Source of the DNA: Bradyrhizobium sp. SZCCHNS1050
Lineage (GTDB): Bacteria; Pseudomonadota; Alphaproteobacteria; Rhizobiales; Xanthobacteraceae
Length of the DNA stretch: 64,000 nt
NCBI RefSeq assembly: GCF_032484785.1
Contig: NZ_JAUETR010000004.1
Span: forward strand, 124,001 to 188,000
Direction: 5' to 3'
Shown: positions 1 through 64,000 of the stretch, in pieces
Layout: every line of letters starts with the position of its first letter
How positions within the stretch are numbered: position 1 is the first letter of the stretch
Position numbers and translations under genes: made by a program
The notes under the pieces: model-generated
Seen by the model: only the letters and a program-made list of their open reading frames with translations
Told to the model about the DNA's origin: nothing
Databases searched by the model: none

Positions 1-233
1 CCGCCGCCGTCGAGCAGCAAGGCGCCGCGACGGGGCAGATCTCGCGCAACGTGCAGGAGGTCGCCGGCGGCACCGCGCGCGTCGTCGGCAACATCGGCGA
101 CGTCAGCAAGGGCGCCAGCGCCACCGGCACCGCCTCCGCGCAGGTGCTGTCATCCGCGCACTCGCTGTCGCGCGAGAGCGATCACCTCAAGGATGAGCTG
201 GAGAAATTCTTGCGCAGGGTCCGTGCGGCCTGA
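1..233 (+). CDS. Methyl-accepting chemotaxis protein, C-terminal end (partial)
   Basis: The reading frame is already open at the left edge (first complete codon at base 3) and ends at TGA 231-233. The visible ~76 residues are a Gln/Ala/Ser-rich amphipathic coiled coil, with QQGAATGQISRNVQEVAGGT followed by a stretch rich in Ser and Ala and a basic tail ending FLRRVRAA. This is typical of the membrane-distal end of the MCP signalling domain in alphaproteobacterial receptors. Sensor and membrane segments lie outside the window, so ligand and topology are unknown. No CheR/CheB-binding pentapeptide is seen at the end. Confidence 0.8.
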   Translation, partial: AAVEQQGAATGQISRNVQEVAGGTARVVGNIGDVSKGASATGTASAQVLSSAHSLSRESDHLKDELEKFLRRVRAA

Positions 234-242
234 CTACAAAGA

Positions 243-271
243 AGGGCGGATCGGCGTTGGCCGTCCGCCCT
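243..271 (-). terminator. Candidate intrinsic terminator of the small Cys-rich gene
   Basis: An 8-bp perfect inverted repeat (AGGGCGGA / TCCGCCCT, 13-nt loop) sits between the convergent receptor tail and the small secreted protein gene. On the minus strand the stem is followed by TTCTTTGT, a weak U-tract. On the plus strand no U-tract follows, so it mainly suits the minus-strand gene. Confidence 0.45.
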
Positions 272-297
272 GCGACGTCGCGACGCTGCGCGCCGGC

Positions 298-528
298 TTA
301 CATCCCGTGGCTCAGGAACACCGCCGAGCAGCGCTTGCTCAGCTTGGCCCGGTTCTGCGTCAGACAGTTCTGGACGCCGAAGTCATCGCCGAGCTGAGCG
401 CGGCAGAAGCGCTTGGCGTCGGGCGCGCAAGCCTTCTGCTCCTGCGGCGTCCCCATATGGCCCTGAGCCATGGCAAATGGCGGCAGAACGGACAGCGACA
501 CGGCAACCGCAAATATCAGCTTCTTCAT
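298..528 (-). CDS. Small secreted cysteine-rich (GLG1-type repeat) protein
   Basis: A 76-residue protein with a clear Sec signal peptide: MKK, a hydrophobic core over residues 4-18, and an AMA-Q cleavage region near residue 21. The mature part holds four cysteines in the order CAPDAKRFC, then NCL, then KRC. That spacing resembles the cysteine-rich GLG1 repeat found in short periplasmic proteins of Bradyrhizobium. The start is fixed by a strong AGGAGG about 9 nt upstream of ATG 526-528. Two disulfides are likely. I know of no established function. It stands alone between convergent and divergent neighbours. Confidence 0.75.
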   Translation of the reverse strand: MKKLIFAVAVSLSVLPPFAMAQGHMGTPQEQKACAPDAKRFCRAQLGDDFGVQNCLTQNRAKLSKRCSAVFLSHGM

Positions 529-673
529 TGGGCGCTCCTCCTTGGGCTGAAACAAACGTTTCCCGCCCAAGGGGGTTCCGACGGAACTGTGCGTCCGAAG
601 GCCGGATGGCGAGCGTCGCAGCCAGTGCTGCCTGCACGTCCCACTCTGAACGGCCAGCGCCTTGCCGCAATTC

Positions 674-1372
674 TCAGCCGGCGCAGGACGTGGCCCGCGC
701 CAGCGCAGCACGCGCGAGCAGACGCGTCGAATCCAACGTCGGCAGAGGCGAGTTGGCATCGTCGATGATCAGCGGAATCTCGGTGCAGCCGAGCGCGACG
801 GCATCGCAACCTTCCTCCTTCAGTCGCGCGATGATCGCCTGAAACGCGGCGACGGAGGGCGGCTGAAACCGCCCGTAGACCAGCTCATCCATGATGATGC
901 GGTTGGCTTCGACGCGATCGGCTTCTTCCGGACGCGCGAACGCCAGCCCGCGTGCGGTCAAGCTATCCGGATAGACATTGCTGTCGACCAGCCATTTGGT
1001 GCCGGTGATGCCGATACGCCTGTAGCCTCTCCTGACCGCTTCCGTCGCGACCACGTCGGCGATGTGCAACCACGGCAGCGGAGAGCGCGGCAGCACCAGC
1101 GGCAGGGCCTGGTGGATGGTGTTGTCCGGGCAGATCAGGAAATCCGCGCCGGCCGCGGCGAGCTTGCGCGCCGAGGTCAGCATCAGCTCGGCGACGCCAT
1201 CGAGATTGCCGCGATCGAGGCAGGCCACGTAGTCGGCGAGCGACGGCGTGTGCATCGACACCTCGGGATGGGCATGCGGCCCGAGCAGGTCGGCGCCCTC
1301 CTTGCAGATCGTGCGATAGCAGAGCGCCGCGCCCTCGGCGGAGCAGCCGACGATGCCGATATGTTTTGCCAT
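674..1372 (-). CDS. Aspartate/glutamate racemase family protein
   Basis: A 232-residue cofactor-independent racemase of the Asp/Glu/hydantoin superfamily. It carries the GIVGCSAEGAALCYRTI start, the first catalytic-cysteine region as ICPDNTIHQ (the usual Cys is at IC, residues ~83-84, with N retained), and the second catalytic Cys in ALGCTEIPL near the C-terminus. The ALGCTE motif is typical of aspartate racemases (YgeA/RacX type). I chose ATG 1370-1372; two in-frame ATGs lie 4 and 6 codons further upstream with no better ribosome site. The substrate may be L-Asp, L-Glu or another amino acid. No operon partners. Confidence 0.8.
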   Translation of the reverse strand: MAKHIGIVGCSAEGAALCYRTICKEGADLLGPHAHPEVSMHTPSLADYVACLDRGNLDGVAELMLTSARKLAAAGADFLICPDNTIHQALPLVLPRSPLPWLHIADVVATEAVRRGYRRIGITGTKWLVDSNVYPDSLTARGLAFARPEEADRVEANRIIMDELVYGRFQPPSVAAFQAIIARLKEEGCDAVALGCTEIPLIIDDANSPLPTLDSTRLLARAALARATSCAG

Positions 1373-1461
1373 TCGTCGTTCCATTTCCATCAACGTTGAC
1401 GACGATGATAGCGCGAAAAGCGGCCGAGGGTGAACATCAACCCACCACGCACCATCCTCTG

Positions 1462-1534
1462 CCATTGCGCGCACAGCGAAGCAATCCAGAGTCCTTGCTG
1501 AGCCCTGGCTTGCTTCGCTGTGCTCGCAATGACG
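1462..1534. repeat. Dispersed palindromic repeat (AGCGAAGCAA type)
   Basis: An imperfect palindrome of about 73 bp. The left arm runs CATTGCGCGCACAGCGAAGC and is mirrored by GCTTCGCTGTGCTCGCAATG on the right. A second copy lies at 2360-2436 with the same arms and a different centre. I recall many copies of this type in Bradyrhizobium intergenic regions. It sits in the gap between the racemase start and the end of the first DUF1127 gene. Confidence 0.8.
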
Positions 1535-1627
1535 CGGTTGCAACAGATCGCGCGCACGACATCGCCAGGGCCGATCACACGCTGATCCGCCCTGCCGAGA
1601 CATTTGTTCGCACTGGCCTGTTCGCAG

Positions 1628-2029
1628 CTACATCACACCGCGGGACATCATGGCGTTCGCTATGTCGAATCTCAGGCGCTCGAGCGCGCGGTGGGCTGCG
1701 ATATGGTCGAGATCGCCTTGCGTCAGGCCGATATCCACCAGTTGCGCCTCGCTCAGGTCGCATAGATCGACTCTCATCCGCCTGAGCCGACGGCCTTCCT
1801 GAAACACCAGCCAATAGCGCGCGAGCAGGCCGAACAGCCCCGGAGCCGAGATGCCCGGCGGCCCGGCCGCATTCTTTTCCGACAACGCGTCACGCAGCAC
1901 CGTGACGGATGCGCTGGGTCGCGGCGCGGCTGGCGCCTGGTGCGCCGCGTTCTTCACCAATGAGAGGGGGCGATCGCGCGTGGCGGAATTGCGGGCGATC
2001 TCGTCTGTGAGATGGGTCTGAGGTGGCAT
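1628..2029 (-). CDS. DUF1127 domain protein (module 1)
   Basis: A 133-residue protein. The N-terminal ~80 residues are polar and low in complexity. The last ~50 residues form a DUF1127 domain with the Arg-rich helix RRLRRMRVDLCDLSEAQL, then VDIGLTQGDLDHIAAH. DUF1127 proteins of alphaproteobacteria are small, Arg-rich and in some species bind RNA (CcaF1 of Rhodobacter). A role here is inference. ATG 2027-2029 has AGGAG 7-8 nt upstream. An intrinsic terminator (2071-2104) and a 25-codon ORF lie directly upstream, in the same arrangement as for the paralogue at 2498-2905. Confidence 0.85.
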   Translation of the reverse strand: MPPQTHLTDEIARNSATRDRPLSLVKNAAHQAPAAPRPSASVTVLRDALSEKNAAGPPGISAPGLFGLLARYWLVFQEGRRLRRMRVDLCDLSEAQLVDIGLTQGDLDHIAAHRALERLRFDIANAMMSRGVM

Positions 2030-2070
2030 CGGTCGCTCCTGCTGCGTGATGCCGGCAGGGAGCGTGGCCA

Positions 2071-2104
2071 AACAAAAGGCCCCGTCCGATGCCGGCGGGG
2101 CCTG
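2071..2104 (-). terminator. Leader terminator upstream of DUF1127 gene 1
   Basis: On the minus strand AGGCCCCG and CGGGGCCT form an 8-bp stem around an 11-nt loop (CCGGCATCGGA), followed by TTTTGTTT. It lies between the stop of the small ORF (2130) and the DUF1127 ribosome site. Transcription from the small-ORF promoter would have to read through it to reach the DUF1127 gene. The stem and loop are identical to those at 2944-2978. Confidence 0.8.
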
Positions 2105-2129
2105 GTGGAATGATCGTGTCGTCGAAATC

Positions 2130-2207
2130 CTAGCGCACGACTCCTCCCACGGCCCAGCTGCGGCGGGCCGCATGTTTGCGGTTGGAGTTGCGCACGACGT
2201 TGATCAT
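2130..2207 (-). CDS. 25-aa small ORF (leader peptide, module 1)
   Basis: ATG 2205-2207 to TAG 2130-2132 encodes 25 residues, MINVVRNSNRKHAARRS then WAVGGVVR. The peptide is strongly basic. Its C-terminus matches the equivalent peptide of module 2 (WAVEGVAR), and both ORFs have exactly 25 codons and a TAG stop. There is no clear Shine-Dalgarno sequence, and the conserved promoter places the predicted transcript start at or within a few bases of the ATG, so it may be leaderless. The terminator follows 26 nt downstream. Function unknown; attenuation leader or independent microprotein are both possible. Confidence 0.6.
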   Translation of the reverse strand: MINVVRNSNRKHAARRSWAVGGVVR

Positions 2208-2213
2208 GGTTTG

Positions 2214-2244
2214 TCGGTACCACGATGATTGCGCCAGATCAAGG
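2214..2244 (-). promoter_or_regulatory. Predicted promoter of small ORF 1
   Basis: On the minus strand CCTTGATC (TTGATC at 2237-2242) is followed after 17 nt by TACC. The same CCTTGAT-N17-(G/A)TACC layout occurs at the equivalent place in module 2, although the spacer sequences differ. The resemblance to a CTTG-type heat-shock promoter is loose, and a housekeeping sigma factor is equally possible. Confidence 0.35.
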
Positions 2245-2359
2245 CATGTAGTTCCTGCGCTCGCACATGAGCACCTATGCGAGGCTTGTGTTCTGCCGAA
2301 CTCCGCGCACGCGGCGTCTCCGGCAGGATAGTGTCCATAGATAAGCGCGATCTCACCTC

Positions 2360-2436
2360 CGTCGTTGCGAGCGCAGCGAAGCAATCCAGAGTCGTGTGCG
2401 GGACCCTGGATTGCTTCGCTGACGCTCGCAATGACG
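2360..2436. repeat. Dispersed palindromic repeat, second copy
   Basis: The left arm CGTTGCGAGCGCAGCGAAGC continues into AATCCAG and is mirrored by CTGGATTGCTTCGCTGACG, then CTCGCAATGACG. It is the same family as 1462-1534. It lies between the end of DUF1127 gene 2 and the promoter of module 1. Transcribed, it would form a long hairpin that could end or stabilise the upstream message. Confidence 0.8.
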
Positions 2437-2497
2437 TCGCGGCGACCATCTCGCGCTGTTGGTCGGTTATCCCTGCGTCGCCACTTTCAACGACCAA

Positions 2498-2905
2498 CTA
2501 CATTCCCCGACGCGAGACGCCGCCCGGATATGGATCATCCCTCAATCTGTCGAGCGTCCGCAGCGCGGCGATGTGCTCGATCTCGGCGCGCGTGATGCCG
2601 ATATCTGTGAGCTCGCGTTCGCTCAGGTCATGCAGGCAGTCCCGCACGCTCTCGCGGCGTTGCCATTCTTGGATCGCGCGCCAGCACCAGCCGATCAAGC
2701 GGATGATCGGCCAGGTCGGCGTGGCCGGCGGACCGGCCGCGTCCTTTTCTGGCGACACGTCTCGCAACGCTGCGATCGACGCTTCGGACTGCATCGATGG
2801 CTGCACGCTGTCGATCGCGTCGGTGATTGACGCGATCGAGAGATCGACGTTGAGCGCCGACACGTGCGCAGCGTCGATCGTCGCGCTGGTCTGATGGGGT
2901 GGCAT
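2498..2905 (-). CDS. DUF1127 domain protein (module 2)
   Basis: A 135-residue paralogue of the protein at 1628-2029. The variable N-terminus (from MPPHQTSATIDAAHVSALNV) precedes a central segment resembling the paralogue (SPEKDAAGPP against SEKNAAGPP). The C-terminal DUF1127 domain contains EWQRRESVRDCLHDLSEREL and TDIGITRAEIEHIAALRTLD. The start ATG 2903-2905 has AGGAG about 6-7 nt upstream. Its 5' region repeats that of module 1 almost base for base across the terminator and ribosome site. The pair looks like a tandem duplication with diverged proteins. Confidence 0.85.
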   Translation of the reverse strand: MPPHQTSATIDAAHVSALNVDLSIASITDAIDSVQPSMQSEASIAALRDVSPEKDAAGPPATPTWPIIRLIGWCWRAIQEWQRRESVRDCLHDLSERELTDIGITRAEIEHIAALRTLDRLRDDPYPGGVSRRGM

Positions 2906-2943
2906 CCTCTGCTCCTGCTGTTATGCCGGCAGGGAGCGTGGCC

Positions 2944-2978
2944 AAACAAAAGGCCCCGTCCGATGCCGGCGGGGCCTG
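2944..2978 (-). terminator. Leader terminator upstream of DUF1127 gene 2
   Basis: Same AGGCCCCG/CGGGGCCT stem, CCGGCATCGGA loop and TTTTGTTT tail as at 2071-2104. It lies 26 nt after the stop of the second 25-codon ORF. Confidence 0.8.
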
Positions 2979-3003
2979 GTGAAACGATCGCAACGTCCAA
3001 TTC

Positions 3004-3081
3004 CTAGCGCGCGACTCCTTCCACGGCCCAGCCGAAGCGGGTCATGTGATAGAAGTTGACGATGCGGACCGATTTGCTCAT
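3004..3081 (-). CDS. 25-aa small ORF (leader peptide, module 2)
   Basis: ATG 3079-3081 to TAG 3004-3006 encodes MSKSVRIVNFYHMTRFG then WAVEGVAR (25 residues). It shares ORF length, stop codon, the WAV-x-GV-x-R C-terminus and the distance to the terminator with the ORF at 2130-2207, while the N-terminal half differs. There is no Shine-Dalgarno sequence. Conservation of the coded C-terminus in both copies supports translation, although the copies are close enough that nucleotide-level conservation could also explain it. Confidence 0.6.
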   Translation of the reverse strand: MSKSVRIVNFYHMTRFGWAVEGVAR

Positions 3082-3088
3082 GTCACGT

Positions 3089-3119
3089 AAGGTATCATGG
3101 CACGCACGCAACATCAAGG
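3089..3119 (-). promoter_or_regulatory. Predicted promoter of small ORF 2
   Basis: TTGATG (3112-3117, minus strand) is followed after 17 nt by TACCTT (3089-3094). A start about 7 nt downstream of TACCTT falls on or next to the ATG at 3081. The layout matches 2214-2244. Confidence 0.35.
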
Positions 3120-3259
3120 GATATTTGGGCGCCCCACATCCTGGCGGCGAGTTGTTGTAGATCGACCGCGCGAGCACGGCGGGCGGATTGGCGTCAGCTC
3201 AATCTGCCGATTTGCGGCGAACGTGAAGCGGCGCGCTGATCCGCCCTACGGAGTGCGGA

Positions 3260-3541
3260 CTACCAGCTGAAATGTCCACATCGGGCACACTCCACAAACA
3301 TCAGACGCTCTCTCGTCCGAGATACATCGGAATGAGTCGACAACCATCCGGCCTTGCGCGCTGACCAGCGCGACGTACCGCGCCCCGCCATGAACCGATC
3401 CAAGATGTCAGCCAGCGAGCCCGAAACGCCTCCCAAGACCATGAAAACCAAAAGGTTGGTCTGCACACCGAGCGCTTCGAGGACCAAGACTCCACACAAC
3501 ATCAGCACGCCGGCCAAAACACCCATGCGAAGCGGCTTCAT
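3260..3541 (-). CDS. Hypothetical small membrane protein
   Basis: A possible 93-residue protein with two hydrophobic segments, MGVLAGVLMLCGVLVLEALG (residues ~7-26) and LLVFMVLGGVSGSLADIL (~30-47). A basic, polar tail follows that ends CARCGHFSW. The upstream AGGGAA is a weak ribosome site. I do not recognise a family. The hydrophobic pattern favours a real membrane protein, but the tail looks low-constraint and the true end could be affected by a frameshift. Confidence 0.4.
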   Translation of the reverse strand: MKPLRMGVLAGVLMLCGVLVLEALGVQTNLLVFMVLGGVSGSLADILDRFMAGRGTSRWSARKAGWLSTHSDVSRTRERLMFVECARCGHFSW

Positions 3542-3804
3542 GCCTTTTCCCTAACAAGAGAGCAACGCCGCAACTAAGCTAACATGAGACGCCTGAAGTT
3601 CGTAGGGCCGATCAGCGTCGGCCTGATCATCAGGGGTCCATCCTGAAGCATTGAGATGAGGAAGCGATCTTCCCATCGAGCGCCCCCGAGACGGTCCTGC
3701 GCCGAAGACTAACTTTTCGAACGCTTTCAACGAGATCGCTCTCGCCGGCTATCCAGATCGCAATTTTTTTCTTTCGCTTTTCCAGAATTCATGCTATCCC
3801 CCTG

Positions 3805-4205
3805 CACATCCCACCTCGCCAAGAGGGGCGCATCGCGATCGTCACGAGCGTGAGGTGGGCTGCGGTGGGCGTGTCGGGTTGCAGCGTGGCTTGTCCGCGC
3901 CGACGAACGATCCGGTGCGCACGGTCAAGCCGTGTGGTCCTGGCCTCCCGATGCTGAGGCCAAGCGGGCGCTGCGACGAAGCGCGCTCGCGACGGGGGCA
4001 AGAACGCCGGTCCCCGGGGAGAGCGCGGAGTAAGCCGTAAAGCCATCGCGCAGGGAGGGCCGGATGTCCGGCTCGTACCTGTGGTTCTGCCGCGTGCTTT
4101 CTTTCTGCACGCGGACCATGGGTGCGACCTGCACCCGGCCTTCCCTGCGCCCTCTGTTCTCGAAGAGGGTTTTCAATGGCACAGCTCGGGCGCGGAGGCG
4201 CGGCG
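3805..4205. repeat. ~400-bp structured dispersed repeat, copy 1
   Basis: This segment aligns along its length with 55995-56412, with variable stretches between conserved blocks. Identical blocks include CATCGCGATCGTCAC (copy 2 begins TATCGCG), the hairpin CTGGCCTCCCGATGCTGAGG, and GGTCCCCGGGGAGAG. The core at 4048-4150 folds: GCGCAGGGAGGGCCGG (4048-4063) pairs with CCGGCCTTCCCTGCGC (4135-4150), enclosing hairpins at 4090-4114 (CCGCGTGC/GCACGCGG) and 4120-4136 (GGGTGC/GCACCC). No plausible protein is encoded. The rest of this 3542-4420 gap holds the palindrome at 4251-4346; in 3542-3804 I see nothing. Confidence 0.75.
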
Positions 4206-4250
4206 AGGATGGGATCTCATGTGTGCTGAAGCAGGCTGCCCAGAGCTCAC

Positions 4251-4346
4251 CGTCATTCCGGGGCGCCCGGAGGGCGAGCCCGGAATCCATAACCACGATC
4301 GGGAGTATGGATTCCGGGCTCGCGCTATGCGCGCCCCGGAATGACG
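4251..4346. repeat. 96-bp near-perfect palindromic repeat
   Basis: The termini CGTCATTCCGGGGCGC and GCGCCCCGGAATGACG are exact reverse complements. Inside, GAGCCCGGAATCCATA pairs with TATGGATTCCGGGCTC around a short AT-richer centre (ACCACGATCGGGAG). This belongs to the CGTCATTCCGGGGCGC class of dispersed palindromes I recall from Bradyrhizobium and Rhodopseudomonas. It lies 46 bp after the structured repeat and 75 bp from the end of pleD. Confidence 0.85.
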
Positions 4347-4420
4347 TGGGGAGACGGTTGCGGCTACTCACGACCATCGTAGGCGCAGCAACGATCCGAC
4401 GGCTCCACCGCCCTGCCCCT

Positions 4421-5842
4421 CTAGCGGCCGCGGCCGGCGGCTTGCGGCAGGAACGGCGCCGGCTGATGCACGGGGGCGATCGCCACCGCGCGGTTGCGGC
4501 CCTCGTTCTTGGCGCGGTAGAGCGCATTGTCGGCGCGCTTCATGACGTCGGCGATCGGCTCACCCTTCTGCTCCAGGGTCGACAGCCCGATCGACGTCGT
4601 GACCTCGATGCGCTTCTCGCCCTTGTGCACCGAGAACGGCTCGTTGGCGACCGAGCGCCGCAAGCGCTCGGCGACCATGCCGGCGACGTGCAGGTCGGTT
4701 TCGGGCATCACGATGACGAACTCCTCGCCGCCATAGCGGCAGGCGAGATCGATGCCGCGGATCGACTTGCGCACGCGCATGGCGAACTCGCGCAGCACGT
4801 CATCGCCGGCATCATGGCCGTAATTGTCGTTGATCGACTTGAAGTAGTCGATGTCGAGCATCATCAGCGCCAGCGGCTTGCCACGGCTCGCGGCCTGGTC
4901 GGCGAGCGTCGAAAGATGCGTCTCCATGTAGCGGCGATTGTGCAGGCCCGTCAGCGCGTCGGTGATCGCCATCTCGATCGAGTTCTGGACGTTGTCGCGC
5001 AGATGGTCGGTGTAGCGGCGCTTGCGGATCTGGGTGCGGGCGCGCGCCAGCAGCTCGTTCTTGTCGACGGGACGCAGCAGATAATCGTTGACGCCGATCT
5101 CCAGGCCGCGCAGCAGCCGCGAATTGTTCTCGGCTTCCGCAATCGCGAGGATCGGCACCTGCCGGGTGCGTTCCAGCGAGCGCAGCTGGCTGCACAGCCG
5201 CAGGCCGTCGTAATCGTTCAGGTCGAGCGAGACGATGACGAGGTCGTAATTGCCTTCGGCGGCGTTGAACACGGCCTCGGCGGGATTGGTCTCGACGTCG
5301 ATGGCATGCTCGGTCGCCAGCATCGGCCCGAGCCGCTCGTAGGACGACGGCCGGTCGTCGACCAGCAGCACCCGCCCGCCCTTGCCGGCGTCGGCAACCG
5401 CGTTGCGCTCGGGCGCCTGCACGCCGATCTCGAGGGAGGTCAGCGCGCGCATGCGCAGCTCGTCCGTCATCATCTTCAGCCGCGTCAGCGAGCGCACGCG
5501 CGCGATCAGCACGACGTCGGAGACGGGCTTGGTCAGGAAGTCGTCGGCACCGGCCTCCAGGCCGCGCACGCGGTCGGACGGGCTGTCGAGCGCCGTCACC
5601 ATGACAACCGGAATGAAATGCGTGGCCGGATTCGACTTCAGCCGGCGGCAGACCTCGAAGCCGTCCATGTCCGGCATCATGACGTCGAGCAGGATGATGT
5701 CGCATTCGGCGCGCTGGCAGATCTGCAGCGCCTCGGCGCCGTTCGCGGCGGTCAGCACGTCGAAATATTCGGCCGACAGCCGCGCCTCCAGCAGCTTGAC
5801 GTTGGCCGGGACGTCGTCGACGACGAGGATACGCGCGGACAC
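4421..5842 (-). CDS. pleD: Response regulator/diguanylate cyclase PleD
   Basis: A 473-residue REC-REC-GGDEF protein that makes cyclic di-GMP from two GTP. Receiver 1 (1-~120) has the VVDD acidic pocket, phospho-acceptor D53 in ILLDVMMPDMDG and K105 in FLTKP. Receiver 2 (~155-270) is the degenerate adaptor domain of PleD. The cyclase domain (~290-460) has an intact GGEEF at 371-375, preceded by the inhibitory-site motif RGID (362-365), so product inhibition is expected. Length matches the Caulobacter protein. divK lies 12 nt upstream on the same strand, the classical divK-pleD pair. The role would be c-di-GMP signalling in polarity and cell-cycle development. Confidence 0.95.
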   Translation of the reverse strand: MSARILVVDDVPANVKLLEARLSAEYFDVLTAANGAEALQICQRAECDIILLDVMMPDMDGFEVCRRLKSNPATHFIPVVMVTALDSPSDRVRGLEAGADDFLTKPVSDVVLIARVRSLTRLKMMTDELRMRALTSLEIGVQAPERNAVADAGKGGRVLLVDDRPSSYERLGPMLATEHAIDVETNPAEAVFNAAEGNYDLVIVSLDLNDYDGLRLCSQLRSLERTRQVPILAIAEAENNSRLLRGLEIGVNDYLLRPVDKNELLARARTQIRKRRYTDHLRDNVQNSIEMAITDALTGLHNRRYMETHLSTLADQAASRGKPLALMMLDIDYFKSINDNYGHDAGDDVLREFAMRVRKSIRGIDLACRYGGEEFVIVMPETDLHVAGMVAERLRRSVANEPFSVHKGEKRIEVTTSIGLSTLEQKGEPIADVMKRADNALYRAKNEGRNRAVAIAPVHQPAPFLPQAAGRGR

Positions 5843-5854
5843 TGCAGAAACTCC

Positions 5855-6220
5855 TTAGCCGATAAAGCGGCGTACCGTTTCAATGAATTTTCCGACCGAG
5901 ATCGGCTTGGAAAGATAGGCTTCGCAGCCACCCTCGCGGATGCGCTCCTCGTCGCCCTTCATGGCAAAGGCCGTCACTGCCACCACCGGGATGGCACGCA
6001 AATCCGGATCGTCCTTGATCCATTTCGTCACTTCCAGGCCCGAGACCTGCGGCAGCTGGATGTCCATCAGGATCAGATCGGGGCGGGTCCGGCGCACGAT
6101 GTCGAGCGCCTCCACGCCGCTGGACGTACCGGACGTCTGGTACCCGTGGGCTTCCAACAGATCGCGGAAGAGCTTCATGTTGAGCTCATTGTCTTCCACG
6201 ATCAGGACGGTCTTGCCCAT
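5855..6220 (-). CDS. divK: Cell-cycle response regulator DivK
   Basis: A 121-residue single-domain receiver. Acidic residues E9/D10 and phospho-acceptor D53 ([13 protein letters not shown]), T83 in [10 protein letters not shown] and K105 in YLSKPIS are all present, and the sequence shows the features of DivK rather than CheY. DivK relays the state of the DivJ/PleC kinases to the CtrA pathway in alphaproteobacteria. The start ATG 6218-6220 has GGAGGGG 5 nt upstream; a longer in-frame extension lacks a ribosome site. It is the first gene of the divK-pleD operon. Confidence 0.95.
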
Positions 6221-6436
6221 CCGCCCCTCCGAATCACTGACACCGGCATGTCCTCTGGCGGACGCCTGTCCACCGCTACTCATCTAATTCAAACTAGCCC
6301 CAGATTCGTTCTAAGCCGTTAAGTCGGTATTCGATCTTTCCCCGAGATGGTTTCCACTTGCTTGAACCCATTCCGAAGACTCGGGCATGATGGCGCAAAG
6401 TAGAGCCGACAAGTTAACGGAAAGGCAAATCCGCCG

Positions 6437-6736
6437 TTGAAAAAGCCCGTTCGAAATCCGCGCGAAGTCGCTGAAATCGTTGCAGTTCAGGCCCTCGGCT
6501 TCCTGGCCGGCGAACCGGAGCGGCTGGGCCGCTTCCTGGCCGAGACCGGGATTGGGCCGGAGACGCTGCGATCCTCGGCCGCCGACCCCAATTTCTTGGT
6601 CAGCGTGCTCGATTTCGTGCTGCGCGACGACGAGACGGTAAAGGCTTTTGCCGCCCACTCCAAGTTACATCCGACCAATATCATGGCTGCACGGCAGGTA
6701 TTGGGCGACCGGCAGTGGGAGCGCGACGTGCCGTGA
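6437..6736 (+). CDS. DUF3572 family protein
   Basis: A 99-residue helical protein with the DUF3572 pattern: EIVAVQALGFLAGEPERLGR, FLAETGIGPETLR and SVLDFVLRDDETVKAF. Members occur widely in Rhizobiales without a known function. The start is TTG 6437, with GGAAAGG about 8 nt upstream. Its stop TGA overlaps GTG 6733 of the DNA polymerase IV gene, so the two are probably translationally coupled. That suggests a link to DNA damage tolerance, but this is inference from position only. Confidence 0.75.
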   Translation: MKKPVRNPREVAEIVAVQALGFLAGEPERLGRFLAETGIGPETLRSSAADPNFLVSVLDFVLRDDETVKAFAAHSKLHPTNIMAARQVLGDRQWERDVP

Positions 6737-8040
6737 CCGAAGTAGCGCCAGCGAGCGGGTCGCGCGCGGTCGCCGGGCCGGCCTGCTTCTGCCGCGACTG
6801 CCTGACGGACCTCGATGATGGCGCGCGCCGCTGTACGGTCTGCGGCTCGCCGCGCCTCGTCCGCCATCGCGCCCTGCCCGCGCTGACGCTGGCCCATATC
6901 GACTGTGACGCGTTCTATGCAACCGTCGAGAAGCGCGACAATCCCGAGGTCGCCGACCGGCCCGTCATCATCGGCGGCGGCAAGCGCGGCGTGGTGTCGG
7001 CCGCCTGCTACATCGCCCGCACCTATGGCGTGCGCTCGGCGATGCCGATGTTCAAGGCGCTGGAGCTGTGTCCCGCGGCGGTCGTGATTCCCCCGGACAT
7101 GGCGAAATATGTCCGCGTCGGCCGCGAGGTCCGGCAGGCCATGCAGGCGCTGACGCCGCTGGTCGAGCCGCTGTCGATCGACGAGGCGTTCCTGGATCTG
7201 TCCGGGACCGAGCGCGTCCACGGCATGATCCCGGCAAAGGTGCTGGCGCGCTTCGCCCGCGAGATCGAGCAGCGCATCGGGATCACGGTCTCGGTCGGGC
7301 TGTCCTGCAACAAGTTCCTCGCCAAGATCGCCTCCGATCTCGACAAGCCCCGCGGCTTCGCCGCGCTCGACCAGGACGAGGCACGGCAGATGCTGGCCGA
7401 CAAGCCGGTCGGCTTCATCTTCGGCGTTGGCCCCGCCACGCAGCAGCGGCTGGCGAACCAGGGCTTCCGCACCATCGCCGACCTGCAGCGTGCCGACGAG
7501 ATCGAGCTGATGAAGCAGTTCGGCGGTGACGGCCGCAGGCTGTGGCGGCTGGCGCGCGGCATCGACGACCGCAAGGTCGTCGCTGATCGCGGCGCCAAGA
7601 CGATCTCCAGCGAGACCACCTTCGACACCGACATCCGCGACTACGCGACCCTGGAAAAGACCCTGTGGCGGCTGTCGGAGAAGGTGTCGGCACGGCTGAA
7701 GGCGAGCCAGCTCGCCGGGTCGACCATAACGCTGAAGCTGAAGACCGCGGACTTCCGCCAACGAACGCGCTCGCAATCGATCGCGGCGCCGACGCAGCTC
7801 GCCGGCAAGATCTTCGCAATCTGCAAGGAGATGCTGGCGCGCGAGACCGACGGCACGGCGTTCCGGCTGATGGGCGCAGGTGTCAGCGCGCTGCGCCCGG
7901 GCTCGGAGGCCTCCGACACCGACATGCTCGACCGCCGCTCGGCCTCGGCCGAGCGCGCGATCGATGCGCTACGCAAGAAGTTCGGCCAGGCCGCGGTCAT
8001 CCGCGGCATCGCCTATGACGGCCCGGAGCAGACGGAATGA
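6733..8040 (+). CDS. dinB: DNA polymerase IV (Y family) with N-terminal zinc ribbon
   Basis: A 435-residue error-prone translesion polymerase. Residues ~15-45 form a CxxC...CxxC zinc ribbon (FCRDCLTDLDDG, then RCTVCGS) absent from E. coli DinB. The catalytic palm has HIDCDAFYATVE and SIDEAFLD with the metal-binding Asp/Glu residues. The helix-hairpin-helix region (VGFIFGVGPATQQRLANQG) and little-finger domain follow. It is longer than typical DinB (~350) because of the ribbon and a C-terminal extension. GTG 6733 overlaps the upstream stop by 4 nt; a GTG at 6715 is an alternative. No LexA box was identified. Confidence 0.9.
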   Translation: MTEVAPASGSRAVAGPACFCRDCLTDLDDGARRCTVCGSPRLVRHRALPALTLAHIDCDAFYATVEKRDNPEVADRPVIIGGGKRGVVSAACYIARTYGVRSAMPMFKALELCPAAVVIPPDMAKYVRVGREVRQAMQALTPLVEPLSIDEAFLDLSGTERVHGMIPAKVLARFAREIEQRIGITVSVGLSCNKFLAKIASDLDKPRGFAALDQDEARQMLADKPVGFIFGVGPATQQRLANQGFRTIADLQRADEIELMKQFGGDGRRLWRLARGIDDRKVVADRGAKTISSETTFDTDIRDYATLEKTLWRLSEKVSARLKASQLAGSTITLKLKTADFRQRTRSQSIAAPTQLAGKIFAICKEMLARETDGTAFRLMGAGVSALRPGSEASDTDMLDRRSASAERAIDALRKKFGQAAVIRGIAYDGPEQTE

Positions 8041-8048
8041 TGCCCCGG

Positions 8049-8906
8049 TCAATTGCTGCAGGGCTTGCCGTCCTTCACGTCCTTGACGTCGAACTTGCCA
8101 AGCGCGCCGGCGATGACGAAATCATTGTAGTCGAGCACGAGCGCGCGCGAGACGCCGTTCTCGTAGAGCTCGAACGACATCGCGTAAACCGGCGTCTGCT
8201 CGCCCTCGGCCCGCTTGGCGTCGCGGTCATAATAGCTGACCGTCACCGGCCAGCGCGTCATCTTCTTCATCTCGTCATTGTCGGTCGAGGCGTCGGGCTT
8301 GGCGGCCGCCTTGTCGGCCGGCACCGGCGCACCGATCACGGTCAGCGTGTTGTAGACCTTCTCGCCATTGTCCGAGCCGTCATAGACCGTCAGCTCGAGC
8401 AGCGACTTGCCCTCGCGCGCGGCGGCGATGATGCGATGAATCTGCTCGGTCGGAAACACGGTCGAGCCGTCGAGCGTGAAGGTCTTCGCCTCGGGCTGCT
8501 TGAGCTTGACGGTGATGTGATCGCCGGTGCGCTCGGCGATACCGTCGACCGGGCTGGAGGCCTGCTCGTTCATGCGCGAGTCGATCTTGAAGCGGTAGCT
8601 CTTGCCGGCGCCGTCCTCCCACGCGGTGGAGCGCAGGTCGCTCAGGGTCACCTTGCCCTCACCGAGATCGAGCTCCGAGACCTGGCGGAATTCCGAAGTG
8701 TAGCCGTTGCAGGCGTTGCCAGAGAAATTGTAGAGGATGCGACCGCGCGCGCTGTTGACGGGGCTCGAGCCGCGCGACTTGACCAGGCTCAGGTCATAGA
8801 GCGCCTGATGCGGCAGGAACGGCACAGCCGCCCCGGCCTGCGCCGGACCGAACGTGATCGCCGCGACGGCGAGCGCTCCCATCGACAGTCGGAACGAATG
8901 AGCCAT
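8049..8906 (-). CDS. eipB: Cell envelope integrity protein EipB-like (DUF1849)
   Basis: A 285-residue periplasmic protein. The signal peptide (residues 1-~26, hydrophobic core SMGALAVAAITFG, cut after AGA) precedes a beta-rich domain containing HQALYDLSLVKSRGSSPVNS and ARGRILYNFSGNACNGY. Two cysteines remain after cleavage, in NACNGY and in the C-terminal GKPCSN. This matches the conserved disulfide of Brucella EipB, a beta-spiral periplasmic protein needed for envelope integrity. ATG 8904-8906 has GAGGAAAA upstream. The gene is convergent with dinB, with an 8-bp gap. Confidence 0.85.
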   Translation of the reverse strand: MAHSFRLSMGALAVAAITFGPAQAGAAVPFLPHQALYDLSLVKSRGSSPVNSARGRILYNFSGNACNGYTSEFRQVSELDLGEGKVTLSDLRSTAWEDGAGKSYRFKIDSRMNEQASSPVDGIAERTGDHITVKLKQPEAKTFTLDGSTVFPTEQIHRIIAAAREGKSLLELTVYDGSDNGEKVYNTLTVIGAPVPADKAAAKPDASTDNDEMKKMTRWPVTVSYYDRDAKRAEGEQTPVYAMSFELYENGVSRALVLDYNDFVIAGALGKFDVKDVKDGKPCSN

Positions 8907-9111
8907 GAGTTTTCCTCGGAGGACGTATCGCTGAACCGTCACATTAGAGATCGCTGCATTGCGTCGCAACTGCGGCTGTCTCACGGAAACGTGCGCTTAA
9001 AGCGCCGGAATCGCGTCGGTGCTGGCTGCTTGCATGTCACTGGCAACTGCGCCAAACAGGGCCTCGGTCCGGCACGGGACCGGCTTTCAGGCGACAGAAC
9101 GGGGATTCGAG

Positions 9112-9579
9112 ATGGCGGGTACGGTTGAACAGAATCTGGCGGCACAGGGCATCACACTGCCGGCACCAAAGGCGCCGGTGGCCAATTACGTCCCGTTCGT
9201 GCGCACCGGCAACCTGCTGTTCGTGTCGGGCCAGGTCTGCCTCGGCGCCGACGGCAAGATGATCGCCTCCGGCAAGCTCGGCGGCGGCGTGTCGATCGAG
9301 GACGGCTATGCGGCCGCGAAAGGCTGCGGCGTCAACCTGCTGGCGCAGGTGAAGGCGGCGGTCGGCGATCTCGACAAGGTCGTGCGCGTGGTCCGGCTCG
9401 GCGGCTTCGTCAATTCGGCGCCCGACTTCCTCGACGGGCCCAAGGTGCTCAACGGCGCCTCCGACCTGATGGTCGCAGCGTTCGGCGACAAGGGCCGGCA
9501 CGCCCGCACCACCGTCGGCGTGTCGGCGCTGCCGTCGGACGCGGCGGTGGAAGTCGAAGGCGTGTTCGAGGTTGAGTGA
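9112..9579 (+). CDS. RidA/YjgF family protein
   Basis: A 155-residue member of the Rid superfamily, recognised by the N-terminal region with NYVPFVRTGNLLFVSGQVCL and the body motif VKAAVGDLDKVVRVVRLGGFV. Canonical RidA deaminates reactive enamine/imine intermediates and has an Arg in its C-terminal motif. Here the matching region reads HARTTVGVSALPSDAAVEVE, which keeps the Arg. It is longer than E. coli RidA (128), placing it in the extended YjgF subgroup. ATG 9112 follows GGGGATTCGAG. A GDPD gene follows downstream across a palindromic repeat. Confidence 0.85.
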   Translation: MAGTVEQNLAAQGITLPAPKAPVANYVPFVRTGNLLFVSGQVCLGADGKMIASGKLGGGVSIEDGYAAAKGCGVNLLAQVKAAVGDLDKVVRVVRLGGFVNSAPDFLDGPKVLNGASDLMVAAFGDKGRHARTTVGVSALPSDAAVEVEGVFEVE

Positions 9580-9585
9580 GAGAGA

Positions 9586-9634
9586 GCGCATGATCCGGAA
9601 TAGTGCGCGGCGGTTTTCCGACGAGATCATGCGC
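9586..9634. repeat. GCGCATGATC palindromic repeat
   Basis: GCGCATGATCCGGAA at the left and GATCATGCGC at the right form an inverted repeat of 10 bp, with a weaker inner pairing around CGGTTTTCCGACGA. It belongs to a short palindrome class (GCGCATGATCCGGAAAAGTG) that I recall as common between genes in Bradyrhizobiaceae. Here it separates the RidA and GDPD genes. Confidence 0.7.
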
Positions 9635-9654
9635 CAGCAAAACGGACGGGGCGA

Positions 9655-10407
9655 ATGCGCGCACCTGACTGGCTGACGGCCCGCCCCGTCGCCCATCGCG
9701 GCCTGCACGATGCTGATCGCGGCATCATCGAGAACATGCCGGCCGCCGCACGCGGCGCCGTGGCCGGCAACTTCGCCATCGAATGCGACATCCAGCTGTC
9801 GGCCGATGGCGAGGCCATGGTGCATCACGACTATGATCTCGGCCGCCTCACCGAGGGCACCGGCCCGCTGATCGAGAAGACCGCGGCAGAGCTGAAAGCG
9901 ATCAAGTTCAAGCAGACCGACGAGCAGATGATGACGCTCGGCGACCTCTGCAACCTGATCGCCGGGCGCGTGCCGCTGGTCATCGAGGTCAAGAGCACGT
10001 TCCAGGGCGATCGCCGGCTGGTCCGGCGCATGGCCGAGGTGCTGGCGTCCTACTCCGGCCCGGTGGTCGGGATGTCGTTCGATCCGGACCAGGTCCGCGC
10101 CTTGCGCGAGACCATGCCGACGCTGACGCGCGGCATCGTCGCGCAGCGCAGGTACGAGGACGGCTACTGGGCCAAGCTGACCCAGGCGCAGCGCGACAGC
10201 ATGCTGCATCTCAAGCATGGCTTCAGCAGCCAGCCGCATTTCGTCGCCTATTGGATCGAGCAGCTGCCTGCGCCTGCCCCCTGGATCGCGCGCAACGTGT
10301 TCGGCTGCCCGCTGCTGACTTGGACCGTCCGCACCCCTGAGCAGCGTGCCGCCGCAGCCCGCTATGCGGATCAGATGATCTTCGAGGGGTTTACGCCGGG
10401 GACGTGA
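9655..10407 (+). CDS. Glycerophosphodiester phosphodiesterase family protein
   Basis: A 250-residue TIM-barrel phosphodiesterase that would hydrolyse glycerophosphodiesters to glycerol-3-phosphate plus an alcohol. The catalytic start VAHRGLHD...ENMPAA contains the His-Arg pair and Glu. The metal-binding IECDIQLSADGEAMVHHDY supplies Glu, Asp and the second catalytic His. LTWTVRTPEQ near the C-terminus is also family-typical. No signal peptide is seen, so it is cytosolic. Start ATG 9655; no strong ribosome site. Confidence 0.9.
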   Translation: MRAPDWLTARPVAHRGLHDADRGIIENMPAAARGAVAGNFAIECDIQLSADGEAMVHHDYDLGRLTEGTGPLIEKTAAELKAIKFKQTDEQMMTLGDLCNLIAGRVPLVIEVKSTFQGDRRLVRRMAEVLASYSGPVVGMSFDPDQVRALRETMPTLTRGIVAQRRYEDGYWAKLTQAQRDSMLHLKHGFSSQPHFVAYWIEQLPAPAPWIARNVFGCPLLTWTVRTPEQRAAAARYADQMIFEGFTPGT

Positions 10408-10509
10408 CGCCGGCCTTGAACTCGCTGCTGCGATGCACGATCTTCAGGGCGTGGCATCTGGGGCGTCCCGGCCGGGGCGTGCCGTGCCGGCCCGTTTGAC
10501 AAGGATTCG

Positions 10510-11718
10510 ATGGCATCGCCTGAGATCACGCTCGAAGCCGTTCCCGGGATCAACGAGGTCCCGGCCGCAGCATGGGACGCCTGTGCCAATCCCGAGGGCC
10601 GCGTCAGTCCCGGCTCATCTTCCGCCTGCGGCCGCGCCTACAATCCGTTCATCTCACACGCGTTTTTCTCGGCGCTCGAAGCCTCCGGCTCGGCCACCCT
10701 GCGCACCGGCTGGGCGCCGCGCCATCTGGTGGCGAAGATGGGTGACGAGGTCCTCGGCGTCGTGCCGTGCTACCTCAAGTCCCACTCGCAGGGCGAATAT
10801 GTCTTCGACCGCGGCTGGGCCGATGCCTATGAGCGGGCCGGCGGGCGCTACTATCCGAAGCTGCAGGTCTCGGTGCCGTTCACGCCGGCCACAGGGCCGC
10901 GGCTGCTGATCCGCGCCGACCAGGACCGGGACATGATCGGCAATGCCCTCGCCCAGGGACTGAAGGCGCTGTGCGGGATCAGCGAGGCGTCCTCGGTCCA
11001 CGTCACCTTCGCCCGGCAGGCCGAATGGGAGCTGCTCGCCGCGCAGGGCTTCCTGCAACGCACCGACCAGCAGTTCCACTGGCACAATCAGGGTTTTTCC
11101 AACTTCGACGATTTACTGGCGACGATGAATTCGCGCCACCGCAAGGCGATCAAGCGCGAGCGGCGCGACGCATTGGCCGCCGGCATCACCATCCATTGGC
11201 TGACCGGCAAGGACATCACCGAGGACGCCTGGGACGCATTCTTCGAATTCTACATGGAGACCGGCTCACGCAAGTGGGGCCGGCCGTATCTCAACCGCAA
11301 GTTCTTCTCGCTGATCGGCGAGAGCATGGCCGACGACGTGCTGCTGGTCATGGCCAAGCGCGAGAGCCGCTGGATCGCCGGCGCGATCAACTTCATCGGC
11401 TCGGACACGCTGTTCGGGCGCAACTGGGGCGCCATCGAGCACCACCCGTTCCTGCATTTCGAGGTCTGCTACTACCAGGCGATCGACTTTGCGATCCAGC
11501 ACAAGCTCCAAGTCGTCGAAGCTGGCGCTCAGGGCGAGCACAAGATCGCGCGCGGCTACCTGCCGCAGACCACCTACTCCGCGCACTACATCGCCGACCG
11601 CGGCCTGCGCCGGGCCATTGACGACTATCTCAAGCGCGAGCGCGCCTATGTCGAGGAAGCCGGCCGCGAGCTCGCCGAATCCGCCCCGTTCCGGAAAGGC
11701 ATGGACGAGCCGTCTTGA
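10510..11718 (+). CDS. GNAT-fold N-acyltransferase, DUF482 (peptidoglycan-biosynthesis-like) family
   Basis: A 402-residue protein of the DUF482/PF04339 family related to FemAB-type acyltransferases. Recognisable segments are AYNPFISHAFFSALEASGSA, WAPRHLVAKMGDEVLGVVPC, the basic NSRHRKAIKRERR, and GRNWGAIEHHPFLHFEVCYY followed by QAIDFAIQHKL and AGAQGEHKIARGYLP. Natural substrates of the family are not established. It is preceded by AAGGATTCG before ATG 10510 and followed after 60 nt by a HIT gene on the same strand. Confidence 0.85.
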   Translation: MASPEITLEAVPGINEVPAAAWDACANPEGRVSPGSSSACGRAYNPFISHAFFSALEASGSATLRTGWAPRHLVAKMGDEVLGVVPCYLKSHSQGEYVFDRGWADAYERAGGRYYPKLQVSVPFTPATGPRLLIRADQDRDMIGNALAQGLKALCGISEASSVHVTFARQAEWELLAAQGFLQRTDQQFHWHNQGFSNFDDLLATMNSRHRKAIKRERRDALAAGITIHWLTGKDITEDAWDAFFEFYMETGSRKWGRPYLNRKFFSLIGESMADDVLLVMAKRESRWIAGAINFIGSDTLFGRNWGAIEHHPFLHFEVCYYQAIDFAIQHKLQVVEAGAQGEHKIARGYLPQTTYSAHYIADRGLRRAIDDYLKRERAYVEEAGRELAESAPFRKGMDEPS

Positions 11719-11778
11719 CCGGCGACACGCGCCGGTGAGAGTAAGGCGCACCAAGAGGAACCGCTTAAGGGACTGCCC

Positions 11779-12204
11779 ATGACCGCCTACGATCCCAACA
11801 ATCCGTTCGCGAAGATCCTGCGCGGCGAATTCCCCTGCACCAAGGTCTATGAGAACGACCACGTGCTGGCGTTCCTCGACATCATGCCGCGCGTGCCCGG
11901 CCACACCCTGGTGATCCCGAAGGCCGCCGCACGCAACATCCTCGACATCACCGAGGAGGACTATCTCCACGTCGGCCGTGCCGTGCGCACCATCGCCCGC
12001 GCCGCCAAGACCGCGTTCGCCGCCGACGGCATCACGGTGCAGCAGTTCAACGAGCATGCCGGCGGCCAGATGGTGTTCCACCTGCACGTCCACATCATGC
12101 CTCGCCACAACGGCGATTCCCTGCTGCCACCGGCGAGCCGCAAGGAAGATCCGAAGGTGCTGGAGGAGAACGCCGCCAAGCTGATTGCGGCGCTGAAGGG
12201 CTGA
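11779..12204 (+). CDS. HIT family nucleotide-binding hydrolase
   Basis: A 141-residue histidine-triad protein with the motif HLHVHIMPR (H-x-H-x-H) near residue 100 and the N-terminal NNPFAKILRGEFPCTKVYE. HIT proteins of this Hint type hydrolyse purine nucleoside phosphoramidates. Start ATG 11779. It ends base to base against the end of nadC on the opposite strand, leaving no room for a terminator between the convergent genes. Confidence 0.9.
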   Translation: MTAYDPNNPFAKILRGEFPCTKVYENDHVLAFLDIMPRVPGHTLVIPKAAARNILDITEEDYLHVGRAVRTIARAAKTAFAADGITVQQFNEHAGGQMVFHLHVHIMPRHNGDSLLPPASRKEDPKVLEENAAKLIAALKG

Positions 12205-13053
12205 TCAGGCCTCGTCGAGCCCGATGTCGAGCGCGGCCGACGAATGCGTGATCCAGCCGACCGAGATCAGGTCGACGCCGGCCGCGGCGATCGCGGGCGC
12301 GGTCTCCACGGTGATCCGGCCCGAGGCTTCGGAGATGGCCTTGCCGCTGATCATGCCGACCGCGGTTTCGAGCTCCGCCGGCGTCATGTTGTCGAGCAGC
12401 ACCGCATCGACGCCCAGCGTCAGCGCCTGCTCGAGCTGAGCCAGAGTGTCGACCTCGACCTCGATCTTGACGAGATGGCCGGCATGGGCCTTTGCGCGCG
12501 TGATGGCAGCCTTGATGCCGCCGGCGATGGCGATGTGGTTGTCCTTGATCAGGACGGCGTCATCGAGCCCGAACCGGTGATTGCCGCCGCCTCCAGCGCG
12601 CACCGCATATTTCTCCAGCGCGCGCAGGCCCGGCGTGGTCTTGCGGGTGCAGACGATCTGCGCCTTCGTCCCCTTCACCGCCGATACCAGGGACGCCGTC
12701 GCGCTGGCGACCCCGCTCAAGCGGCAGAGGAAGTTGAGCGCCACGCGCTCGCCGGTCAGGAGCGCCCGTGCCGGGCCGCTGATGGTCGCGATCGCGTCTC
12801 CCGGCGTCACGACGCTGCCGTCCGGTCGCACGATCTCCATGCGCACGTCCGGCGAGACGGTCTGGAAGGCGCAGCGCGCCACATCGAGGCCTGCGATCAC
12901 CCCGTGCTGGCGCGCCCGCAGCTTCAGCGAGGCGCGCTGCTCGGCGGGGACGATGGCATCGGTGGTGATGTCGCCGGCGCGGCCGAGATCCTCGAGCAGC
13001 GCCATGCGCACCAGCGGCTCGTAGAGCAAGGGCGAGAGAGGATTGAGAGTCAT
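12205..13053 (-). CDS. nadC: Nicotinate-nucleotide pyrophosphorylase (quinolinate phosphoribosyltransferase)
   Basis: A 282-residue enzyme converting quinolinate plus PRPP to nicotinate mononucleotide, CO2 and PPi. Motifs: ALLEDLGRAGDITTDAIVP near the start, CTRKTTPGLRALEKYAVRAG, HRFGLDDAVLIKDNHI with the catalytic Lys-Asp-Asn-His, KIEVEVDT and ADAVLLDNMTP-like VDAVLLDNMTP. It is the last gene of nadA-nadB-nadC and overlaps the nadB stop by 4 nt (ATGA), so translation is coupled. Confidence 0.95.
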   Translation of the reverse strand: MTLNPLSPLLYEPLVRMALLEDLGRAGDITTDAIVPAEQRASLKLRARQHGVIAGLDVARCAFQTVSPDVRMEIVRPDGSVVTPGDAIATISGPARALLTGERVALNFLCRLSGVASATASLVSAVKGTKAQIVCTRKTTPGLRALEKYAVRAGGGGNHRFGLDDAVLIKDNHIAIAGGIKAAITRAKAHAGHLVKIEVEVDTLAQLEQALTLGVDAVLLDNMTPAELETAVGMISGKAISEASGRITVETAPAIAAAGVDLISVGWITHSSAALDIGLDEA

Positions 13054-14603
13054 GGCACTGCGCTCCTGAACGGCGTCTGCTCGGCCTCGACAATGTCGCG
13101 GGCAACCGCGATCGCCTCGGGCAGAGTGAGGCTGGATGGCTGCGCGACGGGCAGCGTGCCCGGACGATCGCTGCGGAAATGCGCGCCGCGGCTCTCCTCC
13201 CGCGCATGGGCCGCGACCGCAAGCATCAGGCCGACCAGCGCCGGGTCAGCCATGGACCCGGCCTGCTCTGCCAGTGGAAGCAGGCCGCTGACGGCAGCCG
13301 CGATCGTGCGATGCTCGCGCATCACGCCCAGCGCATGCGACAGCAGCGGCCGTGCGGCCGACGGATCGGACCCCGGCGGAATGGCAGCCACCGCGCACGG
13401 CTTGCCCGCACGCTGCGGCGCGCCGGCCACGCTTTCGGCCACCCATTGCGCGCAGACGATCGCTTCCATCAGCGAGTTGCTGGCGAGCCTGTTGGCGCCG
13501 TGCAGGCCGGTGCGGCTGGCCTCGCCACAGGCCCACAATCCCTCGACCGTGCTGCGTCCCATCGTGTCAACAGCGATGCCGCCCATATGATAGTGCACGG
13601 CCGGCCGCACCGGGATCGGATCGCGCGCGGGGTCGATGCCCGCCATGCGGCAGAACGCGCTGATCACGGGATAGCGCGCGGCGAAATCCTTGCCCGGCTT
13701 TTCGCGCGCATCGAGGAACACGCGGCGGCCTTGCGCACGGCGGCGCCATACCGCCCGCGCCACCACGTCGCGCGGCGCCAGCTCAGCGCCGGGCTCGTCG
13801 GCCATGAAGCGCGTGCCGGTGTCGTCGATCAGGACGGCGCCATCGCCGCGGATCGCCTCGGTGAGCAGCGGCAGCGGCCGCGACGGTCCGTCGAACGCGG
13901 TGGGGTGAAACTGCACGAATTCGAGATCGGACAGCACGGCCCCGGCCCGCGCCGCCAGCGCGAGGCCCTGGCCGAAACAACCGGCCGGATTGGTGCTGTC
14001 GAGGAACAAGCCGCCGATGCCGCCGGTTGCGATCACGACGCGTGTCGTGGCGAGGATCAGAGCTTCGTCGCCGCGCGCCGCAGCCACGCCCTGGATCGCG
14101 TTGTCATTGACGATCAGCCGGCGCGCCTCGACGCCTTCGAGCAAGGTCACCGAAGCACAACGCCTGACAGCCGCGATCAGCGCGCGCATGATCTCGCGTC
14201 CCGTGCCGTCGCCCGTCGCATGCACGATCCGGTTGCGGCTGTGTGCGGCCTCCAGGCCCAGACGCCAACGTCCATCCGCACCTCGGTCGAACGCAACGCC
14301 AAGCTGCGCGAGGCGCTCGACCGCGGCCGGCGCAGCATCGATGATGCGGCGCGCGGCGGCCTCGCCGCACAATCCGGCTCCGGCGGCGAGCGTGTCCTTC
14401 AGATGCAGCCCCGGATCATCGTCATCGCCAACCGCCGCAGCCAGTCCACCCTGCGCCCACATGCTCGACGCCTCCGCGCCGAGCGGCGACTTCGACAACA
14501 GCACGACCGGCTCGGGCGCAAGCGCAAGCGCCGTCATCAGACCTGCGGCACCGCCGCCGATGATCACGGGACGGCCGATCAACTTCGAAACATCGATGCT
14601 CAT
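13050..14603 (-). CDS. nadB: L-aspartate oxidase
   Basis: A 517-residue flavoprotein that oxidises L-aspartate to iminoaspartate, the first step of de novo NAD synthesis. The FAD-binding [13 protein letters not shown] lies near residues 17-29, and [17 protein letters not shown] follows. The substrate/active-site regions include QFHPTAF and [40 protein letters not shown] is the classic SucA/FrdA/NadB signature. It overlaps nadA by 4 nt upstream and nadC by 4 nt downstream. Confidence 0.95.
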
Positions 14604-15586
14604 GATGCCAGCATCCTTTCCACCGCGCGCCGCGCGCGCTCGGCCATCGCGGGATCGATCGTGACCTCGTGCGTGTTAGTCTCGAGCGCATGGCGGATGT
14701 TCTTCAGGGTGATCCGCTTCATGTGCGGGCACAGATTGCAGGGGCGGATGAACTCGATGTCAGGATGGAGCACGGCGACATTGTCGCTCATCGAACATTC
14801 TGTCAGCAGCACCACCCGGGCCGGCCTTCTTGCTCCGACGAAGTCCGACATCGCCGCGGTGGAGCCGGCGAAGTCCGCCTCCGCCACGACCTCTGGAGGA
14901 CATTCCGGATGCGCGAGCACGGTGACACCAGGATGGTTGTCGCGCAGCGTGCGGACGTCCTCGGCGCTGAAGCGCTCATGCACCTCGCAATGCCCTTTCC
15001 AAGCCGTGATCCTGACCTTCGTCTGTGCGGCGACGTTCCGCGCGAGATATTCATCCGGCAGCATGATGACGTGATCGACACCGAGCGACTCGACCACCGC
15101 GCGCGCGTTGCCGGAGGTGCAGCAGACGTCGGACTCGGCCTTCACCGCCACCGACGTGTTGACATAGGCGACCACGGGCACGCCCGGGTGGCGCGCGCGC
15201 ATCAGCCGCACGTCGTCGGCGGTGATCGACTCCGCCAATGAGCAGCCCGCCTCTACGTCGGGGATCAACACCGTCTTGTCGGGATTGAGCAGCTTGGCGG
15301 TCTCGGCCATGAAGTGGACGCCGGCGAGCACGATCACCTCGGCATCGACCTTGGTCGCTTCGCGCGCCAGCAGCAGGCTGTCGCCGACGATGTCGGCGAC
15401 GCCGTGATAGATTTCGGGCGTCTGATAGTTGTGCGCCAGCACCACGGCATTGCGCCGGCGCTTCAGCGCCAGAATGGCTTCGACATCGTCCTCGAAGACA
15501 GCCCATTCCGGCGGCGGGATCACCCGGCTCAGACGCTCAGCAAGCGATGCATTCGGCGCGACGGCGGGCAGGACAAGATCGACCAT
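14600..15586 (-). CDS. nadA: Quinolinate synthase A
   Basis: A 328-residue enzyme condensing iminoaspartate with dihydroxyacetone phosphate to quinolinate, using a [4Fe-4S] cluster. The three likely cluster cysteines lie in the conserved contexts [17 protein letters not shown] and [11 protein letters not shown]. Further motifs are [20 protein letters not shown] and HPECPPEVV. It is the first gene of the nad operon. ATG 15584-15586 has GGAGAG 6-7 nt upstream, and that ribosome site lies inside the first predicted NadQ operator. Confidence 0.95.
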
Positions 15587-15607
15587 TTATACTCTCCATG
15601 AGCATAA
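15587..15607. promoter_or_regulatory. Predicted NadQ operator, site 1
   Basis: An imperfect 21-bp palindrome, TTATACTC-N5-GAGCATAA, abutting the nadA start codon and covering its Shine-Dalgarno sequence. One mismatch separates the two arms. It is repeated at 15614-15634. Assignment to NadQ rests on position, the neighbouring nadQ gene and the dyad form. Confidence 0.65.
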
Positions 15608-15612
15608 GATGG

Positions 15613-15644
15613 CTTATACTTATCCTGAGCATAAGCTGTGTCAA
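15613..15644 (-). promoter_or_regulatory. nadABC promoter region
   Basis: A perfect -35 hexamer TTGACA lies at 15639-15644 on the minus strand, starting only 10 bp after the nadQ stop. The -10 is less clear: AAGTAT at 17-bp spacing or TATAAG at 20. Either lies within operator site 2, so repressor binding would block polymerase. Confidence 0.5.
15614..15634. promoter_or_regulatory. Predicted NadQ operator, site 2
   Basis: TTATACTT-N5-GAGCATAA, the same dyad as site 1 with one base changed, flanked by C and G that extend the symmetry. The centres of the two sites are 27 bp apart, so two dimers would sit on related but not identical helical faces. Confidence 0.65.
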
Positions 15645-15654
15645 GAGCCGGAGA

Positions 15655-16614
15655 TCAAGATCGCGAGAGCGGCAGCTTGGTTCCGACCACCGCCCGCTCG
15701 GCCAGCACCCCCTGCCGGAAGCGAAACAGCTTGGCCGGCCGGCCAATCGTGTCGGCAGCAATTGCGCCTGTCTCTTCAACCAGTTCCTGCTGCTCGATGA
15801 GGCGGCGGAAGTTCTGCTTGTGCACGAGCCGGCCGGCGAGAGCCTCGACGCTGCGCTGCAATTGCAGCAGTGTAAATTCTTCCGGCATCAACTCGAACAC
15901 GACCGGCCGGTATTTGATCTTGGCGCGCAGGCGGGCAATGCCGGTGGCGAGAATCCGACGGTGATCACCGATCATGGCGCGCCCGGGCAGCATCGGCTGG
16001 CTGGCCCCCTTCTCGCGCACGCTCTCGGGGATCAGCGCCGCCTCATACAGTAACTCATAGCGCTGCAGCGTCAGCTCCTCGTTCCACTCGCGGCCGTCGA
16101 GACCGAAGGTGATGGCGGCGCGCTGCCACCTCGTCTTTTGCAGCGCCGGCTCGTGGGCGGCTCGCGCCCAGGCCTTCAGCTTCGGCGCGATGATCTTGGC
16201 CAGGATCGTCGGCGGTCCGTCGCGATGATCCTCCCACGGGAAGTAGTCGTACCACGACGACCATTGCGCATCCGCGCCCTCACGCCCCTCCTCCTCGCGG
16301 GTCAGACCGAGATAGCTGATGGAGATGCGGTGCGGCGCGTCGGGATCGCCGCCGCGACCGCGGTCGGCGAAGGTGTAGAGCTGCTCGACATAGCCGAGCG
16401 GATGGCCGGTCTGCGCCTCGACCCAGGCGCGCAGCCCCATCTGCAGTGAGCGGTGCGCGAACTGAAACGGTCCGCTCGGAAGCGCCGCAGCATGCTCGAT
16501 CGTCATGATCTTCGGGTGCCCGTCGGTCACCGCCACCAGCACGGCGACGAGGTCCGCCGTGATCGCATCCTGAGCCGTCACCGTCTTCTGCGGCCGCTTG
16601 TTCACCTTCGACAT
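15655..16614 (-). CDS. nadQ: NAD biosynthesis regulator NadQ-like
   Basis: A 319-residue Nudix-related transcription factor of the COG4111 type. The N-terminal half resembles a Nudix fold (ADLVAVLVAVTDGHPKIMTI, LYTFADRGRGGD, RISISYLGLT) and appears to lack a catalytic Nudix box, as expected for a regulator. The C-terminal third is a winged-helix domain (EFTLLQLQRSVEALAGRLVH, then KQNFRRLIEQQ and GRPAKLFRF). NadQ proteins repress nadABC in alphaproteobacteria. Two palindromes lie immediately downstream in front of nadA. It is on the same strand as nadA, 15 nt after trmO. Confidence 0.85.
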   Translation of the reverse strand: MSKVNKRPQKTVTAQDAITADLVAVLVAVTDGHPKIMTIEHAAALPSGPFQFAHRSLQMGLRAWVEAQTGHPLGYVEQLYTFADRGRGGDPDAPHRISISYLGLTREEEGREGADAQWSSWYDYFPWEDHRDGPPTILAKIIAPKLKAWARAAHEPALQKTRWQRAAITFGLDGREWNEELTLQRYELLYEAALIPESVREKGASQPMLPGRAMIGDHRRILATGIARLRAKIKYRPVVFELMPEEFTLLQLQRSVEALAGRLVHKQNFRRLIEQQELVEETGAIAADTIGRPAKLFRFRQGVLAERAVVGTKLPLSRS

Positions 16615-16629
16615 CCGGATCCGTCGGTC

Positions 16630-17112
16630 CTATTTGTCATCCTCACCCTTCGCCGCCGGCGTGAACGCGCAATGATCCGGCTTCAGGTCGATCAGTGGCG
16701 TCTCGTCGAGGCAGTCGAGACCGCGCACCAGCACGGTGTTGCCTTCCAACGCGACGAAGCGGACGGTCGACACGCCGATCGGATTGGGACGCACCGGCGA
16801 GCGCAGCGCGAAGGTGCCCCGGGTTTCGCCGTCATGATGCCGCGGGCTCTGCTTGACGAGATCACGGCGCGCCCGGTTGAGCCAGTACAGCACCTGGAGG
16901 TGGCTGAAGGCGTCGATGCCCTGCAGCGCCGGCACCCAGGGCTCGAAGATCTCGAGCCGGCACACCGGCCCCTCGAAGCTGCCCTGCCGCGGCGTCTCGA
17001 GCCGTGAGGTCCAGGGCGTGCGGATGCGGCCGATGAAATACAGCGTGGCGTCGCGCGGCTGTGGCGCGTCGACGGCGACTTCTCCCGGGCGCAGATCGGT
17101 ATCAGTGGTCAT
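16630..17112 (-). CDS. trmO: tRNA (t6A37) N6-methyltransferase TrmO-like (TsaA/YaeB)
   Basis: A 160-residue UPF0066 protein. Family motifs are FIGRIRTPW at the start, GSFEGPVCRLEIFEPWVPAL, FSHLQVLYWLNRARRD, GTFALRSPVRPNPIGVSTVR and VRGLDCLDETPLIDLKPD. E. coli TrmO uses SAM to methylate N6-threonylcarbamoyladenosine at position 37 of tRNA-Thr. ATG 17110-17112 follows AAGGACT. The gene lies 15 nt upstream of nadQ, probably in the same transcript. Confidence 0.85.
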   Translation of the reverse strand: MTTDTDLRPGEVAVDAPQPRDATLYFIGRIRTPWTSRLETPRQGSFEGPVCRLEIFEPWVPALQGIDAFSHLQVLYWLNRARRDLVKQSPRHHDGETRGTFALRSPVRPNPIGVSTVRFVALEGNTVLVRGLDCLDETPLIDLKPDHCAFTPAAKGEDDK

Positions 17113-17190
17113 TGCGGAGTCCTTGCGTCTTTCCGGCAATCTATCCGAACCTCGGCTCACCGCAATTGCGGTCGCGCAAGATCGCGCAAC

Positions 17191-17535
17191 TCAGCCGAGC
17201 CACCATTTGCCGGCCAGCATCGCGGCTTCGCCGCAGACGACACCGGCAAAGATCGAGCGGCGGCTCGCCATGAAGGCCGCAAGGCCGGCAACGACGGCAC
17301 CGTAGCGCAGCCCCCAAGGCACGCTGGCGAGCGCGCCCGGCGGCTGCACCAGGATCTGGGCGATGACCCCCGCCAAGATGGCGGTCGCGACCGCCTTGAC
17401 CCACATCAGCAGGTCCGAGCCCTCGTCGAGCCCGCTGCCGAACCAAAGTCCGAGCAGGCGCCAGATCTGGTTGGGGATCACGCCCGCCACCAGCAGCACC
17501 ACGAGCGCATGCCAATCGCCGATGAAGTCGCTCAT
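17191..17535 (-). CDS. azlD: AzlD family branched-chain amino acid export subunit
   Basis: A 114-residue protein with three to four hydrophobic segments (HALVVLLVAGVIPNQIW, LMWVKAVATAILAGVIAQIL, YGAVVAGLAAFMASRRSIFA and a C-terminal helix). AzlD works with AzlC as a two-component exporter of branched-chain amino acids. ATG 17533-17535 overlaps the azlC stop (ATGA), the usual coupling. Because azlC carries a frameshift, azlD may be left without a partner. Confidence 0.8.
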   Translation of the reverse strand: MSDFIGDWHALVVLLVAGVIPNQIWRLLGLWFGSGLDEGSDLLMWVKAVATAILAGVIAQILVQPPGALASVPWGLRYGAVVAGLAAFMASRRSIFAGVVCGEAAMLAGKWWLG

Positions 17536-18216
17536 GCCAGCCCCCGCCGCTCGCGCCATTTGTGCGCGCCGAACGCGAGCGTTCCGGCGACGACGCCGCT
17601 GACCAGGATGTCGACGCCGCTGTCGAGCTGGGCGGCCAGAGGATACAGCACGAGGCCGAGACCGAGCGCGAGCACGTCGGCAAGCTCCCTGGCGTTGCGC
17701 AGGGTCGAGAACAGGAAGGCCAGCGGCGTCAGCAAGAGCACCGCGGCGCCGAAGGTCTGCGACAGATTGGCGGCGAGAGAAGGCGATGCGGCGCTCGCGC
17801 GGCACATGCGGCAGGAAGCGATAGCATTCGACCCACAGGGTCACGGCGGTGAAATGCGCGATCAGCACCAGGTGCCGCCGCTTGGTCTGCGGCGAGCGGA
17901 TCAGCGGCAGCACCGCCACCACCATCGGAAACAGCCGGATCGCGCTCATCGTGACCGCGATCGCAGATTGCAGAATGGTCTGGCCGGAGCCGAGCGTGGA
18001 GACCAGGATGATCTGCGCTGGACCGGCCCAAACCAGCACCGTGCTCAGGATCGCCCAGAGCATGCTGAAACGGGTATCGTGGGCGAGCGCGCCGATGCCG
18101 ATGAAGGTGACGAACAGCACCAGTGACAGGATGGTCGCTGACGTCGCGCGCAGCCCCCAGCCGAAGGCGCGCAGTGAACCATGCCATTGCGGCGAATCGA
18201 GCGGAGGAAGTGTCAC
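17532..18216 (-). pseudogene. azlC: Branched-chain amino acid permease AzlC, frameshifted
   Basis: The N-terminal part (GTG 18214-18216, or TTG 18268-18270 upstream) reads GLRATSATILSLVLFVTFIG through SAIRLFPMVVAVLPLIRS to LWVECYRFLPHVPRERRIAF. After that the frame becomes Arg-rich nonsense. One frame over, sense resumes as LAANLSQTFGAAVLLLTPLA and runs to the expected C-terminus and the ATGA overlap with azlD. Removing one T from GCCTTCTCTCGCC (plus strand around 17774-17781) restores a continuous ~227-residue AzlC. This is either a true single-base insertion or a sequencing error. Confidence 0.75.
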
Positions 18217-18337
18217 GGGCGGCCCAGCGGAACGAACCGCGATAAGGCTGGTGAAAGCCGCTCGCGTCAACCGCCATCAGGCGCGCGCGGGTCTGCGTCC
18301 GGCGCAGCCATCCCCCACACGCAGCGCTGAGGCAGCT

Positions 18338-19363
18338 CTATCCGGAGCGATTGCGCAGCACGAAGCAGGCACCGCCGGCCTCGCGGATCCGACTGCAGAG
18401 CGCGTCGGCCTCGGCCCGTGTCTCGGCGCCGATCCGCACCTGGTAGAAGGCGCGGTTGCCGCGCGAGCGCATCACCGACGACAGCAGGCTCGGGTCGCGG
18501 TCGCCGATGACCGGGCCAAGCCCCTTGATCGCCCGCGAATACATCGCGAGCGCCTTGTTGCGGTCGAAGCCTGCAGCCAGTTGGACGCCCCAGGGTTTCG
18601 CGGCCGACAGCGCCACATGCTGCTCGAGCTCCGTGACGAACGGATTCGGCGCGCGCTTCAACATCGCCATCAGCTGACGACACGAGGTCGGCGGCGGGCT
18701 TGGCAGCGTCTTGCCGCCGTTACCGGCGGCCGCCCACTCATCGATCGTGGCTCCCGTGATGGCCGAGACGTAGTTGCGGGTCTCCCAGGGCATCTGCCCC
18801 TTGCCGGCGAGCCAGTCCTGCACCCGGCGCGGCCCCGCATTGTAGGCCGCCGCCGCGAGCCCGAGATTGCCGAACTGGTCGCGCAGCTCGGCCAGGAACT
18901 GCGCCGACTTCGGCAGCGCCTGAACCGGATCGAACGGATCGAGCAACTGGCGCTCGTTCGCCGTGCCCGGCATGAACTGCGCGATTCCCTGCGCGCGCTG
19001 GCCGTTGCGCGTGACCGGCCCGACTGCATCGCTCTGGAAGCGGCTCTCCTGCCAGATCACGCGAGCGAAGAATTCGAGCGGCAGATCATTCGCCTTGGCT
19101 GCGGATTCGATCATCAGGCAGATCGCCTCGCGCGTACCGCTCTCCTTGGGCTCCTCGGACTTGTTCTCCGAGCCCTCTGCCGCAGCGTCTGCCGGCTTGG
19201 CAGCCTCCTGCGGCGAATCCTGCCGGGCGCCGTCCTTCGGATCAGCCGGCACGGCAGCGTCACGGTCGGAGGCCTGCTCCGCCGCCACGCCGGACAAGGG
19301 CATGGTCAGCATCAAGGCAAGGCCGAGACAGGCAATGCGAGCAACCGAAACCATGGAAAGCAT
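18338..19363 (-). CDS. Lytic murein transglycosylase with C-terminal SPOR-like region
   Basis: A 341-residue protein: signal peptide (residues 1-~26, ACLGLALMLTMPLSGVAA), an acidic low-complexity linker (~27-75), and an SLT domain (~80-200). The SLT domain has the catalytic Glu in VIWQESRFQSDAVG, then QGIAQFMPGTA and LAAAAYNAGPRRVQDWL. The C-terminal end (FYQVRIGAETRAEADALCSR, then IREAGGACFVLRN) resembles a SPOR repeat that binds denuded glycan. It would cleave peptidoglycan to anhydromuramyl products in the periplasm. The start is uncertain between ATG 19363 and 19354; neither has a strong ribosome site. Confidence 0.85.
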   Translation of the reverse strand: MLSMVSVARIACLGLALMLTMPLSGVAAEQASDRDAAVPADPKDGARQDSPQEAAKPADAAAEGSENKSEEPKESGTREAICLMIESAAKANDLPLEFFARVIWQESRFQSDAVGPVTRNGQRAQGIAQFMPGTANERQLLDPFDPVQALPKSAQFLAELRDQFGNLGLAAAAYNAGPRRVQDWLAGKGQMPWETRNYVSAITGATIDEWAAAGNGGKTLPSPPPTSCRQLMAMLKRAPNPFVTELEQHVALSAAKPWGVQLAAGFDRNKALAMYSRAIKGLGPVIGDRDPSLLSSVMRSRGNRAFYQVRIGAETRAEADALCSRIREAGGACFVLRNRSG

Positions 19364-19495
19364 CGTGAGCGCGGTGCAATGGTTGAATTCTGCCGACAGA
19401 CAAAGCCCAGGACCATGCGGGGTTCCACCGCGCGGCGCCTTGACACAGCGAACGAGCCGGCTAGCAATCCCCGAGTGCCGCAGGGAGCGCGACGG

Positions 19496-20431
19496 ATGAC
19501 CGCACCGACCGACGACAGACTCGGCTTCGCGCCCGAAAGCGATGCGCCATTGTCCTACATGGCGCGCACGCGCGACTACTATCTCGCGATCGGCTATGAC
19601 ACGCCCTATCGCTGGGCTCACTACACGTCGGCGCCGTTCCATCCCTTGCGCAAGCCGCTCGCGCAGTCGCGCGTCACCGTCGTCACCACGGCCGCGCCTT
19701 TCGATCCCGCCAAAGGCGATCAAGGCCCCGGCGCGCCCTATAATGGCGGCGCCAAGTTCTACGCCGTCTATGACGGCGACACGTCGGCGCAGCACGACCT
19801 GCGCATTTCCCACATCGCCTATGATCGCGCGCACACCTCGGCCGAGGATTCCGGCACCTGGTTTCCGCTGCCACAGCTCCTAAGGCTGGCAGGTGAAGGC
19901 CGCATCGGCGCGGTCGGACCGCGCTTCTTCGGCGCGCCGACCAATCGCAGCCACCGCGTCACGATCGAGACCGATGCGCCGGAGATTCTCGCGCGCTGCC
20001 GCGCCGACGAGATCGACGCCGTCGTGCTGGTGCCGAACTGTCCGGTGTGCCACCAGACCGTGAGCCTGGTGGCACGGCATCTCGAAGCGAACGGCGTCGC
20101 AACCGTCGTCATGGGCTGCGCCAAGGACATCGTCGAGCACGCCGCCGCGCCGCGCTTCCTGTTCTCGGATTTTCCGCTGGGCAATTCCGCCGGCAAGCCG
20201 CACGACGCGGCCTCGCAGGCCTTCACGCTCGAGTTGGCTTTGCGTGTCCTCGAGAGTTCACCAGCCGCACGCACGACCGTGCAATCGCCTTTGCACTGGA
20301 GCGACGATCACGGCTGGAAGCGCGACTACAGCAATCCGGCCATGCTCGCGCCGGACGAGCTGGCGCGGCGGCGCGCCGAGTTCGATGCGCAGAAGGCGAT
20401 CGCGCGGCAGGTTCGTGGAAAGCAGGTGTGA
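19496..20431 (+). CDS. GrdB-like glycine/sarcosine/betaine reductase family protein (non-selenoprotein)
   Basis: A 311-residue protein resembling the GrdB/PrdB family (glycine/sarcosine/betaine reductase component B). The N-terminus has SYMARTRDYYLAIGYDTPYR and WAHYTSAPFHPLRKPLAQSR. The selenocysteine region of true GrdB is represented by VLVPNCPVCHQTVSLVAR, a CxxC motif. DFPLGNSAGKPHD follows. No other Stickland-type reductase genes are nearby, so an anaerobic glycine reductase role is unlikely. Such orphan homologues are common in Proteobacteria with no assigned reaction. ATG 19496 follows GGGAG; the gene is divergent from the transglycosylase. Confidence 0.65.
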   Translation: MTAPTDDRLGFAPESDAPLSYMARTRDYYLAIGYDTPYRWAHYTSAPFHPLRKPLAQSRVTVVTTAAPFDPAKGDQGPGAPYNGGAKFYAVYDGDTSAQHDLRISHIAYDRAHTSAEDSGTWFPLPQLLRLAGEGRIGAVGPRFFGAPTNRSHRVTIETDAPEILARCRADEIDAVVLVPNCPVCHQTVSLVARHLEANGVATVVMGCAKDIVEHAAAPRFLFSDFPLGNSAGKPHDAASQAFTLELALRVLESSPAARTTVQSPLHWSDDHGWKRDYSNPAMLAPDELARRRAEFDAQKAIARQVRGKQV

Positions 20432-20545
20432 AAGCCACACTCGCGCGAAACTCGCCCGGGAATTTCTTCGGATAATGCTGATTGCGCTTGCCGTCCCGCT
20501 CCAGTTGCGCTTGAGTTCCCCCGGGTTTGAAGGGGGCAGTACCAA

Positions 20546-21007
20546 ATGAGAGTTGTAGCGTTGGTGGCGCTGTGCGCCGCGCTGGGAGGCTGCGCGTCCG
20601 TAACGCGGGGTACAACCGAGACGATCAGTGTCGCGTCGACGCCGTCCGGGGCCGAAGCCACGATCGCCGGTCTCGAAGCGCCGATGACCTGCACGACGCC
20701 CTGCTCGTTCGTCGCCAAACGCAATGCCGACATCTCCGTCACCATCGAAAAACCGGGCTACGAGACCCAGATCATCCCGTTGACCAAGGACATCCCGGCG
20801 ACCGGCGCGGCCGGCTTCGCCGGCAACATCCTGGCGGGCGGCCTGATCGGCATGGGTGTGGACGCAGCGACGGGCGCGGCGACCGACCACAAGCCGAACC
20901 CGGTGATCGTCACCTTGCAGCCGCGCATGGCGGCGCCGGCAGGCCGTCCGCAGCGGCCGCCGCGGCGGTCGGCCCCGCCGCCGGCACAACCGGAGGCCGG
21001 GACCTAG
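20546..21007 (+). CDS. PEGA-like lipoprotein
   Basis: A 153-residue predicted lipoprotein. The signal sequence ends in the lipobox LGGC (Cys16). A PEGA-type beta region follows: SVASTPSGAEATIAG, CTTPCSFVAKRNADISVTIE and KPGYETQIIPLT. A glycine-rich hydrophobic segment (AAGFAGNILAGGLIGMGVD) comes next, then a Pro/Arg-rich tail. Such proteins are usually envelope-anchored with unknown roles. ATG 20546; the TGAAGGGGGCAG upstream supplies a ribosome site. Confidence 0.75.
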   Translation: MRVVALVALCAALGGCASVTRGTTETISVASTPSGAEATIAGLEAPMTCTTPCSFVAKRNADISVTIEKPGYETQIIPLTKDIPATGAAGFAGNILAGGLIGMGVDAATGAATDHKPNPVIVTLQPRMAAPAGRPQRPPRRSAPPPAQPEAGT

Positions 21008-21022
21008 CGCCCGCCAAGCCTG

Positions 21023-22039
21023 TCAGCCAGCCGCCGATGGCGCCTCGCCGGGAGTGACCGTGTCGACCGGCAACGCAAACTGCTCGACCCGGTTGAGCGG
21101 CTTCTTGTTGAGCAGCAGCCGGGTGACGTCGGGGCGCGAATAGTGTCCCGCCGGATCGGCGGCATTCTTGGCGATGCCGATCATGCCCAAATCGATCTCG
21201 GCGATCAGCAGGCCTTCCTGCTCCGGCGGCAGCTTCTCGGCGAGCGAAGAGCCGTCCGGACCAAAGATCGCGGCGTGGCCGCCGCCGACATGCAGCAGCG
21301 CGTGCTTGTCGGGCCGGTCACACAGTTCGTCGATCATCGCCTGCGAGACGGTGGCGCACGGCGCCAGCACGAAGCACGAGCCCTCGACCGCATAGACGCG
21401 CGAGGCGGCGTTGTTGACCTCGGCGCCGAGCGCCGGCGCGAACGGATCGTACAGCGAGAAGCTCGGCCACGCCGCGACATGCACCTGCTCGTTCTGCGCG
21501 TACATCGCGTATTTCGACAGCGGCTGCAGATGCTCCCAGCAGCACAGCGCACCGATCCGGCCGATGTCAGGCCGGTCGTGCACGGCGAGATCGCTGCCGT
21601 CGCCCTCGCCATAGACGGTGCGCTCAGCATGGGTCGGCCGCAGCTTGCGGCGCCTGGCGATGGTCTCGCCGTCCGGGCCGATCAGCCATTGCGCGATGTA
21701 CAGGCTGCCGCCGTCGCGCTCGGACAGTCCCAGCACGGCCGTGAGCCTGGCCTTGCGCACGACAGCCCGCAGCGCCTCGGCCTGCGGGCTGTCGTAGGCC
21801 AGCGAATTGTCGAAATAGCGCTGCACGAAGCCACGGCCGATGCACCAGGCCGGCGAGTCCATCCAGATGTGCCAGGGATAGCCGGGGATGAAGACCTCCG
21901 GAAACGCGATCAGCTTGGCGCCCTTGTCGGCCGCGTCCTCGATCAGGGCGATGGTCTTCTTGATCGAGGCGTCCAGGTCGAGCCAGGCCGGCGCCGCCTG
22001 CACCACCGCCACCTTGTATTTCGGATGTGCCAGTCCCAT
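21023..22039 (-). CDS. Nitrilase (carbon-nitrogen hydrolase family)
   Basis: A 338-residue enzyme with the nitrilase triad in expected contexts: Glu in IAFPEVFIPGYPWHIWMDSP, Lys in RRKLRPTHAERTVYGEGDGS and Cys in GALCCWEHLQPLSKY. The length, the PTHAER segment and the C-terminal NKKPLNRVEQF fit true nitrilases (R-CN to R-COOH plus NH3) rather than amidases or NIT/FHIT proteins. Arylaceto- or aliphatic specificity cannot be decided here. ATG 22037-22039 follows GGGAG. The AraC regulator is divergent across a 193-bp gap, a usual arrangement for inducible nitrilases. Confidence 0.9.
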   Translation of the reverse strand: MGLAHPKYKVAVVQAAPAWLDLDASIKKTIALIEDAADKGAKLIAFPEVFIPGYPWHIWMDSPAWCIGRGFVQRYFDNSLAYDSPQAEALRAVVRKARLTAVLGLSERDGGSLYIAQWLIGPDGETIARRRKLRPTHAERTVYGEGDGSDLAVHDRPDIGRIGALCCWEHLQPLSKYAMYAQNEQVHVAAWPSFSLYDPFAPALGAEVNNAASRVYAVEGSCFVLAPCATVSQAMIDELCDRPDKHALLHVGGGHAAIFGPDGSSLAEKLPPEQEGLLIAEIDLGMIGIAKNAADPAGHYSRPDVTRLLLNKKPLNRVEQFALPVDTVTPGEAPSAAG

Positions 22040-22232
22040 CGCTGCTGCTCCCTGATGCCCGTGCGCGGCGGTGGCGCCGCGACCGGGCCAACTATTGACG
22101 CCAGCCGGCTTTCGCGCTCGTCTCCCACGGAACGAAAATTCGACTACGGCCGAGGCGAAGACCCCGGCCGGGCCCGGAATTTGCTGCATTGCCACAGATC
22201 AAGCCGGCACAGGTGCAGGGGGAGACGGAGCG

Positions 22233-23189
22233 ATGCCGATCCTGTTCACCACCGACGGAAGCCCGGACCACCGCCGGCTGGCGCGGTGGCAGGACATCGT
22301 CTGCGACGTCTATGTCGGGCTCGACTGTACGTCCGATCTCGGCAGCGCGTTTCGCGGCTCGGTGACCCACACCGCGTTGGGACGGGCTGTCTGCTCCGAG
22401 GTTGCCTCGGACCGGCAGCGCGTGCACCGGACCTCGCAGCGGATCTCCCGGGCGGATGCCGACTTCGTTCTCGTCGCATTCGGACGTGAGGGAATCGGCG
22501 GCGTCGTCCAGGATGGCCGCGACACCGTGATCCGGCCCGGCGAGTTCGCGATCTACGACACGACCCGCCCGTATGAGCTGCAGTTCGACGCCGCGTTCAA
22601 GCAGATCGTGTTCAAGCTCCCGCGCGAGATGCTGCAGCGCCGGATCGGCCCGACGGAGACCGTGACGGCGATCAGCTTCGGCCCCGACAGCCCGCTCCAG
22701 CCCCTTGCCCATGAGTTCATCGTCAGGCTCTGCGAACGCGCCGAGCACATCGGCCCCGAGCATGCCGAACCTCTGGCCAACCAGGCCGCCGACCTGCTCG
22801 CCATGACCTTGGCCGAGCGGCTGCGCGCACAACCCCTGCCCGCCTCGAGCCATCGCGCAACGCTGCTCTATCGGATCAAGGCGCACATCCGCACCCGACT
22901 ATCCGACGCCGGCCTCTCACTGCCGGAGATCGCACGCGAGCTCGGGCTATCGACGCGCTACGTCAATGATCTGTTCTCGGACGAGGAGACGTCGTTCCAA
23001 CGCTTCGTGCTGGCCGAGCGGCTCAAGCAGTGCCGGCGCGATCTCGGCTCGCCGATGCTGGCGCATCGTCAGATCAGCGAGATCGCGTTTTGCTGGGGCT
23101 TCAATGACCTCTCGCATTTCGGCCGCGTGTTCCGCGAGCAGTTCGGCCTGTCGCCACGCGAGTGGCGGCGCAGCGCCGTAAAGCGCTGA
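22233..23189 (+). CDS. AraC family transcriptional regulator
   Basis: A 318-residue regulator. The N-terminal ~200 residues match the cupin-like AraC-binding domain (HTALGRAVCSEVASDRQRVH, then FVLVAFGREG and RPGEFAIYDTTRPYELQF). The C-terminal two-helix-turn-helix DNA-binding domain contains LSLPEIARELGLSTRYVNDL, then QISEIAFCWGFNDLSHFGRV and FREQFGLSPREWR. ATG 22233 is preceded by GGGGGAGACGGAGCG. Position opposite the nitrilase suggests it activates that gene in response to a nitrile or related compound (inference). Confidence 0.85.
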   Translation: MPILFTTDGSPDHRRLARWQDIVCDVYVGLDCTSDLGSAFRGSVTHTALGRAVCSEVASDRQRVHRTSQRISRADADFVLVAFGREGIGGVVQDGRDTVIRPGEFAIYDTTRPYELQFDAAFKQIVFKLPREMLQRRIGPTETVTAISFGPDSPLQPLAHEFIVRLCERAEHIGPEHAEPLANQAADLLAMTLAERLRAQPLPASSHRATLLYRIKAHIRTRLSDAGLSLPEIARELGLSTRYVNDLFSDEETSFQRFVLAERLKQCRRDLGSPMLAHRQISEIAFCWGFNDLSHFGRVFREQFGLSPREWRRSAVKR

Positions 23190-23267
23190 GCTGGCCGCAA
23201 CGCGCCCGCCTCACGCGCCTCGTGGCGCTGTTCGCGCCCTCGGCTTGTGCGCGGTGGCGCCCTGCCG

Positions 23268-24152
23268 TCAGCGCGGCGGATCGGCGCGCAAGGCGTCGAC
23301 CAGCCAGTCACGAAAGGCAAGCATGCCGGACGTCGGTTCTTTCGACTTCAACCAGGTCAGCCAATAAGAACCGGCGGCGACCCCAGCCGCAAACGGCCGG
23401 ACCAGCCGACCCGTCTCGAGCTCGCAGTTGAACATGGCGATCGGAACCAGGCCAACGCCGACGCCGCGCGCGGCCGCTTCGGCCATCGCGACGGAGCTGT
23501 CGAAGATCGGCCCCTGGATCATCGGGCATGGAGCGCCCGCGACTGCAAACCATAATGGCCATTCCTCGGCGCGATACGACCGCAGGAGATTTTCGCCCGC
23601 GAGGTCCGACGGCGCGCGCAGACGACTCGCGACATCGGGATGACAGACGGGCGACAGCGGGGCAGACATCAGATGGATGGCCTCAGTGCCGTGCCAGGAT
23701 CCGTCGCCGAAGCGAAGCGCGATGTCGAGCCCGTCTCCGGCGATATCGATGCGGTTGTTGTTGGTGAGGAGGCGCAGGTCGATATGGGGGTGCGCATCTC
23801 GAAAACCGTCGAGGCGTTGCAACAGCCATCCCGTTGCAAAGGTGCCGACACAGCCGACGGTCACGACCTCGCGGGTTCCCTTCGCTTCGATGCGATCGAT
23901 CGCGCCGCTGATGCGACTGAACGCATCGTTGAGGACGGGAAACAGAGCCAGGGCTTCGTCAGTCAACGTGAGGCCACGCGGCAGGCGCCGGAACAGGTGA
24001 GCGCCCAACATCTGCTCGAGCTGTTTCACCTGGTGACTGATCGCGGTCTGCGTGACCCTGAGCTCCAAGCCTGCCTTGGTGAAGCTCAGATGCCGGGCGG
24101 ATGCTTCGAAGGCCCGCAAGGCGTTCAAAGGGAGATGGCTGCGGATGGGCAT
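23268..24152 (-). CDS. ampR: LysR-type regulator AmpR-like
   Basis: A 294-residue LysR-type regulator. The N-terminal HTH begins LPLNALRAFEASARHLSFTK and continues LRVTQTAISHQVKQLEQM, very close to AmpR of other bacteria. The effector domain follows (GCVGTFATGWLLQRL, then LRFGDGSWHGTEAIHLMSAP). It is divergent from a class A beta-lactamase across ~94 bp, the ampR-bla arrangement in which AmpR senses muropeptides released by peptidoglycan recycling. ATG 24150-24152 was chosen; a TTG three codons upstream is possible. Confidence 0.85.
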   Translation of the reverse strand: MPIRSHLPLNALRAFEASARHLSFTKAGLELRVTQTAISHQVKQLEQMLGAHLFRRLPRGLTLTDEALALFPVLNDAFSRISGAIDRIEAKGTREVVTVGCVGTFATGWLLQRLDGFRDAHPHIDLRLLTNNNRIDIAGDGLDIALRFGDGSWHGTEAIHLMSAPLSPVCHPDVASRLRAPSDLAGENLLRSYRAEEWPLWFAVAGAPCPMIQGPIFDSSVAMAEAAARGVGVGLVPIAMFNCELETGRLVRPFAAGVAAGSYWLTWLKSKEPTSGMLAFRDWLVDALRADPPR

Positions 24153-24246
24153 GATGACCAAGTTCTGCTCATGGCTCGACGAATAAATGATCGTTTGTCA
24201 GTCGTCACCTCGTTCGGCAGGTTCGCGCAGTCACTGGAGAATGAAC

Positions 24247-25146
24247 ATGCTGACGAGACGGCATCTGGGTTTTGGAATCCTCGGGATGGCGGCTGCGGCG
24301 AGCGGGCTGCCATCACCTGCGGCGAAGGCGGCGGCCGACCGAAGGGCGCATCTGGAAGGGGAACTCGCCCGCATCGAGCGCGAGAGCCTCGGACGGCTCG
24401 GCATCGCCGTCCTCGACTCCGAAAGCGGGTTCGAGGCGGGCCTGCGCTCGGCCGAGCGCTTTCCGATGTGCAGCACGTTCAAGTGTCTGGCTTCCGCGGC
24501 TGTCCTGAAGCGCGCCGACGCCGGCGAACTGCATCTCGACACGCGCGTCCCGTTCGAGGCGAAGGATCTCGTAACATATTCGCCGGTGACCAAGGAGCAC
24601 GTCGGCCGCGGCATGACACTCGCCGAGCTCTGCGAAGCTGCGCTCACCCAGAGCGACAACACCGCGGGAAATCTCCTGTTGCGGCAGATCGGCGGTCCTG
24701 CGGGTTTGACGCGTTTTGCCCGATCGATCGGCGACGAGATCAGCCGCCTGGACCGCTGGGAAATTGAGCTCAACGAGGCGCTGGCCGACGACCCTCGCGA
24801 CACGACCAGTCCGGCCGCCATGCTACAGAACCTGCGCCGCGTGCTCCTTGGCGAGGTCTTGTCGACGAATATGCGCCAGCGATTGACGGACTGGATGATC
24901 GCCAACAAGACCGGCGACACTCGGCTTCGCGCCGGTGTGCCGCGTGACTGGCGCGTCGCCGACAAGACGGGCGCTGGGGACCGCGGCACGACCAACGACA
25001 TCGGCATTCTCTGGCCCCCGGGCCGCAAACCGGTTCTGGTCACGGCCTATCTGACTGGTTCACAGGCGTCTCCCGAGGATCGCAACGCAACGATCGCGAA
25101 AGTCGCGCGGGCGGTTGCAGACGTCGTGATGGGACAGGCTGGGTAG
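24247..25146 (+). CDS. Class A beta-lactamase with probable Tat signal
   Basis: A 299-residue serine beta-lactamase. Active-site elements: STFK (Ser70 and Lys73) in MCSTFKCLASAA, SDN (130 loop) in QSDNTAGNLLL, Glu166 in DRWEIELNEALADDPRDTTS, and KTG (234) in VADKTGAGDRGTTNDIG. The N-terminus MLTRRHLGFGILGMAAAASG has twin arginines before a mild hydrophobic core, so export by Tat is likely. ATG 24247 sits 7 nt after GGAGA; the ATG at 24241 is too close. Divergent ampR suggests induction by beta-lactams. The substrate range cannot be read from sequence. Confidence 0.92.
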   Translation: MLTRRHLGFGILGMAAAASGLPSPAAKAAADRRAHLEGELARIERESLGRLGIAVLDSESGFEAGLRSAERFPMCSTFKCLASAAVLKRADAGELHLDTRVPFEAKDLVTYSPVTKEHVGRGMTLAELCEAALTQSDNTAGNLLLRQIGGPAGLTRFARSIGDEISRLDRWEIELNEALADDPRDTTSPAAMLQNLRRVLLGEVLSTNMRQRLTDWMIANKTGDTRLRAGVPRDWRVADKTGAGDRGTTNDIGILWPPGRKPVLVTAYLTGSQASPEDRNATIAKVARAVADVVMGQAG

Positions 25147-25287
25147 TTCCAGCATCCGGCTTCCGAGCCCCTCCGGAAGCCGGACATCAGACCCAAGATG
25201 TTCGCCATGGCGGCGCAACGATTGGGCAGGCTAAGCTGCGGCCGGCCCACGTCATCGGAATGTGCGGCCGCTGCCGGGATCGATCCG

Positions 25288-25449
25288 ATGCGCCGCTTTG
25301 CCATGAAGGCCCTGTTCTCCCTGCTGACCTTGCAGCGGGACGACGAGACACAGCTGCGCTGGGACCGGATCGTCCTGATCGGCTCGACCCTGGTGACGAT
25401 CGGGCTGATCGCCCTATATGCCTATAGCAAGGCCGAGGGCCGCTGGTAG
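25288..25449 (+). CDS. Hypothetical single-pass membrane peptide
   Basis: A possible 53-residue protein, MRRFAMKALFSLLTLQRDDE, then a polar stretch, then a transmembrane helix (RIVLIGSTLVTIGLIALYAY) and a short KAEGRW tail. An in-frame longer start exists at 25198. The helix flanked by charged residues looks real. It precedes a small cytochrome c gene on the same strand by 29 nt. Not recognised. Confidence 0.45.
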   Translation: MRRFAMKALFSLLTLQRDDETQLRWDRIVLIGSTLVTIGLIALYAYSKAEGRW

Positions 25450-25478
25450 CCGGGCGCAAGACACGCGAGAACGAGTTC

Positions 25479-25817
25479 ATGAGACGACGAATGGGGTCCG
25501 CCTGCCTGCTGCTGGCGTTCGCGTCGACCGCCAGCCATGCGCTGGACAGCGAGCAGAAGCGTGGAAAAGCGCTCTTGCAAAGCCTTTGCAGCCGATGCCA
25601 TGCGGTAGGTCTCACAGGCGCCAGCCGGCACCCCGACGCGCCCCCGTTCAGGACCTTCGGTGACAGCAAGCTCTACGACGAGGATTTCGCCCAGCGGCTG
25701 CAGGCCGGCCTGTCGACCATTCACAAGGACATGCCGAGCTTCCAGTTCGATCGCGCCGAGGCGGAGGCCGCGGTCAATTACCTCAAGGCGATCCAGGTCC
25801 GCCCCAAACGGCGGTGA
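25479..25817 (+). CDS. Small periplasmic cytochrome c
   Basis: A 112-residue protein with a signal peptide (residues 1-~21, cut after SHA) and a single heme c motif CSRCH (~37-41) in LLQSLCSRCHAVG. A distal Met ligand is available in HKDMPSFQFDRAEAEAAVNY. The class resembles small single-heme cytochrome c proteins. The electron partners are unknown. ATG 25479 is not preceded by a strong ribosome site. Confidence 0.85.
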   Translation: MRRRMGSACLLLAFASTASHALDSEQKRGKALLQSLCSRCHAVGLTGASRHPDAPPFRTFGDSKLYDEDFAQRLQAGLSTIHKDMPSFQFDRAEAEAAVNYLKAIQVRPKRR

Positions 25818-25913
25818 CGCGCCGGCGCGCTCCGCTGGCGTGAAACGGGACTTGTACGGCCCGGTTGCCCGTTCCCGTTCATTGTCCGCGGCCCGGCTGC
25901 GACCGGAGCCCGC

Positions 25914-27344
25914 ATGATGACGCCGACGACCACGGGTCTGCACGCCGACGGACTGCCGCTGCCGCAGCGCACCTGGGCGATCGTGACGATCGCCCTCGGC
26001 ATCGTGCTGGCCGTGATCGACGGCGCCATCGCCAATGTGGCGCTGCCGACGATCGCCCGCGACCTCCATGCGAGTCCTGCTTTTTCGATCTGGATCGTCA
26101 ACGGCTATCAGCTCGCGGTGACGATCTCGCTGCTGCCACTGGCCTCGCTCGGCGAGATCATCGGCTATCGGCGGGTCTATCTCGCCGGCCTCGTGCTGTT
26201 CACGGCTGCCTCCGCCTTCTGTGCGCTGGCCGACAGCCTGCTGCTGCTGACGCTCGCGCGCATCCTGCAGGGCTTTGGCGCCGCCGGCATCCTCAGCGTC
26301 AACTCGGCGCTGGTGCGTTTCACCTATCCGCACGCTCTGCTCGGCCGCGGCATCGGCATCAATGCGATGGTGGTCGCGGTCTCCGCCGCGCTCGGTCCGA
26401 CCATCGCCGCCGGCATCCTCGCCGTCGGTAGCTGGCCGTGGCTGTTCGCGATCAACGTGCCGCTCGGCATCGTCACCTTCGTCTTCGGCTTCCGCTTCCT
26501 GCCGCATACGCCGCGCGCGCCGCACATGTTCGATTGGCAGAGCGCGGCGCTGAGCGCGGTCGCCTTCGGCTTCCTGATCGCCGCCGTGGACAGCCTCGGC
26601 CATGGCGAGGCGCTGGTGACCTGCGCGATCGAGTTCGTCGTCGCCGTCACGGCCGGCGTGTGGCTGGTCTGGCGCCAGACCCACATGGCCTCGCCGCTGC
26701 TGCCGGTCGACCTGCTGCGCATTCCGGTGTTCGCCCTGTCGATCGCGACCTCGATCTCGTCGTTCTGCGGCCAGATGCTCGCCTTCGTCGCGATCCCCTT
26801 CTATCTCGAAAGCCATTTCGGCTATTCGCCGGTGCAGATGGGCCTGCTGATCACGCCGTGGCCGATCGCGGTCGGCCTGACGGCGCCGATTGCGGGGCGG
26901 CTGGTCGAGCGCGTGCCGGCCGGGCTGCTCGGTGGCATCGGTCTCGTGATCTTCGCATGCGGGCTCGGTGCGCTCGGCCTGCTGCCGCGCGAGCCGTCGG
27001 CATGGGATGTCGTCTGGCGCATGGCGCTGGCCGGCTGCGGCTTCGGCCTGTTCCAGACGCCGAACAACCGCACCATGATCGCCGCTGCGCCACGCGAGCG
27101 CGCCGGCGGCGCCAGCGGCATGCTCGGCACGGCGCGCCTGCTCGGCCAGACCACGGGCGCCGCCCTGGTCGCGATGTTCCTCGCGATCGACGCGACCGAC
27201 GGCACGCGGCTGTCGCTCTTGACCGGGGTCGGTTTCGCGCTGGTCGGCGCGTTCCTGAGCATGCTCAGGCTGTCGCCGGCCGGCGCGCGCGGCGCCGAGC
27301 GCGTCCGCGTCCAGGACGGCCAGCGGCTGAAGGGCGAGTCGTGA
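25914..27344 (+). CDS. MFS drug:proton antiporter, DHA2-type
   Basis: A 476-residue inner-membrane transporter with about 14 hydrophobic segments, the count of the DHA2/EmrB group. The first helices contain GIVLAVIDGAIANVALPTIA with the D1-type acidic residue, followed by NGYQLAVTISLLPLASLGEI and the A-motif-like GEIIGYRRVYLAG. ARILQGFGAAGI in helix 4 is typical of motif B/C. Substrates are not predictable. Its TGA overlaps GTG 27341 of the downstream transporter by 4 nt. Confidence 0.9.
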   Translation: MMTPTTTGLHADGLPLPQRTWAIVTIALGIVLAVIDGAIANVALPTIARDLHASPAFSIWIVNGYQLAVTISLLPLASLGEIIGYRRVYLAGLVLFTAASAFCALADSLLLLTLARILQGFGAAGILSVNSALVRFTYPHALLGRGIGINAMVVAVSAALGPTIAAGILAVGSWPWLFAINVPLGIVTFVFGFRFLPHTPRAPHMFDWQSAALSAVAFGFLIAAVDSLGHGEALVTCAIEFVVAVTAGVWLVWRQTHMASPLLPVDLLRIPVFALSIATSISSFCGQMLAFVAIPFYLESHFGYSPVQMGLLITPWPIAVGLTAPIAGRLVERVPAGLLGGIGLVIFACGLGALGLLPREPSAWDVVWRMALAGCGFGLFQTPNNRTMIAAAPRERAGGASGMLGTARLLGQTTGAALVAMFLAIDATDGTRLSLLTGVGFALVGAFLSMLRLSPAGARGAERVRVQDGQRLKGES

Positions 27345-28111
27345 CAGCGATGACGGACTGGACGATGCTGGCCCTGCTCGCCCTCGCCGCCTTCGGCTCG
27401 GGCATCGTCAATGCGCTGGCCGGCGGCGGCGCGTTCCTGACCTTCCCGACGCTGCTTGCCGCCGGCATTCCCGCGATTGACGCCAACGCTTCCAGCACCG
27501 TCGCGCTCTGCCCCGGCCAGTTCGTCAGCGCTTGGGCCTCCCGTGAGATCTTGAACGACGCAAAGGCGCCCTGGCGCCACGACCTCGTGCGGCTGTCGAT
27601 CATCAGCCTGCTCGGTGGCACGCTCGGCGCCGTGCTGCTCTTGGTCACACCGTCGGCCGCCTTCAGCCGGCTGGTGCCCTGGCTGTTGCTGTTCGCCACG
27701 ATCGTGTTTGCATTCGGCATGCGCTTTACGCCCAAGGATGGCGCGCGCTGGTTCGGGCCGCGGACCATCCAGGCGGTGCAGTTCGTGATCGCGATCTATG
27801 GCGGCTACTTCGGCGGCGGCATCGGCATCCTGATGCTGGCGGCCCTGGTGTTCTACGGCATGCGCGACATTCGCGCCATGAACGGCATGAAGGTGCTGCT
27901 CGCTGCGCTCATGAATATGACGGCCTCCGCCATCTTTGCGTTCTCAGGCCGCGTGCATTGGCTGGAGACGCTGACGATGATGGGCGCTGCCATGGTCGGC
28001 GGCTTCGTCGGCGCGCGGCTTGGCCAGATCATCCCGCCGGCCCATGTGCGCCGCTTCATCATTGCCGTCGGCTGCGGCCTGACGGTGTATTTCTTCGTCA
28101 AGCCGGCCTGA
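27341..28111 (+). CDS. Sulfite exporter TauE/SafE family protein
   Basis: A ~256-residue membrane protein with about eight hydrophobic segments. The duplicated TauE/SafE motif appears as FGSGIVNALAGGGAFLTFPT near the start and YGGYFGGGIGILMLAALVFY in the second half. Members export sulfite, sulfoacetate or related anions. GTG 27341 overlaps the MFS stop (coupled translation); ATG 27350 is an alternative. A strong bidirectional terminator follows at 28147. Confidence 0.88.
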   Translation: MTAMTDWTMLALLALAAFGSGIVNALAGGGAFLTFPTLLAAGIPAIDANASSTVALCPGQFVSAWASREILNDAKAPWRHDLVRLSIISLLGGTLGAVLLLVTPSAAFSRLVPWLLLFATIVFAFGMRFTPKDGARWFGPRTIQAVQFVIAIYGGYFGGGIGILMLAALVFYGMRDIRAMNGMKVLLAALMNMTASAIFAFSGRVHWLETLTMMGAAMVGGFVGARLGQIIPPAHVRRFIIAVGCGLTVYFFVKPA

Positions 28112-28146
28112 GCCGGACGTCGCATCAAAGAACCTCGCGTCAAACG

Positions 28147-28176
28147 AAAAAGGCCGGCGCGATGGCCGGCCTTTCG
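28147..28176. terminator. Bidirectional intrinsic terminator between tauE-like gene and clpA
   Basis: AAGGCCGGC and GCCGGCCTT form a 9-bp stem around a 6-nt loop (GCGATG region). On the minus strand the stem is followed by TTTTTCGTTT, serving clpA. On the plus strand CTTTCG follows, serving the transporter. Confidence 0.85.
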
Positions 28177-28198
28177 TAGTCATCTCGTAGCGTCAGGC

Positions 28199-30586
28199 CT
28201 ACGCCTTGACCAGCGGTCCCTTCGGCGCCGGCCCCTTCGAGCCGCCGCCGGACTTCGGCTTGCGCTTGCGCGCGGCCGGAACTTCGGACTTCGGCGTGAC
28301 CGGGCCCTCGACGAACTCGAAGCCGATCTTCTCCTCGACGCCGGATTCGTCCTTGACGAGAACGACACGGACGTGACCGCCGCCCTTCAGCTTGCCGAAC
28401 AGCACCTCGTCGGCCAGCGGCTTCTTGATGTGCTCCTGGATCACACGACCCATCGGCCGCGCGCCCATCTGCTCGTCATAGCCGTGCTGGATCAGCCAGG
28501 CCTTGGCCGGTTCCGACAGCTCGATCGTGACGTCGCGGTCGGCGAGCTGGGCCTCGAGCTGCAGCACGAACTTCTCGACGACCATTCCGATCACCTCGAC
28601 GTTGAGGTGCGCGAACGAGACGATGGAGTCGAGCCGATTGCGGAATTCCGGCGCGAACTGCCTGTTGATCGCCTCGTGGTCGTCACCTTCCCGCTTCGAG
28701 CGATGGAAGCCGAACGCCTGCTTGGCCATGTCGGCCGCGCCCGCATTCGTGGTCATGATCAGGATCACGTTGCGGAAGTTGACCTGCTTGCCGTTGTGGT
28801 CGGTGAGCCGGCCGTGATCCATGATCTGCAACAGCACATTGTACAGGTCCGGATGCGCCTTCTCGATCTCGTCCAGCAGCACCACGCAGTGCGGATGCTG
28901 GTCGACGCCATCGGTCAGGAGGCCGCCCTGGTCGAAGCCGACATAGCCAGGAGGCGCGCCGATCAGGCGCGACACCGTGTGCCGCTCCATGTACTCCGAC
29001 ATGTCGAAGCGCAGCAGCTCGACGCCCAGGGTCGAGGCGAGCTGCTTGGCGACCTCGGTCTTGCCGACGCCGGTCGGACCCGAGAACAGATAGCAGCCGA
29101 TCGGCTTCTCCGGCTCGCGCAGGCCGGCACGGGCCAGCTTGATCGAGGCCGACAGCGAATCGATCGCCTTGTCCTGGCCGAACACCACGCGCTTGAGGGT
29201 CTGCTCGAGATGCTTGAGCACCTCGGCATCGTCCTTCGACACGCTCTTCGGCGGAATCCGCGCCATCGTGGCGATCGTGGTCTCGATCTCCTTGATGCCG
29301 ATCGTCTTCTTGCGCTTGTTCTCGGCCAGCAGCATCTGCGCCGCGCCGGATTCGTCGATCACGTCGATCGCCTTGTCCGGCAGCTTGCGGTCATGGATGT
29401 AGCGCGACGACAACTGCACCGCGGCCTCGATGGCCTCGTTGGTGTATTTCAGCCGGTGATAGTCCTCGAAGTACGGCTTCAGCCCCTTCAGGATCGCGAT
29501 CGCATCCTCGACCGACGGCTCGTTGACGTCGATCTTCTGGAACCGGCGCACCAGCGCGCGGTCCTTCTCGAAATGCTGGCGATACTCCTTGTAGGTCGTC
29601 GAGCCCATGCAGCGGATCGAGCCCGAGGCCAGCGCCGGCTTGAGCAGGTTGGACGCATCCATCGCGCCGCCCGACGTCGCACCGGCACCGATCACGGTGT
29701 GGATCTCGTCGATGAACAGGATCGCGTTAGGATGCGCCTCGAGTTCCTTGAGCACCTGCTTCAGGCGCTCCTCGAAGTCGCCGCGATAGCGCGTGCCCGC
29801 GAGCAAGGTGCCCATGTCGAGCGAGAACACGGTCGCGGCCGACAGCACCTCCGGAACCTCGCTGTCGACGATGCGCTTGGCGAGGCCCTCGGCGATCGCC
29901 GTCTTGCCGACGCCGGCTTCGCCGACGAACAGCGGGTTGTTCTTCTGGCGCCGGCACAGCACCTGGATGGCGCGGTTGATCTCGGAGTTTCGGCCGATCA
30001 CCGGATCGATCTTGCCGTCACGCGCCTTCTTGTTGAGATTGACGCAATAGGTTTCCAGCGCCTCGCCCTTTTTCTTGGAGTCCTCGTTGCCCTTGGCTTC
30101 GGTCTCCTCGTCGACGCCGCGAACCGGGCGCGCTTCGGAGACACCAGGGCGCTTGGCGATGCCGTGGCTGATGTAGTTCACGGCATCGTAACGCGTCATG
30201 TCCTGCTCCTGCAGGAAGTACGCGGCGTGGCTCTCACGCTCGGCGAAGATCGCGATCAGCACGTTGGCGCCGGTGACCTCTTCGCGGCCCGACGACTGAA
30301 CGTGGATCACGGCGCGCTGGATCACGCGCTGGAAACCTGCGGTCGGCTTGGCGTCGTCGCTGCCGTCCGTGACCAGATTTTCGAACTCGGTTTCGAGGTA
30401 GTTCACGAGACTGCCGCGCAGCTTGTCGAGGTCGACGCTGCATGCGCGCATCACGGCCGCTGCATCGGAGTCATCGATCAAGGACAGAAGGAGGTGTTCC
30501 AGTGTCGCGTATTGATGATGACGCTCGTTGGCGATCGCCAGCGCACGATGCAGGGATTGTTCAAGGCTTTGAGAAAAAGTCGGCAT
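28199..30586 (-). CDS. clpA: ATP-dependent Clp protease ATP-binding subunit ClpA
   Basis: A 795-residue AAA+ unfoldase. The N domain (1-~150, MPTFSQSLEQSLHRALAIAN, then RHHQYATLEHLLLSLI) binds ClpS. AAA module 1 has Walker A GEAGVGKTA and Walker B ILFIDEIHTV. Module 2 has GPTGVGKTE and VVLLDEIEKAHPDLYN, with sensor and arginine-finger regions intact. The C-terminus is a Lys/Pro/Gly tail (ARKRKPKSGGGSKGPAPKG) longer than in E. coli. ClpA unfolds substrates into ClpP. clpS lies upstream on the same strand across a 409-bp gap. Confidence 0.97.
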   Translation of the reverse strand: MPTFSQSLEQSLHRALAIANERHHQYATLEHLLLSLIDDSDAAAVMRACSVDLDKLRGSLVNYLETEFENLVTDGSDDAKPTAGFQRVIQRAVIHVQSSGREEVTGANVLIAIFAERESHAAYFLQEQDMTRYDAVNYISHGIAKRPGVSEARPVRGVDEETEAKGNEDSKKKGEALETYCVNLNKKARDGKIDPVIGRNSEINRAIQVLCRRQKNNPLFVGEAGVGKTAIAEGLAKRIVDSEVPEVLSAATVFSLDMGTLLAGTRYRGDFEERLKQVLKELEAHPNAILFIDEIHTVIGAGATSGGAMDASNLLKPALASGSIRCMGSTTYKEYRQHFEKDRALVRRFQKIDVNEPSVEDAIAILKGLKPYFEDYHRLKYTNEAIEAAVQLSSRYIHDRKLPDKAIDVIDESGAAQMLLAENKRKKTIGIKEIETTIATMARIPPKSVSKDDAEVLKHLEQTLKRVVFGQDKAIDSLSASIKLARAGLREPEKPIGCYLFSGPTGVGKTEVAKQLASTLGVELLRFDMSEYMERHTVSRLIGAPPGYVGFDQGGLLTDGVDQHPHCVVLLDEIEKAHPDLYNVLLQIMDHGRLTDHNGKQVNFRNVILIMTTNAGAADMAKQAFGFHRSKREGDDHEAINRQFAPEFRNRLDSIVSFAHLNVEVIGMVVEKFVLQLEAQLADRDVTIELSEPAKAWLIQHGYDEQMGARPMGRVIQEHIKKPLADEVLFGKLKGGGHVRVVLVKDESGVEEKIGFEFVEGPVTPKSEVPAARKRKPKSGGGSKGPAPKGPLVKA

Positions 30587-30995
30587 GCGCGTCCTCTGTG
30601 GCCCCTTGCCATCATGATCGCCGCCGCCCGGTCAGGCAACAACAACCTTCGTCAAATATAGTTATAACCGAGTGCGACAAAAGACCGGCCGAGCCGCTCG
30701 ATTACGGGTTCACCGGATCGTCAATGCAAAACCCGTTCCGATTGCGGCAAATCCGGCGGCGACAACCGAACGGCGCACGCCGCCGAGCGGGGAGAGATAA
30801 GGACCAGAGCGGCCGTAATTCTTCGGACGAGAAGTGAAACCTGCCCGGATTGCGCTGACCTCGTCTGCAGCAATTTGCGGCTTTCGATGCCCTTCGTCCG
30901 ATGCCGATTCGCGGTGATCAATCGCGCAGCGCCCCAGCCCCCGCCCCTGGCTTGCAGATGCGCGCGTCGGCGGCCCCCTTCGCGGAGGGAGCCGG
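30587..30995. other. Intergenic region between clpA and clpS
   Basis: About 410 bp with no convincing gene. It should hold the clpA promoter: on the minus strand near 30655-30690 there is AT-richer sequence (GGTTATAACTATATTTGACG) in an otherwise GC-rich stretch. I find no intrinsic terminator for clpS, so clpA could also be transcribed by read-through. No repeat or structured RNA stands out. Confidence 0.4.
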
Positions 30996-31328
30996 CTATT
31001 TCTTCTCCATCACACACTGCAACGGGTGCTGGTGCTTGCGGGCGAAGTCCATCACCTGCGTCACCTTGGTCTCGGCGATCTCGTAGGTGAAGACGCCGCA
31101 CTCCCCGATGCCGTGATGATGCACGTGGAGCATGATCTTGGTCGCGGCCTCGACGTCCTTGTTGAAGAACTTCTCCAGGACGTGAACGACGAATTCCATC
31201 GGCGTGTAATCGTCGTTCAGGATCAGGACGCGGTAGAGGTTGGGGCGCTTGGTCTTCGGCTTGACCTTGGTGATCACGGACGTGACCGGGCCACCGGTGC
31301 CACCGGACTTGTTGTCGTTATTGCTCAT
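30996..31328 (-). CDS. clpS: ClpAP adaptor ClpS
   Basis: A 110-residue adaptor that binds ClpA and delivers N-degron substrates. A flexible N-terminus ([14 protein letters not shown]) precedes the ClpS core with [48 protein letters not shown] and [21 protein letters not shown]-end-rule pocket residues ([10 protein letters not shown] and the HVHH region) are intact. ATG 31326-31328 was chosen by family length; an in-frame ATG 14 codons upstream is possible. The neighbouring clpA supports the call. Confidence 0.95.
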
Positions 31329-31818
31329 CCTGGGCGCGGATCGGTTCAATCTGGAAGTTGGCTGCGACATCTTGCACGCGTTAGATATGGCTGCGAGGCT
31401 CCCAATAAAGAGTTTCCCTCGGCGGGTTGCTCTCAATAAGGGGTGCCCCCCGACCTGTCCCCTGCCGGGCCGCTTTCCGCCACCCGGTCCTGCTTTCCAG
31501 ATCGCCTGTCCCAGCCGACCGGTCCGGTCGGACCGACACCGGGAATATGGGTCAGCGCCCGGTTTGCCGCAAGCGCAGGCCCGGGACGGACCGACGCTCC
31601 GGCAGGACCGATTCCCTGCCCCGGCGATGAGGCGCAAGGTTAATCAAACCGGTCGCATTTTACAAAGCCCATTCAGCGGGCATTGACAGGGAACCAGCCC
31701 GGTTGCGGGCGCGGCGCCACGCTGCGGGCATTGGCCCGGTGTTTCGCGGTTTCGATTTACCCGTCCTTGACGAAGCCGAACCGAAAACACCTGCAGAAAA
31801 CCATAATTGGTGAGCGAC
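31329..31818. other. Intergenic region between clpS and the TadG-like gene
   Basis: About 490 bp separating divergent genes. It is rich in short GC inverted repeats (for example CCGGTCCGGTCGGACCG near 31520) with no clear terminator, RNA gene or ORF. AT-richer patches near 31380-31410 and 31640-31670 are candidates for the two promoters, but no good -35/-10 pair is evident. Confidence 0.35.
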
Positions 31819-33594
31819 ATGACCGATGTCTCCTTCATTCGACTCTGCCGCCGCGCCGTCCGACGGTTCGCCTGCGACCGCGGTGGCAATATCTCCATGC
31901 TGTTCGCCATCGCGCTCGTCCCCATCCTGGCCTTCGTCGGGGCAGGCGTCGACTACAGCCGGCTGAACGCCGCGCGGTCGTCGATGCAGGCGGCGCTCGA
32001 CTCCACCTCGCTGATGCTGTCGCGCGACCTGGCGCAGGGCACGATCAGCGCAGCCGACATCGGAACCAAGGCAAGCGCCTATTTCAAGGCGCTCTACACC
32101 AGCACGGACGCACAGAACGTCACCGTGACGGCCAGCTATACCGCCTCGACCAGCTCGTCGGCCTCCAACATCCAATTGTCGGCCAACGGTCAGATCGTCA
32201 CCCAGTTCATGAAGATTGCCGGCTTTCCGACCATGGACTTCGGCGCCAAAACGACATCGACCTGGGGCGACGTGAAGATGCGGGTGGCGCTCGCGCTCGA
32301 CAATACCGGCTCGATGGCATCCAGCGGCAAGATGTCCGCGCTGCAGAACGCCGTGGCCGGCAGCGGCGGGCTGATCGACCAGCTCAGCGCGCTGGCCAAG
32401 ACCCCGGGCGACGTCTACATCTCGGTCGTTCCATTCGCCAAGGTCGTGAACGTCGGCGCCAGCAACTACGCCAAGGACTGGATCGACTGGACCGACTGGC
32501 AGAATCCGCCCACGATCCAGCCTGCCAATGGCTCCTATCAGGCCGCAATCCCGAACGGCAGCTACACGCAATCGCAATGGGACATGGTGGGACCGGGATC
32601 CTCCTGTCCGTTCAAGTCCGGCAACGGCTTTCCCTACTTCTCCTGCACCAGCGACCCGGCGACCGGGAGTTCGAGCGCCTCGCGGATTCCGACGAGTGGG
32701 AGCTACACGGGCTACATCTGCCCGGGCTACGATTCCGCCTCGCACAGCTATTACAACGGCTGCTGGAACAGCGTTCAGACCAGCACGCGGGTGAACTGGT
32801 GCACCGGCAGCTATTGCAGTTGCCCGACCAGCGGCAGCAATCTTCCGAACAACACGTGTAGTTGCACGGGAAGCGGATCCAGCACGGTGTGCAAGGTCAA
32901 CACCTTCACCCACACCTGGGTCGCCAACACCAAGAGCACCTGGACCGGATGCGTCGCCGACCGCACCCAGCCGAACGACGCAAATGCCGTGTCACCGGCG
33001 ACCTCCGACGTGACGACGCTGTTCCCGGCCAACCAGCACATGGAGAACAACATCCAGTACTGCAGCAGCACGGCCTCCACGAAACTCGCGGAAATCGTGC
33101 CGCTCAGCTACAACTGGAGCTCGCTGAAGAGCGCGGTCAACGCCATGCAGCCGACCGGCGGCACCAACCAGGCGATCGGACTTGCCTGGGCCGTGCAGTC
33201 GCTGATTCCAAACGGCGTGCTGGGCGCGCCGGCGGAGGACGTCAACACCACCTATAACCGTGTCATCATCCTGCTGTCGGACGGCCTGAACACCGAGGAC
33301 CGCTGGCCCGAATACGGCAACGGCTCGTCGCAAGCCTCGGGCAACCCGATCGACGCGCGCCAGGCCCTGCTCTGCTCGAACCTGAAGAACACCAAGGATT
33401 CGAAGGGCAACGCGATGTACACGATCTACACGATCCAGGTGAACACGAGCTCGCCCGCCGATCCGACCTCGGCCGTGCTGCAGAACTGCGCCAGCAGTCC
33501 CGACAAGTTCTACATGCTGACGAGCTCGAGCCAGATCGTGACCACGTTCAACTCGATCGGCACCGCATTGTCGAAGCTGCGCGTCGCCAAATAA
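31819..33594 (+). CDS. TadG-like pilus assembly protein with VWA domain
   Basis: A 591-residue protein of the Flp pilus TadE/TadG type. The N-terminal cytoplasmic stretch and membrane anchor (RGGNISMLFAIALVPILAFV, then GAGVDYSRLNAARSSMQAAL) is the TadE-like start. A von Willebrand A domain follows, with MIDAS DNTGSM, and it ends with RVIILLSDGLNTED. Between the VWA halves lies a Ser/Thr/Gly/Cys-rich insertion with 12 cysteines (roughly residues 255-420). No other tad genes are in the window. ATG 31819 follows GGTGAG. A strong terminator follows at 33634. Confidence 0.85.
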   Translation: MTDVSFIRLCRRAVRRFACDRGGNISMLFAIALVPILAFVGAGVDYSRLNAARSSMQAALDSTSLMLSRDLAQGTISAADIGTKASAYFKALYTSTDAQNVTVTASYTASTSSSASNIQLSANGQIVTQFMKIAGFPTMDFGAKTTSTWGDVKMRVALALDNTGSMASSGKMSALQNAVAGSGGLIDQLSALAKTPGDVYISVVPFAKVVNVGASNYAKDWIDWTDWQNPPTIQPANGSYQAAIPNGSYTQSQWDMVGPGSSCPFKSGNGFPYFSCTSDPATGSSSASRIPTSGSYTGYICPGYDSASHSYYNGCWNSVQTSTRVNWCTGSYCSCPTSGSNLPNNTCSCTGSGSSTVCKVNTFTHTWVANTKSTWTGCVADRTQPNDANAVSPATSDVTTLFPANQHMENNIQYCSSTASTKLAEIVPLSYNWSSLKSAVNAMQPTGGTNQAIGLAWAVQSLIPNGVLGAPAEDVNTTYNRVIILLSDGLNTEDRWPEYGNGSSQASGNPIDARQALLCSNLKNTKDSKGNAMYTIYTIQVNTSSPADPTSAVLQNCASSPDKFYMLTSSSQIVTTFNSIGTALSKLRVAK

Positions 33595-33633
33595 CAGAAG
33601 CGCCGGGCACCGACAGCGCTCCACCTTCAGCCA

Positions 33634-33664
33634 ACAAAAAAGCCCGGCGCAAGCCGGGCTTTGT
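33634..33664. terminator. Bidirectional intrinsic terminator
   Basis: AAAAGCCCGGC and GCCGGGCTTT form a 10-bp stem with a GCAA tetraloop, flanked by an A-run on the left and TTTGTG on the right. It serves the TadG-like gene on plus and the phasin on minus. Confidence 0.9.
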
Positions 33665-33685
33665 GCTCCCTGCGGGCGCGAACGG

Positions 33686-34027
33686 TCAGTGCGCGGCCGG
33701 CGGGGTGAACTTGGCAGCGATGCCTTCCAGCGGCTTGAACGCCTGCTTGGCGAGATCCGAATACAGCCCGGCGATCTTCTGCGAATCGGCGACGAAGGTC
33801 TCGTAGGCCGACTTGGCGAACTCGGTCTGCACCTCGAGCACCTTGTCGAACGACTTCACGCCCTGGAGCTTCTCGACGAACGACTTGGTGTCCTCGAACG
33901 ACTTCTTGGTGTAGTCGCCATACGCGGTGGCGATGGCCTGAAGGCCGTTCTGCACGGTGGTCGCGGAGTTCACGACGGTCTCGAACTGCTCTTTGCCGTA
34001 GTTCTGAAAGTCTTCAACCTTAAACAT
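33686..34027 (-). CDS. Phasin family protein
   Basis: A 113-residue amphipathic helical protein of the Phasin_2 type (QNYGKEQFETVVNSATTVQN, then YGDYTKKSFEDTKSFVEKLQ and VLEVQTEFAKSAYETFVADS). Phasins coat polyhydroxybutyrate granules. ATG 34025-34027 has AAAGGAATG upstream. A good promoter lies ~57 nt further upstream, with a GTGC-N3-GCAC dyad in its spacer and a second dyad upstream, suggesting control by PhaR, the granule-sensing repressor of phasin genes. Confidence 0.88.
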   Translation of the reverse strand: MFKVEDFQNYGKEQFETVVNSATTVQNGLQAIATAYGDYTKKSFEDTKSFVEKLQGVKSFDKVLEVQTEFAKSAYETFVADSQKIAGLYSDLAKQAFKPLEGIAAKFTPPAAH

Positions 34028-34090
34028 GTGGCATTCCTTTCCCTGATTTTGAGCGCCCTCAGGGAAGCCCCGGCTCCCTGACGCATTCAT

Positions 34091-34118
34091 AATATAGTGC
34101 AGCGCACAAAAAAATCAA
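34091..34118 (-). promoter_or_regulatory. Phasin promoter
   Basis: On the minus strand TTGATT (34113-34118), a 16-bp spacer and TATATT (34091-34096). The spacer contains the GTGC-N3-GCAC dyad of candidate PhaR site 1. Confidence 0.6.
34095..34109. promoter_or_regulatory. Candidate PhaR operator, site 1
   Basis: On the minus strand TTGTGCGCTGCACTA. The core GTGC-N3-GCAC is a dyad, and the 15-mer recurs inverted at 34124-34138. It lies between the -35 and -10 of the phasin promoter. PhaR sites in other alphaproteobacteria are described as TGC-N3-GCA dyads. Confidence 0.5.
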
Positions 34119-34123
34119 GAATC

Positions 34124-34138
34124 TTGTGCAATGCACCA
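34124..34138. promoter_or_regulatory. Candidate PhaR operator, site 2
   Basis: TTGTGCAATGCACCA on the plus strand, matching site 1 at 12 of 15 positions and keeping GTGC-N3-GCAC. The sites are 29 bp apart centre to centre. The remaining sequence up to 34456 shows nothing else. Confidence 0.5.
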
Positions 34139-34456
34139 TCCCGGGCATTGCGGTCTCGACGCACCGTCGGACGCCCCAAGCCGGGGCAGTTCGGCAGAAA
34201 TACCAGCCATCGCCGCAAGGTTTCTTTAATCCTTTGGCAACTCGACCGTCCTAACCTCTCCGGTGGTCCCGGCCAGCGTCGGCCGAACCGTAAAGCTGTT
34301 CTAAAACAGCGTCTTAACAAAACCTCAGTTCGAGGCCTTCGATGCTTGGCAGCGTCACGGCGCGATCGGGAGGTCCGACAGGCACGGTTACGGGGGCGTT
34401 CGGCACAATTTCGCCTTACGAGCCGGTGATCACGTCAGAAATTGGACGGGGATTTC

Positions 34457-36205
34457 ATGCTTCGCAAAAAAATGGCTTCCTCGCGCCTGTTGCGAGTTGG
34501 CGTCTACGGACTGATCACCCTCGCGACGGCAGCAGTGGTCACGGTCGACAGCGCGGAGGCGCGTCGGCGCCATCGGCAGCATCACGCGCGTCACTCCCCC
34601 CATAATGACGAGGGCAGCTACAGCCCGGCGTTCGCGTCGATCGTCGTCGACGGCAATTCCGGCGCGACGCTGACGGCGACCAATCCCGACGCCTTGCGGC
34701 ACCCCGCCTCGCTCACCAAGATCATGACGCTCTATTTGCTGTTCGAGCGGCTCGATTCCGGCAAGATGAAGCTCGATACCGAGATGCCGGTGTCCGAGCA
34801 CGCCTCCGAGCAGTCGCCGACCAAGCTCGGCTTGCGCCCCGGCCAGAGCATCCGCGTCGAGGACGCGATCAAGGGCCTCGTGACGCGCTCGGCCAACGAC
34901 GCCGCCGTGGTCATCGCCGAAGCGATCGGCGGCGACGAGGACGAGTTCGCCAAGATGATGACGCGCAAGGCGCGCTCGCTCGGCATGAGCCGCACCACCT
35001 ATGTGAACGCCTCCGGCCTCCCCGCCGACGCGCAGATCACGACGGCGCGTGACCAGTCGATCCTCGGCCGCGCGATCCAGGACCGCTTCCCGCGGTACTA
35101 CCGCTACTTCTCGACGGTGGTGTTCAATTATCGCGGCCAGTCGATCCGCAACCACAATCATCTGCTCGGCAATGTCGAGGGCATCGACGGCATCAAGACC
35201 GGCTACACCCGCGCCTCCGGCTTCAACATCGTGACCTCGCTGCGCCGCGGCAACCGCCATCTGATCGGCGTCGTACTCGGCGGCCGCAGCGGCGGCTCGC
35301 GTGACGCCATCATGCGCAACCTGCTCGCCGAAAATCTCGACAAGGGCGCGACCCGGCGCACCGTGGCGGCGATCGGCGAGCGCGGCGGCTCCGACAGCGG
35401 CGATGCCGATCAGGGCACGATGCAGCTCGCCTCGGCGGCGCCGGAGACGCCGGCCCCGAGCCGCGCCTCCAAGATCATCTCAACCCTCTCGGAAGCCACC
35501 GCGGCCCTGCCGCCGGCGGCACCGAGAGAGGCCAAGGTCGAGCCGGCGCCGATGACCTCCGGCGTGATCCAGAGCCAGCCGATGTCGATCGTTCCCGGCT
35601 CGACCGAGCCGATGAAGCCGGTCAAGGTCAGGACGGTCCAGGTCAAGGCCGGCGCGGTCAAGCTCGCGACCGCCGCGCCGCAGCCGGCCGCCCCTGCTCC
35701 CGCACCCTTCGCTCAGCGTGTCGAGGCCATCGAGCCGGCGCCGCCGATCGCCCGTACCGAGGCCCCCCGTCCCGACATGCCGCCGCAGCCGCCGGGCCAT
35801 GGCACCGGCAACGGCATTCTCGGCGTGCTGCCCGCCTCCAGCCTGCCGGCAGGCTCGTCGCAGGCCATGGCCTATGCGGCGCCTCCGGCCCAGCCGGCGC
35901 CGACGCAGATCGCCTCCGCGAGCGCTGCGCCGGAGCTTCCGAGCAAGCCTTCCGTCACGCGCAGCGGCTGGATCATCCAGGTCGGAGCGCTGGACAACGA
36001 GGCCGAGGCCCAGAAGCGGATCGAGGCGGCCCGCAGCTCGGCACAAGGTCTCCTCAGCAAGGCCGATCCCTTCACCGAGACGGTTGCGAAGGGCGACAAG
36101 ACCCTCATCCGCGCCCGCTTCGCCGGGCTCGATCGTGATCAGGCCGAGGCCGTCTGCAAGAAGCTGAAGCGCGCCGACATCTCCTGCATGACCGTGCACA
36201 ACTAA
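34457..36205 (+). CDS. D-alanyl-D-alanine carboxypeptidase with C-terminal SPOR domain
   Basis: A 582-residue low-molecular-weight penicillin-binding protein. Signal/anchor LRVGVYGLITLATAAVVTVD lies near residues 12-31. The transpeptidase-fold domain (~55-290) has SLTK (HPASLTKIMTLYLLF), SAN (VTRSANDAAVVIAE) and KTG (DGIKTGYTRASGFN). A long Pro/Ala-rich linker (~320-495) leads to a C-terminal SPOR domain (GWIIQVGALDNEAEAQKRIE to the end), which would target it to the septum. It trims the terminal D-Ala of peptidoglycan stems. ATG 34457 follows GGGGAT. Terminator at 36230. Confidence 0.92.
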   Translation: MLRKKMASSRLLRVGVYGLITLATAAVVTVDSAEARRRHRQHHARHSPHNDEGSYSPAFASIVVDGNSGATLTATNPDALRHPASLTKIMTLYLLFERLDSGKMKLDTEMPVSEHASEQSPTKLGLRPGQSIRVEDAIKGLVTRSANDAAVVIAEAIGGDEDEFAKMMTRKARSLGMSRTTYVNASGLPADAQITTARDQSILGRAIQDRFPRYYRYFSTVVFNYRGQSIRNHNHLLGNVEGIDGIKTGYTRASGFNIVTSLRRGNRHLIGVVLGGRSGGSRDAIMRNLLAENLDKGATRRTVAAIGERGGSDSGDADQGTMQLASAAPETPAPSRASKIISTLSEATAALPPAAPREAKVEPAPMTSGVIQSQPMSIVPGSTEPMKPVKVRTVQVKAGAVKLATAAPQPAAPAPAPFAQRVEAIEPAPPIARTEAPRPDMPPQPPGHGTGNGILGVLPASSLPAGSSQAMAYAAPPAQPAPTQIASASAAPELPSKPSVTRSGWIIQVGALDNEAEAQKRIEAARSSAQGLLSKADPFTETVAKGDKTLIRARFAGLDRDQAEAVCKKLKRADISCMTVHN

Positions 36206-36229
36206 CGCCGGCACTGATCCTGTTCCGAT

Positions 36230-36262
36230 GAGGCCCGCGCGACACAGCGCGGGCCTTTTCGT
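36230..36262 (+). terminator. Intrinsic terminator after the carboxypeptidase gene
   Basis: GGCCCGCGC and GCGCGGGCC form a 9-bp stem with a 6-nt loop (GACACA), followed by TTTTCGTTT. No further feature is seen before the DnaJ-like gene ends at 36441. Confidence 0.9.
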
Positions 36263-36440
36263 TTGCGGACCACGCGATCGACGGCGGGACGCACGGGTGC
36301 AAACCACTCGTCAAGGATTTCCCGCTAGAACTTTTTCACCATGACGAACGATCGTGCCTGGCAAGGGCGAGAGCCGCCGGCGTCGACAAAGTTGCGTTGA
36401 AAGCGGGTTCGGTGTTGTGGCGTTGGTGGCGTTGCCGGAG

Positions 36441-37157
36441 TTAGCCGTGATGCGTACGAAGCAGAGTATCCTTGGCCTCGTTCACCCGGGCGGCGAGGTA
36501 CGTCGACCCCCCTTGGTCGGGATGCAGTTTCTTCATGAGCGCGCGGTGGGCACGCCCGATCTCGTCTCGCCCCGCGCCCGGCTGCAGGCCAAGGATCTGA
36601 TAGGCCTCCTCTTCCGTCATTTTGGAGCTCGACGCCGCGCGGCCCTGCCGCCCTGCCGCATCGCCCTGCGCGTGCTGACGCCAAGCGGGAAACCGGCGGT
36701 CCAGATAAGTTTCAAGTAGAGCGACGCTGTCGGCATCGAGGCTCGGCGTCATCGCGGCGAGCTGCGCCAGATCGAACTCGTCCAGCGACCGGCCGGCATG
36801 GGCGCCGGCGACAAAGCGGCCCTGCATCTGCCCGCTGTCATGATCGAGCACCATCTCGATGAAATGCGAGCGCACCCGCGAGCTCTGACCGGACGAGCGC
36901 TGCCCACCCAGCCCGAACATGCTGCCGAAATTGCCGAGACCACCGGGTGACCAGCCGAGCAGCCCCGCCCCGAACAACCCGATCGGGATCGCCACCACCA
37001 GCTCGCCGCGGAGGCCGGTGAAGGCTGCCACCGCAAGGCAGCCGATACCGCCGGCAACCTTGATCGCGCGCGCCAGCGCCGCCGGATTCGCGTTCCGGAA
37101 CATCTGCAGCAACAGATAAAGGGTGATGACGGCGACGGCGCCAGCGATCAGTGTCAT
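36441..37157 (-). CDS. Membrane-anchored DnaJ-domain protein
   Basis: A 238-residue protein. Two or three hydrophobic segments occupy the N-terminus (MTLIAGAVAVITLYLLLQMF and AIKVAGGIGCLAVAAFTGLR, then a Gly-rich LFGAGLLGWSPGGLGNFGSM). A middle region (EMVLDHDSGQMQGRFVAGAH) precedes a C-terminal J domain (~175-238) with the HPD motif in ALMKKLHPDQGGSTYLAARV. The topology (membrane first, J domain last) resembles TIM14/Pam18-like and DjlA-type co-chaperones and is frequent in Rhizobiales. The J domain would stimulate a DnaK partner at the membrane. Confidence 0.85.
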   Translation of the reverse strand: MTLIAGAVAVITLYLLLQMFRNANPAALARAIKVAGGIGCLAVAAFTGLRGELVVAIPIGLFGAGLLGWSPGGLGNFGSMFGLGGQRSSGQSSRVRSHFIEMVLDHDSGQMQGRFVAGAHAGRSLDEFDLAQLAAMTPSLDADSVALLETYLDRRFPAWRQHAQGDAAGRQGRAASSSKMTEEEAYQILGLQPGAGRDEIGRAHRALMKKLHPDQGGSTYLAARVNEAKDTLLRTHHG

Positions 37158-37267
37158 GGCCCGAATATAGGGCGTGCCGGGACAAAAAGCATGATCGGCT
37201 GCGTCCGCGACCGGCAGGCTCGAGCCGCTGCGCCGGGCTTGACGTTGGCGGCCGCCGAAATCGATCT

Positions 37268-38026
37268 CTACTTCATCTGCCCGATCAGGCGTGCCGCGCC
37301 CGCTTCGGAGCCGGCCAGCCGGAGCAGCGCCGCGCGGCCACCCGCCGCGTAGGCCGCGGCGGCGCGCAGAAGGTCGCGCAACTGCGCGGATGCGCCGGGA
37401 TCGAAGCGGCACCATGCTCCCCCCGACAGCCGCGCCATCTCGCGAAACGCCTGCTCGGCCGCGGGCTCATGGCCCTCCTGGAACATGAACAGCGGGACCT
37501 TCAGCAGCCCGAGCTCGCCGGCCTTTGCGCAGAGCACGTCGACATTCTCCTCCATCGCGTCGCCAACGAACACGACGGCGCGGATTCCGGATGCTGTCGC
37601 ATGGCGCCGCGCCTCGGCAAGAACCTTGCCGATCTGGGTCTGGCCGCCGCGGCAATCGATCTTGCCCATCAGCCGGGCGAGCTCAGCGCTGTCGGAGATC
37701 CAGCCAGTGGCGCGGCATTCATCGAAGCCACGATAGTACACCAACCGGATATCGAGGCTGCCGAGTGCGGCGGCCTCGCGAAACATGTCGGCCTGCAGGG
37801 CACAGGCCATGTCCCAGGTTGGCTGGCGGCTCAGGGTCGCATCAAGCGCAAAGACGAGACGACCTCTGGTCCCCTGAGCTGCTGGAGCCACGGCCTTGGC
37901 CTGCGCAACGAACGCCGCAATGGCGTCTGCGGTGGAGCGCTCATTGTCGGGCAACCGCTGCTGGCGCGATCCCTCTTCGGCCGAGGTCAACGGGGCAGAA
38001 CCGGGCTTCGAACGATCATCGACCAT
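37268..38026 (-). CDS. VWA-domain protein
   Basis: A 252-residue cytosolic protein with a VWA-like fold: RLVFALDATLSRQPTWDMAC (a MIDAS-like DATLS), LDIRLVYYRGFDECRATGWI and IRAVVFVGDAMEENVDVLCA. No signal peptide. Family members are found in Bradyrhizobiaceae next to the DnaJ-like gene and may form an operon with it (110-bp gap, same strand). Function unknown. Confidence 0.75.
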   Translation of the reverse strand: MVDDRSKPGSAPLTSAEEGSRQQRLPDNERSTADAIAAFVAQAKAVAPAAQGTRGRLVFALDATLSRQPTWDMACALQADMFREAAALGSLDIRLVYYRGFDECRATGWISDSAELARLMGKIDCRGGQTQIGKVLAEARRHATASGIRAVVFVGDAMEENVDVLCAKAGELGLLKVPLFMFQEGHEPAAEQAFREMARLSGGAWCRFDPGASAQLRDLLRAAAAYAAGGRAALLRLAGSEAGAARLIGQMK

Positions 38027-38158
38027 GCACGCACCTTGCTCGGACGCGCATCATGTGGGCAGGCGGACGGACGGCTTCAACGACGGCAACGCATCTACCC
38101 GCCGACGTGGCAGGCAAGGATCAGGCGAGGCTGGCGCGCGCCCCGGCGGCTTGCGCGC

Positions 38159-39046
38159 TCAATGCGTCAGCGGCTTGGCCGGCGTCGCGGTCTTGCCAAC
38201 CGGCGCATAAGGCGCGACGGGACCCGGATCGAGCAACGGGGTCTTGGTCTCGACCGGCCCGATGTCGCTGGTGCTGTCGCTATCGGCGAGGAACTTGTCC
38301 AGCATGGCCTGGATCGACGACTTGGCGTCGTCAGGTCCGGTGTCGCGCATGTCGTTGTGCTGGAAGTCCGTCTTGACGACGGTGATGCCTTCCTTCTCGC
38401 AGATGTCGTCGCTCGGGATCACGCCGGGATCGGTCTTGAATTGCGGGTCCTTCGAGCGGAACGACAGGATCTTGAACTTGCCGTCGGTGACGAACGGGAC
38501 GCGGAGGTTGTCGAGCGTGACGACCTTCCGGACGTCTTCGGGATACTGCTTGGCGAAATACATCGAGATGTCGCCGCCCATCGAATGACCAACCATCGTC
38601 AGATGATCATAGTCGGCATTCGGCTGCACCTGGTGCATCTGCTCGACGGCGAACCGGATGTTGGCGACACCGCGCTGGATCTGCGGCAGCCGGCCGACAT
38701 AGGGCTCGCCGACCTTCGTCACCATCGGCGCATCGGTCGGCAGGTCGTGCTGGATGCTGACCGCCATGTAGCCGCGCGCAGCAAATACGTTGGCCAGGAA
38801 CGAGTACTCGGTGAACTTGACGGTGTTGCCGTGATTGAGGATCGCGACCGGCAGCTTGATCATGCCGGCTTCGGCCTGCATCTCCTTGTCGCGCCGGACG
38901 GCCACGGCGACCTCGACCAGCCGGTTGTCGCGCGAGGCGTCATAGAACCTGATGGTCTCGTGCCGGATAGCCCACTTGCTCGCGGTGAAGTAGCCGACCG
39001 CCGCCAGCACGCTGACAGACACAAGAACGGTTATTCCACGCTTCAT
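38159..39046 (-). CDS. Alpha/beta hydrolase, exported
   Basis: A 295-residue hydrolase. The N-terminal hydrophobic segment (GITVLVSVSVLAAVGYFTAS) is a signal peptide or anchor. The nucleophile elbow is GHSMGG in LTMVGHSMGGDISMYFAKQY. LPVAILNHGNTVKFTEYSFL forms the oxyanion region, and a His candidate lies in TDFQHNDMRDT. ATG 39044-39046 follows GAGGGAC. Substrate unknown; dienelactone-hydrolase-like or lipase-like activity is possible. Confidence 0.8.
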   Translation of the reverse strand: MKRGITVLVSVSVLAAVGYFTASKWAIRHETIRFYDASRDNRLVEVAVAVRRDKEMQAEAGMIKLPVAILNHGNTVKFTEYSFLANVFAARGYMAVSIQHDLPTDAPMVTKVGEPYVGRLPQIQRGVANIRFAVEQMHQVQPNADYDHLTMVGHSMGGDISMYFAKQYPEDVRKVVTLDNLRVPFVTDGKFKILSFRSKDPQFKTDPGVIPSDDICEKEGITVVKTDFQHNDMRDTGPDDAKSSIQAMLDKFLADSDSTSDIGPVETKTPLLDPGPVAPYAPVGKTATPAKPLTH

Positions 39047-39458
39047 GTTTGTCCCTCGGGAGCACAATCAAAGGTAGTTTTGAACCTGTAAGACTCTCGC
39101 GACCCGTTCTGTTTAATATATGTAACGGCGCTGTGACAGGAAGACCAAATGTTGTGTATCCGTCGCCCGTTCGTTGTGCGCCGCACCTAGTTGCTGTGCA
39201 GCATAGCTGGGTTCCGCCGCCCGTCTCTTGCGACTTGAGCCCTGAACGTCAGGTTCAAATCAGTCATGAATTTGACGGTAATCTAGCGAAATTGGCGGCT
39301 GCGGCGTTGACCTGAGACAAATCTTCCTCCGTCCGCCCCCAAACAGGCCGGGCGCGCCGTTACCCGCCACCGCTGTCCGCAGATTGTTTAACCAAGCCGG
39401 GCGCACGTTCAACGCGCACAATGTCTCAGGCGAGGTCTCGCCCGAATGCGGACGGTAT
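39047..39458. other. Intergenic region upstream of the hydrolase
   Basis: About 410 bp. AT-rich sequence near 39109-39125 (TTTAATATATGTAACGG) may be the hydrolase promoter. No RNA gene, terminator hairpin or repeat is recognised. An 88-codon open frame on plus (39049-39315) has no ribosome site or protein-like composition and was not called. Confidence 0.35.
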
Positions 39459-40382
39459 TCAGGCGCTGATGATGTCGTGCAGGTCGAGTGGCTTGTCGAC
39501 CTGGGCGAACCATTCGGCGCGGTTCGCGGCGCGGCGGCGGCCGCGCTCGTCCAGCGGCAGCTTGAGCTGGCGCAGCAGGCTGGTGACCTCCTCCCGGGCC
39601 GTGACGTGGCCGAGATTGGGGCGGGTGCCCAGGGTCGCCTCGTCGATGTCGTCGAGCGCGGTCAGTCCGCGCGGGAAGAACTCACGGTAGACGACGCGTT
39701 CGGCAAAGCCGTCGATGGCGCGAAAGCCGAGCCGCAGCGACAGGTCCTTGAGGCCGTCGGCGACCAGTTGCTTGTTGCGGGAGCCGAGCATCGACAGCCG
39801 GTTGCGGACCACGATCCAGTCGGTCATCGCACCGTCCACCTGGCGGCGCTTGCGCCGGACGTCACGCACCATCTCCGCATAGTGGCTCTCGCCGGTCACG
39901 GCATAGGTCGCGGGATCGACCGTTCCCAGCACGTCGAAGTCGAGGAAGCTGTCGTTGATCGGCGTGACCAGCGTATCCGCCATCGAATGCGCCAGGCGCA
40001 TCAGGTAGCTGTCGTTGCCGGGCGTATCGATGACGATGAAATCGAACGAGCGTTCGACGGCGCTCACGGCCTCCATGAACTGCTGGAACTCGGTGTTCTC
40101 GTTCTCGTCGATCTGCAACGTCCGGCCGAGCTGGATGCAGTAGTGCGTCGGCAGTTCGAGGCGCAGTCCGGTGCGGCGCGCCCAGGCGCTCCGGTTGTTG
40201 ATGTAATGGGTGAAGCTCTGCTGGCGGCAATCGAGATCGATCGTGGCGACACGCTGGCCGGCCTTCAGGAGTGCCACGGCAATGTGCAGGGCGGTGGTCG
40301 ACTTGCCCGACCCGCCCTTCTCGTTTCCAAGCACAACCACGTGGGCCGAGCCCGATTGTCCTTGGCTAGTTTGCACCAGCAT
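39459..40382 (-). CDS. mipZ: Division-plane positioning ATPase MipZ
   Basis: A 307-residue ParA-superfamily ATPase. The deviant Walker A KGGSGKST lies at ~21-28 in HVVVLGNEKGGSGKSTTALH. RVATIDLDCRQQSFTHYINN, DFIVIDTPGNDSYLMRLAHS and the MipZ-type DTLVTPINDSFLDFDVLG follow. MipZ binds ParB near the origins and blocks FtsZ assembly at the poles in alphaproteobacteria. Length and the RNRLSMLGSRNKQ segment separate it from chromosome-partitioning ParA. It stands alone; panC is divergent. Confidence 0.92.
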   Translation of the reverse strand: MLVQTSQGQSGSAHVVVLGNEKGGSGKSTTALHIAVALLKAGQRVATIDLDCRQQSFTHYINNRSAWARRTGLRLELPTHYCIQLGRTLQIDENENTEFQQFMEAVSAVERSFDFIVIDTPGNDSYLMRLAHSMADTLVTPINDSFLDFDVLGTVDPATYAVTGESHYAEMVRDVRRKRRQVDGAMTDWIVVRNRLSMLGSRNKQLVADGLKDLSLRLGFRAIDGFAERVVYREFFPRGLTALDDIDEATLGTRPNLGHVTAREEVTSLLRQLKLPLDERGRRRAANRAEWFAQVDKPLDLHDIISA

Positions 40383-40644
40383 GTTGTCGACCTCTTACGA
40401 TCATCTTCGAGTCACGGTCGTCTGCGGTCAAGTGAAATGCATCGTCATCGTGAATCCCACGGGGGACGCATCCTCCGCTACTACTTGACGCGCGCGTTTA
40501 CCAACTCCGCATCGGACGCGGAGACGTGCTAACAGGCGTATTCAAGTATGCTGAGCGGCGTGTCGCGTTCTTGTTAAGGGCAGTCGCCCGAGCGTCAAGG
40601 CCGAACAGTGCAACCGCAATTTTTCGCTGTGAGATCGAGCAAAA

Positions 40645-41496
40645 ATGTCACGAAGCCCGCGCGTCGCCCGCACCGTTTCCGCCCTCCGCCGCGAGCTCGA
40701 CAGCTTGCGCGCGAGAAAAGCCAGCATCGCGCTCGTGCCGACCATGGGCGCCCTGCATGAAGGGCACATCTCGCTGGTCCGGCTGGCGAAGCGCCGCGCC
40801 GACAAGGTGGTCGTCTCGATCTTCGTCAACCCGACTCAGTTCGCGCCGACGGAGGATTTCGGGTCCTACCCCCGGACCTGGAAGGAGGATGTCGCGAAAC
40901 TCGCGGCCGAGCGCGTCGATCTGATCTGGCATCCCGACGCGAAGGCGATGTATCCGGACGGCTTCGCGACGCGGATCGTGCCGGAGGGCGCGGCATTGGC
41001 CGGGCTGGAGGATCGCTTCCGTCCGCATTTCTTCGGCGGGGTCGCGACCGTGGTCGCCAAGCTGTTCACGCAATGCCGGCCGGACGTCGCGATCTTCGGC
41101 GAGAAGGACTATCAGCAGCTCCGCGTCGTCGCCCAGATGGCGCGCGACCTCGATCTCGGCGTCCGTGTCGTCGGATCCCGTACGGTGCGCGAACGCGACG
41201 GACTCGCGATGTCGTCGCGCAATGTCTACCTCACGGCAGACGAGCGGCGGGCGGCGCCGACGCTGCACCGTGTCCTGAAGGAGCTGGCGGCCCGGCTGCG
41301 CGCCGGCGACGACATGCAGGCGGCCATTGGGGATGGCGCCGCCGCGATCACCGAAGCCGGCTTTGCCTTGGACTATCTCGAGGTCCGCGACGCCGAGACG
41401 CTGGCGCCCATCGCCCCGAACGAGTCAGGACCGAAACGCATCCTGGTCGCGGCCAAGATCGGAACCACGCGACTGATCGACAATATCGCCGCGTGA
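40645..41496 (+). CDS. panC: Pantothenate synthetase
   Basis: A 283-residue enzyme joining pantoate and beta-alanine with ATP in coenzyme A synthesis. Motifs: [20 protein letters not shown] (HxGH nucleotide site), [47 protein letters not shown] and [13 protein letters not shown]. Start ATG 40645. panB is not adjacent. Confidence 0.96.
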
Positions 41497-41664
41497 GCCG
41501 CCGGGAGACCAGCCGTCCGCCAACACCGTGAGCGCGCCCTCGCCCGCAAGGCAGAGGCAAGGACAACTGACGCCGCGTCGAGCGTACGCCCGGCCCTTGC
41601 GAGCGAGGCTGACTTCCGCCTCGCGTGAGATGCTCACGCGCAACACCACCGGCTCATCAAAGTG

Positions 41665-42105
41665 CTACAGCAGGCCGAGATCGCGCAGCTCGCGGCGCAG
41701 CGGCTCGGGCATGGCTTCGACGCCCGCCGCACCGGACTTGCCGAGATCGGCCGGCGCATCCTCGGCCGTCAGATAGCGCCAGCCCTGGAACGGACGCATC
41801 GGCCGCGGCGACACCGCGATCACCTTCGGCTGCATGATGATGCGGCACCGCCCGATGCCGTCGCCGTCGCGGAACGGCTCGATGCCGACGATCTTCTCGC
41901 GCGCGGCGACCTCACCGCGAATCACCCAATACAGCGAGCCGCCGGCGAGGATGTCCTCGACCCGTTTCGGCGTCATCCGCGTGACATGGACGTGCTGCTG
42001 CGGCAGGCCCTTCTTCTTGGCCGCGAGCATGCGCTCGGCGATCCACTCCTTCAGCTCTTTCACGGACTCGCAGCCGACGGCGAGCTTGATCAGGTGCAGA
42101 GGCAT
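41665..42105 (-). CDS. DUF1489 family protein
   Basis: A 146-residue conserved protein, MPLHLIKLAVGCESVKELKE, followed by HVTRMTPKRVEDILAGGSLY, WVIRGEVAAREKIVGIEPF and GWRYLTAEDAPADL. It matches the alphaproteobacterial DUF1489 family; its role is unknown. It lies 23 nt downstream of the membrane protein gene on the same strand and probably shares its transcript. Confidence 0.8.
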   Translation of the reverse strand: MPLHLIKLAVGCESVKELKEWIAERMLAAKKKGLPQQHVHVTRMTPKRVEDILAGGSLYWVIRGEVAAREKIVGIEPFRDGDGIGRCRIIMQPKVIAVSPRPMRPFQGWRYLTAEDAPADLGKSGAAGVEAMPEPLRRELRDLGLL

Positions 42106-42128
42106 GATGGCGGTTCGACCAGCGGGAT

Positions 42129-43121
42129 CTATTCGTTGTTGGCGGCCGGCTCGGCGGCCTCAGGCGCCGCTTGAGGCGCCGCAGCGGCCGGCTTCGGCTT
42201 CGGCGCGGCCTTCTTGGCCGCCGGCGGCGCCTGGGCGTGGCTGGCAGCCACGGTCGGTGGGGCTGCGGGCGGCGCAAGCTGCGTCGGCGGTTTCGGCGCG
42301 GCGGCTGCCGGGGCGACCGAGCGCGTCGAGGCCGTCGGCTCGGGATTCATGATGCTGACCGGCGGGGTGTTCGCCGAGCTGGGAAATTCGGCGGTCGTCG
42401 GCTTGCCGTTCGGCGCCGACGGCGCCAGCCCTGGAGGCGCCAATCCCGCAAAGGTCCCAGCGGCCGGTTGGCCCGGCGCCGCATTCCACTGCGAGGCGTA
42501 GCGCGTCACCAGCCCCTCATAGGTCCGCCCTTCCATGTTGTTCATCAGTTGCTGGCGATCACCCACGGCACGGAACATCACGCAATCGCTCGGCGTGCAG
42601 CGGTCGCGTGTCAGCAGCACATAGGCCATCAGGCCATAACGATCGCGCTCGACGGCGCGGCGCAGCGCCAGCAGCTCCGCGGTCATCACCTTGTTGGCGC
42701 TGGCGACGTCGCCCACCTGGGACAGCCGGCTCAGCATGCCCGCCGCATAACTGACGGCCGCGGCGGTCATCTCGGCCGATCCGAACAGGCTCTTCTCGCA
42801 ATTCGCGAGCACCAGATCGCCGGCGAGATCATCCACGCAGGCCAGGGCGGGTGCCGAGAGGCCGACGGAGGCGGTCACCGCAGGATCGCCATTGGCGCCA
42901 CGCGGGGTCGCATCCTGGCTCCGCATCATCGACGCCACCGCAATCCCGACCGCCAGCAGCGTGATCACCGTCAGCGCGCCGTTGGCGACCGATTTCTCGG
43001 CCCTGAGCAGCGTCATCAGCACGACCAGTGCAAAGAAACCCGCCGCGGCAACGGTGAGCCACATCGGGAACGCCGGTGAGTTCAAGAGCTGATCCAACGA
43101 GGAAGGCCAGGTCGAGTTCAT
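42129..43121 (-). CDS. Hypothetical membrane protein with Ala/Pro-rich tail
   Basis: A 330-residue protein. Two N-terminal transmembrane helices (LTVAAAGFFALVVLMTLLRA and ANGALTVITLLAVGIAVASM) precede an exported-looking domain with cysteines in ACVDDLAGDLVLANCEKSLF and RDRCTPSDCVMF. That domain contains QQLMNNMEGRTYEGLVTRYA. The last ~120 residues are Ala/Pro/Lys-rich and disordered. I recognise it as a conserved Bradyrhizobium-type hypothetical but know no function. Four cysteines in the folded part may form disulfides. Confidence 0.7.
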   Translation of the reverse strand: MNSTWPSSLDQLLNSPAFPMWLTVAAAGFFALVVLMTLLRAEKSVANGALTVITLLAVGIAVASMMRSQDATPRGANGDPAVTASVGLSAPALACVDDLAGDLVLANCEKSLFGSAEMTAAAVSYAAGMLSRLSQVGDVASANKVMTAELLALRRAVERDRYGLMAYVLLTRDRCTPSDCVMFRAVGDRQQLMNNMEGRTYEGLVTRYASQWNAAPGQPAAGTFAGLAPPGLAPSAPNGKPTTAEFPSSANTPPVSIMNPEPTASTRSVAPAAAAPKPPTQLAPPAAPPTVAASHAQAPPAAKKAAPKPKPAAAAPQAAPEAAEPAANNE

Positions 43122-43192
43122 GCGCGCTTGTTCCTGACGCGGGCCAGCGAAAACGGCCCCGATGGCGTCCCTACATGGGACGGCCGTGAAAC

Positions 43193-43213
43193 GATCATCA
43201 AATTCAAATGATC
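43193..43213. promoter_or_regulatory. Inverted repeat upstream of the membrane protein gene
   Basis: GATCAT and ATGATC flank a 9-bp AT-rich centre (CAAATTCAA), 72 bp upstream of the start at 43121. It could be a regulator site. The rest of 43122-43419 holds nothing I recognise. Confidence 0.3.
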
Positions 43214-43419
43214 ACCCGATCGATTGCGGCCCCACCAAGACAATAAGACGATTCCATACGCCTGCGGGCGCCGGATGGTGTGGAGCTACCCGCTATCCCC
43301 AAAGGGATCGCGCAGCAATCGTCATCGCCTCGCGCCACGGCTCCCGAACGCGTGGCAACTCCCCCTCTCGCTTCGGCCATGTCTCCGGCGGCCGCGTCCG
43401 CCGACGCGGCACGTCATCT

Positions 43420-43611
43420 TCAAGACAAGGCCAATTGGCTCTCTCTGGCAACCCGCTCGAAGGCTTCCGTCGAGCTTTTGATCCGATACTGGCAGTCGTC
43501 GTCTTCCGTCGGAAGCTGGCGGATGATCTCGTAGGTGCCTGTGGCGGCCGGACGCGAGACGTTGCTCGCGGTGAAATAGACGGTCGCCCCAATGGGGAAC
43601 TTGTGTTTCAA
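43420..43611 (-). CDS. Small conserved hypothetical protein (KHKF family)
   Basis: A 63-residue protein starting at TTG 43609-43611, LKHKFPIGATVYFTAS, then TGTYEIIRQLPTEDDDCQYR and IKSSTEAFERVARESQL. The TTG start is decided by a strong AGGAGAGGG 4-8 nt upstream. I recall short Bradyrhizobium proteins of this kind (KHKF...G..V...QYRIKS...ERV..E..L) resembling a small SH3-like barrel. Function unknown. Confidence 0.7.
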   Translation of the reverse strand: MKHKFPIGATVYFTASNVSRPAATGTYEIIRQLPTEDDDCQYRIKSSTEAFERVARESQLALS

Positions 43612-43850
43612 CGCCCTCTCCTGCTCGCATGCCGGCAAGAGCCCCTGGTCCCGCTGCCCGGGCCGGCGTGTCTTTATAAATATCGCCCTTATATCACGCC
43701 GCCGCCCGCCCTGACCAGCGACCTCACGACATGGCAAACGCGGAGATTGCGAGAGTCTTCAACGGGATGGGCCCGCAAACGGTATTCTTGGACGAGCGGC
43801 TCGGGGTTCGCTCGTCCACCACGGACCAAATCGCGAACGGACGAGGCCGC

Positions 43851-44510
43851 TCAGATGTTCTCGACCCGCTCGATGACCCAGTCCTCCGCGAGGCCGTCCT
43901 TCACCCAGGCCGCGAAGGCCGGCATCGCCATCATCATGTCCATGTAGGCGCGGGTTTCGGCGGCGACCGGAATGGCGAAACTGTGGAAGCGCGTGACCAC
44001 CGGCGCGAACATGGCGTCGGCGGCGCCGAAGCGGCCGAACAGGAACGGCCCGCCATGGCCGTAGCGGGCACGGCAGTCGCGCCAGATGTCCTCGATCCGG
44101 GCGATGTTGGCCTTGGCATCGGCAGACAGCTCCACCGGCCGCACCGGCCGGTGCAGGTTCATCGGGCATTCGTTGCGCAAGGCCGGAAAGCCGGAGTGCA
44201 TCTCCGCGCAGACGGATCGGGCATGGGCGCGCGCAGCGGCATCGGCGGGCCACAGCCCCGCCTGCGGGAAGCGCTCGGCGAGATATTCGATGATCGCGAG
44301 CGAATCCCACACGCTGATCGCGCCATCGATCAGGATCGGCACCTTGCCGGCCGGGGAATGCTCAAGGATGCGCGCCTTGTCGGCGGGATCGGCGGTGTAG
44401 AGCGGGATCACGATCTCATCGAAGGCGATGTCGCAGCCGCGCAGCGCCAGCCACGGCCGCATCGACCATGAGGAATAGTTCTTGTTGCCGATCACCAGCT
44501 TCAGCGTCAT
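43851..44510 (-). CDS. Glutathione S-transferase family protein
   Basis: A 219-residue protein with a thioredoxin-fold N domain (KLVIGNKNYSSWSMRPWLAL, then HSPAGKVPILIDGAISVWDS with the GSH-binding VPIL and DS) and an all-helical C domain (AEMHSGFPALRNECPMNLHR to the end). SSWSMRPW and MNLHR are typical of a proteobacterial GST subgroup. The catalytic Ser lies in NYSSWSMR. It would conjugate or reduce electrophiles with glutathione. Confidence 0.88.
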   Translation of the reverse strand: MTLKLVIGNKNYSSWSMRPWLALRGCDIAFDEIVIPLYTADPADKARILEHSPAGKVPILIDGAISVWDSLAIIEYLAERFPQAGLWPADAAARAHARSVCAEMHSGFPALRNECPMNLHRPVRPVELSADAKANIARIEDIWRDCRARYGHGGPFLFGRFGAADAMFAPVVTRFHSFAIPVAAETRAYMDMMMAMPAFAAWVKDGLAEDWVIERVENI

Positions 44511-44673
44511 GTCGCACCGTCTCCGTGTTGGGCGTGGACGGCCCGCGCAGCCGCGCCGTCGACGCTCATGCTATGGGCGACGCATACAGGATGATCGGCC
44601 GCTGCGTCGACACACAAGCGCTACGCCCCAGACCACGCGCCCGTCACCGTGCCGTCGCCGGCCGCAGGGCAGA

Positions 44674-45534
44674 TCAGCGGGCGAAATCCTGCGGCGTGAA
44701 CGACATCTCGATCACCTTCCACTCGTTGTAGCGATCGGGAGGCAACATCGCGTAGGGCTGGCAGGCATTCAACGCCTGGACCGCGCTCTCCTTGAGCTGG
44801 ATCGCCTTGGAGGCTGCGACGACCTCTATCACCTCCGGCTCCGTCGCCAGCCGTCCATCCGGTGTCATGCCGAAGCGCAGCCTGATGAGCACGTTGTCCG
44901 ACAGCGACAGCGACGCCGGCAGCCGCGCGCAGCTCCTGACCTTCTGCCGCAGGGCCGCTTCCAGATTGGCGGCGAGGTTCGTCGTCGCGGTCGGTCCGGC
45001 GTCCTTGCCGTCCTCCGGGCCGCCGGGACGCGGCAACGGTGACAGCGGCTCGGGGAGACCGAGCATGACCCCATACTTCACCGTGAGATCCGGTTCGGGA
45101 GGCACATAGGTCGGCGCGGGTGGCGGCGCCGGCTTGACGGCGGATTTGCTCTCCGCCTTTGCGGCCGTCTTCACCGCCTTGGGCGATGCAGCCTGCACTG
45201 GCTGTTTCGCCGCCGGCGCAGGCTGCATCGGAGGATTGGGGGTCTCCCTGGCGTCCTGCGGGGGACTGGGCGGTGGCGGTGCGGCGGCCGCGGGCAAGGC
45301 GCTCGGGTCCGGCTGCGGCAGCACCAGATCCGGCGTCGGGGATGGCGATGGCGTGGCGACCGGCTCGGGCGTCTTCTGCGGCTCGTCAGCGTCGACGATG
45401 TTGACCTCGATCTCGTCGCTCTTGGGCAGCTCGTAAGGCCGGACCGAGGTCGAGACCACGACCCCACCGGCGATCAGGAGATGCGCGAGCACGGACGCGG
45501 CGATGCCCCAACGGATGAACTGCCAACGTTCCAT
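44674..45534 (-). CDS. TonB/TolA-like envelope-spanning protein
   Basis: A 286-residue protein with an N-terminal membrane anchor (WGIAASVLAHLLIAGGVVV), then a ~130-residue Pro/Ala/Lys-rich stretch that could span the periplasm. The compact C-terminal domain contains LAANLEAALRQKVRSCARLP, NVLIRLRFGMTPDGRL and ALNACQPYAMLPPDRYNEWK. The layout and the C-domain pattern fit TonB/TolA C-terminal domains. The short motif FGMTPDGRL, not a TonB YP motif, makes TolA-like more likely. No tol-pal or exbBD genes adjoin. Confidence 0.65.
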   Translation of the reverse strand: MERWQFIRWGIAASVLAHLLIAGGVVVSTSVRPYELPKSDEIEVNIVDADEPQKTPEPVATPSPSPTPDLVLPQPDPSALPAAAAPPPPSPPQDARETPNPPMQPAPAAKQPVQAASPKAVKTAAKAESKSAVKPAPPPAPTYVPPEPDLTVKYGVMLGLPEPLSPLPRPGGPEDGKDAGPTATTNLAANLEAALRQKVRSCARLPASLSLSDNVLIRLRFGMTPDGRLATEPEVIEVVAASKAIQLKESAVQALNACQPYAMLPPDRYNEWKVIEMSFTPQDFAR

Positions 45535-45681
45535 GCTGCTTCACTACGCCCGCGCATGAGCGAAGGCGCGCGGTGCGCCATCGCTCTGATCATCGGCAGG
45601 GAATGCGGCAGCCGCCGTCGTGCGGCCCGCCGGCCGCTCCCTGTCATGTCAGGCTGTAGCACAAATGCGCGGGCGCCGCCC

Positions 45682-46500
45682 TCAATCCCATTTCGGCGCA
45701 AAGGCGAAGTTGGTCATCCGTCCTTCGGGGCTGCCCATCGCGAAGATGTCGGCCATGTCCTGCTCCGAGAGCTCGAAATCGAACACGTCGAGGTTCTCGG
45801 ACAGCCGTTCGACCTTGGAGGTCCGCGGGATCGCCACGACGTTCTGCTGCACCAGCCAGCGCAGGCAGATCTGCGCCGGGCTCTTGCCATGGGCGCGGCC
45901 GATCCGCGTCAAGGTCGGATCGTTCTTGATCTTGCCCTTGGCGATCGGGCTGTAGGCGACGAGCGCGATGCCATGGCGCGCGCAGGCCTCGCGGACCTTG
46001 GTCTGATCGAGATAGGGATGATACTCGACCTGATTGCACACCAGCGGCTCCGGCGATGCCGCCACTGCCTCGTCGAGCAGACCGACCGTGAAATTGGACA
46101 CGCCGATATGGCGTGCGAGCCCGAGCGTCTTGGCATGGGCCAGCGCGCCGAGCGTCTCGGTCAGCGGCACGTGCGGATTGGGCCAGTGCAGCAGCAACAG
46201 GTCGACCTCGGAGACGCGCAGCCGGACCAGGCTCTCTTTGGCCGAGCGCTCGAGATCGTGCGGCGCAAAATGCGTGGTCCACACCTTGGTCGTCAGGAAC
46301 ACCTCGTTGCGCCGGACGCGGGACGCACGCAGGCCCTCGCCGACCTCGTGCTCGTTCTCATAGACCTGCGCGGTGTCGATGTGCCGGTAGCCGAGAGTGA
46401 GCGCCTGCTCGACGATGCGGCTGCAGGTGCGGCCACGCAGCTCCCAGGTTCCGAGACCCAAGGCGGGAATCCTGGCACCATTGGCCTCGATCATCAGCAT
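45682..46500 (-). CDS. Aldo/keto reductase
   Basis: A 272-residue NADPH-dependent oxidoreductase. The catalytic tetrad is visible: Asp and Tyr in HIDTAQVYENEHEVG, Lys in VFLTTKVW, and His in LLLLHWPN. LARHIGVSNFTVGLLDEAV and VEYHPYLDQTKVREACARHG are AKR signatures, and the C-terminal AIPRTSKVERLSENLDVFDF binds cofactor. It is close to the DkgA/DkgB group. ATG 46498-46500 follows GGAG. Confidence 0.92.
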   Translation of the reverse strand: MLMIEANGARIPALGLGTWELRGRTCSRIVEQALTLGYRHIDTAQVYENEHEVGEGLRASRVRRNEVFLTTKVWTTHFAPHDLERSAKESLVRLRVSEVDLLLLHWPNPHVPLTETLGALAHAKTLGLARHIGVSNFTVGLLDEAVAASPEPLVCNQVEYHPYLDQTKVREACARHGIALVAYSPIAKGKIKNDPTLTRIGRAHGKSPAQICLRWLVQQNVVAIPRTSKVERLSENLDVFDFELSEQDMADIFAMGSPEGRMTNFAFAPKWD

Positions 46501-46576
46501 GGCCGTGCACTCCAGCGCGCGTGCAACATTATGTAGGCACACGCTGGGCGTTGCCAACGCACGACCCGTGGTGGGC

Positions 46577-46852
46577 TTAAGTCTTGGCTAAAGCCGCGAA
46601 CACCGTCTCGGGCGCGTGCGCGATGACGGTGAGCAGCGCGCGCGCCGGGCCGCGCGGCATGCGCTTGCCCTGCTCCCAATTGCGGATGGTCTCGACGGGC
46701 ACACCGAGCTTGGCGGCGAATTCCTGTTGGGTCAGATGCACCCGCCGCCTGAGATCGCGCACTTCGAGCGGAGCCGCGGGCGCCAGCGGAATCTCCTCCC
46801 CGTCGCGCAGCTCCACGATCCGTCCATCTGCCTTCAGCCGCAAGCGTTGCAT
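46577..46852 (-). CDS. XRE-type helix-turn-helix regulator (NadS/HigA-like)
   Basis: A 91-residue protein. Residues 1-30 form a short beta-like start (MQRLRLKADGRIVELRDG). The HTH_3 domain follows (LRRRVHLTQQEFAAKLGVPV, ETIRNWEQGKRMPRGPARAL). The RNWEQGKRMP segment is typical of antitoxins of HigA/NadS type. No toxin-like gene adjoins on either side, so it appears solitary. Confidence 0.8.
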   Translation of the reverse strand: MQRLRLKADGRIVELRDGEEIPLAPAAPLEVRDLRRRVHLTQQEFAAKLGVPVETIRNWEQGKRMPRGPARALLTVIAHAPETVFAALAKT

Positions 46853-46933
46853 CGTCCGACTCCGTGTCGAGCAACAGTCTCGCCGAACCACGTTAAGGCC
46901 GGATTAACGATATAAGTCGTTCAGGCGCCGGGG

Positions 46934-48352
46934 TTATTTCAGGCCGAACCAGAGCGTGGCGATGCCGAGAAACGAGAAGAAACCGACCACATCGGTCACC
47001 GTCGTGACGAAGGTTCCGGAGGCGACGGCGGGGTCGGCGCGGACCCGTTCGAGCACCATCGGGATCAGAATGCCGCCCAGCGCACCCGCGACGAGATTCG
47101 AGATCATTGCAAGCCCGATGACGATGCCGAGCCCGGGCATCTTGAACCACGCCACGGCGGCGATGCCGGTGACGAGCGCAAAGGCCAGGCCATTGACGAG
47201 CCCGACCAGCCCCTCGCGCATCACCACCCGCATCGCATTGTTCGCCCCGAGCTCCCGCGTCGCCAGCGCGCGCACCGCCACCGTCATGGTCTGGGTCGCG
47301 GCATTGCCGCCCTGACTGGCGACGATCGGCGCGAGCACGGCGAGCGCCACCATCTGCTGCAACTGGTCCTCGAACAGGCCGAGCACCGATGACGCCAGGA
47401 ACGCGGTGGCGAGATTGATCAGCAGCCAGTTGAAGCGGCCCTTGGCGATGGTCCAGACGCTGTCGGACAGTTCCTCGTCGCCCGACACGCCGCCGAGCGC
47501 CTTGAAATCCTCGTCGGCCTCCTCCTCGATGACATCGACCACGTCGTCGATGGTGATGACGCCGGCCAGCCGGTTCTCGGCATCGACCACGGGGGCCGCG
47601 ACCAGATTGTACTTGCCGAACAGCCGCGCCACCTCGGCCAGATCGTCGGTGACGGTGACGCGACGGCGGTCCTCGTCGATCAGATCAGCCAGCGGAACCG
47701 GACGGCGGGCGCGCAGCAGCGTATCGAGCGACACCGCACCCTGCCAATGCCGTGCGTCGTCGACCGCATAGATCTCGTAGAACCGCTCGGGCAGATCCCG
47801 CGTCTCGCGCATGTAGTCGATGGCCTCGCCGACCGTCCAACCCAGCGGAACCGCGATGAACTCCCTCTGCATGCGGCGGCCGGCCGAGCCCTCGGGATAG
47901 TCGAGGCTGCGCGCGAGCGCGTCGCGCTCGGACGGCGGCAGGCGTTCGAGGATCTCCTCCTTGTCCTCCTCGTCGAGGCTTTCCAACAGCTCGACGGCGT
48001 CATCGGATTCGAGCTCCCGCACGCCCTCCGCGACGGTCGCGGGCTCGAGCTCCTCGAGGATCTCCTCGCGGACCGCGTCGTCGACCTCGTTCAGCGCGGA
48101 GAAGTCGAAATCGGTGCCGGTCAGCTCGACCAGCCGGACACGGTCGTCCGGTGCGAGCGCCGCGATCAGGTCGCCGAGGTCGGCCTCGTGCAGCTCGGCG
48201 ACCTCGGCGCGCAGGAACGCCTCGTCCTCGGCGGCGATGGCCGCCGTGATGGCCGCGATGAATTCGGCGCGAATCTCGCCGGATTCCGTGCGCATCGGCG
48301 CGCGATCGCGTAGAGTTGCATCAGCATGGGCAACGTCCGATGTCTCGTTCAT
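46934..48352 (-). CDS. mgtE: Magnesium transporter MgtE
   Basis: A 472-residue Mg2+ channel. The acidic N domain (LHEADLGDLIAALAPDDRVR, ESDDAVELLESLDEEDKEEI) and paired CBS domains (PLGWTVGEAIDYMRETRDLP; VTDDLAEVARLFGKYNLVAA, then VITIDDVVDVIEEEADED) act as the Mg sensor. The five-helix pore has LAPIVASQGGNAATQTMTVA and NLVAGALGGILIPMVL with the conserved pore Asn/Gly region. ATG 48350-48352 has GAGG 9 nt upstream and is preferred over ATG 48409, which lacks a ribosome site. Divergent from deacetylase 1. Confidence 0.95.
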   Translation of the reverse strand: MNETSDVAHADATLRDRAPMRTESGEIRAEFIAAITAAIAAEDEAFLRAEVAELHEADLGDLIAALAPDDRVRLVELTGTDFDFSALNEVDDAVREEILEELEPATVAEGVRELESDDAVELLESLDEEDKEEILERLPPSERDALARSLDYPEGSAGRRMQREFIAVPLGWTVGEAIDYMRETRDLPERFYEIYAVDDARHWQGAVSLDTLLRARRPVPLADLIDEDRRRVTVTDDLAEVARLFGKYNLVAAPVVDAENRLAGVITIDDVVDVIEEEADEDFKALGGVSGDEELSDSVWTIAKGRFNWLLINLATAFLASSVLGLFEDQLQQMVALAVLAPIVASQGGNAATQTMTVAVRALATRELGANNAMRVVMREGLVGLVNGLAFALVTGIAAVAWFKMPGLGIVIGLAMISNLVAGALGGILIPMVLERVRADPAVASGTFVTTVTDVVGFFSFLGIATLWFGLK

Positions 48353-48444
48353 GACGTGCCTCACGCGCTTGATTTCAGAGCAAATGGTCTGATTTGTGCT
48401 TTCACGCATTACATAATCGGCAACAGCGAGCGCAACGGGAAAAG

Positions 48445-49299
48445 ATGCGGCCTTGGCGATCGATGACAGGATGGGTAAACGCGGCCGGCGTCGTGGCGGC
48501 GCTGCTCGCGGCTGACGTCACCGCGGCCGCGCCTGCCGCATGCCCGCGCGAAGGTACGCTCGGCACGTCGCGCATTCTCACCGTCGACGCCGCGACACAT
48601 CCGCGCGTCGGACTGAAGAGCTTCCCGGACACGCTGCCGCTGCATGACGGCGAAGTGGTTCTGACCTTCGACGACGGCCCGTCGCCGCCGATGACCGACA
48701 AGGTGCTGGCCGCGCTCGCCAGGGAATGTGTGCGCGCGACCTTCTTCCTGGTCGGCGAGCCTGCGTCGCGCCGCGCCGCGTGGGTGCGGAAGATCGCGGC
48801 CGAAGGCCACACCATAGGCCATCACAGCTTCACGCATGCGAATCTCGCGCACATCACGCCGGAACAGGCCGTCGATGAGATCGATCGCGGCATCGCCGCC
48901 GACGAGAAGGCGCTCAACGGCGCGGAGACGACCACGCCGTCGACGCCATTCTTCCGCTTCCCCTATTTCGAATCGACACCGGCGACGCTCGACCTGCTGC
49001 AGTCGCGCGGCATCGTCGTGTTCGGGGCCGATCTCTGGGCCAGCGACTGGAACCCGATGTCACCGCAGCAGACGCTGAAGCTGCTGACCGCCCGGCTGAG
49101 CCAGGCGCGCAAGGGCATCATCCTGCTGCACGATCCTCAGCCGCGCACGGTCGCCATGTTGCCCGCGTTCCTGCGCTACCTGAAGAACCACGGCTATCGC
49201 GTGGTCCATGTGGTTCCGAAGCAGCCGGCGGATGTGCATCACGAGCAGCGTAGCGAGCGCCCTTCACCTGCGCCGACGCCGCCGCACGAAGGTGGTTAA
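48445..49299 (+). CDS. Polysaccharide deacetylase family protein 1
   Basis: A 284-residue exported carbohydrate esterase-4 protein. Signal peptide AAGVVAALLAADVTAAAPAA. The NodB core has motif 1 VVLTFDDGPSPPMTD (general base Asp and metal Asp), motif 2 GHTIGHHSFTHANL (H-x3-H metal ligands) and motif 3 FFRFPYFES. The late motif IILLHDPQPRTV supplies the catalytic His. It shares about half of the catalytic region with the next gene. It probably removes N- or O-acetyl groups from a cell-envelope polysaccharide. Confidence 0.88.
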   Translation: MRPWRSMTGWVNAAGVVAALLAADVTAAAPAACPREGTLGTSRILTVDAATHPRVGLKSFPDTLPLHDGEVVLTFDDGPSPPMTDKVLAALARECVRATFFLVGEPASRRAAWVRKIAAEGHTIGHHSFTHANLAHITPEQAVDEIDRGIAADEKALNGAETTTPSTPFFRFPYFESTPATLDLLQSRGIVVFGADLWASDWNPMSPQQTLKLLTARLSQARKGIILLHDPQPRTVAMLPAFLRYLKNHGYRVVHVVPKQPADVHHEQRSERPSPAPTPPHEGG

Positions 49300-49527
49300 T
49301 CCGTCGTTCAGGGCCGCTGTCTACGCTCGACGGCCGTGATCGCGGCGATTTCTGCCGCTTGCAATCCGGCAACAGCCGCGCGCAAACCGGAACCCGGAAC
49401 GATGTCATCTCGCGACAGCCGAACATCCCTGCTATGTCTTGGCGGTCGCTTGCGCCTTCCGCGCGGCTGCGACACATCATCGAGCGTCGAAGACCCTGGC
49501 CGAAGGCGTCGGGACGGTGAAGGGAAT

Positions 49528-50733
49528 GTGAGCAGCGTGATGCGTGATCGTCGGTGGGCTTGCGTCGGACGGCCAACATGGCTCGCAGTGCTGTTGGGCA
49601 CCGTCGCCTGCTTCGCCTCCAGTGTCGGATCATCGGCGGCATCGGCAGCCGATTGCCCCGGACATCCCAACGCGCTCGGCACGTCGCGCGTCCTGGTGGT
49701 CGATTCGCGCGAGCATCCGCGCATCGGCGCGATGCAGTACAAGGAGACGCTGCCGCTGAAAGATCACGAGGTCGTCATCACCTTCGACGACGGCCCGCTG
49801 CCGAAATACAGCAATCAGGTGCTGCAGATCCTTGCCGATCAATGCGTCAAGGCGACGTTCTTCACCATCGGCCGCCAGGCCAAGGCCGATCCGGAGGGCG
49901 TGAGGAAGCTTGCGGCCGCCGGCCACACCATCGGCACCCACAGCCAGAACCATCCGCTGAGCTTCAACAAGATGACGCTCGACCAGGTCAAGCCCGAGGT
50001 CGACCAGGGGATCGCCTGGACGACCGCGGCGCTCACCGATCCGTCGGCGCTGTCGCCATTCTTCCGCGTGCCCGGCCTGCTGCGCGGCGACGCCGTGGAG
50101 AGCTACGCCGCCTCGCTCGGCCTGCAGGTCTGGAGCGCCGATTTCCTCGCCGACGACTGGCGCAACATCTCCGGCGCCAAGGTCTACGAGCTCGCGATGA
50201 AGCGGCTGGAGGCGCGCGGCAAGGGCATCCTGCTGCTGCACGACATCCATGCGCGCACCGCCACGGCGCTGCCGAAGATCCTCGCCGAGCTCAAGGCCAA
50301 GAACTACCGCATCGTCCACGTCGTGGCGGCGACACCGGACCGGCCGGCGACGCCGACCGAGCCCGAGGACTGGCTGGTGCACCGCCCGTCGGACGAGACC
50401 CCGGTGGCGCATTGGCCCAAGATCGCGCCCGTCGATCTCGCTGGCGCCGATACGGGGGCCCGGGCCAGGCTGGACGATTTCGGGATTCTCAACGTGCCGG
50501 CGGCCGTCGCGCGTGTCGCGCAGAAGCCGGCATGGCCGCGTCCGCCGCTCGCGCGGGGGCTTGCGGCGCCGGCCTTGACAGCGCCGGCGTCCGATCTGTT
50601 CGCATGGCCGCCTGTCGCGCCGCTGTCGGCGCAGCGGCGCCAGCTGGCCCGGCTCGAGAGCCCGGCCCCGAAGGCTGTGGCCGCCAAGCCGGCGCCGCGC
50701 CCGGTGCGCCTCGCCAGCCTCAGGCGGCGCTGA
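49528..50733 (+). CDS. Polysaccharide deacetylase family protein 2
   Basis: A 401-residue paralogue of the preceding gene. Signal peptide TWLAVLLGTVACFASSVGSS. NodB motifs: VVITFDDGPLPKYSNQ, GHTIGTHSQNHPLSF, FFRVPGLLRGD and ILLLHDIHARTATALP. Both proteins open with GTSRxLxVDxxxHPRxG before motif 1. The C-terminal ~120 residues are Ala/Pro/Arg-rich and absent from deacetylase 1. The start is GTG 49528 with GAAGGGAAT 4-8 nt upstream; an ATG four codons downstream is an alternative. Confidence 0.85.
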   Translation: MSSVMRDRRWACVGRPTWLAVLLGTVACFASSVGSSAASAADCPGHPNALGTSRVLVVDSREHPRIGAMQYKETLPLKDHEVVITFDDGPLPKYSNQVLQILADQCVKATFFTIGRQAKADPEGVRKLAAAGHTIGTHSQNHPLSFNKMTLDQVKPEVDQGIAWTTAALTDPSALSPFFRVPGLLRGDAVESYAASLGLQVWSADFLADDWRNISGAKVYELAMKRLEARGKGILLLHDIHARTATALPKILAELKAKNYRIVHVVAATPDRPATPTEPEDWLVHRPSDETPVAHWPKIAPVDLAGADTGARARLDDFGILNVPAAVARVAQKPAWPRPPLARGLAAPALTAPASDLFAWPPVAPLSAQRRQLARLESPAPKAVAAKPAPRPVRLASLRRR

Positions 50734-50789
50734 ACATTCGCAGATGTTGCAGGTGAGGACGCGGGACAATTCGCCCGCGCCGCGCGCGA

Positions 50790-51164
50790 TCAGCTCGAGA
50801 CCAGCTTGCTGACGCAGAGGATGACGGTGGCCGCCAGGAAGAACAGGTCCATGTAGGACTTCTTCTCGCCGTCCTTGCGCAGCGATCCGACGTCGGACAC
50901 CACCTGCCTAGAGACCACCTGCCCCACCGGCCCGTCGCCCAGCATGCCGGCCAGACGGCGAACGTCCGACTCCATCTTCTCGATCCGTCCGAAGAAGTGG
51001 AAGGTGCGCACCACCGTGACGGCGCGCATGCCGGCATAGATCAGCACCACCAGCGCCAGGACGGCGCGGTTCTGATACTTCTCGACGTAGTTCAGGCTGA
51101 GATAGACGGCCGCGAGAAATACGAAATTCGAGATGAAGCGGTACATGAGGCCCGTGAAGTTCAT
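50790..51164 (-). CDS. Hypothetical multi-pass membrane protein
   Basis: A 124-residue protein with three hydrophobic segments: FISNFVFLAAVYLSLNYVEK, VLALVVLIYAGMRAVTVVRT and DLFFLAATVILCVSKLVSS, separated by a polar, charged region (~58-100). ATG 51162-51164 is preceded by GGGGGAG. A perfect 14-bp palindrome lies 48 bp upstream. Family not recognised. Confidence 0.65.
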   Translation of the reverse strand: MNFTGLMYRFISNFVFLAAVYLSLNYVEKYQNRAVLALVVLIYAGMRAVTVVRTFHFFGRIEKMESDVRRLAGMLGDGPVGQVVSRQVVSDVGSLRKDGEKKSYMDLFFLAATVILCVSKLVSS

Positions 51165-51211
51165 CTGCTCCCCCACATGATGTTCGGATCACTGGCCGAC
51201 GACAGAACTCA

Positions 51212-51225
51212 CGAAACGCGTTTCG
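51212..51225. promoter_or_regulatory. Perfect 14-bp palindrome upstream of the membrane protein
   Basis: CGAAACGCGTTTCG is its own reverse complement. Its position 48 bp before the start codon fits an operator. A second perfect palindrome, CCTGCAATTGCAGG (51366-51379), lies in the same gap, close to the dadA-like stop. Confidence 0.4.
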
Positions 51226-51397
51226 CCCCCGCGTCCTGGTCCAACCGGCGTCACCCTAGGAGAGCGGGCTTGCGAATTCGTGAAGTGGAAATTTTGCAGC
51301 GCCAGAACGGCCCAGAACAGGCCCGCTTGGTAAACAAGGGACTGCCCGGAGAGCGGAGCTGCAGCCTGCAATTGCAGGGCGGCAGCAGCTCTCGCAG

Positions 51398-52636
51398 CTA
51401 TGCGCCGAATCGCGCCGGTGCGCAGGCGGCGACGTCGACGCTCGGCGCTTCGCCGCTCATCAGCTCGGCGAGGATGCGGCCCGTCGCGGGCCCCAGCGTG
51501 AAGCCCTGGTGGCCGTGGCCGAAATGCAGCCACAGGCCCTTGTGACGCGCCGCCTGGCCGACGACCGGCAGCATGTCGGGCATGCACGGCCGCGTGCCGA
51601 TCCACGGCTCGGGCTCGACCGGCTTGCCGAGATCGATGAGCTGGCGCGCGGCAGCCTCGGCCTTGCCGAGCTGAACCGGGGTCGATTTCGCATTCGGCGA
51701 TGACAGCTCGGCACCGGTCGTGATGCGTACGCCGAGCGCCATCGGGTTCATCAGATAGCCGCGCGCCGCATCGCGCAGCGGCAAATCGAGCGGCGCGCCG
51801 CCGGTGTAGTGACGGTGATAGCCGCGCTTGCGCACCATCGGGATGTCGTAGCCGAACCGCGTCAGGAACTCCGGCGACCATGGCCCGAGCGCGACCACCA
51901 CGGCCTCGGCCTCGATGCGTCCCTCCGCGGTGGTGACGGCCCAGCCGCTGCCCGCCTGCGCCAGCGTGGTCGCGTCGCCGCGCAGCAGCTTGCCGCCGCG
52001 GCGCGTGAACAGCTCGGCATAGGAGGCGACCAGGCTACCGGGATCCGACACGGTCCACGGCTCCTGCCAGTGCAGGCCGCCGATGCCGCTGTCGATCAGC
52101 CCGGGCTCGGCCTGCTTGAGCTGCTGGGCGCTGAGCAGCTTGAACTTGACGCCGAACGCCTTGCCGACCGCTTCGGCCTCCCTCGCCTCCTTGTCGAACT
52201 GCGCCTGCGTCCGGTGCAGCACGCGAAAGCCGTCGCGGCGCACGAGGTTGCCGGCCCCGGCCGCGAGGATCAGGGGCTCGTGCTCGGGCGCGGCGCGCGC
52301 GATCAGTTGCGCATAGGTGCGCGTCAGCACCTCGTGGCGCGCGGGGAACGAATTCCACCAGTATTGCAGCAGCGGTCGCACATGATAGGGCAGCGCCGCG
52401 AGGCTGTAGTGCACGTCGTTGGTGCGCGCGAGCGCGATGTCGAGCACGCCGGCGATATCATAGGGCATCGCGTAGGGCCTGACGGCCTCGCTCTGGATGA
52501 TGCCGGCATTGCCGTAGCTGGTCTCGCGGCCCGGCTCCCTGCGGTCGACCAGCGCCACTGACCAGCCACGGCTCTGCAGGTGCAGCGCCGTGCCGACGCC
52601 GACCATGCCGCCACCGAGAACGATCGCGCTTTGCAT
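51398..52636 (-). CDS. FAD-dependent D-amino acid dehydrogenase (DadA-like)
   Basis: A 412-residue flavoprotein of the DAO superfamily. FAD-binding GGGMVGVGTALHLQSRGWSV lies at residues ~9-28, followed by DRREPGRETSYGNAGIIQ. HYTGGAPLDLPLRDAARGYL and a C-terminal WIGTRPCMPDMLPVVG with LHFGHGHQGFTLGPATGRIL match DadA. DadA oxidises D-amino acids to 2-oxo acids plus ammonia, feeding the respiratory chain. ATG 52634-52636 lies 8 nt after AGGAG. It is the third gene after amidase and RidA on the same strand. Confidence 0.87.
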   Translation of the reverse strand: MQSAIVLGGGMVGVGTALHLQSRGWSVALVDRREPGRETSYGNAGIIQSEAVRPYAMPYDIAGVLDIALARTNDVHYSLAALPYHVRPLLQYWWNSFPARHEVLTRTYAQLIARAAPEHEPLILAAGAGNLVRRDGFRVLHRTQAQFDKEAREAEAVGKAFGVKFKLLSAQQLKQAEPGLIDSGIGGLHWQEPWTVSDPGSLVASYAELFTRRGGKLLRGDATTLAQAGSGWAVTTAEGRIEAEAVVVALGPWSPEFLTRFGYDIPMVRKRGYHRHYTGGAPLDLPLRDAARGYLMNPMALGVRITTGAELSSPNAKSTPVQLGKAEAAARQLIDLGKPVEPEPWIGTRPCMPDMLPVVGQAARHKGLWLHFGHGHQGFTLGPATGRILAELMSGEAPSVDVAACAPARFGA

Positions 52637-52651
52637 CGTCATCACTCCTGC

Positions 52652-53002
52652 TTAGGTCCGCGCCGCCGCGACGACGGTGACCTCGATCTTCACATCCGCG
52701 ATCATCTGCGCCTGCACCGTGGTGCGGACCGGCATCGGGTCCTTGAAGTGCCTGCGATAGGCCTCGTTGTAGGCGGCGAAATCCGCCTTGTCGGCGAGGT
52801 GCACCATGCAGGACACGATATCGTCGAGCGTCAGCCCCTCGCCGGCCAGCGTTTCCGCGATGTGCTTGAAGACGAGGTCGGTCTGCGCCGCGATGCCCTC
52901 GGGGATGCTGCCGTCATCGGCGACCGGAATCTCGCCGGACAGGAACACCAGGCCGCCGGCGCGGCGCACCAGCGAGAACGGCCATGAGGGGGCGTCGGAC
53001 AT
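52652..53002 (-). CDS. RidA/YjgF family protein (in D-amino acid operon)
   Basis: A 116-residue Rid protein (GGLVFLSGEIPVADDGSIPE, QTDLVFKHIAETLAGEGLTL, then YNEAYRRHFKDPMPVRTTVQ and IADVKIEVTVVAA). The conserved C-terminal Arg is present in PVRTT. Rid proteins deaminate imines such as those released by DadA-type oxidation, which gives a clear job next to dadA. ATG 53000-53002 follows GGAG at 9 nt. It lies 15 nt upstream of the DadA-like gene. Confidence 0.88.
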   Translation of the reverse strand: MSDAPSWPFSLVRRAGGLVFLSGEIPVADDGSIPEGIAAQTDLVFKHIAETLAGEGLTLDDIVSCMVHLADKADFAAYNEAYRRHFKDPMPVRTTVQAQMIADVKIEVTVVAAART

Positions 53003-53041
53003 CGTTAGTCGCTCCAAGATGTAGTGATCATGAGTGCCGCC

Positions 53042-54538
53042 TCAATCCCACGCCAAGAAGCCGGGCGTCTGCGCCAGCGGCGGCAGCGACGCGAGCCTTT
53101 CGAGATCGGGCCGGGGACGGCGCAGCTCGGCATCGTCGGCGAACGCGGCCTCCAGCGCCGCGGCAACGCCGAGCACCAGCGCGTCGCCGCCGCGGGGACC
53201 GACGATCTGCAGGCCGAACGGCAGGCCGTTGTCGTCGAGGCCGAGCGGCAGGCTCAGCGCGGGATGTCCGGCGAGGGTCACCGCGTAGGCGAGCGCCAAC
53301 CAGTGGAAGTACGACCGCGTCGGCACGCCGTCGATCTCCGCCGGATACAGCTCCGCCCACGGCCGCGGGCTCAAGGTGATGGTCGGGCTGATCAGCACGT
53401 CGTGGCGTGCGAAGAAGCCCTGATAGGCGCGATAGATGCGGGTCTGGTTGGCGCTCGCACGCGAAAAATCCTCGAGGCTGTAGCCGAGCCCCTCCTCGAC
53501 ATTGGCGCGCACGTTCGGCCCGAGCATGTCGGGCCGCTCGCGAAAATTCTTGCCGTGCTGGGTGAGGAACAGCGAGGCGCGCAGCACCGCAAAGGTCTCG
53601 TCGGCGCCGCTGCAATCCGGTGCGCCTTCCTGCGCGTCGGCAAACAGCGGCGCGATGCGCGACACCCGCGCGCGGAAGGCGCGGCGGATCAGTTGTTCGG
53701 TCGGCGCAAAGCCGAAATCCTCGGTGAAGGCGAGCCTGAGCTTGTTGAGTTCGACCGCCGGCGGCACGGCCCAGCGCGCAGGCGCGCCGCGCACGGCCTC
53801 GCCCGGCAGGGTGTAGGCGAGCGGATCGCGCGCATCGTCGCTCGCCATCACCGACAGCATCAGCGCGGTGTCGGCGACATCGCGCGCCATCGGCCCGTCG
53901 GTCGACAGGCACGACCAGCCATGGGCGCGCTTCTCGCTGGCGACGAGGCCGTAGGAGGGGCGCATGCCGACGATGCCGGAGAAGCCGGCCGGATTGCGCA
54001 AGCTGCCGCCGGTGTCTGACCCCGAGGCGAGCGGGGCCATGCCACAGGCGAGCGCGACCGCCGAGCCGCCGGAGGAGCCGGCGGCCGAGCGCGCGGGATC
54101 GAACGGGTTGCCGGTGGCGCCGAACACGGGATTGCGGGTGTTGCCGCCCGCCGCCCATTCCGGCGTGTTGGTCTTGCCGAAGATGATTGCGCCGGCGGCG
54201 CGCAGCCGGCCCACCGAGGCCTGGTCGACGGCCGGCACGTTGTCGGCCAGGATCGGGCTGCCATAGGTGGAGCGCATCCCGGCGGTGTCCTGGGTATCCT
54301 TGATCAGCACCGGCAGGCCGTGCAGCGCCCCCCGGTCCTCGCCCCTCACGATCTCGGCCTCGGCGACCTCGGCCGCCGCGCGGGCGGCCGGCTCGTCCAG
54401 GGTCACCACCGCGTTGACGGCCGGGTTCACCGCCGCAATCCGCTCCAGGCACGAGTCGAGCAGCGCGACCGGCGATATTGCCTTTGTTTTCAGCAGCTTG
54501 ACCAGCTCGACGGCCGTCTTGTCGCAAATCGATTCCAC
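53042..54538 (-). CDS. Amidase (amidase signature family)
   Basis: A 498-residue Ser-cisSer-Lys hydrolase. The triad is visible: Lys in LHGLPVLIKDTQDTAGM, cis-Ser and nucleophile Ser in SAAGSSGGSAVALACG and SGSDTGGSLRNPAGFSG. It hydrolyses an amide to an acid plus ammonia. Its position as first gene of an amidase-RidA-DadA operon suggests release of an amino acid, possibly D-configured, from an amide or N-acyl compound (inference). Start ATG 54536-54538. The regulator gene is divergent. Confidence 0.9.
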   Translation of the reverse strand: MESICDKTAVELVKLLKTKAISPVALLDSCLERIAAVNPAVNAVVTLDEPAARAAAEVAEAEIVRGEDRGALHGLPVLIKDTQDTAGMRSTYGSPILADNVPAVDQASVGRLRAAGAIIFGKTNTPEWAAGGNTRNPVFGATGNPFDPARSAAGSSGGSAVALACGMAPLASGSDTGGSLRNPAGFSGIVGMRPSYGLVASEKRAHGWSCLSTDGPMARDVADTALMLSVMASDDARDPLAYTLPGEAVRGAPARWAVPPAVELNKLRLAFTEDFGFAPTEQLIRRAFRARVSRIAPLFADAQEGAPDCSGADETFAVLRASLFLTQHGKNFRERPDMLGPNVRANVEEGLGYSLEDFSRASANQTRIYRAYQGFFARHDVLISPTITLSPRPWAELYPAEIDGVPTRSYFHWLALAYAVTLAGHPALSLPLGLDDNGLPFGLQIVGPRGGDALVLGVAAALEAAFADDAELRRPRPDLERLASLPPLAQTPGFLAWD

Positions 54539-54744
54539 GGGGCTTCTCTTTTCCGTTTCGGAAAACTATTTAGCATATAGGAAATCGAATGCACGACCCG
54601 AAAACGCATTGTTCCACCGCTGTCCACGCATGACCTTCGGACATTGGAGCACCCGATTGAATTTCCTGCTCTATGGGCCGAGATTGTCCGGGCTGCTCGG
54701 CTCTCGACACGCCTGATCCGCTAACGGATTTTCCGGAGATCGCT

Positions 54745-55410
54745 TTGACAGATACCGCCATCAGCGCGTCGACCGAAGGCCCCCACTCCCAGCTCGGCCA
54801 GTGCCTGAAGGCGGCCCGGCAGGCGCGCGGGCTGACCCTGAAGCAGGTCGCCGAAAAGACCGGCATGGCGCTGTCGACGCTGTCCAAGGTCGAAAACGGC
54901 CTGATGTCGCTGACCTATGACAAGCTGCTGCAGCTCACCTCGGGCCTGCAGATGGACATCGCCGAGCTATTCAGCCCGACGACGCCGCGCCCCGAGGCGG
55001 GTCGCCCGGTGACCGCCCGCCGCAGCGTCAGCCGCGCCGGCCAGGGCCAGATCGTCAACACCAGGTTCTACACCTACACCTATCAATGCACCGACCTGAT
55101 CGGAAAGCGCATGGTGCCGATGATCGCCGAGGTGCGCGCCCGCACGCTCGAGGAGTTCGGCCCCCTGCTCCGCCACAGCGGCGAGGAGTATTTCCTCGTC
55201 ACCCGCGGCACCATCGCCGTGCACACCGAATTCTACGCCCCGGAGATCCTGCACGAGGGCGACGGCATGTATCTCGACAGCACCATGGGCCACGCCTACC
55301 TCAACGCCGGCGATGCCGACTCCGCGCAGGGTGTGTGTCTCTGTACGAGTGAGCAGGCCGATCTGTTCGAGCAGCTGCACCGGATTGCGAAGAAGGATGC
55401 GGTGGAGTGA
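54745..55410 (+). CDS. XRE-cupin transcriptional regulator
   Basis: A 221-residue regulator: HTH_3 domain (~15-75, LKAARQARGLTLKQVAEKTG, then MALSTLSKVENGLMSLTYDK) and C-terminal cupin (~125-210, LLRHSGEEYFLVTRGTIAVH, HEGDGMYLDSTMGHAYLNAG). The start TTG 54745-54747 lies 7 nt after GGAG. Regulators of this type usually bind the small molecule handled by the adjacent operon; here that is amidase-RidA-DadA, divergent across ~206 bp. Confidence 0.85.
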   Translation: MTDTAISASTEGPHSQLGQCLKAARQARGLTLKQVAEKTGMALSTLSKVENGLMSLTYDKLLQLTSGLQMDIAELFSPTTPRPEAGRPVTARRSVSRAGQGQIVNTRFYTYTYQCTDLIGKRMVPMIAEVRARTLEEFGPLLRHSGEEYFLVTRGTIAVHTEFYAPEILHEGDGMYLDSTMGHAYLNAGDADSAQGVCLCTSEQADLFEQLHRIAKKDAVE

Positions 55411-55467
55411 GGTGAAGCCTCCGGCGTAACCCAGCGCACTCGCTGGGGCCCACAACTGAAAGTGCCC

Positions 55468-55790
55468 TCAGCAGCAGAGCGACTTCCGCAAGCTCACGAC
55501 AGACGGCTGATGCTTCTCCACTCCCACCGAGCAGCGGAGGTGCGAAAGACCACAGCTACTAAGCCGGTCGGCACCGGCTCGTTCGCGGGACCTGTCATTG
55601 GGTCCAAACGATCGCGAGTGGCTCACGAGCCTGCCAGAAACCGTTCGCACCACAACCGGTGCGCCGATCTCTTTCCACAAGCGACTGATGCGCGCCTTGT
55701 CAGCGCCCGGCTCGACATCGACCCGCACGTAGAACGCGCCCGTCTCGTCTCTCGATATACCGACGGACTCGACCTCCGAAGCGCTGCAAT
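55468..55790 (-). other. Possible gene remnant
   Basis: A minus-strand open stretch reads ETGAFYVRVDVEPGADKARI, then SRLWKEIGAPVVVRTVSGRL, before turning into low-complexity sequence. The first part looks protein-like, but there is no start context and the frame upstream is closed by stops. It may be the decayed end of an unrecognised gene. The rest of 55411-55994 holds nothing else I recognise. Confidence 0.3.
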
Positions 55791-55994
55791 CATCCGATGG
55801 ACGACTGTCTCAAGCCCAAGTCCCGACCCGACGGGCGACTCGGCCCTTGCCTCCCCACGCCCTGGGCCCCCAATCATGGGCCAAGGTCGATGCGCGGAGA
55901 TTCTCATTTCACGAGACGCCTCAAGCACATCACCCCTGTCCAGTCCGTCCGGCGAAAATATTCCGCTTTCTCATTTTCAGAAATCATGATTGAG

Positions 55995-56412
55995 TGCAGC
56001 CGTCCCGCCTCGGCACGAGGGGCGTATCGCGATCGTCACGGCACGCGGGGTGGGATGCGGTGGGCGCGGCGGTTCGCAGCATGACGAAGGTCATGCGGAC
56101 GAACGAAGCCGTTGCGCCGGCGAAATCGTAGGGTCCTGGCCTCCCGATGCTGAGGCCAAGCTCGCGACAACGCGTTCGCGTTGCGCGGGTGACGGGGGCA
56201 AGACAGCCGGTCCCCGGGGAGAGGACGTATAAGCCGGAAAACCATCGCGCGGGGAATGCCGGGATGTCTCGGCTGAACCTGTGGTTCCTGCCGCCTGCAT
56301 TCTTGTTCGCAGGCGGGCCATGGGTGCGGCCAGCACCCGGCATTCCCCGCGCCCTCGTCGTCGAGAGGGCGAAACGACCGGCACAGCTCGGGCGCCCTGC
56401 GCGCCGCGAGGC
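55995..56412. repeat. ~400-bp structured dispersed repeat, copy 2
   Basis: Homologous along its length to 3805-4205. In the core, GCGCGGGGAATGCCGGG (56247-56263) pairs perfectly with CCCGGCATTCCCCGCGC (56336-56352). Enclosed hairpins are CCGCCTGC/GCAGGCGG (56291-56316) and GGGTGC/GCACCC (56322-56338). Several pairs differ from copy 1 on both sides at once. It ends 74 bp before the end of the histidine kinase gene. The two copies are in the same orientation. Confidence 0.75.
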
Positions 56413-56485
56413 GGAAAGGACTTGCCCGGACGGCGCTGTCGATCGGGGCGAACACGGGATCGCTCACCGCATGATCGCTGAGGGC

Positions 56486-59074
56486 TCACGTCGCCTTCCT
56501 GCCGGCCAGGGCCGAGACGATCGCCTCCGACAATTGGCCGAGCCGGAACGGCTTGGCGAGCAGCCTGCTCGTCGCGCGGAAATCTTCCGGCACCAGCGAG
56601 GGGTCGGCGAAGCCGGACATGAAGACGATCGGCAGCTCAGGCCATCGGCGGCGCACCTCGCGCGCCAGGTCGATGCCGGTCATGGCATCCGGCAGCAGAA
56701 TGTCGGTCAGCAGCAGCGCGAACGGGTCCGACCGCTCCAGCGCGGCGATCGCGGCTGCCGCATGGGTGACGACGACCGGGCTGTAGCCCATCGACGTCAG
56801 CATGGTCGATGCCATCGCGCCGACCAGCGGATTGTCCTCGACCACCAGGATCCGCTCGCCGGTCTGCGGCCGCGCCAGCCGCGCCGCACCGGCGCGCGCG
56901 CGGCCCGTGGCGCCCGGCCCCGCGCTCGGCAGATACAGCGTGACGCAGGTGCCTTCCGCCACCCGGCTGTCGATCAGCACCGTGCCGCCCGATTGCCGCG
57001 CAAAGCCATAGACCATGCTGAGGCCGAGGCCGCTGCCCTTGCCGAATTCCTTGGTGGTGAAAAACGGCTCGAAGGCGCGGCGCGCGATCTCGGGCGGCAT
57101 GCCGGCCCCAAGGTCCGACACCGCGATCGTCACGTAGTCCCCGGGCATGATGCGCTCGTCGCCGTCGTCGAGCGGCTGGTCGAGCACGGCATTCGTCGTC
57201 GCGATCGTCAGGCGCCCGCCGCCGTCCATCGCGTCCCGCGCATTGAGCGCCAAATTGAGCAGCGCGTTCTGCAATTGCGTCGGATCGATCAGGCAGTGCC
57301 ACAGCATCGGGTCCTGCGCCAATTCGATCTCGATGTTCTCGCCGAGCGTCCGCTGCAGGATGGTCGTCATGCCGTTGACGAGCTGGTTCACGTCGGTGAC
57401 CTGCGGCTGCAGCGCCTGCTTGCGGGCGAAGGCGAGCAGCCGGCGGTTGAGATCGGCGACCCGCTCCGCCGCCTCGATCGCCCGCTCGACCATGCTGCGA
57501 CGGGAGCTTTCGCCGGGCGTGAGCGCGTCGAGCAGCAGATCGAGATTGCCGAGCGTCGCCGCCAGCATGTTGTTGGAGTCGTGCGCGATGCCTCCCGCCA
57601 ACTGGCCGATGGCCTCCATCTTCTGCGCCTGACGCAGTTCGTCCTCGATGCGCTTGCGCTCGGTGATGTCGACCGACAGCACGAAATAGCCGCGCACCGT
57701 GCCATCCTGGCTGCGATCCGGCACGCGAATGGTCTCGCACCAGCGTTCACGGCCGTCGGGAAACGCGATCTTCTCCTCACCGCCCGCGGTTCGGCCGGCC
57801 AGCGCGGCCTCGATCTTCGGCCTCACCTCGTCTCGCCGCGCGGGGTCGATGTAGTCGTCGATCCGCCGGCTGCGACCGACCCCGCTGGACGGCTGCGCAT
57901 ACCATTCGCGCGCGACGCGGTTGGCATAGCGGATGTCACCATCGGCGCCGACCTGGACGATCAGCGCGGGCACGTTCTCCGTGACCAGCAGATGCTGCTC
58001 GAAACTGTCGCGCAGCGCCTGCTCGGAGGCCGCGCGCAGCCGCCATTGCCGCGCCAGGACGAGGCCGAATCCGGCGATCAGCAGATTGAGGCCGGCGGCG
58101 ATGGCGCTGTAGTACAGCGCATTGTTCTTCCAGCCGGCCAGATACTCGACCGGGTCGCGCGCCACGGTCACCACCAGCGGCAGGCCGGCGACGCGCCGAT
58201 AGCTGATGCTCCGCGACGTCCCGTCCGTCATGCCGCTGCCCTCGAAGCTGCCGTGAGGCGCCTGCGGGAGATAGAGGCTGAACAGGCGATTGGACCCGAC
58301 GTTGCGGCCGGCGAAATCGTCGGCATGCGGCGAGCGCAGCAGGATCGTGCCGTCGTCGCGATAGAGCGTCACCGTTCCGCGCTGCCCCACGTTCAGCGAC
58401 AGGAAGAACTGCCGCAGATTCTCGTAGTCCACCGCCACGACGATCACGCCGGCAAATCGTCCGTCCGGCATCATCAAGGCGCGGCTGACCGCGATGAACC
58501 GACCCCTGTTCACGCGCGAGGCCACCGGCACGTCGATGAAGAGACCGCGGCCGGGGTCATCGCGCTGGACCTTGTAATAGGCCCGATCGGCGAAATTGTT
58601 CTCACGGCCGGGAACTCCGTTGCCGGCGCTGTCGCCGAGCAGATTGCCGTCCGCATCCAGCACGACGATGCCGCCCGCGGCGGGGTACGGCACCACCCTG
58701 CGCTTCAACTCGCCGATCAGGGCCGGATTGCCGGCAGTGAGCAGCGATGGGTCCTGCTTGAGACTGTCGATCGTCGTGTTCAAGAGCACGTCGACGCCCT
58801 GGATGTTGCGCAACATGTATTCTTCGAGCGCGCGGGCGAGATCTCCGTTGGCGGCCTCGGTGGTCCGATAGGTCTCCCGATAGTTGACGGAAAGCATGTG
58901 GGCCACGAAGGCATCACACAGCAGCGCCAGCACGAGGCCACTCAGCACGATGATCCACGGAGTCCAGCGCCGGTCCATCCAGGAGCCGGACGCGAACCTC
59001 GTCCAGGCGTCGACGATGCCTTCCTGCCGCGGACCGCGCCGATGGTCGGCTCTCGCTTTGATCTGGTCCGGCAT
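56486..59074 (-). CDS. Hybrid sensor histidine kinase
   Basis: An 862-residue membrane sensor. TM1 at ~38-59 (WIIVLSGLVLALLCDAFVAH), a periplasmic dCache-type domain (~60-310) and TM2 (~320-342, YSAIAAGLNLLIAGFGLVLA) precede a PAS domain (~365-485, with DITERKRIEDEL). HisKA follows with the phospho-His in LAGGIAHDSNNMLAATLGNL, where the usual HDFNN reads HDSNN. HATPase_c has NALLNLALNARDAMDGGG and GKGSGLGLSMVYGF. A C-terminal receiver (~735-855) has ERILVVEDNPLVGAM, Asp in LLLTDILLP and Lys in LLAKPF. Start ATG 59074 lacks a clear ribosome site. Signal unknown. Confidence 0.9.
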   Translation of the reverse strand: MPDQIKARADHRRGPRQEGIVDAWTRFASGSWMDRRWTPWIIVLSGLVLALLCDAFVAHMLSVNYRETYRTTEAANGDLARALEEYMLRNIQGVDVLLNTTIDSLKQDPSLLTAGNPALIGELKRRVVPYPAAGGIVVLDADGNLLGDSAGNGVPGRENNFADRAYYKVQRDDPGRGLFIDVPVASRVNRGRFIAVSRALMMPDGRFAGVIVVAVDYENLRQFFLSLNVGQRGTVTLYRDDGTILLRSPHADDFAGRNVGSNRLFSLYLPQAPHGSFEGSGMTDGTSRSISYRRVAGLPLVVTVARDPVEYLAGWKNNALYYSAIAAGLNLLIAGFGLVLARQWRLRAASEQALRDSFEQHLLVTENVPALIVQVGADGDIRYANRVAREWYAQPSSGVGRSRRIDDYIDPARRDEVRPKIEAALAGRTAGGEEKIAFPDGRERWCETIRVPDRSQDGTVRGYFVLSVDITERKRIEDELRQAQKMEAIGQLAGGIAHDSNNMLAATLGNLDLLLDALTPGESSRRSMVERAIEAAERVADLNRRLLAFARKQALQPQVTDVNQLVNGMTTILQRTLGENIEIELAQDPMLWHCLIDPTQLQNALLNLALNARDAMDGGGRLTIATTNAVLDQPLDDGDERIMPGDYVTIAVSDLGAGMPPEIARRAFEPFFTTKEFGKGSGLGLSMVYGFARQSGGTVLIDSRVAEGTCVTLYLPSAGPGATGRARAGAARLARPQTGERILVVEDNPLVGAMASTMLTSMGYSPVVVTHAAAAIAALERSDPFALLLTDILLPDAMTGIDLAREVRRRWPELPIVFMSGFADPSLVPEDFRATSRLLAKPFRLGQLSEAIVSALAGRKAT

Positions 59075-59287
59075 GGCGTCGAATTCAGGAGGTCGTCGGG
59101 CGGTTTGATTGCGAATCGATCTGCGCAGGGAGCATCGGCGAAGGTCCGGATTGTGCCGAATTCCGCGTCTCCAGGCGCGTCGCGATCCATATCGCGGGCG
59201 CTCGATAGCACGGTTTGCCGGGGCGTGTCATCGGCACCCGCCAAGCGCTGCGGCGGTCGCGGAGGGGCTCGACGCGTCAAGACGCGA

Positions 59288-60796
59288 TCAAAGCTGGTGC
59301 TCGAACGCCTCGCGCTCGGCGCGGCTCAGATGCAGGCCATGCTTGGTGCGCCGGTCGAGGACGTCGGCGGCCGTGACGGCCCACTCCTGCTCGCGCAGGA
59401 AAACGAGCTCGCGCTCATAGAACGAGGCACCGAAATGGCGGCCGAGATCGCCGACGTTGCGGGACGCTCCGAGCAGGTCGCGCGCGCGGGTGCCGTAGAG
59501 CCGCGCATAGTGCGCCACTACATCGCGCGGCAATCCCGGATAGGCGCCCGCGAGATCAGCGAGGAACTGATCGAATGGCACGCCAAAATCGCCGCCCGGA
59601 AGACGCGCGTCCGCCGTCCATGCCGGCGCCATCTGCGGAAACCACGGCGCGAGACGTTCCATTGCCTGCTCGGCGAGCCGGCGAAACGTCGTGATCTTGC
59701 CGCCGAAGATCGACAGCAACGGCGGCTGTCCGGGCGCACCATGCATCTCGAACACGTAGTCGCGCGTCACCGCCGACGGATTGTCGGCGTTGTCATCGTA
59801 GAGCGGCCGCACCCCGGAGAAGGCGTGAATGATATCACCCTTGCCCGGCGCGGCCCGGAAATAGCGCTTGAGCACGGCGAGCAGATAGTCGATCTCGGCA
59901 CCATCGACAGCGACGTCGTCTGCGCGACCGTCATGCACGATGTCGGTGGTCCCGATCAGCGCCAGGTCGGTCTCATAGGGATTGACGAAGATCACGCGGC
60001 GGTCGGTGTTCTGCAGCAGATAGGCCTGCGATCCGCTCCAGAATTTTGGCACCACGAGATGGCTGCCCTTTACGAGCCGCACATTGTGCGCGGAGTTGAG
60101 CCCGGCGACACCCTGCACCACGTCCTGCACCCAGGGACCAGCGGCATTCACCAGCGCCTTCGTTCGGACGATCTGAACCTCGCCGTCTTCGGAGCGCATC
60201 TCCAGACGCCAGGCATCGCCCTCACGCCGTGCACTCACGGCGCGGGTGCGCGGCAGGATGATGGCTCCCTTTTGCGCGGCATCGACGAGATTGAGGATCA
60301 CCAGCCGGGCATCGTCGACCCAGCAGTCCGAATATTCGAAGCCGCGCCGGAACTCGGGGCGCAGCGGCGCGCCCTCCGGCTCGTGCGCGAGATCGACGTT
60401 GCGGCTCGCCGGCAGCTGCTTGCGGCCGCCGAGATGGTCGTAGAGGAACAGCCCGGTGCGCACCAGCCAGGCGGGACGCTGCTCCGGCGAGTGCGGCAGC
60501 ACGAAGCGCATCGGCCAGATGATGTGCGGCGCCGAGGCCAACAGCACCTCGCGCTCGATCAGCGCTTCGCGCACCAGGCGGAATTCGTAGTACTCCAGAT
60601 AGCGCAAGCCGCCATGGATCAGCTTGCCCGATCGCGACGAGGTGCCTTGCGCAAAATCGTCCTTCTCGCACAGCAGCACCTTCAGGCCGCGGCCGGCGGC
60701 ATCTCGGGCGATACCAGCGCCATTGATGCCGCCGCCGATCACGGCGAGGTCCAACAGACCGTGATCGGTTCCGCTGCGTGAGACCGTCGCATTCAT
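59288..60796 (-). CDS. glpD: Glycerol-3-phosphate dehydrogenase (FAD)
   Basis: A 502-residue flavoprotein oxidising glycerol-3-phosphate to dihydroxyacetone phosphate at the membrane. FAD motif LDLAVIGGGINGAGIARDAA, the glpD signature GTSSRSGKLIHGGLRYLEYY, GTTDIVHDGRADDVAV and FSGVRPLYDD are all present. Last gene of a same-strand run with aldolase, 2-hydroxyacid dehydrogenase and FGGY kinase; its ATG overlaps the aldolase stop by 4 nt. A polyol-phosphate dehydrogenase of the EryB type is a possible alternative given the operon. Confidence 0.88.
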   Translation of the reverse strand: MNATVSRSGTDHGLLDLAVIGGGINGAGIARDAAGRGLKVLLCEKDDFAQGTSSRSGKLIHGGLRYLEYYEFRLVREALIEREVLLASAPHIIWPMRFVLPHSPEQRPAWLVRTGLFLYDHLGGRKQLPASRNVDLAHEPEGAPLRPEFRRGFEYSDCWVDDARLVILNLVDAAQKGAIILPRTRAVSARREGDAWRLEMRSEDGEVQIVRTKALVNAAGPWVQDVVQGVAGLNSAHNVRLVKGSHLVVPKFWSGSQAYLLQNTDRRVIFVNPYETDLALIGTTDIVHDGRADDVAVDGAEIDYLLAVLKRYFRAAPGKGDIIHAFSGVRPLYDDNADNPSAVTRDYVFEMHGAPGQPPLLSIFGGKITTFRRLAEQAMERLAPWFPQMAPAWTADARLPGGDFGVPFDQFLADLAGAYPGLPRDVVAHYARLYGTRARDLLGASRNVGDLGRHFGASFYERELVFLREQEWAVTAADVLDRRTKHGLHLSRAEREAFEHQL

Positions 60797-61539
60797 CGCT
60801 TGCTGCTGCGCTTCTTCTCTGGCTTGCTGCGCGCAGCGGCACGCGCCTTCGTCGCAGCCTTGGCCGGCTTTGCCGCTTTCGCCTTCGGCTCCTGCAGGCC
60901 ATAGGTCGAAAAGCCCTGCGCCGTCTCGGCGATCTCGGCGTCACCCAGAATGTGCGGCTGGCCGAGGGCGAGCGACAGGTAGTACTGCTTCGCGATGGTC
61001 TCGAGCTCGACCGCAAGCCACATCGCCTTGTCGAGGTTGGCGCCGACCGCGATCATGCCGTGATTGGCCAGCAGGCAGCCGTTGCGGCCTTCCAGCGCCT
61101 CCAGCGCAAGCTCGGACAATTCGGCCGTGCCGAACCGCGCATAGCCGGCGCAGCGGATGTCGGTGCCGCCGAACGCCGCCATCATGTAGTGGCAGGCCGG
61201 GATCGGCTTGCGCGCGATGGCGAGCACGGTGGCATAGGTGGAATGCGTGTGAACGACGCCGCCGACATCCGGACGGCCGCGCATGATGTCGAGATGAAAG
61301 CGCCATTCCGTCGAGGGCTTCAACGGCCCCTCCCAGGAACCGTATTCACCCTCGAGCGGCATCGAGGCGATCATCTCCGGCTTCATCGAGTCATAGGGCG
61401 TCGCCGAGGGCGTGATCAGCATGCGGTCCTTGTAGCGGGCGGAAATGTTGCCCGAAGTGCCCTGGTTCAGCCCCGACGCATTCATCCATCGGCATTTGGC
61501 GATGATGTTCTCGCGGATCAGCCGTTCCTCGCGATTCAT
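60793..61539 (-). CDS. Class II aldolase/adducin family protein
   Basis: A 248-residue Zn-dependent sugar-phosphate aldolase. GLNQGTSGNISARYKDRMLI binds phosphate. The Zn ligands appear in VVHTHSTYATVLA (H-x-H) and LLANHGMIAVGANLDKAM. A basic C-terminal tail (AAKPAKAATKARAAARSKPE) is unusual for the family. It is related to L-fuculose-phosphate and rhamnulose-phosphate aldolases, which would yield dihydroxyacetone phosphate plus an aldehyde. Overlaps glpD by 4 nt. Confidence 0.85.
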   Translation of the reverse strand: MNREERLIRENIIAKCRWMNASGLNQGTSGNISARYKDRMLITPSATPYDSMKPEMIASMPLEGEYGSWEGPLKPSTEWRFHLDIMRGRPDVGGVVHTHSTYATVLAIARKPIPACHYMMAAFGGTDIRCAGYARFGTAELSELALEALEGRNGCLLANHGMIAVGANLDKAMWLAVELETIAKQYYLSLALGQPHILGDAEIAETAQGFSTYGLQEPKAKAAKPAKAATKARAAARSKPEKKRSSKR

Positions 61540-61557
61540 GTCGAAAACCTTTCGTCG

Positions 61558-62598
61558 TCAGCAGGGATTGAGCGGCGGCTCGCCGGCCAGATAGCGGCGA
61601 ACCTCTTCGGCCGCCTGGTCGGCGGCAAAGGTGACGGTGCGCACGGATGCGCCGGCGATGTGCGGCGTCAGCGTGACATTCGGGAGCTGCAACAGCGGCC
61701 AGTCCGGCGGCACCGGCTCGACCGCAAAGGTGTCGAGCATCGCGCCGGCCAACCGTCCCGAGCTGAGCACCTCGAACAGCGCCTTGTAGTCGACCAGCGG
61801 ACCGCGCGCGGTGTTGATCAGGATCGCCCCCGGCTTGATCTTCGCCAGCGCCTCGCGATCGATGAAGCCGGTGGTCTCCGGCGTCACGCGGGCATGCAGG
61901 CTGATGACGTCGGCGCGTGCCAGAAGATCGGCAAGCGCGACGTGCTCGACACCGTCGTTGCGGTCCTGGGCGCTGAGCTGGACGTAAGGGTCGGTCACCA
62001 GGATCCTGCAGCCGAACGCCTTGAGAAGCTTCACGACGCGCGTGCCGATCGCGCCATAGCCGACGATGCCGACGGTCATCTCCCCGAGCTCGCGTCCGGT
62101 CCGGTCGGCGCGATAAAGATCGCCGCGCCACTCCCCGCCCCGCATCGACTCGTGACCGCTCCTGATCAGACGGGTCTCCGCGAGCATCGCGCCGATGGTG
62201 AACTCCGCCACCGCGCTGGCATTTCGTCCGGGCGTGTTGACGACCAGCACGCCATGATCGCGCGCCGCCTGCATGTCGACATTGACCGGACCGCCGCGCG
62301 ACACCGCGATGAACTTGAGCCTTGGCAGCCGCTGCAGCATCGCGCGCGAGATCGGCGCGAGATGCGTCACCAGCAGCGGCGCTTCGCCGATGAATTCGGC
62401 GAGCTCATCCGGATCGCCCATGAACTCCTTGAGACCATCGAGCTTGGAGCCGGCATAGCCATGCTCCATCGGCTCGTCCGGCCAGGGCTGTTCGAGCATG
62501 CGGATGTCGACGCCGTCGCCGCAGATGGCGGTGATGCGTTCGGCGAACACCGAGGGCAGCATGAAGCGGTCGCCGATGATGGCGATGGAGCTAGACAT
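61558..62598 (-). CDS. D-isomer-specific 2-hydroxyacid dehydrogenase
   Basis: A 346-residue NAD-dependent dehydrogenase. The Rossmann motif is GEMTVGIVGYGAIGTRVVKL. The catalytic Arg (VISLHARVTPETTGFID), Glu and His (NVTLTPHIAGASVRTV) are in place. NTARGPLVDYKALFEVLSSG is the PGDH/glycerate dehydrogenase signature. No ACT domain is present, so serine-pathway PGDH is unlikely. ATG 62596-62598 has AGGAG 6-7 nt upstream and overlaps the kinase end by 8 nt. Confidence 0.88.
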   Translation of the reverse strand: MSSSIAIIGDRFMLPSVFAERITAICGDGVDIRMLEQPWPDEPMEHGYAGSKLDGLKEFMGDPDELAEFIGEAPLLVTHLAPISRAMLQRLPRLKFIAVSRGGPVNVDMQAARDHGVLVVNTPGRNASAVAEFTIGAMLAETRLIRSGHESMRGGEWRGDLYRADRTGRELGEMTVGIVGYGAIGTRVVKLLKAFGCRILVTDPYVQLSAQDRNDGVEHVALADLLARADVISLHARVTPETTGFIDREALAKIKPGAILINTARGPLVDYKALFEVLSSGRLAGAMLDTFAVEPVPPDWPLLQLPNVTLTPHIAGASVRTVTFAADQAAEEVRRYLAGEPPLNPC

Positions 62599-64000
62599 GA
62601 TTGGCTCCTGCACGCTGGGCCGCAAGCTGCTTCCACACCGGCCGCGCCGCGAGGCGAGCCTCGACATAGGCCGGGAACAGCTGCGCATAGCGCTCCGCCA
62701 GCGCCGCATCCGGCGCCTGCGGCTCATCCAGATACGGTCTCACCCATTCCTCCGCGCAGATCATCATGTCCGGGTAGAGTCCGGTCGCGACCGTGGCGAT
62801 CATCGCCGCCCCCGACGCGCCGGCTTCCTCGCGACGGCAGACTCGAATCGTGCTGCCGAGTGCCGCGCCAAGAATTGCGCCGAGCGCGCGGCTGCGTGCC
62901 GCGCCTCCGGTCAGGCGAATTTCCGTCGGCAGCGGTCCCATCGCCGCGTAGCAGTCGCGTGCGGCGAAGGCCAGTCCCTCCATCACGGCGCGCATCAGAT
63001 CCCAGTAGCCGTGACGGGTGCGCAGGCCGACCAGTTGCGCAGACGCCTCGTGGGACACGAATGGTCCGCGCTCGCCAGCATCGGAGATGAAAGGGTGATA
63101 AAGCAGCTCGCCCGCCTTCGCCGCGAGCACGCGCTCGTCCAGCCGCCGGATCAGATCATTGCGCGACCGGGCGATGCCTTCCATGGCGAGCACGCCTCGC
63201 GCGACATCGAGCAACCAGTCGATGTTCAAGGTCGCAGCCATGGTCGACTGCATCTGGGCATAGTGGTCCGGCACCGGGAACGGCATCGTATAGCCGGTCG
63301 CCTCGGCATTCAGCTTGACCGCGTCGGCGCTGTTCGCCAGCCGCATGTGCATGCCGGTCGAGCCGATGATGGTGCAGCCGACGTCGGGCGTGGGATCATA
63401 CAGCCCGCCACCGAGCGCATTGCAGATCACGTCGACATAGCCGAGCGACACCGGCACGCCCTCGGGCAAGCCCGTCTCCGCCGCGGCCGCCGCAGTCAAG
63501 CCATGCGTCGTCGTGACACCATCGACGACATCTGGAAACAGGCGCGCGGAACCAGCGATGCCGATGAGACGCGCCGCCTCGCCGTCGAAGCCGCGCTTGC
63601 GAAAGTCGCCGCAGGAGAACGTCGCCTCGGACGGGTCCGTGGCCCGCTCACCGGTCAGCTTGAAGTAGAGCCAGTCCTTGCAGTGGAACGCCGTACCCGC
63701 GCGTCCCAGCATCTCTGCGTCATGCGCCTGCAGCCAGGCCAGTTGCGCCCCCTGCTGGCAAGCGTTGAGCCCCGATCCGGTGCGCTGATAGTGCGCGGCA
63801 TTGCGCTCGCCACCGCGGAAGGCTTCGACGAACCCTGCCGCGCGCGAGTCGAGCCACAGCAGCGCGGGCGCGACGGGATGGCCGTCCGCATCGATCAGCC
63901 AGGTGCCGTCGCCCTGCCCGGTCACGGCGATCGCGGCGACGCGACGGGACAGATCCGGCAGCGTGCCGCCCAGGCCGCGCAAGGCCGCGACGGTGTCGGT
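62591..64000 (-). CDS. FGGY-family carbohydrate kinase (partial)
   Basis: About 470 residues are visible; the start lies beyond the right edge. IAVTGQGDGTWLIDADGHPV, ALLWLDSRAAGFVEAFRGGE, CKDWLYFKLTGERATDPSEA and the C-domain TGGAARSRALGAILGAALGS identify an FGGY sugar/polyol kinase; the last is the FGGY nucleotide-binding motif. Substrate cannot be assigned; xylulose, erythritol-type polyols or L-sugars are possible. It is the most upstream visible gene of the kinase-dehydrogenase-aldolase-glpD run. Confidence 0.88.
   Translation of the reverse strand, partial: TDTVAALRGLGGTLPDLSRRVAAIAVTGQGDGTWLIDADGHPVAPALLWLDSRAAGFVEAFRGGERNAAHYQRTGSGLNACQQGAQLAWLQAHDAEMLGRAGTAFHCKDWLYFKLTGERATDPSEATFSCGDFRKRGFDGEAARLIGIAGSARLFPDVVDGVTTTHGLTAAAAAETGLPEGVPVSLGYVDVICNALGGGLYDPTPDVGCTIIGSTGMHMRLANSADAVKLNAEATGYTMPFPVPDHYAQMQSTMAATLNIDWLLDVARGVLAMEGIARSRNDLIRRLDERVLAAKAGELLYHPFISDAGERGPFVSHEASAQLVGLRTRHGYWDLMRAVMEGLAFAARDCYAAMGPLPTEIRLTGGAARSRALGAILGAALGSTIRVCRREEAGASGAAMIATVATGLYPDMMICAEEWVRPYLDEPQAPDAALAERYAQLFPAYVEARLAARPVWKQLAAQRAGANHV

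Follow-up and report, generated by a model that had tools for sequence, protein, structure and literature searches.

A candidate family of about 110 structured RNA genes with polar spacing in the genome of a Bradyrhizobium strain

Dispersed intergenic repeats that fold into stem-loops have been described in Bradyrhizobium as Br-REP1 and Br-REP2, palindromes of 20-40 nt (PMC5082802), and, going by the available part of that paper, they are the nearest printed item to the repeat considered here, which is likewise dispersed, intergenic and rich in stem-loops and belongs to the same genus. Large and elaborately folded bacterial noncoding RNAs are represented by GOLLD, ROOL and OLE (PMC12286853, PMC10898510, in the accessible portions of these sources), and the element reported below resembles them in size and in elaborateness of folding. 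BjrC68 (RF02353), a small RNA of the Bradyrhizobiaceae, was considered and rejected, its likeness being limited to a weak sub-threshold overlap with our copy 2 (11.9 bits against a gathering threshold of 39, E=2.8), which is at chance level. The ~410-nt RNA of Bradyrhizobium and relatives is apparently unnamed, and no description of the RNA or of the repeat was found in the titles and opening parts of abstracts of the literature searched, PMC5082802 and PMC4842269 included.

The window, i.e., the whole 64,000-nt stretch of DNA that was analysed, gave 0 matches to Rfam 15 at gathering thresholds and 0 tRNA or tmRNA genes with ARAGORN. Copy 2 searched against Rfam at E up to 5 returned four sub-threshold rows, the best of which was MIR1437 with 31.1 of 168 bits. 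Identity with REP or BIME elements was rejected, since these are palindromes of 20-40 bp and the conserved unit here averages 412 nt. The fewest mismatches to the consensus sequences, as given in the available part of PMC5082802, in any of 108 elements of the genome were 7/20 for Br-REP1 and 7/20 and 5/18 for the halves of Br-REP2. The two copies present in the window consist of the following parts:

3808..4207, plus strand: RNA element of copy 1, 400 nt, from the expected +1 to the terminal hairpin, placed by the 108-copy own-genome alignment; covariance-model match of 224 bits
56002..56410, plus strand: RNA element of copy 2, 409 nt, placed by the 108-copy own-genome alignment; covariance-model match of 247 bits
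3772..3800, plus strand: promoter-like block of copy 1, TTTCGC, 17 bp, TATCCC, from the column profile of 108 copies
55967..55995, plus strand: promoter-like block of copy 2, TTTCTC, 17 bp, TTGAGT, from the column profile of 108 copies
4048..4063, plus strand: 5' arm of the core stem of copy 1, partner 4135-4150, helix 6 of the 54-pair model
4135..4150, plus strand: 3' arm of the core stem of copy 1, partner 4048-4063
56247..56263, plus strand: 5' arm of the core stem of copy 2, partner 56336-56352
56336..56352, plus strand: 3' arm of the core stem of copy 2, partner 56247-56263
4090..4114, plus strand: enclosed hairpin of copy 1, CCGCGTGC (from 4090)/GCACGCGG (from 4107), helix 7 of the 54-pair model
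56291..56316, plus strand: enclosed hairpin of copy 2, CCGCCTGC (from 56291)/GCAGGCGG (from 56309), helix 7 of the 54-pair model
4120..4136, plus strand: third hairpin of copy 1, GGGTGC/GCACCC, covarying columns 316-321 with 327-332
56322..56338, plus strand: third hairpin of copy 2, GGGTGC/GCACCC, covarying columns 316-321 with 327-332
3942..3961, plus strand: hairpin GGCCTC/GAGGCC of copy 1, which contains the column pair with the strongest covariation in the family
56138..56157, plus strand: hairpin GGCCTC/GAGGCC of copy 2, covariation in 108 copies, letters checked
4185..4207, plus strand: terminal hairpin of copy 1, RNAalifold helix 414-421 with 431-439, letters checked
56387..56410, plus strand: terminal hairpin of copy 2, RNAalifold helix 414-421 with 431-439, letters checked

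A sequence-only reading of this DNA had described the core of the repeat and had argued from paired changes between the two copies that its folding is under selection. The core stem indeed comprises 16 pairs in copy 1 (4048-4063/4135-4150) and 17 in copy 2 (56247-56263/56336-56352), exactly as that reading had it; pair 5 is A-T in copy 1 and G-C in copy 2, pair 11 is G-C and T-A, and pair 10 is G-T and A-T. The enclosed hairpin differs between the copies in the way it had claimed, and the third hairpin stands in both of them (from 4120 and 56322). Three double changes in two copies are insufficient alone, and the proof comes from further copies. The earlier description covered the core only; the conserved unit is much longer and has further helices, and to it belong a promoter signature and a rule of placement across the genome. 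The CCC at 56336-56338 of copy 2 belongs both to the third hairpin and to the end of the 17-bp stem, which creates competing pairs, and CC at 4135-4136 of copy 1 is claimed by the same two helices. A scan of the window for uninterrupted stems of 16 or more pairs, G-T included, with a span of 76-126 nt gave five matches at four places. Two of the places are the present copies, and another such stem lies at 42134-42229. Just 3' of copy 1 there is a long inverted repeat (4251-4346), unrelated to the ~410-nt RNA, with 3/18 mismatches to half of the printed Br-REP2 consensus.

Strong covariation, found in 30 as well as in 108 copies of the same genome, supports the proposed selection on folding. 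RNAalifold on 30 copies, which are the best matches to copy 2 and hence a related subset, gave 112 pairs, 44 of them with at least one double change; its helix joining columns 289-303 with 336-350 was replaced in the model by the third hairpin, because the covariation of 108 copies supports the latter. The 54-pair model was paired to 96.0% on these 30 copies compared with 85.5% in shuffles, and 29 of its pairs were doubly changed compared with 16.3, with 0 of 500 shuffles as high on either count; doubly changed cells numbered 164 versus 53.8 in shuffles, and pairing fell to 41-47% when the partner was shifted by 1-3 columns. On five measures the structure exceeded all 500 shuffles, and it exceeded every slid control. 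The third hairpin is only 76% paired in the 30-copy model because its register varies.

The 108-copy alignment contains all of the 109 matches except one truncated at a contig end and amounts to 102 effective sequences at 90% identity. Of its 25 strongest covarying column pairs, 13 coincide exactly with helix positions and 17 do so to within one column, the random expectation for exact matches being 0.02. The strongest covarying columns, 137/150, read AT in 64, CG in 24 and GC in 20 of the 108 copies, and the third hairpin (columns 316-332) is among the helices with strongly covarying columns. Columns 15/351 covary as well, with 5' GAGGG and 3' CCCTC forming a possible closing helix, and columns 29, 30, 77 and 100 covary unpaired and may reflect a tertiary contact. 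Variation is nearly equal in paired and unpaired columns (0.29 versus 0.32). A list of 70 pairs drawn from the 108 copies is used below; it is not the full structure, helices P2 and P12 being out of register and mostly lost to its 70% filter. Thus, as expected of a structured RNA, a conserved secondary structure is supported by covariation, in statistics computed without a phylogeny-aware null, and the core with its enclosed hairpin recurs in another genus with different letters. A local hairpin, GCCGG/CCGGC (columns 140-145 and 151-156 in alignment A2), makes use of the 5' arm of the core stem and could compete with that stem as a possible switch; most of the hairpin pairs either do not vary or are wobbles, and 4/30 copies have one pair broken.

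The strand on which the structure is maintained can be read from the mismatched pairs. Over the 70 pairs in 108 copies the sense strand carries 841 G-U against 78 A-C, a ratio somewhat inflated by the list, which required 70% standard pairs with G-U counted, and over the 34 covarying pairs it carries 415 against 20. G-U lies far above A-C, which points to the sense transcript as what folds and is selected; a constraint on DNA hairpins would tolerate G-U and A-C alike. We conclude from these comparisons that selection acts on the sense transcript. No conserved reading frame was found, the median longest ORF being 85 aa compared with 76 aa in shuffled copies and the lengths being spread over three frames. 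Folding is better than in shuffles on both strands (z of -5.87 sense and -4.57 antisense).

Upstream of the structure, the columns of the 108 copies contain promoter-like blocks consisting of a -35 TT(G/T)CG, 17 bp and a weaker, TG-extended -10; the expected -1 is C, and the expected +1 is a purine that coincides with the first column of the structure. A sigma70-like promoter signature is common to the copies, and its putative +1 falls on the base with which the structure starts. In L014, L020, L025, L190, L191 and L195 the 5' side carries another block instead (GCCCGTCG...CGTCGGGCAAATCA), possibly a second promoter class. The copies are mostly intergenic, with median distances to genes of 300 and 266 bp, and 13/108 overlap an ORF call of a simple gene caller. 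There was no clear preference for the orientation of genes beside the 108 copies (classes of 31, 29, 23 and 23, plus 2 without a right neighbour), nor for co-orientation of adjoining genes with the copy (52/101 upstream, 45/105 downstream).

The family comprises approximately 110 copies in the own genome (7.62 Mb, six contigs), two contigs of which start within a copy. A DNA search with copy 2 found at least 40 matches of 74-100% identity. Covariance model R1, built on the 3' 241 nt of the element, gave at least 107 matches at 175 bits or more, at least 109 at 124 bits or more and at least 17 weaker sense-strand matches of 69-113 bits; these counts are lower bounds, because 150 of 6739 candidates were scored, and weak relics below these 150 would escape. 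Beside the 107 strong matches only about 12 interrupted or partial copies were seen. Across the genus, R1 was present in 56/60 genomes at E<=1e-4 under stricter filters, with no more than 35 candidates scored per genome, and the number of matches per genome ranged from 0 to at least 35, all of those scored. The four genomes without a match under these stricter filters (G303, G325, G328 and G342) form a natural comparison set and indicate that the RNA is not universally required. R1 was further found in 77/198 genomes and 18/47 genera of the family. In an order-wide draw it was present in 11/297 genomes, nine of them of this genus (own included), one of another genus of the family and one of another family. 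A conserved 29-base pattern occurred at no fewer than 80 loci of a named collection, which among the matches listed were all Bradyrhizobium records or MAGs; they include BTAi1, STM 3843, STM 3809, B. aeschynomenes and others, as well as five MAGs, one labelled only alphaproteobacterium. The plasmid and phage collections, searched in distant mode at 1e-5, contained no match to the element. As far as searched, the element is thus nearly confined to one bacterial family.

Copies of the own genome share a mean pairwise identity of 70% and a maximum of 95.6%, and most of them are structurally intact. All 12 pairs of the core stem are present in 105 of 108 copies, 11 in two and 8 in one; the last is L103 (C1:471341), in which the 3' arm is partly lost. 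With deletions set aside, the worst copy keeps 86% of the 70 pairs and the median is 96%; with deletions counted as breaks, the worst still keeps 80%, the median is 94% and 4/108 copies fall under 85%, so that copies with most stems broken, which would have spoken against selection on folding, did not turn up. L195 and L199 agree at 97.5% over a block of 365 nt that begins 12 nt ahead of the element and runs to position ~352, and their promoters and 3' ends are unlike, hence this patch looks like gene conversion of the body. The closest pairs have the body in common and the far flanks little or not at all, and because the common blocks end at different points the element seems to have no fixed boundary. 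Beside pleD, where loci from 30 of 59 matching genomes were fetched (own included), a copy was found in 1/29 other loci of the genus, at a different distance and 69% identical, no closer in sequence than paralogs (70%), which indicates that copy positions turn over while most copies stay intact. The flanks at pleD are too diverged to align filled with empty sites for a target-site duplication. The histidine-kinase gene beside copy 2 was rejected as an orthology marker, being kept in only 8/60 genus genomes (E<=1e-100, own included). No consistent inverted arms were found at the ends of 30 copies set to one orientation, and the terminal inverted repeats and fixed ends that characterise MITEs and insertion sequences were absent.

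Sixteen of the 17 weaker R1 matches form eight pairs approximately 1.5 kb apart. Three of these loci were fetched and one, L087, was read: at L087:1353-2762 (C2:573209-574884) a transposase gene of 469 aa lies inside the core palindrome of the repeat, so that the repeat serves an insertion sequence as a target. The HTH_38 domain of this transposase passes the curated cut-off and rve, with 24.8 bits, stays below its cut-off of 32.6; by domain make-up we take the insert to belong to the IS30 family.

Copies are spaced along the chromosome in a polar manner. Gaps in the own genome are more even than random (CV of 0.63 versus 0.98 +/- 0.11 in C1, 0/5000; 0.65 in C2, P=0.02), and their length depends on orientation: convergent neighbours (n=25) have a median gap of 29 kb, and divergent neighbours (n=24) a median of 77 kb and a minimum of 36 kb (two-sided permutation P=0.0015). 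These values refer to the first 109 matches of at least 124 bits; addition of 10 interrupted or partial copies (119) left the picture unchanged. Eight further genomes, out of 18 single-contig genomes of the genus and with lengths rounded, were compared; G311, G315, G320 and G348 were chosen for at least 35 R1 matches, as found in six genomes, and antisense echoes of the symmetric core were left out (1/56 in G216, 5/25 in G194, 8/45 in G253, 1/18 in G035). Pooled, these genomes contain 375 copies with scaled median gaps of 0.47 for 81 convergent, 0.76 for 213 same-strand and 1.21 for 81 divergent neighbours (Mann-Whitney P=4.5e-10). Taken singly, the difference between convergent and divergent gaps is significant in G216, G348, G311 and G320 and not in G194, G253, G035 and G315; overall spacing was no more regular than expected at random in G194, G253, G035, G320 and G315.

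When positions were held fixed and strands permuted in the nine pooled genomes, divergent pairs closer than 50 kb numbered 7 versus 27.7 +/- 4.4 expected and convergent pairs 55 versus 28.3 +/- 4.2 (0/400 permutations each), and same-strand pairs were not clearly depleted (49 versus 55.0 +/- 5.2). By distance, few same-strand pairs lie within 20 kb of each other (9 observed, 43.0 expected), no divergent pairs occur within 30 kb and few out to ~70 kb, and convergent pairs show no depletion to 20 kb (52 observed, 44.4 expected). In the pair correlation, copies are excluded from the promoter side, and no such effect is seen downstream for copies on the opposite strand. Duplication of neighbours as a source of convergent pairs was rejected, similarity being flat over convergent (0.697), divergent (0.707) and same-strand (0.712) neighbours. 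A partner repeat at the far end of the upstream territory was sought in 20-kb stretches, 20 on the upstream and 20 on the downstream side, from 20 of 50 eligible copies taken at random, and gave no clear excess (21 versus 17 bins).

Orientation follows replication in some of these genomes. At the best axis, co-orientation amounts to 66/89 in G348, 31/37 in G253, 41/55 in G216 and 53/79 in G320. The tendency is clear in the first three and weak in the last (P=0.04); GC skew was used to verify the origin in G348 alone, where it agrees with an origin near 0. The best-axis bias was not significant in G194, G035, G311 and G315, and the own genome displayed no replication polarity, oriented flank GC skew being above 0 in 45/108 copies (P=0.28).

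The two flanks of a copy also differ in composition. The upstream 2.35 kb are AT-richer than the downstream in 82/107 own copies (0.638 versus 0.665, P=1.3e-10) and less coding (0.61 versus 0.80, P=3e-10), and GC3 of the nearest gene is lower upstream (0.857 versus 0.892, 100 pairs), the last two by a home-made gene caller; GC1 and GC2 of the nearest genes did not differ between the sides. The AT asymmetry is repeated in other genomes (upstream AT-richer in 23 of 35 loci, P=0.0035; 37 tried, 2 too short) and in named records (58 upstream versus 53 downstream stretches, P=6.4e-5). Over 20 kb it is weak or absent: total GC differs at P=0.048 only, and GC3 of 20 copies gave no difference (P=0.09, opposite sign).

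The account that we regard as fairly probable is that of a ~410-nt structured noncoding RNA gene family, ~110 copies in number, with strong transcription, action in trans and a constraint from upstream supercoiling. Comparative evidence argues strongly for the folded RNA gene family, and promoter conservation together with the G-U bias suggests that it is transcribed. Each copy would be transcribed strongly from its own predicted promoter, and the folded RNA would work in trans, as a structural RNA that is required at high dosage. With less confidence, transcription may leave ~25 kb of negatively supercoiled DNA behind each gene, and copies within such a stretch of another copy may be selected against. 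Upstream supercoiling would explain why divergent copies stand far apart, same-strand copies at intermediate distances and convergent copies freely, and it would also explain co-orientation with replication in some genomes. For E. coli rRNA operons, the available part of PMC9071471 reports an upstream negative supercoiling domain of 23.1 +/- 1.8 kb and positive supercoiling reaching ~25 kb downstream. The upstream value agrees with the range of the spacing effect described above. The downstream effect should penalise convergent pairs too, and no such depletion is observed here, which counts against the supercoiling account; the coding and GC difference of the upstream flank, predicted by an insertion model too, likewise counts against our explanation. 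It is possible, if doubtful, that a transcribed folded RNA gene at ~100 sites obeys a polar territory rule, with ~25-35 kb upstream of each copy that do not overlap, and thereby delimits oriented chromosome domains.

Several other explanations were weighed. That the repeat is a selfish, non-autonomous mobile element, whose fold serves its own spread with no gain for the host, appears somewhat unlikely to us; it could move by an RNA- or single-stranded-DNA-templated route or through a helper protein encoded elsewhere, and insertion at replication forks would give the orientation bias seen in some genomes. The turnover of positions at pleD, where the single other copy is no closer than paralogs, match numbers from 0 to at least 35 across 60 genomes against ~110 here, and closest pairs that share the body and little or none of the far flanks would all suit such an element. 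Few copies are decayed, however (~12 interrupted or partial copies beside at least 107 that reach 175 bits, with the core stem whole in 105/108), the termini of 30 copies carry no consistent inverted arms, the ends of common blocks vary without a fixed boundary, plasmids and phages lack a match, and polar spacing is not predicted. Structure at the DNA level, as a cruciform or as single-stranded hairpins of the REP or attC type, is highly improbable; the inverted repeats are perfect and both strands fold better than shuffles, as it would require, but on the sense strand G-U pairs are far more numerous than A-C pairs and the structure begins where the promoter signature places the start.

Polar spacing and flank composition bear on two further explanations. 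The repeat could be an integration platform just upstream of which foreign DNA is repeatedly inserted, pushing that side apart and leaving gene-poor, AT-rich flanks, with spacing as a by-product. We consider this unlikely: it agrees with the upstream 2.35 kb being AT-richer (82/107), less coding and lower in nearest-gene GC3, and with the recurrence of the AT asymmetry in 35 loci of other genomes and in named records, but GC3 over 20 kb does not differ and total GC does so at P=0.048 only, GC1 and GC2 of nearest genes are alike, an upstream partner repeat was not found in the 20 stretches of 20 kb, and tens of kb would have to be inserted at nearly every copy. A cis-acting element of chromosome architecture, for which the transcribed site and not the RNA product matters, is quite unlikely. 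Each copy would anchor or bound a domain of ~25-35 kb on its upstream side only, the domains would not overlap and convergent pairs would be borders, which matches an exclusion that is polar and near additive (none for convergent, ~20-30 kb for same-strand and ~50-70 kb for divergent pairs) and that recurs in the scaled gaps of the eight other genomes pooled; yet a DNA site or a transcription barrier needs no elaborate strand-specific RNA covariation, and the wide variation of copy number within the genus would be odd for an architectural need.

If the folded RNA gene family is expressed, ~45 kb (109 copies of ~412 nt) and a hundred promoters would be devoted to one structured RNA. The polar spacing in nine pooled genomes further offers a test, first by sequence and then at the bench, of a long-standing placement question, namely whether strongly transcribed genes constrain each other over tens of kb via supercoiling or domain formation.

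Multi-copy ribosomal RNA operons are kept alike by gene conversion and point in the direction of replication. The present family may be likened to them as multi-copy genes of a structural RNA, their upstream range being ~23 kb in the available part of PMC9071471; no sequence relation was found between the two, and the RNA described here is a predicted one. Unlike GOLLD, ROOL and OLE, as these are presented in the accessible portions of the sources cited above, the element is dispersed, occurs in up to ~110 paralogs per genome and has no Rfam match at the gathering threshold. REP elements are hit by insertion sequences (PMC1525189, PMC2817692, in their available parts) and thus provide a parallel of repeated hairpins serving as targets, as with the transposase insert in the present repeat; compared with them, the element is approximately ten times longer, carries a predicted promoter and displays strand-specific RNA covariation.
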